From Megalonaias nervosa (taxonomy: Eukaryota > Mollusca > Bivalvia > Unionida > Unionidae): DNA of 64,000 bases. Below are positions 1 to 64,000 of this stretch, piece by piece (position 1 is the first letter of the stretch; each line of letters starts with the position of its first letter). Position numbers and translations under genes: made by a program. The DNA lies in NCBI GenBank assembly GCA_016617855.1, contig JAECUM010004321.1, forward strand, positions 34,238 through 98,237, given 5' to 3'. The notes under the pieces are model-generated. The model was not told the origin of the DNA. It searched no databases and saw nothing but the letters and a program-made list of their open reading frames with translations.

Positions 1-4
1 CCTC

Positions 5-484
5 TTGGAAAGATTAAAGTATGTCTATGATACACCGCTGGAACAGTTGGAAACAGCTTTAGAAATAGCACAAGAAACTGATGTTGACGTTGACAACGAG
101 GTCGCTGGTATTAATGACGACGAAATCAACGACAAAGTTGTTGTCGACGATGCTACAACATCGTGGGACAAAAATAAATATGGAAGACCGACAACTGGTC
201 GATATAATGTAAAATATCATATCACAAAGAAAATTTTGAAACTTAATTTTTCAAAAGATGAAAATCAGTCGTTTTGGCGACTAATAAAACCATTTTTAAA
301 CATTAGAATTCCAGAACAACAGAAAAATATAAAATTCGATGTTACATTTGTCAAGATATTTAATATAATGACGATCTCTGATGATAGCCGACAATATCTA
401 ATATCATTATATAAGCCTGTAAAATGTAAATCAGTATTATGTAAGTACGAGGAAATTTGCAAAAACATTATTTCCCAATATTAA
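5..484 (+). CDS. Hypothetical protein of element 1 (159 aa, may be partial)
   Basis: I do not recognise this protein. The reading frame opens at the left edge of the window, so the true start may lie outside it. The N-terminal third is very acidic (many Asp and Glu at residues 20-50). The rest is mixed and basic, with three cysteines near the C-terminus. It runs tail-to-tail into the integrase pseudogene on the other strand, overlapping its end by about 17 bases. Position and base composition suggest it belongs to element 1. It could be a non-structural gene of that element. Confidence 0.45.
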   Translation: MERLKYVYDTPLEQLETALEIAQETDVDVDNEVAGINDDEINDKVVVDDATTSWDKNKYGRPTTGRYNVKYHITKKILKLNFSKDENQSFWRLIKPFLNIRIPEQQKNIKFDVTFVKIFNIMTISDDSRQYLISLYKPVKCKSVLCKYEEICKNIISQY

Positions 485-1813
485 TCTCTTTAGTTGGTAT
501 CCAACTATTAAATTTATCGCTGTACCCGCGCCACTTAACGAGACTTTTATAGCCACGCTTTTTTATTACTCGTTGATAAAGAAAACATCTTGTTCAGTCT
601 TCTGCAGCTCTTGTTCGTAAAATCTACCAATTACTGGTTTCCCGGCTAGATCCTTCAGGGCGTACGTTACAGGTATTGTCAGTAAAACTTTATCGATGAC
701 AAATACTTCCTCAGTAAAGTTCGGAGTAAATCCTTTTTCAAATACTTTTTTTTGTTAATGAAATTCGAACTCTATCACCGACTTTAAATTTATGTCTGCG
801 GTACATGTTTTCGTTTGCAAGAATCGGAGTTTAAATCGCATCATTCGGAGACATCCTAGTAGTTCGATGCTTCGTGTTATTGTACTTATCAACAATTTGT
901 GGAAGATCATCAATATATCTATTAGTGTTTTTAGCTGTCAAATGTTTATGTATCAATTCGTTTACTGTACAATTAAATCTTTCAACGCCAACGCTTTTTC
1001 CTTCATTTCCCGTAACATATGTTTTATGTTATTTTGTTCCAAAAACCACTCAAATGTTTCATTAAGAAACTCTGCCCCGTGATCAGTCCAAATTTTATTC
1101 GGTTTTCTTTCTGTACTTGTTATCACTTGTTTTTGTGCGTCAGTTATCGATGTTCCTGTTTTGTCTGTAACAGGTATACTAAACGCGTATTTGCTCAAAA
1201 CATCAATAACGTTAAACAAATACTTTTTGTTATTGTTAAACTGAGCAAGATTTGACATATCAACTAAATCTATCGCCCATGTATCATCAACGGCATTTGC
1301 GACAACCTTACGTGTCGGAAACATTTTTTTAGGTTTGTGTAGTTCTCTTGCCAGATCATCATATAATTCTTTTCCGAGTGTGTCTCTACCGAGACCAAGT
1401 TTATATTTTGTTCCGATTGTTCCCTGCACTAGCCTTCTATCAAATCTCTCTCGCAGATTTGCAGGTTTCATATCTTTAATTTCATCTATCATTATCTTAA
1501 TACAACCATGCTTATCTTGTTCGCTATAACGATAACAGAGGTCGTGACGCATTGCTATTGTATCAACTTGATTATAAGGCTCTTTTCCTGGTAATGGATT
1601 ATCGTTTTCATCTAGTTGTTTATCTAGCGAATTATAAGGTCCGATATATTTATGGCCTGGTAATGTCCAACCTCCTTTTGGTTTCGGTAATTTTGCAATG
1701 AGTTTGTGAATGCCAATGCCGCTGCCAATTACTTCACGATGATTGCAGTATTGACAGTACGTAATTTTATATTGTTCGATGCAAAGATCTTTATCACAAT
1801 CACAATTGCACAT
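468..1813 (-). pseudogene. Phospholipase A2-like domain fused to a retroviral-type integrase (broken)
   Basis: The intact first piece (962-1813, 283 aa) starts with a Cys-rich segment (C2, C4, C6, C11, C20, C23). A parvovirus-type phospholipase A2 domain follows, with a Ca-binding loop (YIGPYN, 56-61) and a catalytic HD pair (residues 90-91, in AMRHDLCY). Then comes a DDE integrase core with Asp182 (WAIDLVDM) and Asp244 (WTDHGAEF). Beyond 962 the same protein continues in other frames. A segment with the expected third acidic residue (VERFN) lies near 940-990. A chromodomain-like tail (VKWRGY) lies near 510-540. I see breaks near 1010, a stop near 836, a slip in an A-run near 745-752, and another near 560. 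This combination is known from Polinton/adintovirus-like elements. The integrase would insert the element; the PLA2 domain in parvoviruses breaches endosomal membranes. This copy cannot make a full enzyme. Confidence 0.85.
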
Positions 1814-1879
1814 TGTTTTATTTTTTAATCGTCGACAAAAATAACTGTCTACACCAGACCCTAAAGTCGATGGAGCTTT

Positions 1880-2026
1880 TTAAGCAAGCAACACACGTTT
1901 CTTTCAACCGCAAACAGCACAGATACCTTTTAACATCGTTTTGTTATTTTTGTTTCTTTCTATTTTTTCATCTTTGTTAATCGTTTTAGTTTTGCATTTG
2001 AGGCAATATGTTGTCGCTTGTGACAT
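1880..2026 (-). pseudogene. Small zinc-ribbon protein (DUF5679-like)
   Basis: A 40-aa frame (1904-2026) has two CxxC knuckles, CLKC at residues 8-11 and CAVC at 36-39. They are separated by a Lys-rich stretch, the layout of the short zinc-ribbon proteins commonly found in Polinton/adintovirus-type elements. A TGA at 1904-1906 directly follows the last knuckle. The same frame stays open for seven more codons, mostly basic, to a TAA at 1880-1882. The true C-terminus therefore looks lost to a point stop. Function in the family is unknown; nucleic-acid binding is an inference. It sits between the protease and the PLA2-integrase gene on the same strand. Confidence 0.6.
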
Positions 2027-2044
2027 TGTTATTATAGTTGATTA

Positions 2045-2478
2045 TCACACAAAATTTATTGCTATGTCATCATTGTTCTTGCTCAGATACCTGCCTAATT
2101 GCAAATTAAACTTTAAAAAATCGGGATCTCTCGACATCTGTCGGATAAACATAATACAATAATAACCACAAGCTGATGTTCCAGTTGGCTGTAGTTGATT
2201 AGATCAGTAATTTATTTTTTTAAATTTTTTAAAACTATATTGTTTTATATGATCACTCGGAGGAAGTCCGAACGATTTAAAATAATTATTGTCGTAAACA
2301 GCAACCCAATGGGTACCGGATCCATCGTTAAAGTTTTGTATATTTACAACACACGAGCCGCCTGCTGATACGTCATCAAGTTCATCTTTGGAAAATATTC
2401 CACGAAATCCGTTTTAAACAACTTTGTCGTCGGATTTTAGTTTTTCGATTATATCAAAATTACTCAACGGCGTCTGGG
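2045..2478 (-). pseudogene. Adenain-like maturation cysteine protease with two stops
   Basis: Reading the minus strand in one frame gives an Ulp1/adenovirus-protease-like protein of about 145 codons. The start region (PLSNFDIIEKL) overlaps the end of the pX-like peptide. The catalytic His is in GTHWVAVYD (codon 2309-2311) and the nucleophile Cys is in SACGYYC (codon 2168-2170). Two in-frame stops break it: TAA at 2414-2416 and TGA at 2204-2206. In adenoviruses and Polintons this enzyme trims capsid and core precursors, often at (M/I/L)xGG sites. The neighbouring capsid genes fit that role. The stops argue for a dead gene. Confidence 0.8.
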
Positions 2479-2559
2479 TCCTGGCAGAGTCTTTCCACGT
2501 CCGATTCCTAACAGATTCAGAATTAGACTGCCTGCAAATCTCGCTAAAAGTGGAGCCAT
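2464..2559 (-). CDS. pX-like basic core peptide
   Basis: A 31-aa frame begins at ATG 2559 and has a short hydrophobic helix followed by a basic tail ending GPRRR. The same frame is open upstream to about 2613 and adds a Lys/Arg-rich segment with a GGF motif. Small basic peptides with a GG-hydrophobic segment are usual in adenovirus-like and adintovirus-like cores (pX/mu). Its stop overlaps the start of the protease gene in another frame. The start codon is uncertain, because the upstream basic part has no ATG before a stop. Confidence 0.5.
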   Translation of the reverse strand: MAPLLARFAGSLILNLLGIGRGKTLPGPRRR

Positions 2560-2574
2560 TGGAATAAATCCTCC

Positions 2575-2737
2575 TTTTTTTGTTTTCCTTGGCGACTTCG
2601 AATTTGTTTTCTTGTTTTATTTTTTGTTTTGTTTGGGTTTTTTTTTGTTTTTTGTTTGTTTTTTTTGGTTGTTGACGATCTTTAAGCTGGCATTTATTCT
2701 TTATTGTTACATAAAACTACGCGTAATAGCCTAGCTA
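2575..2737. other. T-rich low-complexity spacer
   Basis: On the plus strand this spacer is almost all T with scattered G (many TTTTGTTT runs). It lies between the pX-like peptide and the next minus-strand gene. It may be the 5' leader of the pX/protease transcript. No motif is clear. Confidence 0.4.
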
Positions 2738-3160
2738 TCAATGATAGATTTGTTCGATACCGTCTGCAGATACCGCCTTTTTAGTTGCTTCTGATACTGC
2801 CCCTGATGCTGCTGCTAGTCCCAGTGTTCCTAGTACAGGTAAAATTTTTGGTATTGCGCTAGCCACTACAGAAAGTGCTGGTCCAAGAAATCTGCCGTCG
2901 ACCGCATTGCGGTTGGACATCGCTGTTACTTGTGCAACAGATAGTTTAAGAACAAATTGTTTTCCTTTGTGATCTAGTTTGTTGATTTGTTGTGTTGTCA
3001 ACATTACATTTACCGCTGTTTTATTTGCCAACGACGAAGTCATTGAAGTCGTCGGCGATATCATTAAAGAAACAGAATTATGTTTAGCAACTGCTGCTGC
3101 TAATTTTTCAACTTGTCCTGGCGTTAGATATATTTCTTTAGTTTTATATTCGGTTTTCAT
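2738..3160 (-). CDS. Putative minor virion protein with hydrophobic C-terminal segment (140 aa)
   Basis: The frame is intact. The N-terminal two thirds contain three loose repeats of a helix-strand motif (LTPGQVEKL, LTTQQINKL, LSVAQVTAM). Residues about 90-120 form a Gly/Ala/Leu-rich hydrophobic stretch that could insert in a membrane. Proteins of this shape, with a KT.EI.LT..Q start, occur next to the major capsid gene in Polinton/adintovirus-like elements and are taken as minor capsid or membrane-active proteins. It lies 18 bases downstream of the second major-capsid piece on the same strand, so co-transcription is likely. The exact function is unknown. Confidence 0.6.
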   Translation of the reverse strand: MKTEYKTKEIYLTPGQVEKLAAAVAKHNSVSLMISPTTSMTSSLANKTAVNVMLTTQQINKLDHKGKQFVLKLSVAQVTAMSNRNAVDGRFLGPALSVVASAIPKILPVLGTLGLAAASGAVSEATKKAVSADGIEQIYH

Positions 3161-3178
3161 TATATCAAGGGTGTTAGA

Positions 3179-4230
3179 TTAATCTTGTACGGTCATTTTT
3201 CCCTTGACTGCGTCAATTGTAAAAAATCTATCTCTGACAACTAGCGCGTATATATTATACGCTTCAGATGGTTGTACGCCAAGCGTCCAAGTAACTTCAA
3301 TATCAGAAGTTGATTCGATAGCTCGTTCGGGTTGTTTTGAAACGTCGAAGTAAAAGATTGGATAAAGAGAACGAAATTCTTCGACAGATATTTGGCTTCC
3401 ACTATCAACTCGTGGCATCCATAATGCTAATCTTGTAATAGCAAACTGTCCTTCAGCCACTCCAGCGGCGTGCACTATACAATCATTTTGATCCACTCGA
3501 TCTAAAATAAGTGTATGTTTTAGTCCTCGAAAAACTTTGTTGTGATCGCGGCAAAGTCCAAAGATTGTACTTAACGGAAGCATCATTGTTATTTGTCGAG
3601 ATTCTGCGGCAAACGCTTTTCGTTTGGCGTATCCTTCATTATATTGATTCGTCGTATATTTGTGACAGCTAATCGTATTGCATCTCCAATATCACCAGCT
3701 GCATTACCAGCAGGATTTGCGATTAAATTATTGTTATCTGCAGCAGAAGCACCAGCACCAGTGCGGAATTTGCTTGAAATAGCTGTCCCGAATGAGGTAT
3801 CTTTAAACCACATCATGTCTGTGGCAACCGATCTTAAGTAATCATCTCTGAACGAAACAATGTTAAGTATTGTGCTTGCTACAGGTAAGTGCATTGAAAT
3901 ATCTTCCACGGTTTGGTTGGCTAGCTGGTATCGAGCACTTCTAAACAAGCTCCAACTTTTATTGACAAGTGCAATTTCTGCACCAACTGCAATATCACCA
4001 CCAACTACAATTAATATTTGACCACGTACTTCCAGCATCGCCTTAAGTGGCAACAGAAACACGTCTTCGTCACGTGTATTAAAAGTTCTAACACCAGCTT
4101 TATTTGGTTCGTTTGAGTTTTCGTTGAGATACTCTACGTATTCGAATTCTATTACAATATCATCAACATCATGTTCCTCGTCGAGATTATGATAAATTTT
4201 AGCCGACATTATTTTAAAATCGTCACACAA
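3179..4230 (-). pseudogene. Double-jelly-roll major capsid protein, split by a frameshift
   Basis: Two minus-strand frames make one capsid gene. The first (3589-4230, 213 aa) has the N-terminal jelly-roll signature, including LVNKSWSLFRSARYQLANQT and a D-[MW]WFKDT region. The second (3179-3586, 135 aa) has the block LPLSTIFGLCRDHNKVFRG and then WMPRVDSG. Both match conserved parts of the major capsid of Polinton/adintovirus elements (proteins annotated as F54H12.2-like in invertebrates). The second frame is open upstream of its first ATG and overlaps the end of the first, so a single 1-base indel between about 3620 and 3680 explains the split. The last residues of the first piece are therefore out of frame. 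Decay or a sequencing indel are both possible. Confidence 0.8.
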
Positions 4231-4241
4231 AATTGTGACGA

Positions 4242-4604
4242 CTAAAAAGCAGCGGGCGTCATTGGTCTTGTTTTCTTTACAAGTTTGCGTATTACTTCTT
4301 CACCACGCTGTGATAATTTTTTTGTGGTAGCTATCATAGCTCGTTCTGTTTCTTTTCTTGGTGCAATATCTGATATTGCTTGTTTTCTTTCCAATGTTGA
4401 AGGCGACGTTGTCGTGCCTCTAACTTTATCGGCGATTTTTTGTCTGACCTCAGTTCCAACCGCAGTAGCAAAAGATTTACCCGCGTCAAGTGCAATTGGT
4501 GCTACTTTACGCGCTATTCCTGATATATTCTCAGCAATTGTTGTAAACATATTTCCAAAAAATCCGCCTATGATTTTTCTTCTATAAATTTTTCTTCGTC
4601 TCAT
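4242..4604 (-). CDS. pVI-like internal virion protein
   Basis: I start at the inner ATG (4604), which opens a very basic leader (RRRKIYRRK) followed by IIGGF. That is an adenain-type (M/I/L)xGG cleavage consensus, and the new N-terminus would be an amphipathic helix (FGNMFTTIAENI). An upstream ATG at 4682 adds 26 unlikely residues. The remainder is basic and helical, about 120 aa in all. In adenovirus pVI the freed amphipathic helix disrupts the endosome membrane; that role here is an inference. The gene ends 12 bases before the major capsid start on the same strand. Confidence 0.6.
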   Translation of the reverse strand: MRRRKIYRRKIIGGFFGNMFTTIAENISGIARKVAPIALDAGKSFATAVGTEVRQKIADKVRGTTTSPSTLERKQAISDIAPRKETERAMIATTKKLSQRGEEVIRKLVKKTRPMTPAAF

Positions 4605-4711
4605 TGTTATAAAGTATAGGCTACAAAATTGATCGTATCTCTCCACAGCGACTGTGTCGGCGCGCGTAGGTGTAAGTAACACGTGACAATTTCATTGTTA
4701 AGATCTATTTG

Positions 4712-4981
4712 TCACCCAGATTGATCTGTTAGTTGCATTGTTATACTTGTTATTTGATTTTCAAGATTAGTCGAATAGTATATTATTTGTCGAGGAGTAA
4801 TTTGCATTATTGATACCGGAGGAACATCTGGCGAAAAACTGTAAATTGTTTGACTTTGGCTACCTTTGGCTGAGTAAGATCCTAATGCAATAGAGTAATT
4901 GATAAAGATTGTATTTACTTCTGTTATGTTAACGGGTAAATCTTCATCATATGATATACTTTGGTTGCTTGATGATATTAT
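4712..4981 (-). pseudogene. C-terminal part of the minor capsid (penton-type) protein
   Basis: The frame is open for 90 codons without a good start. It carries the conserved last third of the Polinton/adintovirus minor capsid protein: VNTIFINYSIALGSYSAKG, a short YSFSPDVPP motif and the TMQLTDQSG strand. A TGA at 4712-4714 interrupts it, and the frame stays open for about 30 more codons with the expected kind of C-terminus. The N-terminal two thirds of the gene are missing; upstream sequence is directly the end of the ATPase gene. This looks like an internal deletion that joined the two genes. Confidence 0.7.
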
Positions 4982-5016
4982 TCAATAAATTTATCTTTTG
5001 TTACATCACCACATTG

Positions 5017-5553
5017 CTAGCTCGCAATATTTCTCACATCGACATTATCTAACCAGGGAAACAGTATAAAACATCCCGTATTTCGCCGAATAAATCTATC
5101 GACGTTATAAAACCCTTGAGCAAGATAGACCGCATTACATTTTTTATTACGGGATAATGCAAAATAAGACCTAATCTTATTCATCTCCTCCTTGTTTAAA
5201 GGGATATCGTCAAACACAATTATTTTATGTTCGGACGAATCAAGTTCATTTACTGGAACTAAATCTTCTGGTTGTTTGATTAAGAATATATCATCGCCAG
5301 CGCTAAGATCATCGCGAAGTCTGTCGTTATATTCGCTTAATAGCTCGTATTTGTCCTGCTGCGGATTAATTGTATAAATATACACACGATCGTAGTTAAA
5401 GTTGCCATTGAGCAAAAGATTTAATAATAGATTTGTTTTACCAGATCCTGCACGACCAGCAATAAGATAATGGCAGTCTGGAAGTTCGTTGTTGTGTTTA
5501 TGTTTGATTAATCGTTCGGTATCAATATTTAATATCGACGATGGCTTTGCCAT
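5017..5553 (-). CDS. A32/FtsK-type genome-packaging ATPase (C-terminally truncated)
   Basis: The protein of 178 aa has Walker A (GRAGSGKT, residues 33-40), Walker B (IIVFDD, 111-116) and the later YLAQGF motif that follows in this family. The family pumps viral DNA into the capsid. Family members are usually 230-300 aa. The TAG at 5017-5019 cuts it short, and the same frame goes on past it with related-looking sequence to another stop near 4981. The start at 5553 has an A-rich leader. It is divergent from the fibre gene, with only about 40 bases between starts. Confidence 0.85.
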   Translation of the reverse strand: MAKPSSILNIDTERLIKHKHNNELPDCHYLIAGRAGSGKTNLLLNLLLNGNFNYDRVYIYTINPQQDKYELLSEYNDRLRDDLSAGDDIFLIKQPEDLVPVNELDSSEHKIIVFDDIPLNKEEMNKIRSYFALSRNKKCNAVYLAQGFYNVDRFIRRNTGCFILFPWLDNVDVRNIAS

Positions 5554-5594
5554 TGTTGTTGTTGTATAATTTTATGTTATATAATTTACATAAT
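5554..5594. promoter_or_regulatory. Short divergent intergenic region of element 1
   Basis: These 41 AT-rich bases separate the minus-strand ATPase start from the plus-strand fibre start. Promoters for both directions must lie here or inside the neighbouring genes. A TTATATAAT stretch near 5576-5584 is the only TATA-like sequence. Confidence 0.35.
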
Positions 5595-6883
5595 ATGAGT
5601 TATTGCACAAAGTCTGGAACAGCGCTCACGGGATTTGACAAAGCAACAATAACTAATACGTCATCGTTTGTCAAAAAAAAAGAAAAAAAACCGGCGATAC
5701 AATGATAGATAATTTATTAATGTCGAGTCAACGAGTGCTTGGTTTGGAAACGGCGTATTCACCAATAAATGTTGTTAGTACGGAGGCTGCTAGTTATGCA
5801 CAACTTAAATCCGTCGACGACAGCAAGCTAATCAAATCTGGTGGAGTTGTCAGATATGATATGTCAGAAAAAAAGGATAATAAACTTAGAAACTTCATAT
5901 CCACCAGTAAAATTTAATTCAACACAAGCAGTAAGTTTATTACAATTAATGTACGTCGATGATATTAAACTCAGTAAGGCAGGTGACACAATGATCGGCA
6001 ATATCAACATGTTCGGCAATAAAATAATAAACTTGGAAACTACTCATCCGCCAGCAAATGTTGATAACACACAAGCGGTGAGTTATGCTCAACTAAAATA
6101 TGTTAACAATAACAAGCTTAATAAGACTGGCAAAACAATGACAGGTAATCTGATAATGAGCAATAACTCAAAAGTAACTGGATTACCGATAACCTCACCT
6201 CCAGCTGATGATATTGATGCTATTAGTTATGCTCAGTTAAAAGGAGCACTCGCCCCATATTTAAGACAATCTGGTGGACCAATGTCAGGCAACATAAATA
6301 TGAGAAACAACAAATAACCACAACATATGTTCCAGTTAATCCTAATGATCTGACAAATAAAGCGTATTTTGACAGTTCATCTAGTGGTGTAAAACGAACC
6401 AAAAATAATGTTGGGTATATTCCAACACTTTTTAAGGCAACTGATAACAGAGTTGGGTTTGAGGTAAGTGCATCATCATATTATCCTGAAAATTATCTTC
6501 ATCACGCTTTCGCTGTTGATTATGGAAAAGAATGGGCGACTAACGGAGAAAAAAAAGGCTTTTGGATCAAAATCAAATGTCCTGCCGCAGCTGCTATTTG
6601 GCAATTTCATTTGCGCGGTCGATTAAACTCTAGTGTTGGTCGAATTCATAATTGGCGATTGGAAGGATCAAACGATGATATCAACTGGACAACGTTGTAT
6701 AGTACAGCAAACACGTATATTTCAACAACACAATATTTTACAATTCCAACTGCAAATACTGTTAACAAATACTTGTATTTTCGAATTTATGTTGTAGATG
6801 CTGAATATCCGTTTCCAGGATTGACAGCATTTCGAAAATTTAATCTAATATTGTATAATAAATGTCTGAACCACCAATTATAA
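5595..6883 (+). pseudogene. Fibre-like attachment protein: five tail-fibre repeats and an F5/8-type C head
   Basis: The gene begins at ATG 5595 with a short basic leader and slips frame in the A-run near 5673-5690. It then has five repeats of about 48 residues, each with MxGNxxM, NKxxxLE and SYAQLKYV blocks (5702-6330). Such repeats are typical of trimeric phage tail fibres. From about 6470 to 6860 follows a discoidin/F5/8-type C domain, with GFWIKIKCP, IHNWRLEGSNDDINW and YLYFRIYV. Further breaks lie near 5870-5890 and 6311-6316. The expected role is host attachment through a glycan-binding head; this follows from domain content only. The copy cannot be translated through. Confidence 0.75.
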
Positions 6884-7750
6884 CCGTTGCAAAAGAATTT
6901 TATGATAATATTTTTAATCCGTCCAATTTTTTTTTCCTCATATTATGATGATGTTGACTACGGATCACAAGCAGTAAACAAATTACAAGATATAAAAACT
7001 TTTGGTGTTAATTCGATGAAGAAACAAACATTACCAGAAGCTGAAAAAAATTTTGTTCGCGTTAGGTATATACGAGGACCACAACTAATAAAAGCAATAA
7101 GAAACGACACAATAATTAAAACAAATCTGATAAAAGCACGAGCTTATGGTGGAAGAGCGCAGGAGGAAAAACGAATAAACGACAATCATAGTCGTCGTGA
7201 CAAACTAGCGGAAGTTACAAAATTAAGACTGACCAAAAATAAAATGTTACACGATAATTTTTCACAACGAGAAATTTTTAAGCATCTCGGTATGTACTAC
7301 CACAACAAAGAAACCCTAGTTAAAATCATTAGTTTGGCATCAGATTTAGAGTTATTAATCAAAGTGTACTCGAATGCAATTCTACCAATGATACATAGAG
7401 AATCTAAATTCAATTCGATTATTGTTAACATGTCTCTAGAGATAATCAAAAATCCTGACGAGGAAATCGATAATCTCGATGATGTTGAGCGCGAAAAGCT
7501 TTTTGAAGAAGTCAAACAAACAAGGGTGCCGGGGAATATTAATTCTTGCGAAGACATAAGTGAAGAAGATGATGTTCCACTTCCATCTCTCCAACGCTCC
7601 AGACAATTATTGTCAATACGAAATTATTATACTGAAGTTGAGAAAATACTCACGAAACCCTACGAAAAATTAATGTTAAAAGTAGCTTTTGTTTTTGGTC
7701 TTCTCACAATTGAACGAGACATACTCCGAAAATTAATGCTAATTTTATAG
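6862..7750 (+). pseudogene. Unknown protein of element 1 (about 290 aa)
   Basis: I do not recognise the family. The likely start is ATG 6862, overlapping the end of the fibre gene. Its frame breaks in a T-run at 6927-6935, after which a 287-codon frame (from 6887) is open to 7750. The protein is helical and charged, with a Lys/Arg-rich middle (residues 70-120) and an acidic stretch EDISEEDD near residue 225. There are no clear membrane segments apart from a hydrophobic C-terminus. It shares strand and spacing with the fibre and membrane genes. Confidence 0.5.
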
Positions 7751-8102
7751 TCGCATAAGCAATTATCAGAGAGTATCTTGTTCTCAAAAATTTTACGTTT
7801 GATCAGATAAGTTTGGTACTAGGGTTTATTGATGAAACAGAAAGAGAATATGGTAATTTGGTAAATAAAACAGATTTGTATGAACTTGAATTAGAAAACA
7901 CGTTTGATTCCTATAGTTGATTAAAGAAAATTGAGGTACTGACAGATGAATGATATAATGATACTTCGTCAGATGTTTATGACAATTATAGAGATTTTAT
8001 AGCTCATCCTAAAAACAATAAGTTCCTGAGTTTCTTGATTCAATTGTTGGTACTAAAACTTTTAATATTGTATAAAAATTGTAAACAAATATTGTATAAG
8101 GA
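7751..8102 (+). pseudogene. Decayed coding remnant between element 1 genes
   Basis: One plus frame from about 7780 reads as protein-like sequence (FTFDQISLVLGFIDETER) with stops near 7918 and 7951, then continues to about 8070. It may be the C-terminal continuation of the preceding gene or a separate small gene. No family is recognised. Confidence 0.35.
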
Positions 8103-8608
8103 AAAAACAGATCATCGATTTCAATCATATTTCAGAGGCAATTCCAAAACAAGATATTGACGCACTAATGCAATATTACAGGTTTTATCATAAACTCCTT
8201 TGGTGCGTAAGACAATGTTACCAATATTATAGTAGAATACTTTGGTTAATATCATATTTACCACTGCTAATGACTGGCTCTGGCATAATCTCAAGTGGAG
8301 CATTATTAAACCCGTTTTTGTTAATAATATCAGGTGTTGGTGTTTGTCTTGCGACAGCATGTAAAACAATTGAGCCTCGACTTGAGACCAAAAAAATGCT
8401 TGTAAAACAACTAGTATCACTTATAAAAAAATTACTTGATCAGATACGATCTTATTTGCCAGGTGTAAAATATGATATTGACGATTTAAAATGCGAGTTT
8501 CGTATTATTGAAAGTATGTTAACAGATATTCTACCAATGAGAGTTAACAGGTATGAAAACAGTTATGATAAAAAGTATGGTGATGATAAGGTATGCAGTT
8601 TTATGTAA
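8103..8608 (+). CDS. Small two-helix membrane protein (SLATT-like) of element 1
   Basis: The frame is open from 8103 with the first ATG at 8168. Before the ATG it has helical sequence (AIPKQDIDALM). Two hydrophobic segments follow at about residues 27-63 of the ATG form, separated by a short polar turn (SGAL). A charged helical tail (VKQLVSLIKKLLDQIRSYL) comes next. Proteins with this helix, paired hydrophobic segments and long charged tail recur in invertebrate Polinton/adintovirus-like elements. The pair resembles SLATT-type membrane domains. Function is unknown. A similar split gene occurs in element 2 at 25.3 and 26.4 kb. The real start may be a lost upstream ATG. Confidence 0.5.
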
Positions 8609-8671
8609 CAAATGAGTATAAAATTTTATCTAACAAATAATGCAATGATCAACAAAAAATTATAAAATAAA

Positions 8672-8802
8672 CTTGAGCCAGAAACCTCCATTATCATTTG
8701 AAAAAAAAATTGTTGGTTAGGGTGGGTGGGGTCCCTGGGGTGGGAAGTTGTACTTGTTTGGAGGTGGCCGGGACCTCAAAAGGGGTCTTGAGCCAGAAAC
8801 CT
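8672..8802. repeat. 16-bp direct repeat near the right edge of element 1
   Basis: CTTGAGCCAGAAACCT occurs at 8672-8687 and again at 8787-8802. Between them lies a strikingly G-rich tract (8718-8780). The pair comes just after the last recognisable element 1 gene. It could mark a terminal region or a later small insertion. Confidence 0.45.
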
Positions 8803-9036
8803 TTTCCTCTACTACTGTTAAATTTGCTCCTCTTGCACTATTTCTTTCTTTCTGTCTTTTTTTCTAGAATCAATTATCCAAAATTTTTAATTCGATTAAA
8901 AATAATCCTGAAAGCAATTTGTTTTTAAATATTTATTTTTCAACTGGTTACTTACATTTGCCATTGTAATCTCATTATTGTTTATAATTCCGTTTCCTAA
9001 TGCTTATTAGTACAAATCGTTTGCTCATGACCATTC

Positions 9037-9037
<1 letters not shown>

Positions 9038-9092
<55 letters not shown>
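9038..9092. repeat. (GT)n microsatellite
   Basis: About 27 uninterrupted GT units. Confidence 0.95.
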
Positions 9093-9094
<2 letters not shown>

Positions 9095-9430
9095 TGATAG
9101 AAAGACAAAAACATTAAGAATGCCCATATCGAATTAAAAGAAAGAAAAACCTGATGGGACGGAGCCTATCTTTTTTATCTTTGCCGGTGTTCAGTTCCTG
9201 ATTTTTAATGTTATATGCCTGTCTTCTTTTATTTTATAACTTATAACACTTATATATGTTGTATATGTTCACGTGGATCGTCAAAATCGGACGAGGCGGT
9301 CTACCATAGCTGTTCCATTTTTTCAAATCAAATTATGGACCAATAGTTCGATTGAGGGTCTCATCGCTGGCGGAAACGTCCCTTTATCATTGTGTAAACA
9401 ACCCCTTTTAAAAAGTTTCAATGCCCCTGG

Positions 9431-9431
<1 letters not shown>

Positions 9432-9487
<56 letters not shown>
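9432..9487. repeat. (TG)n microsatellite
   Basis: About 28 uninterrupted TG units, 340 bases from the previous GT array. Confidence 0.95.
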
Positions 9488-9489
<2 letters not shown>

Positions 9490-10291
9490 ATGTGCGTGCG
9501 TGTTCTCACGCTTAACCGGGTACACAGTCGCATGAATGCATATAAATTCTACTTATTCATGAACTCCATACTGATGCACATATAAAACATATTCAACATT
9601 TTTTACAACGTAAATTTTGTCGATTCTTCTGTTTATTGATGAAACATTAATATGAAACTGGTTTACGTCATTTCAAAGTTTAGTTCTATGATTACATGCT
9701 TACAAGAAGAAACACGCTATCATGTCAACTTGAAACTCTGCCATTTTGACCTAGCTTATTTGAAGTACAAGGGTTCGGAAATATAAACTTCATACAGATA
9801 AAATGACTTGGTTTATATCTGTATATTTATCATGAACCATGCTTAATTTCAAGGTCATTTCATGTAAAATTTCAACGCTCCGCGAACATAAATGCAATAA
9901 TATGGCACGATTGTCTACAAAAAAGAAATCTGGAGTCTTTCCTGGATATATTAACGACGGAATATCCAGGAAGTTAAGAGAGATAATTTTGAGTTCAAAG
10001 TGGGTATGACACATTAACTATGTCGGTGATAACATGGCACTGCAAAAAATATACGTTTGTATTGATCTGTCTTACTGTAATTTTTAATATTTTAACCATT
10101 CATTCCGGAAACCCATTTGATATATAATAAGAAACTAGTGCCACCTCACTGACCCTATTGACAATAAATGTATCAAAACTGATATACTAGGTTGATGAAA
10201 TATACTAGGTTGGTGAAGTAATAAAACCGTGCTATATAAGTTGAACACGTACCTAGCGCGCTATATAGTTTGCAGCTATTGCAATCCCCCC

Positions 10292-10297
<6 letters not shown>

Positions 10298-10331
<34 letters not shown>
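10298..10331. repeat. (CT)n microsatellite
   Basis: About 17 CT units after a short C-rich lead. Confidence 0.9.
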
Positions 10332-10333
<2 letters not shown>

Positions 10334-11180
10334 AAATTCACAGAAATATATCAATGTTGTGATCAGTCGTTTTGATAAGGAATATTTGTTACAGTACTTG
10401 ATCTCTGCTCGAAGAACAGGAAAATCAAGTCCAGTTTTGTTTTATAAATTGGGTTCATTGTGCATGAGGTTCATATTATCTTATGAAAAATAACTAATGA
10501 AAAATGTTGTATTGCTCAAGCTTTCTTTTCCCCTGCAAATACAATATGAACATTCGATACAAATATACATAACAATACCGTCATCAGCGCATTACTGTTT
10601 TTCATGTACATATTGATTCATTTCCCCAATACCTTCAATACGTATGACCTACTACCTCTTATATTTATTGATTATCCATATAGAGACATAGTGAACCAAA
10701 TAAATCTAAACACGTGTTCCAATTACAGGTGTAGTGCAAGCAATGTGTAGAGCAAAACATAGAGCAGAAAGACTGGCAGACAAGCGATTGGACAGATTGA
10801 CAGGCCCAGAATAGAATATGCAGATCGATGACCTTTTAAGTGTACATCAACATACTTTAGTTCCATTGGAACATATATTAACAGGCTATCGCATACATTT
10901 TAGAGAGTAATATATAGATTACACAGAAAAACTAATACATCAACTATATTATATCATATAAATCTAGGTACCTTGTCATATGGGACAAAGGTCAAGGTCA
11001 CATTTATTTTCTTGAACAGAATCATCAGGCACTCTTCTGTGAATGCAAAGAAATATTTAAAAAAGGAATAATTACCATAGATCTAAATAATTTCGTATTC
11101 AAATTTACTGGCATGAGCACTGAAAGAGTGATCAAATATATAAAAAAAAAAGACACTTTCCTCTCTTCCTGTTTTTGTAG

Positions 11181-11487
11181 ACCGCTCCGGTGGCCTAGTG
11201 GTTAGAGCGACCTCCTCGGATGCTGGAGGTAGTGGGTTCGAAACCCAGGCCGAGTCATACCAAAGACTTATAAAAATGATACTAACAGCTGCCTCGCTAG
11301 GCGCTCAGAACGAATGGTTAGTGTTAGGACTGGTCGGCCCGGTGTTAGGATAATGTGACTGAGTGGGACATCGTGCTGCATGTCTGCGTCAACAAGGCCT
11401 CAGTGCTGTCATCACTATAAACTGCCACACTGCAGACATCGTAGCGATATGACTGAAAAATTGTTAAAGCTGCGTTCAATATCCAAA

Positions 11488-11539
<52 letters not shown>
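11181..11539 (+). mobile_element. tRNA-derived SINE (family S1) with CA tail
   Basis: The head is tRNA-like, with an A box (TGGCCTAGTGG, about 11191) and a B box (GGTTCGAAACC, about 11235). A conserved body of about 240 bases follows. The end motif TATGACTGAAAAATTGTTAAA leads into about 25 CA units (11490-11539). Two more copies lie at 35941 and 37857. The A/B spacing and 3' body show this is a SINE and not a working tRNA gene. Confidence 0.85.
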
Positions 11540-11542
<3 letters not shown>

Positions 11543-13779
11543 TCTGGGTATGGGCCGAAAATTACTCTTACAGCACCTTCTCCTTTCTTTATATAATGGA
11601 AAGTTATATTACGTTCAACAGACTCCTTGAGAAAGAAGTTACTTTCAACGATGCGATTGGCACTATAAATGGTAATCCACTGGTATTGTTGCAATGAACA
11701 GATTTTGTTTTGTGGGTATTATGATATTACCGATGAACTAAAAAATGACACTGTAACCTCCGCGTAGCTCAAGGCTTTGTATTTATTTGTAAAACACCGA
11801 GAGTGTTCCATTTCCCCCAATCACTTGTTATCTTGTTACTTTTGTGCAGTGTAAAAGTAAGAAAAATGTCTATCGGCATTATATGATGTAATTGAGATGA
11901 ATTTGGTATTATTAAAAGCTCATTTTTTTCTTCTTTAACTTTAAATTGTCAGAATGGTGCAATATTTTGCAATACTGAACTCGCGCGCAACATATTGCAT
12001 TCACGCGAATATAGGAATTACTTTCTATTGTAAACAATCAATTTGTTTCTGAATGAACTAAAGCAGATGTTTCGTGGACTGCCACATACCAGCTGCTTTG
12101 GCACATTCCGCGTTAACTTTTTTGATACAATATTTCAGATTTAGGCCAGCTATAGACGCCAGACAGGGTCCTTACAAATAACAAGCAAGTAACAAGACAT
12201 AAACTTTCTTCTTTAGCTGGTAATAAAAATGGCAAAAAATATACTTAGAGTGTTACATCCTGAATTTCCTCAAAATGTACTTTCTTAGTTCTGCAAATCC
12301 GAATTACATGAGCTATGTCATGGGTTCTCAAGGTTGATTACACATTTCGAACTTGTACTGTAATGTAGACTATATTCTAATTGCAATTACATTCTCCTTA
12401 CTGCACTCAAAATGAAATAAACATTAAATTCCACAGCGTATTTTTGATAATTGCAATTGAAAGACTTCATATTTTTCCCACATTATGATTTGAATCAATG
12501 ACAGAACAGAAACACGCTTGCCGATGTCAACACACTTCTCCCTCGCTGCTTCAGTACGATGTATTTCATGTAGAATTGGCACAGACGCTGAAATCGACGT
12601 ACTTCATGTAGATAAATCCAGTCCATAATCACGAAATTTCGTCGAATCGACAAAAATACCAAAATCTATTCATTCCAGATCAAATAGAAAAGTTGTTGCA
12701 ATGCGCATTCATTCACAATATCACTCCAAATTTCAATTGTAAGTAAGCCAAAACGTCATTTTCTTCCGAAACTTATGTCTTCAAATTTATCTGGGCGGAG
12801 TTACGTGCGCATTAATAATGTTGTGTAATGATGAATCTGTGCTTGTGTATTTAGTTTGGAATACGGCACACATTCAGTTACTTTGTTTATTGTAGTGCAT
12901 TTTTGTTTATATATTTAAGCCTTGGGTAGAATAAGAAAATGAGCATATAATAAAAAGGTTACTGTATTTGTATGGGAAAATATCAACTCGTTTTGTCGGA
13001 TGGATATACTGCACTCACAAGGTCGTACATTATACACATCCGAAAAACTCGTTCATATTTTCCCATACAAATGCAGTAACCTATAATTATTTTACTCGTC
13101 GATCTAGCAAAAATAAGCTGTATATTTAAACATATAGATGCAGTGCCAACTTGAATGGCAACAGCTAGTGAAATATATACTTCCGTTTTTGGTATGTGCT
13201 CAGTTTTCATTTCGCTACGTACTTTAGGATATCATTTGGAATAAATCAGAAAACTAATAATGTCTTATAGTGATTTTTTAAATTTCCCACCTCTAACATT
13301 TATAAAGATTAAATATGTCCTCTTGATTTGTTTCACATTAGTATTTTCCAATTTTTTTCAAGTAAGAGGGTTCGAGGTACCTCTTGCAATAAATATACCT
13401 GTGTGTACTCTTCATATCCTGGAGAAATGGTGTTATTTCTACATTTGTTTTCCATAAATTCCAATCTTTTTCCAATTCAGCTTCGTTTATTTACGTAACA
13501 CCATTTACCACAAAAAAGGTTAGGTACCACCTGAAGACAATCAGGTTAGAAATGATAAATTAATGAATGAAATGACTAATTTCTGAGACTTATTTATATT
13601 GTTATGTATATTTAATTTACAGTTGTTACTTTCTTCTACATTATTATAATTTATGTATAATTGTATTTTAGACTTGAACTTGTCCAAAATCAAGTTCACT
13701 GTGTACCTGACTAAGGACACTGATGTTGTTTTGATCTGGAAACAACATAATACATAGTTAATATTTCCCTATGAGTGTG
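11540..13779. other. Non-coding stretch, nothing recognised except a long hairpin
   Basis: No coding signal or known repeat was recognised apart from the inverted repeat at 12956-13082. Confidence 0.55.
12956..13082. repeat. Long imperfect hairpin
   Basis: The arm 12956-13002 pairs with 13037-13082 (46-47 bases, only a few mismatches) around a 34-base loop. It could be a tiny foldback element or a structured RNA precursor. No target duplication is clear. Confidence 0.7.
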
Positions 13780-14150
13780 GGGTAAATATTAATTTGGAAT
13801 TATAGTGAATTCAGATAAGAACGTTTTTAGATTATAATATTGTGATATATCAAAAGACGTAGCCTATTATCACACTTCAGACCACTAGCACATTATCAAG
13901 TTCGAGACTACAGGTACATCAACACGTTCAGTAATGGAATTTAATTGGAATACCACTGGAATTCTATAGGATGTTTATACATTTGGACTTGAGATAAATT
14001 TTTAGTACCATTTGGGATTCAATTGGTATGACTGTAAGTTCTTTTTAAATTTTCACTTTGTATTTAGGGAAATAAATTACTTGTTTAATTTTACGAAACG
14101 TCTTGGTTTTCACTCTTTTCTATTGCTCAGTTTAAGACCATAGGATCGTA
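13780..14150 (+). repeat. Interspersed repeat R1, copy A
   Basis: This copy ends with the family signature TTTAGGGAAATAAATTA, then a FACGAAAC-like patch of about 60 bases, then CATAGGATCGTAA. It matches the reverse complement of copy B (18677) and the same strand of copies C and D. The family looks like a non-autonomous transposon or a solo terminal repeat. Its outer end begins TGTTACGA on the opposite strand. Confidence 0.6.
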
Positions 14151-14754
14151 ATAATATCCTTGATGCTTTTCGTTTTTAAAATCAGTAGGGGGATACATAC
14201 AAACGGGAAGGTGTGCGAATAACACAATCTGCTGCTATTATTATGATTATCTACTAAATGTTATACTGATATCATAGTTAATTGTATCTTCTTATCATTT
14301 AATGGTAATATTGAATTCTTGGACATTTCTGTGCCTCGGTAATGTAAAGCAGACGATGTTTTTAACATTAACATTCACTTTGTGGCCATAGTGTCAATAT
14401 TTCCATAAAATGTGTAGGCGCAAAGAGAATCTAATGTTAATTTTTAACAATACCATTCCGCTTGTACCCATACTGCCATTTTTGTCAAAATATGTACAAG
14501 TACAAAAGGGAAATCTGATGTTAATTTGTAACATTACCATTCCCCCTGTATCCATACAAACCATAATGTTAAACTTCTAGACAAAGTAAAATATTAATCA
14601 ATTTACAAATCTAATATTGAAATATACCAATGAAAAATAGGAGGTGATGTAAAACATATCATGCAATAAACAAGAAAATCATTACTAATCTTAAGTGAAG
14701 ACTAAGAAGCAGAATCTACATATAAAGAAACGAAAATAATACTGACATAAAGAG

Positions 14755-14834
<80 letters not shown>

Positions 14835-15559
14835 TGACATAAAAACTAAACTTAAGCACAAATAAAGTAAATTTACATTTAAAAAAATGAATAATAGTTT
14901 TCAAAAGGTTTATTTGTAGCAGTTCCGATGACCAGTTGAATTTCTCTTGCTTTTTCATCGAAAGCCAATGTCAATACACATATTTCATTAAAGTATTACA
15001 AAAATATTAATGTAAGAAATAGATAATTAGTATTTTTTTTAAATCTTATACAGTGCAAAATACTGGTTTGTAAATGACGTCCGTGATGAACATATTACAA
15101 TGCTGCACAAAATAAAGAAATAGTTTGGTGACTGGTGCCATTTTAACCAAGCCCCACCCACCCAGCCCCATTTTCCACTATAACTCAACAAGTATTATCC
15201 AGCCTTAAACGTAACTAGTGTCATAATAGCCCTTTAGATTACTATATCTGAAATAGGTCAACATCTTCTATACCACATGACATTGCTAATTTTCGCAAGA
15301 TCGTCACACGTGGGTATATATGCGGTATGGCTAAAATTTAGGCAGTGAAAAATAATTCTAACGTTAGCGTGAGAGATTCTGAGTAGCAAAATTAGCTAGC
15401 ATAAAACGATGGATAAATTATTGATTTGTTTATTGACATGCACTTATTAATTTTTTGGAAATAGAATGACTAAACCATGTGGTCACGCAATGCAGATCAG
15501 CCTAAACAATATCAACAAAATATGAATGAACTCAGATTTGTTAATATATTTTTCCTGTA
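14151..15559. other. Non-coding stretch with a tandem pair and an AT array
   Basis: Two related segments of about 110 bases (14345-14460 and 14465-14575) share an AATGTTAA...ACCATTCC pattern. An AT microsatellite lies at 14757-14833. No coding signal was seen. Confidence 0.5.
14757..14833. repeat. (AT)n microsatellite
   Basis: About 38 AT units. Confidence 0.95.
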
Positions 15560-17880
15560 CGGTTTACTAAGGCCATCTGACAATAGCACTCCTCGCCTGC
15601 AGACATGATTATTATCAACCATGACACATGTAAATTTTCCAAGAGATGACTTTGTTGGATCTGTGATGACCTTTAAGTCTGATACCAAAATTCATGATCA
15701 CTCTCACAAATAGTGCAAAGAGTGTGCAAAGAGGAGCCACATACAGTGCATGCAATCTACAGTTACAAAAATATCCAAACAAACCATGAATTCCCTTTGT
15801 ACTTCATAATCTGTTTGGTTATGCTGGCCACTTGATTATGCAATCAGTAGCAACAGCGTCAAATGCACAAATAAGTGTCATCCCCAACACGATGGAAAAA
15901 TATATGACGTTTCGGTATGGTCAGCTGAAGTTCATTGATTAGCTGCAGTTCTAAACTCCTGCCTTGACAAATTCATTAACAACCTTGCAGCGAACGCTAA
16001 TGATCAAGATTACTCGCCAATATGGCGGCACTTCTAATGAAGCATTTAATTACGAATTTAGTTACCAGGTTGGACCAGACCGTAATGAAAAAAGGTTCGG
16101 CTAACTGCTCCTTAAAGGAGTCTATCCTTATGAGTAAATGTATTCTTTCCAAACGTTTAATGAAACTAAGTTGTCACTTTCGAAGCATTATTATTCAACA
16201 CTGACGCATATGTTCTACACGTCAGACACAAAGAGCATGTAATAAATGCCTGGACCTCATTTCACAGAAAATACATGGCTAACGATGATGATTCTTACCT
16301 GCAAACAGGTCTGCTGCTGCTTGCTGATGTCTTTAAGACTTTTCGTGAAACTGCTATGTATGAATATAAGCTTGATCCTGCGCACTACTTTTCGTTATCG
16401 GGAACGGTCAGGAGTAAGCTGTGTCAAACACAATAGTGGATTTAGAACTGCTCACTGATTGTGATTAGCATCTGTTTATTGAACGTGATATTTGTGGCAG
16501 CAGATTAGTGGCTAGCCACCACTACGCTAGAGTTAACAACCCAAACGTGGCAGGATATGACCCAGCTCTACCAAACTGGAACATCACATATTTCTACGTC
16601 CATAATCTCCATGCAAGGGCGATGATCAAGCCCTTGCCTGTTCGAGGGTTGCAGTGGCTTGATCCCACAATTATACAAGAACAGATATATGGGTACGATC
16701 ATAACACAGACATCGGGTGCTTTTACAAGCTGACCTAGAGTACCCAGATGAGCTTCACAAAGCTCATAACGATTATATACTAGAACGGGAAGCACTGTCG
16801 TTGACATGCGAATGGTTGTCATACTACTCATGTGGGATCGTGCACGAATCTGGGCATAGGTTTACTGTATGTATTAAGCTGGCTCCGAATCTGAAAAATA
16901 AAGACAAGTAAGTATTATACATACAGAAATTTACGTCTGCGATTGGGTATACAGATACAAAACAAAATCCGTCTAGTGTTGCGATTTCGCTAACTTGCAT
17001 GGATGTCTGATCACATACATATGAATACTAACCTTCGGACTAAGGCCACCAACGAGTCTGAGAAAGACCTTTACAAGTCCATGAACATTACCGTCCTCAG
17101 AAAGAATATAAGGGGAATATCCGATACGGATCAGAGTTGACCTTGTTCCTGAAGAGTTTGAAAAGGACTTTTTAAAACTCATGAATAAAGCTGTGTGAGG
17201 ACGAACCAATGTATTGTTCGGGGACATCGAGAAATATAAACTTCACAGGCTTATTGCTTACCAGGCATAAGCTATTTAACGAAGAACGCAAAGCCGTTAA
17301 CATTAAGAAAGCTAAGATAAATTTGATGAAGCCTATCTACGTTCTTTGGCGCATTTGTGTTGGACTTGTCGAAGTTCTTGATGTACATGTTTTACTGTGA
17401 CAAGATCGAATCATTTTACCAGGATCGTGTCAACATTATCTAATCAGACATGTTACCGATTCGCTTCTTTTACATATTACCCCAGACAATGCCAATGCTG
17501 ATATAGTATCGGACATGCTGGTACACAAACTTAAGATCATTCACTGTGTAGTAATTCCAACAAGAACGTTTTTGATAAGTTAAGGATGAATGCCCGGGAA
17601 AGCGAATCGAGGAGTATGTGGGACTGCGTCCAAAAATGTACTCGATCGTGGTCGTACCGCAGAGCGGTAAGAACATAATAAACGGTTGTTGTCGCGAAGG
17701 ATCTCAAACATGATATTATGTGGAATATTTGCGTGAGCGACGCGAATTTGCACACATGGGAAATATGATCCGGTTTAAGAAATATCATTACTAAGGCGTT
17801 TGCTACAACTTTACAACAAAGGATGGATATTCCCCGACGGAATCAACACTTACGTGTACGGACAACACGCGAGTATGAAT
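15560..17880 (+). pseudogene. Polinton protein-primed DNA polymerase B relic (element 2)
   Basis: Successive plus-strand fragments in changing frames follow the order of Polinton PolB. They are: a Cys/His region and ACNLQLQKYPNKP (about 15740-15785); HNLFGYAGHLIM (exonuclease block, 15805); MEKYMTF and GQLKFID (about 15890-15935); LLLLADVFKTFRETAMYEYK (about 16310-16370); a degenerate motif A, YFYVHNLHARAM (about 16590); DLEYPDELHKAHNDY (about 16734); NLRTKATNESEKDLY (17033); a motif C remnant, VTDSL (17452-17466), with the first Asp changed to Val; ECPGKRIEEYVGLRPKMYS (17588); and FPDGINTYVYG (about 17828). The gene is heavily shifted and cannot work. A second EFEKDF-like segment near 17150 suggests a local duplication. 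Confidence 0.85.
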
Positions 17881-17889
17881 CAGCTTTGG

Positions 17890-18560
17890 ATTGATGTTCT
17901 TGCGCATTAAAATAGACCTTGGTGGTTGTTCTGTATATGTAGGAATAACATGGAATTCCTCTCGCACAAATACTCTGACTGGAAGCTTTGGTCCACTCGA
18001 CAACGGTGCTAAGTGGTAACGTGTTGACTGTCCCGGCTACTCAGGTCGGTCTCAAATTGTAAATGCATCGACGGACAATACTAGGACAGTAGCACGACGT
18101 TGCCTGCTTCCTAACTCTCCCGATGCATACAGATACCGAAACAAATTGTTTCCATTATGCATAATGGTTTCGGTCTTCTCCAGAATCGCATTAGCTGGCT
18201 TTAACATAAATGTGGGATTGATTTCGTTATTTTGTTCTTGTGTCACTAATGGAAGTCGTGTTACCCACTCGGGTAATTGATCGAGGTGCGAGCACTCCGA
18301 GTCCGAAACATCATTAACTATTCTTGCGTGTACAAATGTCCGAATAATTGTTCCGCAACTGTACGGTTAAATTGTTCCACAATAGCCTAGTCGCGATGTA
18401 TGTTAAAATGTCAAGCACGAATGCCACCGTATATTCTGTTAACAATTCGGCAATGGCTCCAAGAAATTCTTTACCTGGATGGACCAATAAACTGTAACAA
18501 AGCAATCTTAACATTCATACCTCCTTTGATGATTCATCTAGCAATTATTTCACCTTCGTA
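17890..18560 (-). pseudogene. Polinton integrase relic (element 2)
   Basis: Minus-strand fragments read, in order, PGKEFLGAIAELL (about 18440-18480), AIVEQFNRTVAEQLFGH (about 18345-18395), EWVTRLPLVTQEQNNE (about 18215-18260), RYLYASGELGSRQRRAT (about 18090-18140) and VFVREEFHVIP (about 17950-17980). These match the end of the core and the C-terminal region of the classical Polinton integrase. The type differs from the PLA2-fused enzyme of element 1. The N-terminal core is not recognisable, and repeat R1 copy B starts about 120 bases further on. It ends tail-to-tail with the polymerase relic. Confidence 0.75.
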
Positions 18561-18676
18561 TGGCCCATTTATCACTTTTAAGTCATGGATGAGATATATA
18601 TCAGTATGTTGGTGTGCACGGATATCACAGGTACGCGAGCTCATGTCAGTAATACTCAACATCGTCGCGGTTTATA

Positions 18677-19060
18677 GGTGTTGCGACTCTATGGTCTTAA
18701 ACTAAGTGACATAAAAAGCGAAAACAAAGAAGCTTTGTAAAATTCAACAAATGATTTATTTTCCTAGAATACGAAGTGAAAATTTTGGAAAAGCTTACAG
18801 CATTGTGAATTAAATCCCAAATAGTCCTAAAAGTTCTATCACAAGTCCAAATTAATAGAGTTCCGAATGATTTCCAATGGTGATATGAATGAATTCTAAT
18901 TATGAAAGTGTTGATGTACCAATAACCTGAAATAGTGTTGATGTGCTAACAGTCTTGATGTATCAAAATGATATAATCCAAAATATCCTTGAATGAATTC
19001 ACAATGATCCCAAAATAGTGATTTAGTCGAAACAATATTAATGAACACTTTCTAATACCA
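18677..19060 (-). repeat. Interspersed repeat R1, copy B
   Basis: The copy starts with TGTTGCGACTCTATGGTCTT and continues with the AAATGATTTATTTTCCTAG block. It is the reverse complement of copies A, C and D and parallel to copies E and F. Weaker similarity may extend to about 19250. Confidence 0.6.
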
Positions 19061-19429
19061 GTGAATAATACATCCTGTTAAATATGAACCGAAACACAAC
19101 TATAATTGATTCCACTAATACTGACGTTAAGATATGGAATGAGTAATTTTGAAGTAAACAACTTTATATATCTCTCCACTTGACCTATGTTGAAATAATT
19201 ATTTCCTGAAAATATTCTGTCATCTAATGGAATTATACATCAAATTCGTAAACAAGGTCTTGTCTGTTTACTTAAATTTTAGCAAGTTTCATTGGAAAAG
19301 GCAAGTATACCATGTTCTCCCAGGGGATTACCAATGTCCTTAATTCGGATCCAGGTAAATATTTTTACCTCTAAATAATAATAATCTTAACATGTATTTT
19401 AAAATGACCAATAAGTTATGTAATATGTT

Positions 19430-19910
19430 TCAAAGCTCAGTTCGTGCGTTGATTATTGGTCCGGCTGGATCCAGTAAAGCTCAGTTGTTGTTGAATCTAA
19501 TCATAGGATCGCTTGTGCTTGCTTACAACGTCGGCGAACAATCAACCAGTTTATGATGACTCAGATGTTACAGAAGCGCTTCAGTTGTCCCTAAGAAGCC
19601 AATCGGCCAACAGTGATTTCATTTCCATAGTCGTTGAAGCTCTTTCTATTGAGAAAATTGATCAAAGTGAGAATAATTCTTGTCGTGTACGATGATGGTA
19701 TGCTAAGACAGCACCGCAAGAATATTTTCCCAATTCGACACAAAAACTCAGACGTGATCTATGTAACACCACGATACCTATTTGTGCCAAATGTGTTTCG
19801 GGACAACTGTAACACGGCATTGATGAGCGTAGTCATTCAGACATTGTTTGGACTTATTATGCTTCCGACCACTAGTGGGATGAGTTTTCACTCGTAGAGA
19901 TTTCACCAAC
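19430..19910 (+). pseudogene. Polinton packaging ATPase relic (element 2)
   Basis: Fragments contain a mutated Walker A (IIGPAGSSKAQLLLNLI, from 19452), in which the third Gly and the final Thr are lost. A Walker B-like block (ILVVYDDGML, about 19675) follows, then the family segment RHKNSDVIYVTPRYLFVPNV with RDNCN. Several frames are used. The motif order matches the A32-type ATPase of Polintons. It is clearly inactive. Confidence 0.8.
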
Positions 19911-20030
19911 GTTTGCTTTTAAAAATTTGCTGGAGAACGACCCCCATCAAGGTCGCTCAGCATGACTCCAGTCTACTCCAGACACCAGACAAGAACTGTC
20001 ACTAATGATTAACAGGTGCCAGCATCAGAA

Positions 20031-20169
20031 GACGCAATACAACTTGGTATTAAGCTGTGTCATTTATAACTACTGACATACATTAAACATATACAAGAGG
20101 ATGCAATACAACTTGGTATTAAACTGTGTCAGTTAGAAATACTGACATACATTAAACATAATACAAGAG
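20031..20169. repeat. Two tandem copies of a 69-bp unit
   Basis: Units 20031-20099 and 20100-20169 both contain CAATACAACTTGGTATTAA and ACTGACATACATTAAACAT, with few differences. Confidence 0.85.
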
Positions 20170-21687
20170 CAGCATTTATGCATTGTCCATCAGATATATT
20201 TAGTTCCTGTTTAATGCCATTTATTAGTAAATTCTGTGTAAACCATTGATATTTACTTTTCTTAGAAAAACATTTACAGTTAGCAAAAACTTAAAAGGCC
20301 GGATCTTCAATCAAAAGTGATAGGAATGTATTTTCATTAGAGTTTCCTTAGTTTCATGAGAGTTTCCTTATTCAAGGCATTACATTTTAACGATTTTTTG
20401 TGAAGGCAACAACGCGCCAGAAATTATCAATTTGTCAGCGATTGCTCACCGACGATATCATGGACCCGGTGAGGTTTCGCGTCTCACTGAAGACATCCAG
20501 GACGTATAAAACACCGATGATGAGTACTAATGTACTTCATAATCAATGCTGCAATGCATTTTGTCGTTGCAAATACAACCCCTAACTTTATCTAAATGAT
20601 TACGATTTCGCCAACGAAACCAGAATTTTATACGACGTTTCTTCACCTATCACCGTGGAGGAAGGTCGCGCGATTTGTAGATCACCTAATATACTAGTAC
20701 GACCCATGGAGAGATTCCTTCCAAATAAATCGCTTACGTTTACGGAAGGGACTGTCGAGAATGTGCGTGGAATGCTCTTGGACTTTCGGTGGACGCTGGG
20801 GAGATTGAACCATTCAATGGAGGTCCGACGAAAGATCACATTGGTAACAAAACAAAATTCCAAAGTCAGACCGCACTCAACTTCGCTAGCCAAGGTTCCG
20901 ATGTGATAACCACATTTACACCTTTGCGTATCGAGCAGATATTTCTGTGATTCGGGTCTGTAAATTTCATTTAATGCGGCGGCATACCAACACAACCAAG
21001 TAAAATTAAGCTGTTCAAATCTGAACACTGTTCCTACATGGTCGAGACAAGGGGAGCACACAACTTGAATGTACTGATAAATAAACATTTTTCATTGCCG
21101 GTCCGTGTTTGCACAAATACCTTTCACTCTAATACGCCTGTAATAGCTTCATTTTGGTACATTGTCATACTTTCGATGTTAAACTTTCAAATTATCCTTT
21201 ATAGGTCAACTGCCCCGCCCTTTTCGGAAGATGTACAATGCACCACGCTATTGGTTAATTGGCATTACATACTAAGGGAGACAACACATGAAATCCAATA
21301 GATGTCGCTAGGACAACGCACCAATATATCGGTTCGATCTGCCAAGGTGTAGATCGATTTATCATATCGGAGCCTTGGCTAGCGAAGATGGACCACGCTC
21401 AACTCTGCCATCTTAACTGAATCTCTAACGTACTCTGCTGATATTGCACAGTCGTCCCTGAGAACATTTCTCGGTTAGCCTGAATATATTAATAGGATTC
21501 CGCTTTCCAATAAATTTTGTGCGCAGGACCCAAACGGTACAAGTTACAATATCGCGCCAGACAATGTTAGGATCACCACCACGACTCGGGTTAGTTCTGA
21601 AGCCTAAGTGTAGACAAAACGACTGTCACTCTGTTATATATTGTTTGGTTTTGCCCGACCGAGGTTCAAGGTGATACGTTGTCAATT
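20170..21687. other. Element 2 interior, decayed coding sequence with an inverted duplication
   Basis: Scattered protein-like fragments occur on both strands (such as LTDDIMDPVRFRVSLKTSR near 20440), but I cannot assign them. A segment near 20855-20965 is repeated in inverse orientation near 21325-21425; both carry CCTTGGCTAGCGAAG. By position this is where the major capsid and other virion genes would lie. No conserved capsid block was found. Confidence 0.4.
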
Positions 21688-21810
21688 ACTCCCACACATG
21701 TTTATCTTCCACGCAACAGTTCCCAGTTAACAAACTTTCGTTTCACCCTTGTAGATCATGAAGAGCACATGCTGGACCTGGAGACCTTGACAATACCACT
21801 GTACGTTTAA
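21688..21810 (+). pseudogene. C-terminal end of a minor capsid protein (element 2)
   Basis: A 40-codon frame reads HVYLPRNSSQLTNFRFTLVD and then HMLDLETLTIPLYV before TAA. The pattern (VYLP, ten residues, a strand with LxD, a D/G turn, DL, a final strand) is the conserved end of the Polinton/adintovirus minor capsid protein. The equivalent in element 1 lies at about 4700-4770. No more of the gene is readable upstream. Confidence 0.55.
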
Positions 21811-22702
21811 CATCGACCTGAAATTAAATAAAATGTCGGCCGTATGTAGACATGCAAAACCGAGAAAATTCATTTATATGACATATTTCTGAACTAGCCT
21901 TGGCGAGTTTGCTCGTAGATTGTGTACAGATACAGCAAAGGTGCTCGCAGCCTTATCCGATCGATAAACAAGTTGCAATGCGAGTCGTTGATTCCATCAA
22001 AATCATTGCTAAGAATAGGTTAAAAACCTAGCGACTACGAACGCTTCAATCGATTCGAGCTTGAGTATTGCCATTAGTAACTCAGGCCCCATCAAAAGCG
22101 GTTACGCTTAAACAAACCGATACACTACCATCAACAAATAATGTCAGTGCCAGTCAGGAAAATCATAAATGAAGCCGATCATCAACGTTATTCCCATTCG
22201 GTGATTTGCAAATATGGCAATGGGAAGCGAATTACGGTTGTTTCTCGCAAAAGTTATTGGACGAAACCATAATGTAAAAACAATGTGCTACGAGTCTATG
22301 CTCTGAAAATAAGTAACAAGTTATTTTCTCTATGTAAACAACTTAAAATAGCTTCATTATTCTGTACGTGTATGATCTAATTAACCGAATTGTTATTCAG
22401 GTAAACATGTTGATTTGGGTCAGGGTTTTGGAGAATCCAAAGTGAATGTTATAGGACATTATGTTTTAAATAAACAAGGCTCATTAAATCGTGCTAGAAA
22501 GTTATTTTCCATTAGGTAATGGTTGTTTTTATAAAATGCTAATTTGTGACCTGAGGTCAAACAGAGAACTATATTATCTTGTTACTGTCAGAATTTTACC
22601 AGTTGTGCTGTAAAATCTGGCACTTTAAATTGTATTATGTTGTATCCAGTTTGGGCTGAATTTTACTTTCTTCAAATTATTGAATTCAAGTGATTCTATT
22701 CT

Positions 22703-23090
22703 CTGGAAATACAAAAGTGCTCTGACAAAATTCTTGGATAAAGACATTCATTGAATTTATACTGAATTCAGACCTGGAATAATATTTCTGTGATTCAACA
22801 AGAGACTGTCGACACATCAGCACGACGCAGGCCATAACAGACACGTCATCTCCTTCAATTTTAAATCTCTTCGGAACTTGAACTGAGTTTTATTCAGGAC
22901 TTTTTATTACAAGGACTTGTGTCTTTAATTCTTGGATTATTTTTGGATTTAATTCGCAATACCGTAAGCTCTTTTTTTCTTATTTTTCACTTTGTATTCT
23001 AGGGAAATAAATTATTTGTTAAATTTTACAAAGCTTGTTGTCATCACTCTTTTCTGTTACTTATTTTAACAGCATAGACTCGTAACAATT
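22703..23090 (+). repeat. Interspersed repeat R1, copy C
   Basis: The copy shares ACTGTCGACACATCA, GGACTTTTTATT and TAGGGAAATAAATTATTTG with copy D and ends CATAGACTCGTAACA. The sequence to the left (22300-22700) is AT-rich and unlike copy D. Confidence 0.7.
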
Positions 23091-23877
23091 CGGCGATCCC
23101 GAGAATGGAACCGACGAGGACAGAGGTGAGATGGCAATGATCGGTAAAGGCCAGCGCTTTTAATACCACTCGGCCACCCGGGACCCCAATCAGTATGGCA
23201 ATAATTGCAACGGTGAACGAGCCACCAAAATCCTAACTTTACGTATATGATCTATCACATGTAAATTTTAATGGATTTTATCCCGGTGGTAAATATAGAC
23301 TTACTGTTGACAAATACGGATATTTTTTCTTTATATCACATCGGGTCCCTTGGTATTCGATTAGCAGCGTAAATAAAATCAGTGGAAGAAGATACGAATA
23401 CTATTGCAGCTAAAATAATAAAGTCTAAGGTCTATTTACATAAGCTAAATATATTTTGTTATATTTTATTTAAGATTTGTTATTACATATGCATGATGGA
23501 CTCTGACCACGGTGATCAGGTTGCTGAGTTTCCCGACGAGGTCTTGGATTCGTTAACTAGTAATCCCAAAACCAATAATGATTTTGTTCTTCTTGGCGAT
23601 GTATATCTGCATGAAAACGATCTTAACCAACCTTTCTATACAATGAAATAAAGTTTTGTTAAAAGCAAAATAGATATCAGCAGTAAAGACCGCCCTAATA
23701 TACCCGTATCAACGTCGTAGCTAGCTGGAACAATTGCACTGGCACGCAAAAACTCTCATAAAAACAAGCAGGGAGTGGTTTTACAACGATAAAATGGAAT
23801 TCACCGACATATCTACCACACCTGCATTCGTCGCTGATTATGTTACTCCAACATATATTGGACAAAGAAGAGAATAA
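23091..23877 (+). other. Element 2 interior with a short unknown frame
   Basis: A frame of 89 codons at 23382-23651 ends in an acidic, protein-like part (EFPDEVLDSLTSN). It has no recognised relative. The first half is hydrophobic and AT-rich and may be non-coding. Nothing else is seen here. Confidence 0.3.
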
Positions 23878-25039
23878 ATGTGAGGCGCCGTAGCGGACAA
23901 AAGCTGGTCCAATGAGAAAGTTGCAGTTTAAATTTCGATGTTCTATGTTGAGAAATCCAGTATCACGTGTTGGATCAAATTGCATGTCCTTAAAGTTCCA
24001 TTTTCTAGATCACGATTTTAGACTATATATACTGAATTATACGGTGGTGGTTTAAAGTTCTATTTCCTATGTCGACGTTTTACAGTGTATATTTTTAATT
24101 ACACAGCTCTGGTTGAAATTTCAGTATCATATCTCGAGAATCCATAATTCACATTTTGATGAAAGTTCCATTTCATATGGCGAGTATTTAGATTTCATCT
24201 GTTGAATTTTACAGCAAGGAGAAGCAGCCTCCTTGTTTAAAAATAACGCGGACACGACAGCGAACTCCAGCGAAGAAATTCATAGTAATTCTCGACCTGC
24301 GAATGGTAACTTTCAAACTGTAAATGCATGAAATGTAATGGCGCCTCATAATTGAATACATGAATGATTATCTTAATACTCGATATTATTTTGAACTGTT
24401 AAAGTGGACATTGCGTAAACTTTAATTTTAACACCAACACATCATTTCACCATATAAAAGTAGCATTTCTGACAAGCACAACAAAATGTCCAACCACCGC
24501 TGTGTAATTACACAGATACAATCTAAAAACTCGACATACGAAATTGAACTTTCAGCACAATCGATGTGATTCAGCATGTTAAATTGAAACTCTCGACATA
24601 TGACATTAAACTTTCAACAACCGCCGTGTAATTCAGAAGATACAATCTTAAAACTCGACATTGGACATCGAATTTTCAACCAGTGCTGTGTAATTCAAAA
24701 GATGAAATCTAAATGCTCAACATAAGAAATGGAACTTTCAACATAAAACTCTTTTAACCAATACGTAAATTACTAATTTTTGACGTATGACATTGAAATT
24801 TCAACCACCGCCGTATTAATTCAAACGACACAATCTAAAACTTCGGCATATGAAATATAACTTTCAACCACTACTCTTTAATTCAACAGATACAATCTAA
24901 AATCTCGACCTAGAAAATGGAACTTTAAGGACAAGCATTTGTGATACAACACGTGAAATTGGAATTCTGGTCATAAAAAATTAAAATTTCAACGGCAACG
25001 TTCTGATTGGACCAGCTTTTGTCCGCTACGGCGCCTCAT
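23878..25039. mobile_element. Inverted-repeat element with subterminal minisatellites and 7-bp target duplication
   Basis: The ends are inverted copies. The left has TGAGGCGCCGTAGCGGACAA and the right carries its reverse complement (about 25019-25038); similarity runs for about 45 bases. AGAATAA flanks both sides (23871-23877 and 25040-25046). Inside, units of about 62 bases (a CTCGACATATGAAAT... AACTTTCAACCACCG pattern) are arrayed on the right (24500-24990) and in inverse orientation on the left (24000-24200). A third GGCGCCTCA end lies at 24340-24348. It codes for nothing visible and is probably a non-autonomous DNA transposon. Confidence 0.75.
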
Positions 25040-25322
25040 AGAATAATCTCGACTCACTTTTCCATGTGACATCTTCAGGACGAAGACGAGAGCCATCGTT
25101 TCAGATATTATTTAATGGCATAATCAGCATGTGTTATATGAATGTAATGCCACGCCCCAAGAACGCACAATCGCCAGAAATTTTAATATTCCCCTGATAG
25201 ATATTTTTTATGATTGTATGGCATTCGCACAAGTAAAACTGAATATTTAGTTGGAGGTGCGTGTACAGACTCTCTCTCGCGCTATTATACCTCTTTATTG
25301 CGTTATTAATAGAGAAACAATA

Positions 25323-25541
25323 ATGGATCCTCAATATTACCGACGAAAGAAAATAAAGGAAGCAGAACAACAGCCGCATGATGAAATCGCCAAGAGAACT
25401 GTGCTACTCATGAAATACAATAGCATCTATACGGTCGTTGATACAAGATTTGGACTGGCCACGGCAAAAACCATTGGTCCCGGTTATGCTGGTATTCTGA
25501 TACAGTGTTACGTATATGTAATTAAATTGTTTGTTTGTTAG
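25323..25541 (+). pseudogene. First half of a small membrane protein gene (element 2)
   Basis: From ATG 25323 the frame gives a charged helical start (MDPQYYRRKKIKEAEQQPHD) and then a Gly/Ala-rich segment (LATAKTIGPGYAGILI). Coding similarity stops near 25510. It fits the helix plus first hydrophobic part of the SLATT-like gene of Polinton elements. The second half resumes at 26383, beyond repeat R1 copy D. Confidence 0.45.
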
Positions 25542-25559
25542 TTTTAAATTTATTTATTT

Positions 25560-26380
25560 TTATTTTATTATATTTTATTGTAATGATAACTTTATTCACT
25601 GGAATTGACATTTTTCCAGAAAATTCAATTCAGTTCCTTTTAGCCTGATAAACAAGCAGTAGCTTGAAACATTGTATCAATCGGTGACCTAGATTCAGTT
25701 TCTATTAAACAACTTTTTTTTTTTTTCTTTTTTTTAATCCAATCTTATAGTAAGATTCGTTCAATAGAATCAAAGCCGCCCATGGCATACGTGATAACTG
25801 GTTTAGTCTTTTTGCTCCGTTCGGACTAAGTGATCATGTGACCCCATCACGAGGGTCTGAACTGCGTTGCAGTTAAGGTTATAACTCAGTTTCACAAAGA
25901 TTTTTAGTCGGTCGTAAATTTTACCTTTGGTGCTCAAAGGTATTTTTGTTGTTGCCAGTTTGATTTGAATTTTTCTATTTTTTTCGGAATTAATAATTTA
26001 TTTTCCCTGGAAACCACTTGTGCTCATTCGAATTCTTGGACAAAGACATTTATTGGAATTCTAAAGCCGGATTGTTATTCTTGATGATTCAACAAGGAAC
26101 TGTCGACACATCAACACAAAGCAGATTACAGAAGACGTCATCGCCTTCCATCTTGGAACTTCATCGGAATTCGAACTGTGATTCACTTAGGACTTTTTAT
26201 TGATAGGTCTTATATTTTTTAATTCTCGGATTAATATTTGGATTAGATTCATAAACCGTAGTCCCTTTACTTATTTTTACCTTTATTGTCTAGGGAAATA
26301 AATTTTTTGTTAAATTTTACAAAGCTTGTTGGCTTCAGTCTTTTTATTATTACTTTTGTACGAGCCTAGGCACGTAACAA
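25560..26380 (+). repeat. Interspersed repeat R1, copy D (with extra left flank)
   Basis: The core from 26010 to 26380 matches copy C, including ACTGTCGACACATCAAC and TCTAGGGAAATAAATT, and ends GGCACGTAACA. The left part (25560-26010) is not shared with copy C and may be a longer version. It sits between the two halves of a membrane-protein gene. Confidence 0.6.
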
Positions 26381-26382
26381 CA

Positions 26383-26589
26383 GCGACCATCATTAGCACG
26401 CCAGTCGGAATCTTTATCGGAACTGTATCAATAGCAACCGGTATCTCGGGTGGTGCTGCTAAAATAATTTATATACGATTAAATTCACGGGTGCATGTTT
26501 ATTTAGAACTTCTCCCTGTGACACAAAGCAGACTTAGTACTCTTCTTGATTCCTGCAGAACTGGGGTGGAAGCGGCTGAAACAAGATAA
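26383..26589 (+). pseudogene. Second half of the small membrane protein gene (element 2)
   Basis: The frame gives a hydrophobic segment (ISTPVGIFIGTVSIATGISG), then AAKIIY and a helical tail up to TAA. The TPVGIF...G..SGG.A pattern is familiar from SLATT-like proteins encoded by invertebrate Polintons. It follows R1 copy D directly, as expected if R1 inserted into the gene. A run of 30 A's at about 26720-26749 follows. Confidence 0.5.
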
Positions 26590-26719
26590 CCGAGTTACAG
26601 AGAGCGAAAATCGATTAACTGTTTGCCAGTGTATATCAGTAACCACGTTAGCTGAATTTTTTTTTTCAGCCCAGCAAAAAGTATCCAGCGTGCTTGTAAA
26701 GAGGTAATGAAACCGATGC

Positions 26720-26720
26720 C

Positions 26721-26749
<29 letters not shown>
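26720..26749. repeat. Poly-A run
   Basis: About 30 A's. It may be the tail of a retrotransposed insert, but no body was recognised upstream. Confidence 0.9.
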
Positions 26750-26752
<3 letters not shown>

Positions 26753-29700
26753 TCTGCACCTGAGGTGGTAGTGTTTTGAAGCTGTTACGCCGTTTACGCC
26801 ACCAAAGGGTATATTAATTGTATTTTTTTAAAGAAATTTATAAAATAGTAATATATTTATCAGTTTACGCTAGCCGATTTTGCGACATACAATCTTTCAC
26901 GCTAGTGTTAGAACTAGTTTTACTACCTAATGTTTAGGCATATAGCATACACTCGCGTGTTACGATCGGGTGAAAGTTAAGCTATGGGGTATACAGAAGG
27001 CTTTGGCAATCTCAGTTATCAAAATATCAAGCGCCTGTTATGACACTACTACTTATTACAATATTACATTTATTTTAACTAATTGCAATTTTTAGTTGTG
27101 CAACATTTGTGATTTCTATCATGGCTACACATCCAAATTAAATCTAAAATTAGTTGCATTTGATAACTATGCAAAATAACAAAATTTAATTTCTCAAGTT
27201 TTGCGTTGTTTTTGCTGCATTTTTTAACTAGTGGTTTACTTAGTGTGTGACACTTAGTGAAAATATTGTGTGCTTTATTCTAGTCAGTTTAGAGACGTAA
27301 ATGAGTTGGTCCCGCCCCTCTGCATGTGTATTTCCAATTAAATCTGTTTAAATCAAACTTGGAAGTGACCGGTTTACTATTAAAAAAAAAAAGTCACACG
27401 GGTCATGTAGGTATTCAACACCCACTATTTCAATAACGGGTATCATTTTTTAGAATTCGATTCTACATACCTTTAAGTGGCAAGTGTTCACTTCATTTGC
27501 ATTTGTATACATCCATATTCCTTTGGTAGGCCATTATTTAGACGCCCCCAAGAGGTGCATACGGCGAAATCAATGTTAAAGTACGTAGATATTTTTGGAT
27601 GAAGTGAACCTAAAGGTGTGATCCAGTATAATCCGCATTGAATGTCGCGCGCTGTGATATCACAATGAACGCTACGCATATAAATAAACAAATTCGTACT
27701 ACCCTCGATTGTGACGATTCCACTCGATATGCTCTTATTTTGACCCAAGTTTTGTACATGGCCACCACTGTAAAAGTCCATAGCGATAGATAATTTTCGT
27801 CTGGAAGTTTCTTGGTGACAGTTAAGGTGCAGAGCATTCAATAATCAGGATCGAATAGACTTTGGTTAAAGAAAACTAGTGTTTAATTTTTAAAAGAAAT
27901 ATTTAATTTAAAATGAGTAAATGTGCATACTTGACCCATGTGACTTGTATTATAGCATGTTACTTGTATTATTATATCCGTCGATGTACTGGTAGCAGCA
28001 TCGCTGTCATTTCCGCTAAGTAGTAAATAACCACTCAGTTTGTTCTGGGAATACACATCAGCTTGTTGTAATTGGTAATTCGCATTAGGCGGAGAGCACC
28101 TTATATATTGCAACAGAAAAAGCCGAAAGAACGCCAGTTATAACTTTATATTCTTCTGTTATCACACTGTGCAATTATCTGCAAGTAGTTCCAAATATTG
28201 TTTTCTATGGCGGCGAATTACATCTGTAATCCGAGATGTTCCGTTTGTGTCTTGGCGTACCTGACAAAAGCAGATGACTATCCGATTGATCGCTAAATAT
28301 AGTACAATTCGGGGTTTTCCATTCGTACTGGCCTTAGGTCACAATTAATAGTTCCGGTTGAGTTCCCACGAATGTAGTCCCAGTCTATTTTTAGATCATT
28401 TTTTCCTGTCTCCGTTTGGTGGTGATACAAGAGTTAGATTTAGGCATTCTTGGTAAGGATTTAAAGGCAATTGTTTATTCTTTAGAATATGAGCTTATGG
28501 TGTGGTTGTCTGTGTGTATTTCGGCGACAGTGCACAGTGAGTAATAAGGCCTTGGTGATGATCCGGAAGTGAAATCTGTGTTCCATTGCATGGTGTTTTG
28601 TTTACAATTAAGCCTCTCAAAAAAATGCAGGTCAACCCCTGACAAGAACTTCACCGTAAAGTCATCTTTGAAGGTATTTTATATTAACATATGATTTGTA
28701 TTGATTGTCACACAGTGGAAAGTTCAGTACTGAGAAACAAATGTAGAGAATATATAGTAAAATTAATTGTGTTCTATGGGACTAGCGACGTAACAGAAAT
28801 GTCCAATGAAGAAATCGAACTCAATGCTGACCAAATTAAAATAGTTCGAAAATTTATCTTGATGTAAAGAAATGTGTCCAAGTAGGAAGATTTAGTTTCG
28901 TAAGTATTTTTGCAGGAATTGTTTCATATTTTCTCCCTTTTATGGGCGTATCAAAGTTTCCAGTTTCCCCTTCACCTCGTTCCAAAATAAACTCCACAGG
29001 CACTTGTTCCGGGGTTAACAAATGATAACAACTTCCCCAATTAATTAGGGAGGTTGGTATTATTAGTTTCCCCCTGAATCAAGTGGCTGTGATAAAACAT
29101 CCCAAAGTTCGTTGCAAAGTTCCAAACCCGTTTCTGGTATTGAGCTAGCCATACAATATAAGACATCGACCCTGATATTTTGGGACCCCCAAAACATTAA
29201 TATCAGGTTGATGTCTTACGTTGTAGGACTAGTATTGAGCAGGATCATGTGACATTGATCCCAGATTTACATTTTTCTCATTACGGCTTATTGTATCTTT
29301 AGTATTCGCACACTGTACCCATTACCGATTTTAAAAACGAATAGTGTCAAGGATATAAAAGATGCACAAAACTTAAGTCATTTTGTTCCTTAATTTATAA
29401 TATTTAACCTGATTGCTGCCAGGGTTCTTAACACTGTCAACTTACTCGTATTTCAAACTGGAAAGAGGCTCTTAATGTAAACAAGCAGACAGATTGCTTA
29501 CTGGCCTTTTCTGGTTGCTAGAATAGTTTATTTCAGTAAAAACTCATCTGCATCCAATATTTGTAATGTCTAGTTTTAATATATCTAAAACAAATTGAAC
29601 CAGTGAATTGGAGGAACTTTATATACATGTGTTCAAAGATATGTAATTCCCAAAATTTGCAGAATTATTGAGATTATCAAAAACAGTGAACTACATCACA

Positions 29701-30780
29701 TCCGTTGCCTAAAAACATTGATCCACCCTTGTATATATGGCAGCCTTAATACTGAAAAAATTACAGTTTGATTTAAAACACCAACAAGTTGACAGTGTTT
29801 AGAATCCCCTGGTGACAGTCAGGTTAGAAACTATACATTGATGAATGAAATGACTTAATTTTGAGCATTTTTCATCCCTGATGCCAGTTGTATGTGATAT
29901 TGGTACGGGGATACAAACAAATGGAAAGTGTAAATACTAAATCATGTCTTTCATCTTTATATCATTAAATAATTATGTTACTTGAAAGGACGATGTAAGA
30001 TGAGAGAGTTTATGTCCAATCCCATTGCATATTAATTATGGGATGGTGGAGATCAGAGAAAACGTGAACATTTAGACTAAAGACACATACATATAGAAGG
30101 CTGTTGTAAGGGTGGGTAATACTGGTGATTGCCTCAGTGGGTTGGGACATTTTGCAGAGGGGATGTGGTGCCAAAGGCAAAGCTCATCTGAAGCGCTGTT
30201 TTGTCTTACACAGATTTGTGACAGCCTGCGCACATACTTCTTTAAACGTGTATGTATGGAAGTCAACACCTGAATGATTTCAGAATAAATTTAAAACTTA
30301 AACTGTAGAATATTGAAAATAAGTTTTAAAGAGAAAACAGTTATATAATGAGAACCAGGAGAACATATTTATATTTATACTGGCAGTTGCAAAACAACAG
30401 CAGCAGCTAAAGCAACTGTACATTGTATTAAAAATACAGCAACCCATCATTTTGAAGTTGTTCTCAAAGTCACCCAAAGTTTTTCCATTTGCAGTATTTA
30501 GCAGAGGCTAGTTTGGAAGTTTTCAAACTTTTTGGAATAAATCCTACCACCTTCAGAAAAAAGTTGAATTTTTTTTTTTTCTTTAGTCTGATTTTGGAAG
30601 TGGGGAGAAGATCAGACTTACTCATGTAGCATGACTTGAACCCCTGAACATGTGTTAAACCCACTTTACCAGTAGTTATCGAAGCAGATGCTTCCAGCCT
30701 GTTCTGCTGCATCTTCTCACCTGCTATAAATTGAGACGCATCTATGTGGCTTTTTTAATTCTCCTTTGTTCTCCAGGATA
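26750..30780. other. Non-coding stretch with one foldback
   Basis: Minus-strand frames at 27488-28113 look partly protein-like, but I cannot assign them and no strong splice structure is seen. The rest shows no gene. A palindrome is listed at 29152-29225. Confidence 0.45.
29152..29225. repeat. Nested palindrome
   Basis: The arms 29152-29179 and 29199-29225 are near-perfect inverse copies (TAAGACATC, CCTGATATT). The loop holds a second palindrome, TTTTGGGACCCCCAAAA. It may be a small foldback element. Confidence 0.7.
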
Positions 30781-30789
30781 CAAGGTACC

Positions 30790-31480
30790 AAATGCAGGTT
30801 GCAGGTATGTAAGTGAAAATGGTGCTACTTAGAAATTACTGTGGCCACCATAGTGGCCATCTTGCAAATCTTGTTATTGCAATTGAATGGATGGCATTGT
30901 CAACATAAGGTTTTCACAGGTGTCTTATGATGTCCAGTTGGTCCTAAATGAAAATGGTCCCATTCTGATGTTTGATATGGCTGCCATATTGACCATATAA
31001 AAAAATCTTAGCATTATTCTTACTTAACAGAAAGTCATGCTGATGTGGGGTTTTCACCAGAAGACTTACATTGTCTAGTTGGTTGTCTGACTTGGTATCT
31101 CACAAGCAGGAGGTTTCCAAAATCACATTTTAATGAACTAGTCGGCTGCAAGTAAGACCTAGTAATTCTCAGGGCTATGCCGGTTGAGGTTCCTTATCTC
31201 ATTGCCACTACGGTAGCCGGATTGGTCTGAGTATGAAGGGACAAAAACGTACACTGACACTCTTGTACGTATTCTGCCTTTCCTATCATTACTCTTCTGA
31301 CTGTCCTATCACTCCCATCTTTTTACTTTATCTGTGACCACGCACCACCTGTTGTTTAATAGTCAAGTGTGACTGTGTCAACGTATTTATAGATAGATAA
31401 ATAAAAATGGTGCTGATCTGTTGTCCAATATGGCCACCACAGTGACCATCTAGAATAGCTAGTAGTAATAACAAAATCTT
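30790..31480 (+). repeat. Satellite-like repeat R3, block 1
   Basis: Degenerate units of about 135-150 bases share TAGTTGGTCCTAAATGAAAA, a GGCCACCACAGTGGCCATCTT-like segment and GGTTTTCAC...GACTT. About four units are visible. The same units recur near 44.6-45.1 kb and 55.7-57.2 kb. Confidence 0.6.
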
Positions 31481-31624
31481 GAATGTTTCACTTTTCATTC
31501 AGTTGTAATTCAGCATTTTGATTGTTGGAGCAAATTTTGTGTAATAATATTGTTTTCTGATTTGTTTGTATATCTTGTGTGAAATTCCTGGTTTTTTGTT
31601 TATGGACTTATGTCTTAAATAAAT

Positions 31625-31673
31625 TTATTATTATTATTGTTATTATTATTATTATTATCATTATTATTATTAC
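31625..31673. repeat. (ATT)n microsatellite
   Basis: About 16 trinucleotide units with two imperfections. Confidence 0.85.
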
Positions 31674-32059
31674 AATTGTTTTCATAACATATGCACTCAG
31701 TAACTTTGGCATAAATTTCATAGTAAGCATCTAGCCAATTCAGATACCATGGTCAACTGATGTAGCTTGCATGTGGCTGTTAGATATGTGTCCGTCAGTT
31801 GCTTGTTATGTGTTGATGAAAATTTGTGAGAAGCTTTGGGAATACTGTACATTTTGTGTCTTTCTGTTAATTTATTTGTGTCATCCATCAGGCAATGACC
31901 GACTAAAAAGTCAATCCTTATTTACAGCTTTGGACAACATTTGCTTACATGTACCTAATAATGATTTTAGTTTATTAACATATACACATTATATGTACAC
32001 ATAACCATATATACCGTACAAATTATTTTTTCAGGATTCTGTGACAATATATTTTGTAG

Positions 32060-32228
32060 GCCATGACAACAATGGAAGTCGTGGAAATGGAACCGTTCAT
32101 TTGTTCTGTATTTTCCATGCCAAAGAAATGCTACCCACGATTCAACAACTTCCAGAAACAGTTCCTTAGCATCAGCCCAAGGTTTCAAGTGACAGTGGAG
32201 AAGTTTCATAAACTGACAAAGACTAAAG
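32060..32228 (+). CDS. First coding exon of a trypsin-fold domain gene
   Basis: The exon follows a splice acceptor (TTTTGTAG at 32052-32059) and has ATG at 32063 in good context. It codes for 55 residues, starting MTTMEVVEMEPFICSVF, and ends in AAAG before GTTATT (donor 32229). It ends in phase 1, and joining to the exon at 35252 keeps the frame. A non-coding 5' exon must lie upstream. Continuous coding across four exons with matching phases is the main evidence for the gene. The N-terminal region belongs to no family I recognise. Confidence 0.65.
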
Positions 32229-32755
32229 GTTATTGTCATTTGAGGATCAATACCAATATTTAATGTATGCATTTTTTTATAAAAAAACAGACAATTATAG
32301 TGCAAATTATCTTTTGTGAATTTTATTTATTTTAGCTCAGTTGTTAAGGCATATCACAATAGACTTATATTTTTTAATCATCTGTTCAATAAGCTATCAG
32401 GTTGAGCCAATATAAGGTACATTGCTTCAGGTTACTTAAAACAGCCAGTTTGCTATGAGGACAGAACTGGTAATCCACTGGCTCTAGATCAGCTGTTCTG
32501 CTTATTTAAATCTACTGCTATTTGTTTAAACTCTACTGCCTATAAAGCTAAGTAAGCTTAAGGTATTAGCCCATGTCCAATGTACATAATCTGTCAGCAT
32601 TAAAAAGAGGGTTGGACTTTTTTTTTAAATCAATGGTTGACCCTGGGCAACCAGCTTTGAAAAAGCAGTTTGCACAAAAGATTTTTCTGATTCTCCAGTA
32701 AATTACTGCAGTTGCCAAACAAATTACAGTAATCAAAATTATTCACCAACTTTTG

Positions 32756-32758
<3 letters not shown>

Positions 32759-32812
<54 letters not shown>
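32759..32812. repeat. (TA)n microsatellite
   Basis: About 27 TA units. Confidence 0.95.
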
Positions 32813-32814
<2 letters not shown>

Positions 32815-34489
32815 CATTATACTTATGTGTGAAATCTAGAAAATTATATATTTCATATATTTTCACTGATATTTTTATGATCATCCCCTGAAAGTGAGGT
32901 GAATTGATGAATAAGAGGGTAAGGGCATGTGCTGGACAGTGAGCTTAATCTTCCAGGCTTCAGTTTGGGAGTTAGTTTGGTATATAATAACAAGAAAAGT
33001 TTCTTTTCCTGCATGAATACTAGATATATTTCATCTTGTAATAGAACAAAACACTTCAGTTTAACTCAAGGCTTTGCCACTCATTACAGTATCAAATGTT
33101 TTGTTCCATATGATGAAATAAATGGGTATTAATGTAGCTAAAGAAAGTATCCTCAATGAATATGGCTAGACAGTCTTTCAAAAAGCATTGTCCCCATTGG
33201 ACACCCAGATTACAAAATCAGGTTGCCAGTAAAACCATGTAGTAGTCCACATTAGAAATTTCCTAATGTAATTCCATTGTGAAATATTTAATCAACAGTA
33301 AATAAATGTCCACCAAATTATTAACTTCATACTGAAATAAATGATAACAAAAATGTATAATTTATTCAGTACCAGAGTTTTGCTATTTATGGCTTCTCGG
33401 TTTCTGTGTGTGCTCTTGGAGCACAAAGGAACTGTGACATTGATGTACAAGAACCATTTTCTCTGAACAAGAGAAACTTTTAAAGTACCATTCAGAAAAA
33501 TGCTTGATCAATAAAGAACAAATTTCCTAGGATTTTGAGCCCAAAAAGAAGCAATGGCCAATAATTCTATACAATTGACATCAGTATACCATCAAATATT
33601 GTTGGCAGCATCAAATATTGTTGGCATTACTAAAAATATAGAATCCCTTCCAGAAAAACAGAAAACATTAACCCTTAACACCAAGCAGACAGCAAAGTCA
33701 TTGTAAGACTTGGGGGCATCTGTAGATACAAATTCTAACCATGAAGTGCATCACATGCCATAAATACTTGAGTGTTCTTTTATATAGCAAAGGTAAGTGA
33801 GTGATTTTCTAGAGGGTAACAACTTCATCAGTTTGCCATTCACACATTTCTAAATGTACTTCTAGTATGCATGGAGGCTGTCCTTGTTTGGGATTTCATT
33901 GCATATCAATGAAAACTGAAGCAAGCTGGTTAACTGAGGTTGATAAATTAATAGCATGTTGTGTTCAAGTAATACTAATTATGTCAGTTAATACTTCAGA
34001 AATGATTGATATAGAAAAAACATGATTGGTCACTTTTTCTTGTATTATTCTTTATAATCCTACCAACTCTTCATTGAATTCTCTCATGATGTTTTAAAGT
34101 ATATTATTCACACATATAAACACAGGAGAGATTTCCTAACACTGAGACTATAATGTTTGCAGCAAAAATCAAAAACATGATATGAACTTTTAGAGAAAGG
34201 TACTTTACTGTATTTTCAGACTAAAAGAAAATTGAAATAAATAGTCAAAGATGAATACAAGCATGATAATAAACAATACAGTGCTGTAATGTTCTGTTTT
34301 TGGAATAGAATTATTTACCAGATTCTGTCTGCTGTATTAAAATAAGGAATGGCAATAATATTTCTTTACTAATATCAGTATCCTTCTGATACATAATACC
34401 ACATTTGGTTTTTCTCTGACGTATAAATGTGTGAGATATGAGTGATGTGGCTATATTGTATTCCAGATTTTGTGTGTGTGAGTGCATGT

Positions 34490-34690
34490 GAATGTTTTGG
34501 TTTTGTTTGGTGTTTAACAGCGTAGCAGTGTAAGCAGGTTGTTTTCTGCTGAGACAGATGCAGTAAACTGTCTTACTCTATGACACTACACAATTGATAG
34601 CATGGGCTGATCTAATATAAATATATTTTTTAAAATACTCATTGATTTGGTCTCATGTCCAGGGTGCTAACCACTGGGTTACTGTGGAAG
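34490..34690 (-). mobile_element. tRNA-derived SINE fragment, minus orientation
   Basis: On the minus strand an A-box-like segment (CCCAGTGGTTAGCACC, about 34665) starts the element. It ends in a GCTGTTAAACACCAAACAAA tail (about 34500-34520), which is common in molluscan SINEs. Confidence 0.55.
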
Positions 34691-35251
34691 TGTTATTGAT
34701 TGTGTGTTGGAGAAAGAGAGAATGCTGCCATCTCAAATTGTATATTAATTCTTTAGTTATCCTAATAGAAGGCCCCCCTTCTTTTTTCTTCCTTTTTTCC
34801 ACAGACTAAAAAAGAAATTCCTACCTTATCAAGGCTTATAAATCTGTATGTATCCATTATGATATGTCCTACCTTATCAAGGTTTATAGACCCATATATA
34901 TCCATTATGATATGTTCAGATAATTAAAACAGTACATAAGTAATCCATTGACTGTTAGAAAAATCAAAACAAATTATGAAAGTTTTTAGTCAAACAGTGG
35001 TGTATGGTATTAAAAAAAAATACCCCCCTTTTGGAAACCGCAATACCCCCGGGACATCAATCAGAGTAACTACAGTAATTGCTTTTCTGGGAGGATCATT
35101 ATTGATTTACATGTTTTACTGCCACAATTCCTTTTCCTTTCTTTTGGTATAGAGTGTATTGATATAGGAAATGTTTGTGAGATAAAATGAGAATTTGGTT
35201 CCTGTTAATGTCTCTCATTACAAGTGTCCTTTTGTTGTTATATCCCTACAG

Positions 35252-35523
35252 AAACTGAAGATCTCCAGCGGATGAGAAAAATTATAAAGAACCTGACAGA
35301 TGCCGAGGAAGTGCAGGTTGCCATCTTTGGAAAATTTCATGATGAAATATCATCCCGTAACTTGGTTACTGCAAAAGATAGCAAATATCTTACACCAGAC
35401 TGTGTCCCATCAAGGCTTAGAAGAAATGAGTGGATGACTAAGTTTGTGCAATGCAGTGATACTGATGGGAAACCAGTTGCTAATGTATACATGGTGTATG
35501 TGCACAAAAATGACAAATTACAG
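35252..35523 (+). CDS. Second coding exon of the trypsin-fold gene
   Basis: It has a clear acceptor (TTGTTGTTATATCCCTACAG) and donor (CAG|GTAAAA at 35524). Its 91 codons, counting the split first one, encode a mixed charged segment including DAEEVQVAIFGKFHDEIS and VNVYMVYVHKNDKLQ-like sequence (VANVYMVY as read). It begins in phase 1 and ends in phase 0, matching both neighbours. No family is recognised. Confidence 0.75.
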
Positions 35524-35940
35524 GTAAAAAAAAAATTCAGAAAATACCATCATTTAGGCAATAGAATTTCATGCTGGGGGTTAGAGATTGTCTGATAAGA
35601 AAAATGTATTTGTAAAGGATTAATATGCTATTTGTCTTTATATAGACATTCAGCATTCACTTGGAGAAAAAAGAACTATATAATACAGAAAGCAGAATTT
35701 TCAGATAATAGTTTTACCTCATTTGAAAACTTCTTCAACTTTTTCTGGTATACTACAATTAATTTTAAAAACAATAAACAAGATAGTGATTGAACCTTTT
35801 ATTCCTGATGGGATCATAATCACTTCCCCAATCCACAAATTGGATTACCATGAGAAATACCATCTTTCACAAAACCTTGAAACTTTTTACCCATGTGAAA
35901 AATAAATACTCAGTCCAAAGTTGTTACATTTATCCATATG

Positions 35941-36230
35941 ACCGCTCCGGTGGTCTAGTGGTTAGTGTGTATGCCTCGGATGCTGGAGGTCACAGGTTTG
36001 AACCTGTGCTGGGTCATACCAAGACTTATAAAATGGTACTAACAGCTGCCTCGCTAGGCACTCAGCATAAAAAGGTTAGTGTTAGGACTGGTGTCAAGAT
36101 AATGTGACTAGGTGGGATATCATGCTACATTTTCTGATGCCCCAGTGCTAGAAATTACTATAAACTGCCACACTGCAGACATTGTAGCAATATAGCTGAA
36201 AAATTGTTGAAACTACATTAAATATCCAAA

Positions 36231-36323
<93 letters not shown>
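35941..36323 (+). mobile_element. SINE S1, second copy, with long CA tail
   Basis: A box TGGTCTAGTGG and B-box-like GGTTTGAACC are followed by the S1 body. The end is 46 CA units (36232-36323). It is very similar to the copy at 11181. Confidence 0.85.
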
Positions 36324-36324
<1 letters not shown>

Positions 36325-36804
36325 TTACCTATATAAATTCATTATTAAATCGTGAGAGGAAAAATTTGAGTGCAAGAGACCTTGTCCAGGCAATATTAAC
36401 CTCAAACACAGAATTCAAATGCAGTCTCCTCACTGTACCAGAATTCTGTATGTTTGTACATAAATTTTTAAGAAAAATTTACAAATGGAGTACTTAGGCA
36501 AACAAACTTAAAGGATACAAGACTTGCAAAAAATAACAGCAAACAATCCTCATGTATCAAGATTTCTCATTATTGCAAGTTTTGCACAACACGCTTAATA
36601 GTACCTTTTATATACATGCCAGACATTATGCTTCTGGTGTAATCATTATGCTTTTTTTCACCAATTTACATCATACACCTGCTGTATATGGATTACACTT
36701 TTCCAGTACATTAAAAAATAAAATAAAAATCAAGCACTAAAAGTTGTGTTTGTAATTTATTTTATCATCTCTTTAGTTCCACTTATAATAAAAATTTGAC
36801 AACA

Positions 36805-37102
36805 CTTGTTAGTAATCAGTATATATAGACTGACATTTTTAACAGTTGTAAATAATCTATATAAATAGATTGGCATTGTGTAACAGTTGTTAGTAATCAG
36901 TATATATAGATAACCAATATACATAGACTGGCTTTTTTTAACAGTTGTTAGTAATCAGTATATATAGACTGGCATTGTGTAACAGTTGTCAGTAATCAGT
37001 ATATATAGACTGGCATTGTGTATCAGTAATCAGTACAGATGGCATTTTGTAACAGTGCTATTAATTGGTATACATGGACAGGCATTGCATAACAGTTAGT
37101 AT
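36805..37102. repeat. Minisatellite of 45-60-bp units
   Basis: About seven units share AGTAATCAGTATATATAGAC, then TGGCATT and a TAACAGTTGT segment. Unit length is irregular. Confidence 0.8.
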
Positions 37103-37856
37103 GTTTATTATATGCTCATTTTCATCTCCATTAACTTTACATTGTCAGAATCGTGAAGTATTTTACGATACTGAATACCTTGATATTGCATGCATGTGCA
37201 CAACATGAGTGCCTAAAAATAATATAGTGTATTAGGATCTACTTTGTAAACATGTACACTCATATAATAGACATTTTAGGTTTTGGTTGATTAGATTTGT
37301 TTATGAATGAACTAAACAAGCACTTTTGTCCATATAAAAGTATACATGATCAAGTTAATGATGTGGATGAGTTTGCCGAGTCAGAAATGAACCTTTCAAA
37401 AAAGCACATGAATGAACGTGATATTCACAATGTCAACAACAAACATGATGGATGCAGTAATCAAAAATAACATTCTGATCATTGAAACAGTTATTTTGGA
37501 GAAATATTTGTATCATTTCACAAATAGAATGGTTCATAGTAGGATCAGTGCTCTCTAGGGTCTGTAAAACAATAGCATAGAAAAACATATTATGGCCATG
37601 AGCTATTGCATATCTATCAGAGATGTACCATGTTACAAGTCTGTCAAAATACTAGATTCGAGAAAAAAATGCAACTGAAGGTTTTGGCAGGAAACTAAGA
37701 GCCTCAGAGCCGATAAGGCAAGATGATGAAAAAGTATTATTTCCACTAGCTGAGTGGACTGTCACACAGTTTTGAAATGTCATAACAAACCCTCATTCTT
37801 CCCAGATATTAGATGTCAGGGTCATAATTTCTTATGTCCTTAACTTTTTTTTCCCC

Positions 37857-38145
37857 TACTGCTCTGGTGGTCTAGTGGTTAGAGCTTCCACCTTGGATGC
37901 AGGAGGTCGTGGGTTCGATTCCCAGCCGAGTCATACCAAAGACTTATAAAAATGGTACTAAGAGTTGCCTTACTTAGCACTTAGCATTAAGAGGTTAGTG
38001 TTAGGACTGGTGACTGGGTGGGATATGATGCTACATGTATGCTGCATGATGCCCCAGTGGTAGACATCACTATAAACTGACATACTGCAGACATCATAGC
38101 GATATGACTGAGAAATTGTTATAGCTAAAAATCCAAATCAAACAC
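37857..38145 (+). mobile_element. SINE S1, third copy, without CA array
   Basis: A box TGGTCTAGTGG and B box GGTTCGATTCC are followed by the S1 body. The end reads CCAAATCAAACACATGCACAC, so the CA array did not expand here. Confidence 0.85.
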
Positions 38146-38953
38146 ATGCACACTTTTTTCTGTTAAATGTGCTATGTAATTTTTGTTTCATAATGAATTA
38201 TCACACCTTTACATGTCCAATTTCCTTTTGGGTACAATAATAAATCAGGGTCATTACCCAGAAGAATGGTTTAAGAAAGAATCCAGTTTACATCTCAATA
38301 AGGATTTTCCAAGTTATTATCTTAAATATCAAGTTCTCATTGTTAAAATTTTGTGATATTTTGGGATCTGATTCCCCTCATGGGTCATCTTTGAGCAGAG
38401 CCAAAAATAGCTTCTATCTTGCCCTTCATCAGCATCGAGGCAAGTATAGTAGAGTTTATACAAGTCTGCCAAATAATGATAAAAGAAATAGCTATTAAGG
38501 ATGGGTGAAAAGAATCTTAAATAATGTATCAAAACATGTAGAGATGTTGAACAGGAGCATAAAGCATCAGTTATATTCCCTTAATGTTGAGTTTGCTGTA
38601 GTTATTTGAAAATGGAAGAATATGGCCAAATTTCTCCCAAAACTTTGACTCTAGTATATAGAAAGCTGTAGAAATCAAGTTCAAAACCCTCATATCAAAG
38701 AAATACACAGTATAGCGAGGTCATTGAAATTAAACAACATAAGAGAGGGATTTGAGCGAAGTATATATTGAAAATTCTATAATTCTATCTTTGCTGTAAT
38801 AAAATTTCAGACTATTATTGTTTTGGTACTTTGAGCATGAGTTTCTGAGAAAGTTTCAGATACATCTTGGCAAGGACTAGAAATTAAAAGTCCTAGAAGT
38901 AAGGACCCTCTCAACCAAGAGGACTGCTTAATGCCTTATTTTCTTTTATGTAG

Positions 38954-39951
38954 GATTTGGCTCAGGACATTCAGAAAGAGATAACATCACTTTGCCTTCC
39001 ATCCTTCAAAAACTTGCTACTTTTGGTTGGACATGATCCTTCTCTTGAAAGAGAAGATTCTTCAATGAAAACGTTTGAGCAGGCCCTCAGAAATGTATTC
39101 CATAACACCACTAAAGGGAATGTTCATGGAGAAGGAGAAGAACTAGATAAAGAGCATCATGTGTATTTCAAATCATCATCATATGAAGATTTGATATCAT
39201 CAGAGGGGGAACTGCCTAAAATGATACAGACTCATCTAGAATGGAAGGTGGTTCAGCCATTGCTAGACATGAGAGAACTTATTGAATCCAATACCCGAAT
39301 ATACAGGAAGAATTCAGAGGAAACCTTTCAGGGTCCAGCTGCAGTAGAAGAGTCCCTGAAAAAGAGGTTCCTGGAGACATTCTTAAAAAATCGAAGATAT
39401 GTTGTAGATTCACTTCTTGGTAAATTCTTCTTTCAGGAAGGAATAATGGACTGTGAAAAGATGGCAGAGGTACTCTTGGAAAATCTGGCACAGGTTCTGC
39501 AATGCCTTATGGTTGAAGTTTTGGCCAGAATCTATGGAATTAAAGAATATCATCTTCATGAAATGCTAGAAGGGATGGTATTTAAAGAAGGGTGCAGTAA
39601 CATCATAAGGCACTGCATAAGGGAAAACTTCTTTCAGTCACTACCATCATACTTTTTCAATTATGAATGTAAAAATTTGGAAAAAGAGAGAGAGAAACTA
39701 TCTTGCCTATTTTCCAAAATCCATGAAACATTTTTGGATGAACTGAAGAAAACTGCAGATACAGACTTGAAGGAAATTGCAGAAAGAGTTCATAAAGAGT
39801 TAGAAACAAGGGTTAAACCTACAGGCAGAAATTTGGCCATACAGCAGAAGCAGAAGTTTGAGATTGAAAGCATCCTGGAACAAACTGAGGTTTCAAACCG
39901 CAAATCCTACCAGCTGCCTCTAACTACAAGACTGAAGGGAGATCTGCTGAG
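38954..39951 (+). CDS. Third coding exon, long helix-rich region of the trypsin-fold gene
   Basis: This 998-base exon codes for 332 residues plus two bases. The acceptor is TTTTATGTAG and the donor is GAG|GTAAAT at 39952. The protein part is strongly helical and charged, with many Glu, Lys and Leu, and has no signal peptide or membrane segment. Patches such as LRNVFHNTTKGNVHGEGEE and KKRFLETFLKNRRYVVDSLL are conserved-looking, but I do not recognise the domain. It may be an oligomerisation or regulatory region ahead of the protease-like domain. Phases match exons 2 and 4. Confidence 0.8.
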
Positions 39952-40665
39952 GTAAATAATATCAACTTTTATATTCAGTGACATTTTTAGCTTTGTTTTT
40001 GGAAAGGAAAATCTGCATTTTTTTGAAAAATAGTTAAAAAACAACATGCCTTCATAAAGATTTAGTTTGTAGCACAACAGATTTCTTGAGTTTGAACAAC
40101 AGTTTAGTTGCTAACTTAATGACTCAAGGTGATAACTTGTCAAAGTCTGTTTAAACACTTTTGTTTGTCACAAGTATGAAAACCTATTGGAAAGATGCAT
40201 TACTAACAATTCACACACTCAAATACATGTATCTGATATTTACAGAAATGTAATGTTAGTATAGGCTTACTTAGAAGGGTCATGCAAACATAAAGATTAT
40301 CCTCTTGATTTGAATATTAGAGAGAGGTTTCCTTGTAAATAGATAAGCTTGTTTGCAATACATATTTGCCTACTTTTAAATAAAAATTGAAACTTTATTT
40401 TTGTAGGTATTTATCCAGAATGTTTTGTCCAGTGTTCAAGGCTTTCTGAGACAGGAAATTAAGATGGCTTCCTGATTTTGAAAAGTGCTGTAATTATTTT
40501 CAGATAACCTTAGAGGATTACTTAACATTATTTATCAAGTCTTGTAAACTTTGACAGGCATCGAAACTTAAAATTAGTGCAGTATTCTAAAATCTATTAT
40601 AGTCACTGGAATTTTTCATGCACAATTACATTTGCAATTAATGTAATTTTTTTTTTTTTTATCAG
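39952..40665 (+). other. Intron 3 of the trypsin-fold gene
   Basis: It runs from GTAAAT at 39952 to a strong poly-T acceptor (TTTATCAG) ending at 40665. No repeat or gene was recognised in it. Confidence 0.65.
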
Positions 40666-41732
40666 GATTAAGGGTGTTGATGGAGTGGCCATGATTTGTG
40701 GGGAGCTTCAGGTCCATATCACAGACTTCTCCAATGTAAAACAGGAAAAAGAAGTTTTAACACAGATTGATGAGGTTATTGTGAAACACAAATATTGGCA
40801 AAGCTATAAGATTGGTGTAATCACGAAGAAACCTCGGCAGTACTGCAACCCTTTATTGTCCTGCACTTGATAGACATGGTACACTTGGCGGTTTTATGGT
40901 TGATATGAATGAAAATCTGTATTTCCTTACATGTGCTCATATTGTTCCCAATAGTGTTGATGTCCATGTTGAGATTAAACAACAAGAAGCTTGTTCTTTG
41001 ACTGTAGGAAGATCTGTGAAACTGCAAGTTGGAACAGAAAATCACATGATGGTGGACAGTGTTGATATCATGGCTGTACGGGTTAATGCAGAACAAAACT
41101 CCATATGCATTCCCTTTTTCAAAACAGCTGATGGAAACTTTGGACCAAGTGTTATGGTTCAACCTTTTGATTGTTCATTGAGAGAATACCCTAACATTTA
41201 CAAGTGGGGTGCATACACAAATCTAACACATGGGGTTTTGCATACAGGAAATTATAACAAAGACCTTTTTTCAGATTGTAGTTTAAATAATTCCAAATGC
41301 ATTTATGTTTTGATTGAGACTCCTCCAGTTGATGATGATAATATTGAGACTTTTGCCTTGCCAGGTGACAGTGGGGCCATTGTTTGTGCTGAAGGAGAAG
41401 ATGAAATACAGACCATAGCTATGATCCAAGGTGGAGATATGGACATTAGAAATGGTCCTTTACTTGAGAAGTACACCCTTGGATTTTATCTGTGGTGTGG
41501 TCTTGATAAGAGGTCAGATTTATACCTAACTACAGTGCCATTCTCTAAAGAGGTCAGATTTATACCTAACTACAGTGCCATTCTCTAAAGAGGTCAGATT
41601 TATACCTAACTACAGTGCCATTCTCTAAAGAGGTCAGATTTATACCTAACTACAGTGCCATTCTCTAAAGAGAAGCTTGTACAAGTTCTGCAAATCTCTG
41701 AAGAGAAACTCGGGCAAGTTCTGTAGAGATGA
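40666..41732 (+). CDS. Last exon: trypsin-fold serine peptidase-like domain, with a frame break
   Basis: Entering in phase 2, the exon codes for IKGVDGVAMICGELQVHIT and on to a TGA at 40868. The protease-like part continues in another frame from before 40850. It has His in TCAHIV (40938-40940), Asp in VDIMAV (41064-41066) and Ser in GDSGA (41370-41372), the order of a trypsin-fold catalytic triad. No signal peptide is seen, so it is probably intracellular. The frame break falls at about 40833-40855; the related sequence at 57.75 kb is some ten bases longer there. A 4 x 40-base repeat near the end causes a stop at 41586-41588. With a single unit the frame would run on to TAG near 41725. Confidence 0.7.
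41511..41670. repeat. Four perfect tandem copies of a 40-bp unit inside the coding exon
   Basis: AGGTCAGATTTATACCTAAC starts at 41511, 41551, 41591 and 41631, and all four units look identical. Three extra units add 120 bases, a multiple of three, but the unit itself is not. The reading frame therefore rotates and meets a stop in unit two. Confidence 0.95.
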
Positions 41733-42270
41733 TTAAATATCAACACCGTAAATGTTACTTCAGGTTGTTTTATTGGCAAGATATAACAATTTCAATGACA
41801 CAAATACAAGTTTTAGAAAACTCCAAAATCATAATCTTCTGGAGTGTACATGTTGTATGTATAATCCATTTGTGCCTGAGCTAATCAAGTTCCATTGATT
41901 AATTAATTCTTTGAATCCAGTTACAGTCAACCATTCCCTAGCAGCAGCCACCTTTATATAGATGTCCCCTGCTCTCAATGACCATTATGATTTCCCATAA
42001 AATTTCCTCAGTCTGTAAAAGTCATGTATTCATTAGTTACCTGCTTTCCATGGTCAATGGCCAGTTGTTTCCTAACCAAACAGTGGTAAAAGGAGCCTCT
42101 GGATTACATCGGCTTTGTAAAATAAAACTTGTTTTCCCAAGAAAGGCAGAGTATAGGTAGTAACATTTATGAATTGATGTGTAACCATGCCCTATGTTGC
42201 TATATTTAATGTAATTGGGTCTATCTCTGTGTAACATTAATTTGTGTTATCTGTCTGTTTTAAGAATTTG

Positions 42271-42276
42271 AATAAA
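42271..42276 (+). terminator. Polyadenylation signal of the trypsin-fold gene
   Basis: AATAAA lies about 545 bases after the likely end of coding, in plain 3'-UTR-like sequence. Confidence 0.5.
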
Positions 42277-42299
42277 GCCACAATTTTACTGAGAAATTT

Positions 42300-43215
42300 G
42301 TTGGTGCAGATACTAGAGGTCATTCTTATATCCCGTCCCCACCTATTGGAACAGGTGGATGCACTGATTACTGTACTAATATAATGCACTGTATTTATCA
42401 GAAAAGATTACGATAGAGCTAATATGCCATGAATTTGCTTTCATTTATCAAATTTGACCTATTCAGCAAGTGCTAATAATGTTCACTGTATAACAGTGCT
42501 TTGGGTATCAAGATCATGGTAATATTTTCAACAGTATTGTTCAGCTTTAAAATGCAGCTCATTTTAATTAGATCAGTTGTATTTATTGTAAGTAAAAGAA
42601 AACAAAGAAAAACACAAGAGCTGAAGTACTATAGTTCTATGGAAAAGTCTGCATGAATCTTTATGCACAGAATGCATTGTAGTCCATGAAAAATGAACAT
42701 AAAGTTGCAGTATACATATCAAATCTTCATTGAAAATCAATCCAATTTTGAGATGAAATAACAGGTATTTAATCAATAGGTTGCTATTTTAAACCAGCAT
42801 TAGATAAAGGACAGACAATGTGGTCACTGTTTCATATTAGATATTCAGTTGGTTCAGACTTTTCATGGAATGCTATGTCAAATTATGTAAAAACACAGAA
42901 CTGAGGATGAAAAATCTTGATAATAAATGCATGATGGGAATAGTATAATTCAGCTTCACAGGCATCGCAAAAATGTCTTTGAACCAAGGTTACCTGTCAA
43001 TCAATGGGTATACATTTCCTGTTATTGGCTTAGTTAGACACCTGAATTAAAGTACAATATATAATCAGCTAGGCTACTGTAATGTAAACAAATATATACA
43101 TGAAAAATAAAGAGCGAGCTTGAAGAAATCTACGAATTAAAACTTTTTCCAACTTGAAATTGTAGTTAATTTTATACATGAACTCTTTGAATAGGAAATA
43201 ATGGCAATGGCCTGA

Positions 43216-43246
<31 letters not shown>

Positions 43247-43559
43247 GTATTCAGTGCATAGTATTTTGATCAAGAAACAAGAATCGAAGGGGAACTTGCA
43301 TTAACAGACTTTCTGTATTTAAAAAGGCTTTTGTTGTACATTGGTGGTTGCTGTTGACAAGTTTGACTTTTTTAAAGATGTGTATCTGATTTCCTGCAGG
43401 ACAGAAGATAAATTCCACATTTAATACCACACGACAATAATGGCAGAGACATATTGGATTACCTTTGTCCATACTCATGTCCATCACATCTTGGTTATGT
43501 ATTGTGTTAAGGTCATATCAGGCACTGATTGGCCATCCACATAACAAGAACACATTGCT
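42300..43559. other. Non-coding stretch
   Basis: No gene was seen. An (AAT)n array lies at 43217-43245. Confidence 0.55.
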
Positions 43560-43815
43560 AAGGGGCCCCTGTTGGCTGAGTGGTCCAAGTGTTTGCCTTT
43601 ACAAATCAGTGCTACCTCAGCTTTGTCCAGATGGGTTACAGTTTCAGGCTTGACCAATGTGTGTATATGAGAAAGCTTTCCAGTAGCTTACTGTAGGTCA
43701 TTGGTTCTTGCAAGTGTTTTCCCTGCTTCTTTCTCCACCACTTATTCTGGCCACTATTTATAGCCTATTTTTCACTGAGAAATGCCATTTACCCCAAAAG
43801 TGACAACAACAACTG
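43560..43815 (+). mobile_element. tRNA-derived SINE (family S2), copy 1
   Basis: The A box is TGGCTGAGTGGTCCAAG. The body shares TTCTTGCAAGTGTTTTCC, CTCCACCA, ATTCTGGCCA and the end AATGCCATTTACCCCAAAA with the copy at 58865. The B box is degraded. Confidence 0.65.
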
Positions 43816-44559
43816 GTTTTGCTAAATTTTAATTTCCATTTTTAAAATGTATTCTGACACATTACTTCATTTCTTACTAATGCTAATGGAACAGATAACT
43901 CAACGCATGGAAATTTCCTTAACATATTTCATCTGAAAAGAATTAATCAGCAATTTAAATACCAAAATAAAGAATTAATTTGTACAATATTTTTCAGTTA
44001 CCTAATTTTGATTATTGTTCCAATATTTGGGGACACTGGATGCCTACAAAAGAATATGTAAGGAACATTCTTCAGTGAGAAATATTTAATATCCAGTAAA
44101 ACTTTATTTGTTAAATAAAATGGTTATCTTTTAAAGTTGGAGAAAAATAAAGTGAATTAGTCCCTGAGTGCAAAGTTCAGGGAAACCTGGCACCAGATAA
44201 ACTGAATAGCTTTACTCCAGTTTCAGATATTTGTAGTCAAATTATACACTTTTCTGCTAAAAGTAACTAACATAATTATCCCAAAATACAAGACTGGAAA
44301 GTTTAGAAAGAGTTATGCATACAATTGTAGTTCAATGTGGACAATTGCACCTAATGATCTTAAATTGTATACAAGCCCTGTTGCTTTTAAATGCAAATGA
44401 ATAGCATTCATCTGAAACCAGATTATAATATTGTACTTTTATGCTTTACTATAGACCATAAGAACTTAAGTTATGGCCTGTTATCTGATGCGCATCCATT
44501 AGGAAAAGTTTGTTATTGCTGGTTCTTCTAAACTACTTGGAGGACTGCCATGCATTTAC
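43816..44559. other. Non-coding stretch
   Basis: Nothing was recognised. Confidence 0.5.
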
Positions 44560-45130
44560 AGTCATTCATCCCAAGGTCTAGTTGGTCCTAATGAAAATGG
44601 TGCCACTTGTTCATCAAATATGGCCATAACAGCAGCCATCTTAAAAATATTGTTATAACTATTCCCCAGCAATATCGGCATGAGGATTTTACTCAGAAAC
44701 TTTTTATGATGTTTAATTGATCTTAAATAAAAATGGTGCTGATCTGAAATCCAATATGGCAGCCAACTTTAAAATCTGGTTAGCACTGCTTCTTCTGAAC
44801 AGAAAATATCAACATGTGTTTGTACTAGAAGACTTTTTACTTTGTCTGTTTGGTCATATATGAAAATGGTATCAAAAAGACAACAAATATGGCTGCCATG
44901 GGGACTTCATTAAAATTGTTATCGCAACTTGTGCTCGATGGCTGGTTGTATCAGCTGAGGTTTAAACCAAAAGACTTCTTGTAATGTTTGGCTTTGTAAT
45001 AAATAAAAATGGTGTCAATGTGCTATCCAGTATGGTCACCAATGGATCCAAGTTGAAAATACTTTTATTTCTATTCCTAAACGGAAAATTACATCAGCAC
45101 AAGGTTTCACCAGAAGATTTCTGGAGTCTA
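44560..45130 (+). repeat. Satellite-like repeat R3, block 2
   Basis: About four units of 130-145 bases with AGTTGGTCCTAATGAAAATGG and a GCAGCCATCTT-like segment, as in block 1. Confidence 0.6.
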
Positions 45131-45215
45131 AGTTAGTCATAAAGGAAAATTATTGCTACAGCCTAGAAAGTTAGTTTGGATAGCCCCAGATTGATGGATA
45201 ATATGCTAGGAGCTT

Positions 45216-46330
45216 CTAAAATGGTGTATGGTAAGGAATTCTAAGTGCCAGTGGTACAGGGGAAGAAACTGAAATCATAACTGTAGAGGTAAATATGTGT
45301 TGGTATTCCTTGTTGTGGTGTACTCTAGTTCTGCTTGAGACAAGAGTAAGGCATTGGTCAACAGGAATGTCTACAAGGCTGTTTGCAATCCTATATAGCA
45401 TAGTCAACTGTGCCTTGGTGTTCTTGATTCCAGTGATTCCCATTGTAGGTGGTCCAGCATTGTGATGATGATGCTGGTATTCCTATACCAATTCATGGTA
45501 TATCTAGCAGCCATTCACTGTACCATTTCCAGCTTGTGTATCTAATTCTTGGTATTGGGGTTCCAGATGGTTGAGCAGTATTTGTGGCCTGGTCTCAGGA
45601 GAGAGAAGAATGCCACACACCTTATTTGCTCTTTATTGATTTGAAGGTTGCATTGGAGAAACTCCAGGGTACTGATCCTTTTCTTAACTATCTTGTCGAT
45701 GTAGTGTTTCCACATGTCCTTGGATAGCTCTACTCCTAGGTACTTTGTAACATCCTGTACATTAAGTATTTGCCCCTTGAGCATATAGCTGGAGATGATT
45801 GGAGGCTTCTTCCTGTACACTCTTAGGATACTACATTTCTCTGGCTGGAAGGCTATATCCCATATTTTCTCCCACTCTGCCAGTTTAATGAGATCACCTT
45901 GAAGGATCTTGCAGATGCTCTCAGCATTGATCTGTTGATAGACTATAGTCATCTGCAGATAACCTTGTGCTGGACTGGACTTTAGGTGGAAGGTCATTAA
46001 TGAAGACCAGGAAGAGGATGGGCCCCAGTACACTGCATTGAGGCACACCGCTGATGACTAGTACTGGTTCAGACATTGCTTCATCAACTGTAACTCTCTG
46101 CAACCTGTCTATTAGGAAGTCCCTGATCCATGAGAGAGTGTTACCCTGAATTCCTTATTTGTCCAGCTTCGAAAGAAGTTGTTCAAGGGGGACATGATAA
46201 AAGGCCTTCCAGAAGTTGAGGACCACAAGGTCATACTGTTTTCCCCTGTCTAGGCCTTTGGACAGCTGATCCACCAGTGTTAATAACTGAGTTTTGCAGC
46301 TTCACCTGGCAGAAAAGCCATGCAGACAGT
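45216..46330 (-). pseudogene. Non-LTR retrotransposon reverse transcriptase fragment
   Basis: Minus-strand frames give, in order, DLVVLNFWKAFYHVPLEQL (about 46180-46235), SGVPQCSVLGPILFLVFIND (about 45990-46050), a mutated active site (SADD where FADD is expected, near 45965), FQPEKCSILRV (about 45820-45855), KYLGVELSKDMWKHYID (about 45700-45750) and RPGHKYCSTIWNP. A thumb-like tail (KAQLTMLYRIANSLVDIPVD) comes at 45360-45420. This is the RT order of CR1/Jockey-like LINEs. At least two frameshifts and the lost catalytic context make it dead. Confidence 0.85.
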
Positions 46331-46549
46331 CTGTAAGGATATGTGTGTCCAAGTGAATTCCATGAATTGATTTCACTTGCAATTTCTATGAGAATAAATG
46401 ATGCATATAATTGTCAATTTAAAGTACATGTAATTTGAAAATACCTGTTCAGTGCTCTTACTTCACAACTGCTTTGTGCACACTTTGTAATTCAGTATCA
46501 GGCAAAGATGAAGTATGTATCTTGAAGAACCTTAGGTTGGGATAACTGA
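46331..46549. other. Non-coding spacer
   Basis: Nothing was recognised. Confidence 0.4.
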
Positions 46550-47130
46550 TATTTATAAGATATTTATATTTTCATTGTATTAATGTTTTATTATAGAATT
46601 ATTGTATCCCAGATTAATGTGTTTTTGTTATGGATGTACAATCAAAAGTGTCTTATGTTTTGACATTTTCTAAGTAAATTACCTTTTCAGACTCTTTTTC
46701 TTATGATCATTTTATTCAATGGTCTATTGTTTGTCTTTATTCTCCTTAGTCAAACTGTCCCATTTCCAGCTTCTGTGTAGTGGTATATGCTAATCATCAG
46801 ATCTATGTGTCCATCCATCCTTCCATCAGCCATAGTCTTGTTAATGCAAGTAGTCAGTCATACTTTTGATGGGTTGGAGTGAAACTTGGAAAATATATTA
46901 TAGTCATCACATGAAGATGCTCATGACTACAAAACGCTTTTCTCCGACAATTTTGTTAGTTATTTCCCTTTAGTGCAAATAGTCCAGCAGTTTTTTTTAT
47001 GGATTACCATCAAAGATGGTAAACATTATAGTCTTCACCTGAAGATGTATGTGTCTAGAGATCAATTTGCTCCTGCTGGGACAATTTTTATTTTTGTTGC
47101 TTAATGCAGTGTAAGGTTATTTTATTAGTC
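46550..47130 (+). repeat. Dispersed repeat R2, copy 1
   Basis: About 580 bases are similar to 62955-63560. Shared blocks include TTTTTGTTATGGATGTAC, GTCAAACTGTCC, GAAACTTGGAAAATATATTA, ACCTGAAGATG and GGATTACC. Function unknown. Confidence 0.7.
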
Positions 47131-48239
47131 CTACAGTTTATAGCTCACCCAGCCTAAGGTCAAGGGATTTAGTGATATGGTCCACTTGGCATCATCCATT
47201 CACAATTGATATTTACAGCATCTTCCCATAAAATGGTCCAAAGAATTTGCACACAATCGACAGAAAGCATCCTGGCATGACAGGCTTCCAAATTAGCATA
47301 AATGATGTTGATCCAGTTAATATAGCCACCATCAATAAAAACAAAACCTTTCAGCAGAAATCGATTACTTGCTATTATTGCATTGCTATATATTTTCCTG
47401 GCATTATTATTTTGTCTACTGTCTGTGCTTTTTTCATGCATTTTTTTTTAGATTTTAAGGGCTATAATTCAAGCAGTACTTGTATTTCATGCTTCTAATG
47501 CAGAGTCAGGGCAGGTAATTCTTTTTGTTTTCTTGTTTTGTTTTTCATTTTCTTATTCCTTTCATCCTCCAGTAATACTTCCAGGTGTTAAATGTGGGAA
47601 TATATTGGCAGCATGGGACACACGTCACCTGTATAGCATGCATATCATGTTAATGCTGAGTTCCTTTCTTCTTTTCTGACCAGGTCACCATCGATGGCAT
47701 TGCTGTGATTCCAAGGATCGGCAAACATGGCAAGTCCTAAATTTTCCATGCATCCACTAGCCAGGTTAATGAGGAAAGGGAAGGGGTGGCAGTGACACAT
47801 CTGCTTCTGCACCTGGAGAGAATAATAAATTCTTTTCTCCAGGAAGAGGAGATTAACGCGTTTGTTCCATTCCCCCACTGCATCCCCTTCCCTCATGAGT
47901 GGAAACTGGTTGCTAAACCCATGGTTAGAAAGTCCCCTTCCTGAGGAGGGAGATGAGATTGAATAGTATTACCTTGCCCTGAGGGCAAGGACAGGATGAT
48001 GAACTGTCAATTTTGTGTATGCAGACAAGTTCACACAAGACCGAGTCACGGGGGAAAAGTCAGTCCCAGTTTAAGACTTCGTTCCACCAGTCATTCTAAC
48101 AGTGAGATGGCTGGAGGGGCCAGGAGAGGAAGACCACAGACTGCTGCCACCTTCCTTAAGAAAAGAAGTAATATTTCATTTGGAGTCTTGACCGTCCCTT
48201 CCAAACCTGGCTCTTCCCATCACCCGTGGTTGGACCGCT
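47131..48239. other. Mostly unassigned, with possible retroelement remains
   Basis: A minus-strand frame at 47645-47896 (FADPWNHSNAIDGDLV near its end) faintly resembles the RNase H/end region of DIRS-type retroelements. About 70 bases near 47950-48010 recur near 63645-63715. The similarity is weak. Confidence 0.3.
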
Positions 48240-49040
48240 TGGTCAATGTGTGAGTTTACAATAAGGTAAGATCACCGGCTTCGATTCTGGAACTCTCCAC
48301 CTCCTTCAAGGACCCATCAACCCCAAATATCTCTACGGGAAGAGGTGTACACCATTCTCAGGAAGGGCGCAATAGATAGAGTTTATAATGCATAAAGTCC
48401 AGGATATATGTTTAGTTTCAGAGAGGGGTGATTTGTTTCATCCCATCATCTATCTTCCTCTTTGAACAATTCCTTCTAGAAGAGAGGTTCAAGATGGAGT
48501 CATCCGCCTCAGTAAGGAATATCATTAAGCCGGTCTACTCAATAGTATCAATAGATCTCCCAGTTGCTTATCTTCAAATTCTCATCTTTTCAACCCAAAG
48601 AAATTCCTGTGGTTATGCCTGGACAGGATTTCTTTCAGTTTTGGACTGGCTCTTCTTTGTGGCCTAGTTTCCATTCCCGGAGTCTTCACCAATGTGATGG
48701 GCTTAATAGTGGATAATGTTAGGCCCATTGGGGTTCTCATCCTTGAAAATCTCGAAACTTGGCCAATGTACGTCCTCAGATGTCCTTCAGAGGTGCACTG
48801 CCGAAAGATCTTTCTTGATCAGGAGAAGGCAACTCGAGTAGGCCTACCATCGTATCAGAGACACTCATCTCTATGGAAAGTCAATGGTAGATGTTTTCAC
48901 AATAAAGTTGAACAAGCTCCCACTTTATTTCTCAACAGTGCCAGACCAGAAGGCATGGGCGGTGGATGTCCTTCCGAGAAGGGATTGGCCGTATGCCTGC
49001 ACCTTTCCAGCTTTGAAAAAAATATCTCGGATTCTTCAGA
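48240..49040 (+). pseudogene. DIRS-like retrotransposon reverse transcriptase remnant
   Basis: Plus-strand fragments in several frames read VYTILRKGAIDRV (48345), RFKMESSASVRNIIKP (48488), SIVSIDLPVAYLQI (48540), KFLWLCLDRISFSFGLALLC (48600) and SIPGVFTNVM (48670). The order and spacing match the tyrosine-recombinase retrotransposon RT (the SIDLKDAYLQIP...RKFLRF...FGL...P.VFT block). Many breaks are present. Repeat R1 copy E follows directly. Confidence 0.7.
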
Positions 49041-49044
49041 GTCA

Positions 49045-49560
49045 GTGTTACGACTCTATGGTCTCAAACTAAGTGACAGAAAAGAGCGAAACGAGCAAGT
49101 TTTGTAAAATTAAACAAATAAATTATTTCCCTAGAATACAAAATCAAATTTAAATTTTAAAAAAAATTTTTAGTACTTCTGAAATGTTTTAAAAGACTTC
49201 AGATTGCAGACAAGCCCCAAATGTCTGGTATGATTCTATTGTCTTAAACTATGAAACAGATAGATGCAAAACCAAATAATTTGGTAAAATCAACAAATAA
49301 ATGTAATTCTCTAAGTTACAAAGTGAAACTTTAAGAATTTACAGTTATGTGAATTAAATTCCAAATATATCACAAGTCCAAAAGTATAGAATGTTTCAAA
49401 TTAATTTTAATAATGCTGAATGTCCTTTTGTACAATAATTATATAATCTACAGTGACTTTGGGTTATCTAGTCCAAAATATCAATGAGCACTTTGTAATT
49501 CCAGTGAATAATTTAAATAATTCCTCTTAAATTATGTCTAAACAAAACAGTAAATGATCC
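49045..49560 (-). repeat. Interspersed repeat R1, copy E (two partial units)
   Basis: One unit starts with TGTTACGACTCTATGGTCTC and a second start-like segment lies at 49229 (TGATTCTATTGTCTTAAACT). Both continue with the AAACAAATAAAT...CTAG/CTAAG block. It is parallel to copies B and F. Confidence 0.65.
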
Positions 49561-50061
49561 ACAGACAGAACTTAAAACAGGAATTAATATTTTTTTATAC
49601 CTAGTCCTTTATACACAGACTGTCATCTGACCTATGCTGCAACAAAATACCCTGGATGTTGGTCATTTTGAATGGAAAATTCTATCAAATATAGTCAAAA
49701 AGTTCTATTCCAGAACATTCTAAGGTCATAATCAAGACTAGACCTTGATCTCAATTTCAAGTAAACATCTTAAAAGAACATGACAGTAGTCAGGTAGAGA
49801 GAAACTCTACCATCAGTCATGGACAGAGGTCAAGCACATAATATAAATTAAATATACATAACATGTGACCACTGTTACAAACACATCAAAATCCCTTATG
49901 AATTCTCAAATACCCCTCAACAGATTTTAGCTAAAATGTGAAAGAGCATCAATGTTGTGTACAATTTATACTGTTATGCCTTCAAATATAAACTTAAATA
50001 ATAACTAATTTTAAATTGGCTCTCAAAAGCTGGCTGAACATAGCATAGCAAATTTTGTAGG
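49561..50061. other. AT-rich non-coding spacer
   Basis: Weak further similarity to the distal part of R1 copy B may extend to about 49700. Nothing else was seen. Confidence 0.4.
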
Positions 50062-50067
50062 GTCGTC

Positions 50068-50453
50068 AGTAGTTAATGGGAATACTATAGCGACACGTAG
50101 ACCATAATATTAAATTTGGGGGGTTGTACCGTGGCAGCAAGGGGAATTTAACATGGGGAAATTTAACATGGGTGGGACTATAGAGCGACAAGGAATTGGG
50201 AATGTATAGCGACAAGGGATTGGGACTGTATAGTGACAATAGGAAAGGAACAGGTGGGGTGATGTTATGGTACTGGAGATTGGTAACAATGTTGCAAGTG
50301 GTTGACCTGAATACGCACGGCTACCACTCTAGGTAGGAACAAATACAGTAGAGACATAGACATACATAACACATATAGACACACATATAGGCAAGAAAGA
50401 AGAGATATCTTTTTGAGACATATGAAGTGGCCCTGAAAATGGCCTTTGGGTTT
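50068..50453 (+). repeat. Left terminal inverted repeat of element 3
   Basis: It pairs with 54479-54870. Shared blocks include GGAATTTAACATGGGGAAAT, GGAATTGGGAATGTATAGCG and GGAGATTGGTAACAATGTTG. GACTATAG/GTATAGCGAC motifs recur several times. The inner end holds stem-loop SL1. Confidence 0.9.
50429..50444 (-). terminator. Histone-like 3' stem-loop SL1
   Basis: The minus strand reads GGCCATTTTCAGGGCC, a 16-base stem-loop that fits the histone consensus (GG-YYY-UHHUH-A-RRR-CC) except for one stem base. CACTTC follows, and a purine-rich element (CAAAAAGA) lies about 15 bases downstream. It would end the minus-strand unit that starts near 51540. Confidence 0.65.
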
Positions 50454-50506
50454 CTTCTTTGTCTTCTAAGTTCTTCTTTTCCTCCACTAACTTCTTATTT
50501 TCTCTC

Positions 50507-50866
50507 TTACACTCTTCTTCTTTTTCTCCTCATCCTTTTCCTCCTCCTGTTTTTCCTTCTCCTCCTCTTTCTGTTTCTTCCTTTTTTCATTCTCCTCTTC
50601 TTTTTCAATTTTTCATTCCATTCTCTCATCCTCTGTTTTACTTCTATATCTTCCTTTTCTTCCTTTTCTATTCTGATCATCTCATTTAAGATCTCCTTCC
50701 CTTTCTTCAAATTGTTGATTTCTATGCTTAGTCTATGAGGACTATAAGCCCCAAGCTGCATTCTAACTAGCATCTCCTCCACCATGCCTAGTGTGTCTAC
50801 TACCTCCTGCAATCTCAGCATCCTCTCCATGTTACTAGCCGTTTTGTATTCTGTGTAGAATGGCAC
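50507..50866 (-). CDS. Element 3 protein with coiled coil and very basic tail (119 aa)
   Basis: Residues 10-85 are predicted helix with heptad-like Leu/Met/Ile spacing (MERMLRLQEVVDTLGMVEEM). The last 35 residues are nearly all Arg and Lys. The tail suggests nucleic-acid binding or nuclear targeting. No family is recognised. Promoter P1 and stem-loop SL1 flank the unit. The frame at 50896-51174 on the same strand may be an earlier part of the same gene in a different phase. Confidence 0.45.
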   Translation of the reverse strand: MPFYTEYKTASNMERMLRLQEVVDTLGMVEEMLVRMQLGAYSPHRLSIEINNLKKGKEILNEMIRIEKEEKEDIEVKQRMREWNEKLKKKRRMKKGRNRKRRRRKNRRRKRMRRKRRRV

Positions 50867-50895
50867 AAATGAATGAACAAAGGGATTTAAGTCAC

Positions 50896-51174
50896 CTATG
50901 CATACTTAGTGCTTTCGCGACTGGTTAATGCCTGAAGGTCAGGCTTCTCAATTGGTCGGGGCTGCGAGATTGCTGCCATCACAGCTCCCTGTTTATTTGC
51001 AATGTCGCACTTTTTATTTATGTCCAGCAGCGGCAAAGGAGGAAAGGAACCAGGAAGGGAGGCGCCAAACGACACAGGAAGGCACGCGCCCAAAACACCA
51101 GGCCATACGTATTTGATCAAATTTAGTCCAGTTGTACTAGTGGACAGCCCTATCTCCAATGACATGTGAGTCAC
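50896..51174 (-). CDS. Possible upstream coding part of the first element 3 unit
   Basis: The frame is open from about 51225 with ATG at 51165. It includes a hydrophobic Gly/Pro-rich part (VWPGVLGACLPVSFGASLPG). Further upstream, near 51400-51530, another frame reads protein-like (TPGWNPGDNKPVLLKDFPRR) but has no ATG and ends in TAA. Together they suggest a longer, broken gene. Not recognised. Confidence 0.3.
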   Translation of the reverse strand: MTHMSLEIGLSTSTTGLNLIKYVWPGVLGACLPVSFGASLPGSFPPLPLLDINKKCDIANKQGAVMAAISQPRPIEKPDLQALTSRESTKYA

Positions 51175-51564
51175 CTGTGTAATTAACCTAATGTAGTTAG
51201 TTTTTAATTTTGTTACGTGTATTTAGGATAGTTGGAATTTTGCGTATGTAGTGTACCTTTGTATTGTCAAAAGAGTACCAATCAGCTGGGTGTCAGCCAT
51301 CCCACAGACGTTAGGGTCATGCAGTGTTTGCGTTAGTCGTTAATTTTGACGGAGAATCCATAGGATCGAATTTGATTTTGGGGATAGAGCTATTATCGAA
51401 AGAGGTCTTCGATAGCCAAAGGAAGACTCTCGTAGAAAAAAAAAGGACCTCTTCGTGGAAAATCTTTTAACAACACTGGCTTGTTGTCTCCAGGATTCCA
51501 CCCAGGTGTTGCTAGTATATTTTCCCTAGCACCTGTTTTTGGGCCCAAATGACGAGCGCAATGA

Positions 51565-51572
51565 TTTATATA
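51565..51572 (-). promoter_or_regulatory. TATA box P1 of element 3
   Basis: TATATAAA on the minus strand, in a context (GTGCT...TATA...CGTCATT) that is repeated at P2. Confidence 0.6.
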
Positions 51573-51636
51573 CTTTAAGCACGGATGTGAACGAAAACAT
51601 CCCTTACACTTACTTCACATATCATATACTATCCGC

Positions 51637-51815
51637 ACAAACGTACGCGAGCGCATAGAACACACCATATCTACTATCCACACAAACGTACGCTAGCGCA
51701 TAAAACACACCAAATATACTATCCACACAAACGTACTTGAACGCATACAAACCCACAATATCTACTTTCCACACAAACGTACGCAAACGCATTCAAACAC
51801 ACACGCACACATACA
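51637..51815. repeat. Four tandem 45-bp repeats upstream of P1
   Basis: ACAAACGTACG-type starts lie at 51637, 51682, 51727 and 51773. Each unit is about 45 bases, with CATA and ACCATATCTACTATCCAC-like ends and a GCGC core in the first two. They sit between SL2 and P1, where an enhancer would lie. Confidence 0.8.
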
Positions 51816-51905
51816 CACATATCAGTAAAGGAGTGAGTGTTTATAGTCACACTTCTTTACACAAATTGGCAACTTGAATAGTGTCTCTTTTCTAGAGATC
51901 TGGTT

Positions 51906-51921
51906 AGCCCTGAGAAGGGCT
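51906..51921 (-). terminator. Histone-like 3' stem-loop SL2
   Basis: The minus strand reads AGCCCTTCTCAGGGCT, a perfect 6-bp stem with a TTCT-C loop. ACCA-type sequence (AACCA) follows, then the purine element AGAAAAGAGA (reverse complement of 51884-51893). That is the full layout of a histone pre-mRNA end (stem-loop plus histone downstream element). It ends the unit starting at P2. Confidence 0.75.
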
Positions 51922-51946
51922 GTTTTAGAACTCCAGTTGCACCTGG

Positions 51947-52433
51947 TTAATGCTGACACCTCCCAGGTCTGGCCCCACAGACACAACGTCTGCTCCAGTC
52001 CTGCTCCCAGTTCAATCTTTCTCTTGGGAGTGCAGAGGGAGGTTGAGTGGCTTCATTATCCCACTCCTCCGTTTGTGGAATAGTGAACACTTCTTGTTCC
52101 CTCTGTCTTCTGTGCCAAACCCGGGGATGATGATCTGGCCTCCTTGCTTCCTCTGCACGATGTACTGCTTGTTGTTGTTGTTGTGGCAATGGTACTGGTT
52201 GTCGTGCTGGTACTGGTTGTGGAAATGTCCTCACCTCAAGCTTCACATCACACACAGGTCTCATTATGAGGTGAGGTAAGATCCCTTTCTTCATTTCCTT
52301 CTCCTCTTCTTCTTCTCCTCCTCTTTTATCCTTGCTTCCTCTGCTATGGCCTCCATAGCCAGCTCGTCTAAAAGACCCTGGCATATTTCAGGTGCATTTG
52401 GAGCTCCAGTAACTTTGCTGTTCTGTTACTCAT
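51947..52433 (-). CDS. Second element 3 unit, coding frames uncertain
   Basis: The first ATG after P2 is 52433 and opens 21 codons (MSNRTAKLLELQMHLKYARV) to TAG at 52368. An overlapping frame continues the helix (LLDELAMEAIAEEARIKEEE) into a basic end. A longer frame (51947-52384, 145 codons) is Gln/Pro-rich. A one-base slip near 52370 would explain the start. I do not recognise the protein. The compact acidic-helix-then-basic pattern resembles the 119-aa protein of unit 1. Confidence 0.4.
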
Positions 52434-52484
52434 CTTCAATGTTGATACGTCAACGATGGGTAGCCAGAATGACGATTGCTGCGC

Positions 52485-52490
52485 TTTATA
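52485..52490 (-). promoter_or_regulatory. TATA box P2 of element 3
   Basis: TATAAA on the minus strand, about 50 bases before the ATG at 52433. Flanking sequence (CGTGCT upstream, CGTCATT downstream) matches P1, so the two promoters are probably duplicates. Confidence 0.65.
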
Positions 52491-52749
52491 TCCCTGGAGC
52501 ACGAACGTGAAGGACAACATCCCCCTGACACAAAAACTTACAATACTACTCTTCTATTACCATCACATGAAACGCGGGGACCTAAACGAAACTCTCAAGT
52601 TGACTTTTTTACATACAAAAGCAGACACACACTGTCGGACAAGACAGAGAATCGAAGTGCTTATAGACACACTTCTATTTTTTTAACATACAAACACACA
52701 AATTTCTTTTGCCAACTGAATTAATATGTCTTTTCTAGAGTGTTGGGGT

Positions 52750-52765
52750 AGCCCTGAAAAGGGCT
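52750..52765 (-). terminator. Histone-like 3' stem-loop SL3
   Basis: The minus strand reads AGCCCTTTTCAGGGCT, a perfect stem with the usual TTTTC-A loop of histone mRNAs. ACCCCA follows, and CTAGAAAAGACA lies about 15 bases further on. The downstream element is nearly the same as at SL2. Confidence 0.8.
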
Positions 52766-52795
52766 GTTGTGTTGACGAGAAGTGATAGAAATCTT

Positions 52796-53041
52796 TTATT
52801 GTCTAAGAGTGCGTCCCCGTCTGGTGGCAGGCTTTCCTACAGGATAGGGCCTGCTTCTTCGGAAAGAGAAGGAGAACTCCTTGGTGTCTACTCGACAGTC
52901 AACAAAACCTCTGTCTGGTTCCTGTTGCTGCTGTTGTTGCTGTTGCTGTTCTCTCTCCTGCTTCTCTGTCCACTCTTCTTGTTCATTCTTGATTTCTTCT
53001 CTGAAGAGTTCTTCTATCAGGCCTTGGGCTATTGTTAACAT
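52796..53041 (-). CDS. Third element 3 unit, distal exon-like frame (81 aa)
   Basis: The frame has an acidic helix (GLIEELFREEIKNEQEEWTE), a run of nine Gln and a basic tail (RRSRPYPVGKPATRRGRTLR). A strong splice acceptor (TTTCTCTTGTCAG, 53043-53055) directly precedes the ATG, and another lies at 53078. It may therefore be the second exon of the unit beginning at 53989. It ends 31 bases before SL3. Confidence 0.45.
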   Translation of the reverse strand: MLTIAQGLIEELFREEIKNEQEEWTEKQEREQQQQQQQQQEPDRGFVDCRVDTKEFSFSFRRSRPYPVGKPATRRGRTLRQ

Positions 53042-53059
53042 CCTGACAAGAGAAAGGAC

Positions 53060-53340
53060 ATTGATCTTTAGACTGTCCTAAGAAACAACAGGAGCAGGAG
53101 GAGGAAGAAGAAGAGGTGCCCTCAGCAAAAGAAGAACTCCGACATGTCCAGAGAGAGAAGACAGAAAAGAAAAGACGAGGAAAAAGTGAGGAAGAAGAGG
53201 AGGAAAAACCTGTGAAAGTGAAAAAATTATTAAAAAAAAACAGAGAGAGTGAACACAAAAAGATACAGAAGAAGTCTATGAACTTTTCAAAAGTGTTGTG
53301 TTGTGACATTGGATTGTAAAATTTGTACCAGAACAGACCA
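53060..53340 (+). other. Charged plus-strand frame or intron
   Basis: A plus-strand frame of about 85 codons (to 53319) is extremely Glu/Lys-rich. On the minus strand the same region is pyrimidine-rich and could simply be the end of an intron. I favour the intron. Confidence 0.3.
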
Positions 53341-53692
53341 GACAGGAAAAACGTAAGTGTCTCTTGGTTTTGATTTTTTAAATGATAAAGGACCTACACG
53401 TACATCATGGGTAAAAAAGGGATTTTGAGTTTTAATTGATTTTGGCAAAATGAATAATAACTCTTTCGAGTGTGGTGACCGGGTTGGGCTGTTTGGCTCG
53501 GGAAGGCCTTTTACTCTTGGGTCATAATAAAGAAGTCTGATACATTTGTTTCAGACTCCTTAACTCTGCCAAAATGTCCAAGAGTAACGTTACCGTTTGA
53601 GTTTCACTGTTCTCCTTCTCTCCTAGACTTTGTTTCTTCTCTGCTGCTTCTTCTTTCTGTCATTTCCTTCTTACCTCTTCTTCTTCTCACTG
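53341..53692. other. Element 3 interior without clear gene
   Basis: A GAG|GTAAGA splice donor on the minus strand lies at 53674, about 20 bases after the stop of the 98-aa frame. Otherwise this part is probably intron. Confidence 0.35.
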
Positions 53693-53989
53693 TTACTGTT
53701 GAAGATGAAAAGCTTGTTCTGCTTCTTTCTGCTGCTGTAAAAATTTCTCCAATTCTTCTTTCTGTCTTTGTTTAACATCCTCGATCTGTGGTATAGAAAG
53801 AGAAGGTGGCGAAGGTGCTGGTACCGGAACAAATTGTTGCGAAGAAGAGAGAAAATCCACTAAATCCCAATTGAAATCGACCTCTTCTGGAAGTAGGTCT
53901 GCGCTGACTGTGGTAACCGCTGCTATGCCATCGCTTCTCGTCACTACGGCCGGTGCTCCCCAATTCATTGTCTTCTTTGTTTCCGTCAT
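53693..53989 (-). CDS. Third element 3 unit, first frame: Gln/Pro-rich protein (98 aa)
   Basis: It starts at ATG 53989, about 50 bases after the TATA box P3. The N-terminal half is neutral and acidic (DLLPEEVDFNWDLVDFL, reminiscent of an acidic activation segment). A Pro/Ser linker (VPAPSPPSLSIP) and a Gln-rich helix (RQKEELEKFLQQQKEAEQAF) follow. It could be a small regulatory protein. No family is recognised. Confidence 0.5.
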   Translation of the reverse strand: MTETKKTMNWGAPAVVTRSDGIAAVTTVSADLLPEEVDFNWDLVDFLSSSQQFVPVPAPSPPSLSIPQIEDVKQRQKEELEKFLQQQKEAEQAFHLQQ

Positions 53990-54041
53990 GTTTCAAAAAA
54001 AAAAATGTCACATCGATTCACTGTGCACAGACACTAGCGCA

Positions 54042-54180
54042 CCTATATAGGGAATGTGACGTCACAGGTAGCTCTCTTCGGATTGGAAGATAGACTCCGC
54101 GCAGTGGCTGAATTTTGTAACGCGTGTTTGGATTGGTGAACAATCTCAGTCCGTTTCGATCCGCTCTTCCACTATAAATA
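54042..54180. promoter_or_regulatory. Divergent promoter of element 3
   Basis: Two TATA boxes face away from each other: TATATAGG on the minus strand (54042-54049, P3) and TATAAATA on the plus strand (54173-54180, P4). Between them lie a CRE palindrome TGACGTCA (54057-54064) and inverted CCAAT boxes (ATTGG at 54082 and 54132). This resembles divergent histone gene promoters and many small DNA-virus early promoters. Confidence 0.7.
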
Positions 54181-54222
54181 AACGCGGTTCACTTCATTCC
54201 CTTCACCTGTTCTCATCACAAG

Positions 54223-54441
54223 ATGTGGACAAACGCTGAATCCTCTACTCTCGTATCGTCGATGCTGTTCCGTACGGACTTATCCATGTATGTCAAATCA
54301 TCATGGACCATCATCCGGATCACCGATACGACTGTTTGGAAAAGAACGATCTATGTGGAGAGACAAGGCTGTCTGAAGCGCGTCCTCTTCTACGGAGCAG
54401 AGGTTAGACGAAGTTTGAGAAAGAGAAAAATACCTATGTGA
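54223..54441 (+). CDS. Fourth element 3 unit: 72-aa basic protein
   Basis: The first ATG after P4, in good context (AAGATGTGG), opens a 72-codon frame. It is Ser/Thr-rich at the start and ends with a basic tail (EVRRSLRKRKIPM). No family is recognised. Stem-loop SL4 lies 46 bases after the stop, inside the right inverted repeat. Confidence 0.5.
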   Translation: MWTNAESSTLVSSMLFRTDLSMYVKSSWTIIRITDTTVWKRTIYVERQGCLKRVLFYGAEVRRSLRKRKIPM

Positions 54442-54478
54442 TGCCCTCTATGTTAACGGAATGGTGTTAACATAAAAC

Positions 54479-54870
54479 AAACCCAAAGGCCTTTTTCAGG
54501 GCCACTTTATATGTCTGGAAAAGATATCTCTTCTTTCTTGCCTATATGTGTGTCTGTATGTGTTATATATGTCTATGTCTCTACTGTATTTGTCCCTACC
54601 TAGAGTGGTAGCGGTATTCAGGTCAACCACTTGCAACATTGTTACCAATCTCCAGTACCGTGACGTTTCCCGACCTGTTCCTTTCCAATTGTTACTATAC
54701 AGTCAGAATCCCTTGTCGCTATACATTCCCAATTCCTTGTCACTCTATAGTCCAACCCATATCAAATTTCCCCATGTTAAATTCCCCTTGTAGCCACGGC
54801 ACAACCTCCCCCCCCCACCGCATATTTAACATTATAGTCTCATGTCGCTATAGTATCCCCATTAACTACT
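54479..54870 (-). repeat. Right terminal inverted repeat of element 3
   Basis: Inverse copy of 50068-50453. It has an expanded C-run (about 54807-54817) and a few small indels. Its inner end holds stem-loop SL4. Confidence 0.9.
54488..54503 (+). terminator. Histone-like 3' stem-loop SL4
   Basis: GGCCTTTTTCAGGGCC fits the metazoan histone stem-loop consensus at every position, including the GG...CC outer pairs and the loop A. ACTTTA follows, then the purine-rich CTGGAAAAGATAT (about 54515-54527) where U7 snRNP would bind. Confidence 0.8.
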
Positions 54871-54876
54871 GTCTTC

Positions 54877-55699
54877 AGCCAACAGAAGTAAAGACAACAC
54901 AGTGTGAGCAGGGTATCGGTTTGGGATATATAGGATGGGTGAAAGGTCAAATATAAAAGAATCAAGTTCACCATACCGTGATATTAATAAATATTCGTGA
55001 GTCAAATTTTAAACATGTAATCATAGCAGAAGGATACATAAAATACGAGGAGTTTCGTTCTAGAACATCCAGGACACACTATGAAGGAGGGGAATGATGG
55101 GAGTTTTTAAAATTTGTAATACCAAAGCATGAGGATTTGCTGTGATTTGCCATTGAAATAGCTCATGTTTGAAATTATTAGCAAAATAATTCAGTATCAT
55201 AATATCTTTAAAGAGTTTGTAGTACAGAGGAAACTGTTTGGTTGAACCATTGACAAGTAATTGTGTTTAGTCTCTTTTGACTTCAGATTTAAAAAAGATC
55301 AAGAGCTCGCACAATTTTAGAGAAATACGGTTGGTACTAATTCACACCCCTGAATGTTAGGTATGTACTGAAGGACTCACATATGCTGAGAAAAGTGTGA
55401 ATTTGGACATGGAATAGAAAACACTGGGTCTTTTGTATAGATTGTTTTCCAGATTAGATGAGTTTGTTTGCAATACATCAGGGTCCAATAAATACTGTGC
55501 CGGGAGTCCAGCGGTCAACATTATCCTTGGTCTGGGCTACCATTTATTCTATCCAGGGAGTCCTGTGGACCACTGTTTTATACCACTGATAAAGTATTTT
55601 AATGACATGTAAGAAGGTGGTGAAAAGACTCTTTGAAGCTAAAAGTTTCATATTTACATGTCTTCTGTAGATGGCTGAATTGTAGCTTGGCTAGCAAGT
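54877..55699. other. Non-coding stretch
   Basis: Nothing was recognised. Confidence 0.5.
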
Positions 55700-57231
55700 T
55701 TATTTTCTCATAGCCTGCTTTTGGTCCTAAATGAAAATGATTCCACATGGACATCCAATAAGATCACAAATGTCACCATCTTGAAAATTATATTATTGCT
55801 ACTACATCTGAATTAATGCTTATATCAACATGGAGTTTCACTGAAAGACTTCTTATGATGTCTAGTTGGTCCTAAAATGTGGATTATCTATTCATCATAG
55901 TGGCCATATTGAAAGTCTTGCTATTGATACTCCTCCTGAGTCGATGGTCATGTTGGTTTTCGCTGAAAAACTTCTTATGAAATCTAGTTGATCCTAAATG
56001 TAAATGTGGCTCTTCTGATATTCAATATTGCCACTACTGTGGCCATCTCGAAAACCTTATTATCACTAAAACTCCTGAAAAGAACGTCATTTTGCAGTTG
56101 TTTTTTTTTCACCAGAAGACTTTGCATATCTAGTTGGTCCAAAACAAAAATAATGCTGAGCTGATGTTCACTGTGGCCACCACAGTGGCTATCTTGGAAA
56201 CCTTATTGCTACTCCTCCTTAGTGGATGGTCAAACTAAATTGGGATTATCATTTAAAGACTTAGTATGACATCTAGTTGGTTCTAAATGCAAATATGGCT
56301 GTTTTGATGTTTTCAAACCATTGTTATTCCTTTTCCTGAATACAAAGTCATATTGCTATGAGGCTTCATTAGATGACTTCTCATGATGTTTGGTTGGAGT
56401 TGAATAAAACTGCTGCTTATCTAATGTGAAATATTGACCAGTGTGACCAGCTTGAAAACCTTGTTCTTACTCCTCTTGGTCATTTCAACATAGGGTTTTC
56501 ACTGAACGATTTCTATCAGTTCTTAGTTGGTCTTAAATGAAAATGGTACGAATCGGATGTCCAGTATGTCTACCACAGTGAACATCTTGAAAATCTAATG
56601 AAAAGTAATTTTACCATGGGGTTTTCACCATAAGATCTATGATTTATAGTTGGTCCAATATGAAAATGGCGTGATCTGATGTCCTATATGGCCACCAAAT
56701 GGCCATCTTGAAACTATTGTTATCACTACTCCACCTGAACGAGTTTCTTTTCGATATGGGTATTTACTAAACAATGTCTTTATGCTGCCATTCAGAAATT
56801 CAATCTGCCTAAATGTAGAAATCAGCATTGGCTTGTTACTGAAAGACTTCTTATGGTGTCAAGTTGGTTGTAAATGAAAATTGTGTTGATCCAAATTCTA
56901 TTATGACTTCCACAATGGCCATCTTGAAAAGTTAGTTATCACTGCTTCTCCCAGATGACTGGTCATTTTTACATTATGTTATCATCAAAATAATTTTTAT
57001 GATTTCTAGTTGGTACTAAATATAAATGGAGCCAATCTTTTATTGAATATGGCCACTGTGGCATCCATCATGTAAATCTTGTTATTTTTACAACTACAAA
57101 ATGAAAGTCATATCAACATGGGCTTTCCACCAGAAGATTTATGATGCCTTGCTGGTCCTAAATGAAAATGTTGCCAAGCTGACATCCAATATGGTCACCA
57201 CTGCGACAAATTTGAAAATATTGTTATTGCT
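55700..57231 (+). repeat. Satellite-like repeat R3, block 3
   Basis: About eleven units of 120-150 bases each have TAGTTGGTCCTAAATGAAAA, a GGCCACCA...GTGGCCATCTTGAAA segment, ATTGTTATT and a GGTTTTCACT...GACTTCTTATGA end. Blocks 1 and 2 have the same unit order and direction. Confidence 0.7.
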
Positions 57232-57405
57232 GAAGAACATCCAAGATTTTTTCAACACTCGGCAGTTAAAATCAAGAAACAGTCTTATCTTAAATCTTGG
57301 AAATTTTCACAGCCAGAATGGCATCAGTCCCTTCAAGGGGCTCTTGTTCCGATTAAACGAGCTTCTTTACAGTACAATAACTTTGTCTTTGCACCAAACT
57401 TCTGA
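57232..57405 (+). CDS. Possible terminal exon of an unknown gene
   Basis: A 57-codon frame reads like real protein (HPRFFQHSAVKIKKQSYLKS and a NNFVFAPNF end before TGA). It follows the satellite block directly and an AATAAA lies at 57448. There is no convincing splice acceptor at its left edge. It may be a captured last exon or a chance frame. No family is recognised. Confidence 0.3.
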   Translation, partial: EEHPRFFQHSAVKIKKQSYLKSWKFSQPEWHQSLQGALVPIKRASLQYNNFVFAPNF

Positions 57406-57580
57406 AAAGTCAGAAAGTTCTTGTAAAGTCTATTTAAGAATCTGATAAATAAAGCTTAATACATATTTTAAATTTTAAAAACTTAAATAACTCTGCATGG
57501 AAAGAAAACCCTAGTCTGTACTACACTTTTACTGTACAGTTACAATGGAAAATAATTAACTTGTGTTATTTCTGTTTTAG

Positions 57581-58396
57581 GATTGAGGGCGTTGAAGACT
57601 GGCAATAATTTGTGGAGAGCTTCAGGTCCATGTCGCACCTTTTTCCTCTGTACAGAAGGAGAAAGAAGTTCTAAAGCAGATTAATGAGGTCATTAAACAA
57701 TAAATATTCGTAAACGTACAGGGCTGGTGTCATTGACCAAAAACCTAAGGCAGTCTATTATGTTGCTTCAACATTGCATTGTCCTGTGCTCAATAGATCT
57801 GGTACTCTTGGTGGATTTGTGGTTGATATGAATGGAAATCTGTGTTTTCTTAAATGTACTCGTGTTGTTCCGAGCAATGCTGATGTCCAGGTAGAGATCA
57901 GAGGACAACATACTGGGCCTATAACTATAGGAAGATCAGTGTTTGTGCAGATTCCAACAGAGATGCAGCGTATCTCAGTTGACAATGTTGATATAATGGC
58001 CGTCAGAGTGAATGAAGACCCAAATCTCATATGCATTCTTTTATTTTTAAAACATCCGAGGGAGAGTTTGGACCAAGTATTATGGTTCAGTCTTTTGATC
58101 TTTCACTTGGAGAACTTCGTGATGTTTACAAATGGGGAGCAAAACTAACCTTACGTGTGGACTTTTGCGGAAACAAGTACAATGATGATCATCTTAAATG
58201 TGCAGGCTATATATATCCACAGATGTTCTGCTATTCTTTCCTTGTACCTGTCCTAATGAAGGTACTTAGCAAACCTTTCTTGACATCCAGTTACATAGGC
58301 TTGTATAGCGCAAGTCCAGAAGGCCAAGAGTTGAGTTCCAATTTTCATATCCACTATGATATCAGTAGAACCTTGATTGATACCTTATCCATCTAG
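57581..58396 (+). pseudogene. Decayed copy of the trypsin-fold last exon
   Basis: The copy begins after a good acceptor (TTATTTCTGTTTTAG) with GATTGAGGGCGTTGAAG, matching the exon at 40666. It has a TAA within the first 30 bases of coding and several later shifts. The block GTLGGFVVDMNGNLCFL is well kept. The catalytic His is replaced by Arg (KCTRVV, codon 57861-57863), the Asp block (VDIMAV) is kept, and no GDSG is found. The end differs from the first copy. Intron sequence before the acceptor argues for segmental duplication, not a retrocopy. Confidence 0.8.
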
Positions 58397-58864
58397 AGAC
58401 ACTGCCACAACAGAAAAGAAAACAAAACATCATACTAATAGTTTTGGTCTCAGTAGTGAACGAGTCATTCAAATTTTATGTTTTGTAATATTTTTGTGAA
58501 ATAGGAATGTCATTTACAAATATCAGTATTTTGAAACTGAGAACAGTATGTTATTGCATCATGATACATGTATCATTGGATGTAAAGATGTCACATCCTG
58601 AACCATCATCTGCAGACTATCGACTTACTGTGAACTTATTTAATTTCATGGGTATCAGTTGTTATGGTTTTGTGAAAATGACATTTTTGTTGGAACAGTT
58701 GCATTTTTACTACAGGAAAATCATTGTTCATCTGGTCTTTACAAACCACAAAATTTATGAAAATTTGTACCAGATGGAAATTAATGAATTCAAAGTATTT
58801 TGTTCAATTAAACTATTCTGGGTAGGTTGTTAATTGTCATTTTTAAGTATATATCTTTTTGGGG
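58397..58864. other. Non-coding stretch
   Basis: A chance frame of 108 codons is present. No support for a gene. Confidence 0.4.
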
Positions 58865-59105
58865 GTCCTTAGCTGTCCAAGTAGTCTAAAGCAATCGCCT
58901 TTACTGATCATTGCCCTCTTACCTCTGTCTGCATGGCTTCAAGTCTCGGCTCGGACAGTGTGGGTATGTTGGAAAGCTTGCCGTTAGCTTTCCATGGGTT
59001 GTTGGTTCTTCCCCGGGGTTCTTCCTCCACCAGTTATCCTGGTGGCCATATATACCCTATCATGCCCTGAAAAATGACATTTAACCCAAAACAGCAATAA
59101 CAACA
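58865..59105 (+). mobile_element. SINE S2, copy 2
   Basis: It shares GAAAGCTTGCCGTTAGCTT, GTTGGTTCTTCC, CTCCACCAGTTATCCTGG and the end AATGACATTTAACCCAAAA with the copy at 43560. Confidence 0.65.
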
Positions 59106-60409
<1,304 letters not shown>

Positions 60410-60620
60410 GAAGTGTTATGACTCTATGGTCGCAAACTTAAGCAACAGAAAAGAAGCAAAACCAACAAGTTTTATAAAACTTAAACAATTTAATTGCCAA
60501 AGTTATCAATGAAAAATATGCGAGGAACTTACAGTATTATGAAGTTAATTAAAACTAGTCCTTACAAAGGTCTATGAAAATCCTAAATGAATGAATAGTT
60601 CCTTATGTTATGAAAAGATC
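60410..60620 (-). repeat. Interspersed repeat R1, copy F (partial)
   Basis: Starts TGTTATGACTCTATGGTCGC and has the AAGTTTTATAAAACTTAAACAA block, parallel to copies B and E. Confidence 0.6.
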
Positions 60621-62954
60621 TGTATCATAACTTTCTTCTCATTTCTTGGTATGAGAAGGAAATACTCATAACTTAAGAAATGTCTTTACCCATGGTTAGA
60701 GACAGAGAGAGAGAGTTCAGGCTCTCTTAAAGAAGGTGTCACTCATAACGGTGTAGATACGGCTATTAATTTCTACATTTTGATATAAACAGATAATTAA
60801 ATCTCAGCTAAATTCATGATAGTCAAAGAGTAGAAAATTCAATAGTTGCGATTTAATACAACAATCGTTTTGAAGAAATGTATTTTACTAAATTTAAAAT
60901 AGAATACTAATTTGGAATAGATTACTAAAACATTATTCTTTATTACTTAAAGAATATTTTATTTCCAAATAAATCTAAACATGAAGTTGGTAGCGAATTT
61001 GTTTATTCCAATAATAATTACCATAAATACGAATGAATATAAATTCTTAAAAAAAATTAAACACTCCATTACATTATAATATAAAATAGAAAGGACTCAC
61101 AAAAATGTTGCAAAAGTATGAACTTTACCACGAGAAATCTCTAACATTAAAAAGTTCCTATTCTTTAAAGAAATTTATGAACAAAGAGGATTCTTATCTG
61201 TAAAAAAAGACAGTCTTCTGATTCTTCGACGAACGAACTAATTTTGCGCAAGCCTGCTCTCAATTTATACGCAATTTTGAACGTATGCTCATACCCAAAT
61301 ATGGAAATAGTTCTAGGCTCTTGTGTTCGTTCATCTCGAATCAGAACGGGGCTCCTGTCTATTCTCACTGTAACCGAGTGTTTGCTTACGTCATCAAACA
61401 GACAATTCTGCCTCATCAGCTTATTCGTTTCAGAAAACGCGTGAATCTTATAGCTTATTTAATCAAGGAGAATTTTAAGAATTCGCTCGCTCAGCAACTA
61501 ACACAACTTACGAGTGCAAATTTTGCTGACTTTTGTATACAAGAGATATGTATAGTACAAGGGGGATTTGCACTTGCTTGTAAGGCCGCAATCTTTATTA
61601 AAATAGTATATAGTTGTAATCCAAAAATAAATAAAATTACTCTCAATATAATTTAGTGGAAATTACTTTCAATATAATTTAATGAAAAATTACTTTTAAT
61701 ACAATTTAGAGAAAATTTCAATCTTAATACTTTTACTCAAAAACTCTGCCTTAATGCTTATAAATTTCAATACCGGAAATGTACTGGTCCTCGAAGAACG
61801 TTGTCAAGATTGCGTTTCCCAGAATTCCTTCAAAAAATTTATAACAGTTCCAGAATAATATTATAGTCCAAATAATGGACACTTTTGTATTTCCACTGAA
61901 TAGACCAAACAAATGTTTTTCGTCTCAAATAATATCTAAGTGCAACATAAAACATGTTTGCAGACTTACAACAGGAACACAATAAATGTGAATGACTCCA
62001 AGACCAGGAATGAATCTGAATGCTCTTTTTACCCCTCAGAGTGTATCTCACAACAGACCCCACGTTACAGCATACACTACGCATTTTGCGTCGAAATAGG
62101 CCTATACAGGTGACCTAGTGCAACCAATGGGAAATTACAGAATTATTCTCGAAACATCGAAATCCCATCAGTCGCTGAGAAACTACGCCATATGCGCCAT
62201 TTTAAGTCTTATTATTAAGATTATTATTAATAAATGTCAACACATACGTAGACATTTATTTATAGATCCTATGCAATTTGCGTTCTTTCAGAGTCAGGTC
62301 GCGTACACAAACTTATAACAAAATATATTCTATATAGTTTACAACCCTGAATAAAATTTACGAAAATTAAATAAAATCATGTACCAGGAGTTACAAAAAA
62401 TATAGATAATACATCACAGAAGGCAAATTATTTTATATTGTGTTTCCAGTTTCTTCGGGATGCATGCATATTACAAGTTCTGACAGATATAACATCATGT
62501 GAAACTGGAATGTTATGACAGCAGTGGTAAGTTTTACTTCATAAATAACGTTACCCTTTGGAATATTTTTCTGTCATCAGGCTGAGTGATAAATGTTGAC
62601 TTGATGTTAATTATTGTACATCATCACTATTGGATGTTTCTATTTTCTTCTAATACAGTAAGTTTATTTGAAGTAAATGGAAAGAGGAAGAATCAAAATC
62701 GCATGAAATAATAGTGTGGATATACCACGCCAATCATACTGTAAACTGGCTGTTGATCACTGCCTCAAAATTATTTTATTTCTTGATTTAAAATATTTAA
62801 CGGCATTTCTATTTTACGGCTTGTAAAATTCTGGGGTTTTTTAAAATTGGAAAATACTCATTTTTGACAGTAGAATTCCATGGATAGATTCCCATCATAG
62901 ATCAGCGCTCTTGCATTATAACTCCTCTTTCAATGTTTTGTGCAGATATTAAGG
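60621..62954. other. Non-coding, very AT-rich stretch
   Basis: Frames at 61165-61656 overlap on both strands and I cannot support either. An imperfect triplet of TTACTTTTAATATAATTTA-like segments lies near 61640-61710. No gene was recognised. Confidence 0.45.
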
Positions 62955-63560
62955 ATTTGATTCATCTTGAAGTACATTAGTGTTACGGTGATATTTATGG
63001 CTTATCCACATTTCATTGGATTAATGTTTTGCTGCAGAATTAATGTATGGTTAATTTTTTTGTTATGGATGTACTTACGTCCCAAGTAATCTATGTTTGC
63101 CATTTTCCAATTAAATATCGTTTCTGCTTTTTGTTTAATATGGTGATTTTGTTTTAATGCATACAGTGGTCTCTTGCATTTTGTCTTTTTTCTCCTTTGT
63201 CAAACTGTCCTATATCCCTGCTTCTGTGTGGGAGTTCATGCTAATCTTCAGCTATAATTCCGCCCATTCCGAAACTCAACCATAATCTTGTCAGAGCAGC
63301 TATCCCGGCATTTGTTGACTGATTGGAATGAAACTTGGAAAATATATTACAGTCATCGCCTGAAGATGTTCATGTCTATAAATCACTTTTGCTCCCACAG
63401 TTTTGTTTTGTTATTGCCATTTATTGAAAATAGTCCTGCATTTTTTATTTTTAGTTTTTTCTTTTCTTTTTGGATTACCGTCGAAATCGGATAATATTAT
63501 GATCATTAATTGCAGATCAAGAAATCAGTTTGCTCCAGCTCTAGGATCAGCATTAGTCCA
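62955..63560 (+). repeat. Dispersed repeat R2, copy 2
   Basis: Matches 46550-47130 in the same orientation, with indels of up to about 30 bases. Confidence 0.7.
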
Positions 63561-64000
63561 TTTTCCCCCACTGTACCCCTAACCTTGAATAGAAATGGAT
63601 CGGCCAGTGGCATAGCTAGGATATTTTGACCCATATTCAAAGCTTCTATTAGATTATACCAGTCTTATCTCGCTCCGAGAGCAAGACAGGATGACAAACT
63701 TTGAATTTTTGTATAGTCATATGAATTTCCAGAACATCCAGTCACATTGGGCCCTTGTTATCTGTTGGGTTCGCTTTCATTCTCATTAAGAGGTAAACAA
63801 TACGTTTACTAAAATTTAAGTTCAAGGCCTGATCTTGTTTATGAATTAGTAACATTTTTCCAATAGCTTTTCGGAAATCTGTTGCGATATAGCCAATAGG
63901 CTTATATAAATAAATGAACTTATATAATATCGTGATCAGGGATTTCAGCATAAATTTGTCTTGTTACAAATTTTAGTCCCCACAAAAGACCCCCCCCCCC
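63561..64000. other. Non-coding end of window with terminal poly-C
   Basis: The last eleven bases are C. Nothing was recognised apart from the short segment shared with about 47950-48010. Confidence 0.4.

Follow-up and report, generated by a model that had tools for sequence, protein, structure and literature searches.

A Maverick/Polinton lineage of Megalonaias nervosa carries histone-type mRNA 3′-end signals on its small end genes

The RNA hairpin found at the gene ends of the element described here is of the type that animals otherwise use for histone messages. To our knowledge, accounts of the histone stem-loop/U7 pathway commonly present it as a route used by replication-dependent histones only, and we know of no mobile element described as entering it. 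The element's genes share with animal replication-dependent histone genes, as represented by the passages on Hydractinia histones compared here (PMC5011920), a 16-nt stem-loop, a purine-rich downstream element, TATA boxes and short 3′ UTRs, but their products are non-histone and they lie in a mobile element. Mavericks carry the terminal motif (AGT)2//(ACT)2 according to the vertebrate Maverick paper (PMC8097293), in whose main text "histone" and "stem-loop" have 0 occurrences. The family of our element agrees with Maverick/Polinton in its AGT-type ends, 6-bp target duplication, rve integrase and A32 P-loop match, with a weak PolB match besides; it differs in the histone-type 3′ ends on its small end genes and in a BIR-domain gene, whose protein is encoded by other copies of the family. 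The window, that is, the whole stretch of 64,000 nt analysed on contig JAECUM010004321.1, also holds another Polinton (domain matches at 962-5571), which is comparable in its rve integrase with a PLA2-like domain, its DJR-like domain and its A32 match, but gives no match to the histone 3′ stem-loop family RF00032 at E ≤ 10.

The element (Table 1) belongs to a family repeated in the 2.19-Gb genome, which, judged by its ends, target duplication and domain matches, is Maverick/Polinton, a group of adintovirus-like elements. One copy, C15464:1185-17315, measures 16,131 bp, with a perfect 6-bp target duplication (AATACT/AATACT); it ends in AGTAAT..ACTACT and the window copy in AGTAGT..ACTACT, these being the only two copies in which both ends were read. 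A retroviral-type integrase was recognized in L029, the one copy scanned (PF00665, E 1.6e-13), and is absent from the window copy. In L039, an A32-type ATPase was matched at 27.8 bits (PF04665, cut-off 22.8; best stretch only 26/242 positions) and PolB weakly by an ORF fragment (PF03175, 21.4 bits, below the cut-off of 25.8); the ORF of another copy, L035, had no PF04665 match. Some ORFs in other copies are presumably capsid-like; they matched no Pfam family, and the one tried against PDB found no match. No relatives of the element were detected in the viral and prokaryote contigs scanned, the "phages" being without a DNA match. The original prediction of a mobile element was borne out, but it overlooked that this copy, by comparison with its relatives, derives by deletion from a ~16-kb Maverick, its end genes remaining and its core gone. 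A description as a coreless element of 4.8 kb was abandoned, since relatives show the core.

Table 1. Features of the element in the window
Feature	Position	Strand	Remarks
Element, internally deleted Maverick/Polinton, 4.8 kb	50068-54870		ends AGTAGT...ACTACT
Left target-site duplication GTCGTC	50062..50067		5/6 match with right
Right target-site duplication GTCTTC	54871..54876		
Left terminal inverted repeat (TIR)	50068..50462	+	~88% identical to right TIR
Right terminal inverted repeat	54470..54870	-	
Breakpoint	53033..53048		~11.85 kb of core missing relative to copy C6482
Site of missing ~180 nt with gene B stem-loop	53466..53470		present in relatives
Gene A	54223..54441	+	72 aa; without known domain; 2 protein-database homologues
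Gene B ORF	53693..53989	-	98 aa; earlier end here than in some relatives
Gene C ORF	50507..50866	-	119 aa, very basic; stops 62 nt before its stem-loop
Gene D ORF	51947..52384	-	145 aa; stops 25 nt before its stem-loop; frame probably disturbed
Gene E ORF	52796..53041	-	81 aa; stops 30 nt before its stem-loop
Gene A histone-type stem-loop	54488-54503	+	in right TIR; RF00032 30.0 bits
Gene C histone-type stem-loop	50429-50444	-	in left TIR; RF00032 29.3 bits
Gene D histone-type stem-loop	51906-51921	-	loop UCUC; RF00032 24.3 bits
Gene E histone-type stem-loop	52750-52765	-	RF00032 27.9 bits
Gene A downstream element core AAAAGA	54519..54524	+	
Gene C downstream element core AAAAGA	50408..50413	-	
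Gene D downstream element core AAAAGA	51886..51891	-	
Gene E downstream element core AAAAGA	52729..52734	-	
Gene A TATA box TATAAATAA	54173..54181	+	kept in 18/21 rows
Gene B TATA box	54044..54049	-	TATATA kept in 17/21 rows
TGACGTCA between divergent genes A and B	54057..54064		kept in 20/21 rows
Two ATTGG (inverted CCAAT) boxes, starts 54082 and 54132	54082..54136		each kept in 19/21 rows
Gene D TATA box	52485..52490	-	
Gene C TATA box	51565..51572	-	

The RF00032 scan suggested with the original prediction recovered its four stem-loops, all in their places, as the only hits of the 64-kb window at E ≤ 10 (E 0.00015 to 0.02), but every one of them scores under the gathering score of 34, so that a default search lists none. 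The set of four was right but took no account of a fifth stem-loop, that of gene B, which the window copy lacks. A strict pattern with 6/6 pairs was seen three times, always inside the element, where dinucleotide shuffling predicts 0.025 occurrences per shuffled window (40 shuffles, maximum 1), and a looser pattern with 5/6 pairs again returned those three, with 0.65 expected per shuffle and a maximum of 5. The gene C stem-loop has one broken pair and matches neither pattern. Because the stem-loops at 50429 and 54488 are copies of one another within the terminal repeats, and those of genes D and E have flanks ~78% identical over 60 nt, the four are not independent; pair shuffles on these sites were not significant (86/500).

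The same signals recur in the relatives. RF00032 gave 14 matches at or above the gathering score in 11 of the 20 (11 at gene A and 3 at gene B); in their 142 kb, every other Rfam family stayed below its cut-off. Model R1, which was built partly from sites that it scored (3 A sites and 4 B sites), finds the gene A site in 20/20 relatives and the gene B site in 17/20; the C, D and E sites are found in one left locus each (C in L035, D in L037), and the core stretches examined gave no match. A chance origin of the stem-loops would draw on the loose pattern, which shuffled windows yield often enough, but it is contradicted by the excess of the strict pattern within the element and by the whole-window E-values, and the recurrence of the model match in every relative refutes it, leaving it a practically negligible probability.

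All six pairs are intact in 16/21 rows for gene A, in 7/17 for gene B and, in the gene E region aligned with 17 relatives, in 15/18; the copies are mostly decayed, so that likeness among them partly reflects recent descent. Within 14 chosen sequences, 82/84 cells are paired, and the outer pair has changed on both sides, being G-C in 9 and A-U in 4. Inherited variants occupy 1/48 stem-loop columns, with pairing retained, and 18/170 flank columns; the depletion in stems alone is not significant (p 0.08). Loss of the stems in related copies had been named as evidence against the original prediction; this check did not contradict it, although many decayed copies have one or more broken pairs, and a both-sided change, of the compensatory kind proposed as a check, was seen in the outer pair. 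These data bear on the possibility of an inherited relic: a single past capture of a gene fragment with its histone 3′ end, since copied along with the element and of no present use. Such a history would fit the duplicate nature of the two TIR stem-loops and of those of D and E, the abundance of decayed copies and the non-significant depletion of stem variants, but it sits poorly with a signal carried by five genes despite diverged flanks, with the both-sided pair change, and with the constraint on the coding sequence of gene B, a gene that a stem-loop follows (codon-position contrast, p 0.002; not significant for gene A, p 0.11). We regard a relic as quite improbable.

The purine element expected 3′ of each stem is present as AAAAGA at 4/4 window sites, starting 15 nt (D) or 16 nt (A, C and E) after the stem, with a chance per site of 0.0005-0.02 under shuffled composition. 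It lies 11-21 nt past the stem in 19/21 (A), 15/17 (B) and 14/18 (E) aligned rows, and stem-loop and downstream element occur together in all five genes (A-E). In addition, the strand of each stem-loop matches that of the gene ending just upstream. A DNA or RNA hairpin with some other job (packaging, termination or replication), resembling a histone stem-loop by chance, might be expected from the position of two stem-loops within the terminal repeats; this strand agreement, the histone spacing of the purine element and the matches above the curated family's cut-off in relatives all speak against it and make it very improbable.

The reading that we prefer, with a probability of roughly 0.78, is that the end genes of this Maverick lineage are expressed by way of the host SLBP/U7 histone mRNA machinery, giving short unpolyadenylated S-phase mRNAs. 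Genes A to E, the small genes at the two ends of the element, would be made as mRNAs ending in a host-type histone stem-loop, which host SLBP would bind. The downstream element with its AAAAGA core (predicted target TCGAAAAGA), ~15 nt downstream of the stem, would be the pairing site of U7 snRNP; cleavage between the two would leave short unpolyadenylated mRNAs that would build up in S phase, to the benefit of the element's own DNA synthesis. The promoter boxes kept in most copies and the coding constraint on gene B also speak for this reading. The sequences themselves show the signals, their spacing, their recurrence in relatives and the identity of the family; from the arrangement of these signals we infer SLBP/U7 use, S-phase expression and an early or regulatory role of the end genes.

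Genes A, B, C and D each have a TATA-like box upstream. Near the 3′ ends of genes A, C and D, the sense strand (50067-54871) has neither AATAAA nor ATTAAA, and an AATAAA overlaps the stop codon of gene E. The latter, together with the statement in a passage of PMC9756948 that some histone mRNAs can take either 3′ end, favours an alternative in which the stem-loops bind SLBP, yet the mRNAs are mainly polyadenylated and the hairpin has a role in export, translation or storage. This alternative appears unlikely given the lack of such signals at A, C and D and the presence, beside the stem in all five genes, of a downstream element that serves U7 cleavage. With less assurance we lean towards a two-class programme, in which the end genes would be expressed in S phase only and unpolyadenylated via SLBP/U7, perhaps at histone locus bodies, and the core genes would take another 3′ end. 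No polyadenylation signal occurs within 150 nt past ten core ORF ends, but those ORFs are broken. Core transcripts might read through to the gene E stem-loop, so that limitation of the histone-type end to the end genes is not proven.

If true, such use of the pathway would make this the first mobile element known to us to enter histone mRNA processing, and finding all parts of the signal on five non-histone genes of a repeated element would mean that selfish DNA can use the pathway. The arrangement suggests that the element borrows the timing of host DNA replication; a virus-like DNA element would then be bound to S phase through RNA processing and not through transcription alone. The family would also provide many natural variants for probing the sequence tolerance of SLBP and U7.

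As predicted, the products are non-histone: no Pfam histone match was obtained for the ORFs scanned. Pfam and PDB searches with genes A and B returned chance-level matches only, the predicted structure of gene A had a mean pLDDT of 49 and a best fold-search E of 0.26, and a protein search through the TIR frame gave no match. A gene model joining B to E by splicing, with a donor at about 53675 and an acceptor at about 53077, was dropped, as relatives show B's own stem-loop. Shuffle comparisons support a likeness of genes D and E in both protein (1/2000) and DNA (5/500). Likeness to gene C was weaker (B, 18/1000; D, 47/1000; E, 44/2000, with the remaining pairs in that last comparison weaker still), so that gene C is only a candidate relative of the other end genes.

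Genes A to E are small non-histone genes at the ends of a Maverick/Polinton element whose window copy is internally deleted to 4.8 kb. The four histone-type stem-loops of the original prediction were confirmed at their places in this copy, and they are the only matches at E<=10 in the 64-kb window to RF00032, the Rfam histone 3' stem-loop family (30.0, 29.3, 27.9 and 24.3 bits). An RF00032 search of the window at the gathering score returned no match, because the cut-off is 34. A strict stem-loop pattern identified three sites in the window, all within the element, with 0.025 expected per dinucleotide shuffle (40 shuffles); a looser pattern identified the same three, with 0.65 expected per shuffle and 5 in the largest. 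Each stem lies on the same strand as its ORF, 25-62 nt past the ORF end, and the purine-rich element predicted after each stem was present in 4/4, its AAAAGA core starting 15-16 nt past the stem. The four sites are not independent of one another, because two lie in terminal repeats and the flanks of D and E are shared; pair shuffles with these sites alone were not significant (86/500).

Coordinates of the stem-loops, the element and neighbouring or related features
Feature	Sequence	Position	Strand	Description
Element (window copy)	window	50068-54870		ends AGTAGT / ACTACT
Stem-loop C	window	50429	-	
Stem-loop D	window	51906	-	
Stem-loop E	window	52750	-	
Stem-loop A	window	54488	+	
Tandem repeat	window	51624-51804		45-nt unit, four copies, between genes C and D
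Deletion breakpoint	window	53033-53048		
Different Polinton	window	962-5571		
Degenerate repeats	window	55715-56951		directly right of element; families of 38-80 nt
Element with both ends read	C15464	1185-17315		16,131 bp
BIR domain protein	L037	2-910		
Extra weak model match	L011	4546-4595	opposite to gene B stem-loop	30.7 bits, adjoining gene B stem-loop

At the gathering score, 14 RF00032 matches at 11 loci were found in 20 relatives from the same host genome, and no other Rfam family matched there. A stem-loop model built from 14 regions, which include three gene A and four gene B sites from these relatives, matched at the gene A site in 20/20 relatives and at the gene B site, which falls within the ~180 nt missing from the window copy, in 17/20; the three without a B match (L009, L012 and L021) end before that site. 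In the left stretches the model matched three sites and no others: E in L034, C in L035 and D in L037. Stem-loops C and D were observed in a single relative apiece. Across the 14 chosen sequences, 82/84 cells are paired and the outermost pair is G-C in nine and A-U in four. When every row is counted, all six pairs are intact in 16/21 (A), 7/17 (B) and 15/18 (E), and AAAAGA lies 11-21 nt past the stem in 19/21, 15/17 and 14/18 rows, respectively; decay of the stem-loops is plain, most of all in B. Inherited variants (present in at least three rows, those in exactly two being excluded) numbered one per 48 columns in the stem-loops, with U-G and C-G there, both pairing, versus 18 per 170 in the flanks, a contrast not significant alone (p 0.08). 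Singletons were similar (23 in 48 stem-loop columns, 93 in 170 flank columns).

The animal histone 3' end, as described in PMC5011920 and PMC9756948, comprises a stem-loop for SLBP and a purine element for U7, and both are matched in the Maverick genes. At the sequence level, the Maverick gene ends are the animal histone 3' end, signal for signal. The mRNAs of genes A to E would be cut between stem-loop and purine element, would carry no poly(A) and would peak in S phase. An element that has a polymerase of its own could profit from this kind of programme, in which A to E may act early. In the openly licensed literature, no paper was retrieved on histone stem-loops together with transposable elements, and none of the titles and abstract openings listed for viruses with SLBP and for related topics describes such an arrangement, a scope that gives no proof of novelty.

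Genes A and B are divergent and share one promoter, in which TATAAATAA is conserved in 18/21 rows, the gene B TATATA in 17/21, TGACGTCA in 20/21 and each of two ATTGG boxes in 19/21. The promoters of genes C and D are 75% alike over 56 nt, and both have TATA boxes. A database of 5.8 billion proteins contains two homologues of gene A, at 75% and 77% identity, and a single homologue of gene B, at 68%. These unnamed proteins (P0001, P0002 and P0003) come from public-source contigs of 387-1455 bases; the P0001 and P0002 translations extend into the promoter region, so that this part of it must also occur beyond the copies compared here. Substitutions at codon positions 1, 2 and 3 numbered 6, 13 and 23 (inherited) and 77, 75 and 64 (singletons) in gene B, and 7, 2 and 15 (inherited) and 23, 25 and 36 (singletons) in gene A; the contrast between third and other positions was significant for gene B (p 0.002) and not for gene A (p 0.11).

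At least 40 scored copies each of the gene A and gene E regions are present in the host genome, among 5431 and 1980 first-look candidates, respectively. We compared 20 relatives, 12 left stretches (10 with element sequence; L038 and L040 without), one end and 16 short gene E ends; one further fetched stretch had no element sequence. The relatives are 84-94% identical (mean 88.5, 190 pairs) and are therefore probably old copies, and several have broken frames. Their homology to the window ends near 53033, beyond which their own sequence continues, and the left stretches match the C, D and E parts; in copy C6482, about 11.85 kb separates the two halves that are joined in the window copy. At the breakpoint, the halves overlap by 16 bases in matches to relatives, a possible microhomology in which the letters of the two relatives are only partly alike. 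The window copy has GTCGTC/GTCTTC on its two sides, and the C15464 copy AATACT on either side; the end motif and 6-bp target duplication are the same as those given for vertebrate Mavericks in PMC8097293. Among the genes of other copies are one for an rve integrase (E 1.6e-13) and one for a protein with a BIR domain of the inhibitor-of-apoptosis type (E 5.1e-20). An A32 ATPase match in one copy covers the P-loop part only (27.8 bits versus a cut-off of 22.8), and the ORF of a second copy gave no such match. The PolB match in other copies is weak (21.4 bits, below the cut-off of 25.8), and Pfam and PDB searches showed no capsid protein.

The different Polinton elsewhere in the window, without an RF00032 match at E<=10, combines rve and a PLA2-like domain in one ORF and has a DJR-like domain and an A32 match. 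The degenerate repeats beside the element are perhaps a decayed satellite.
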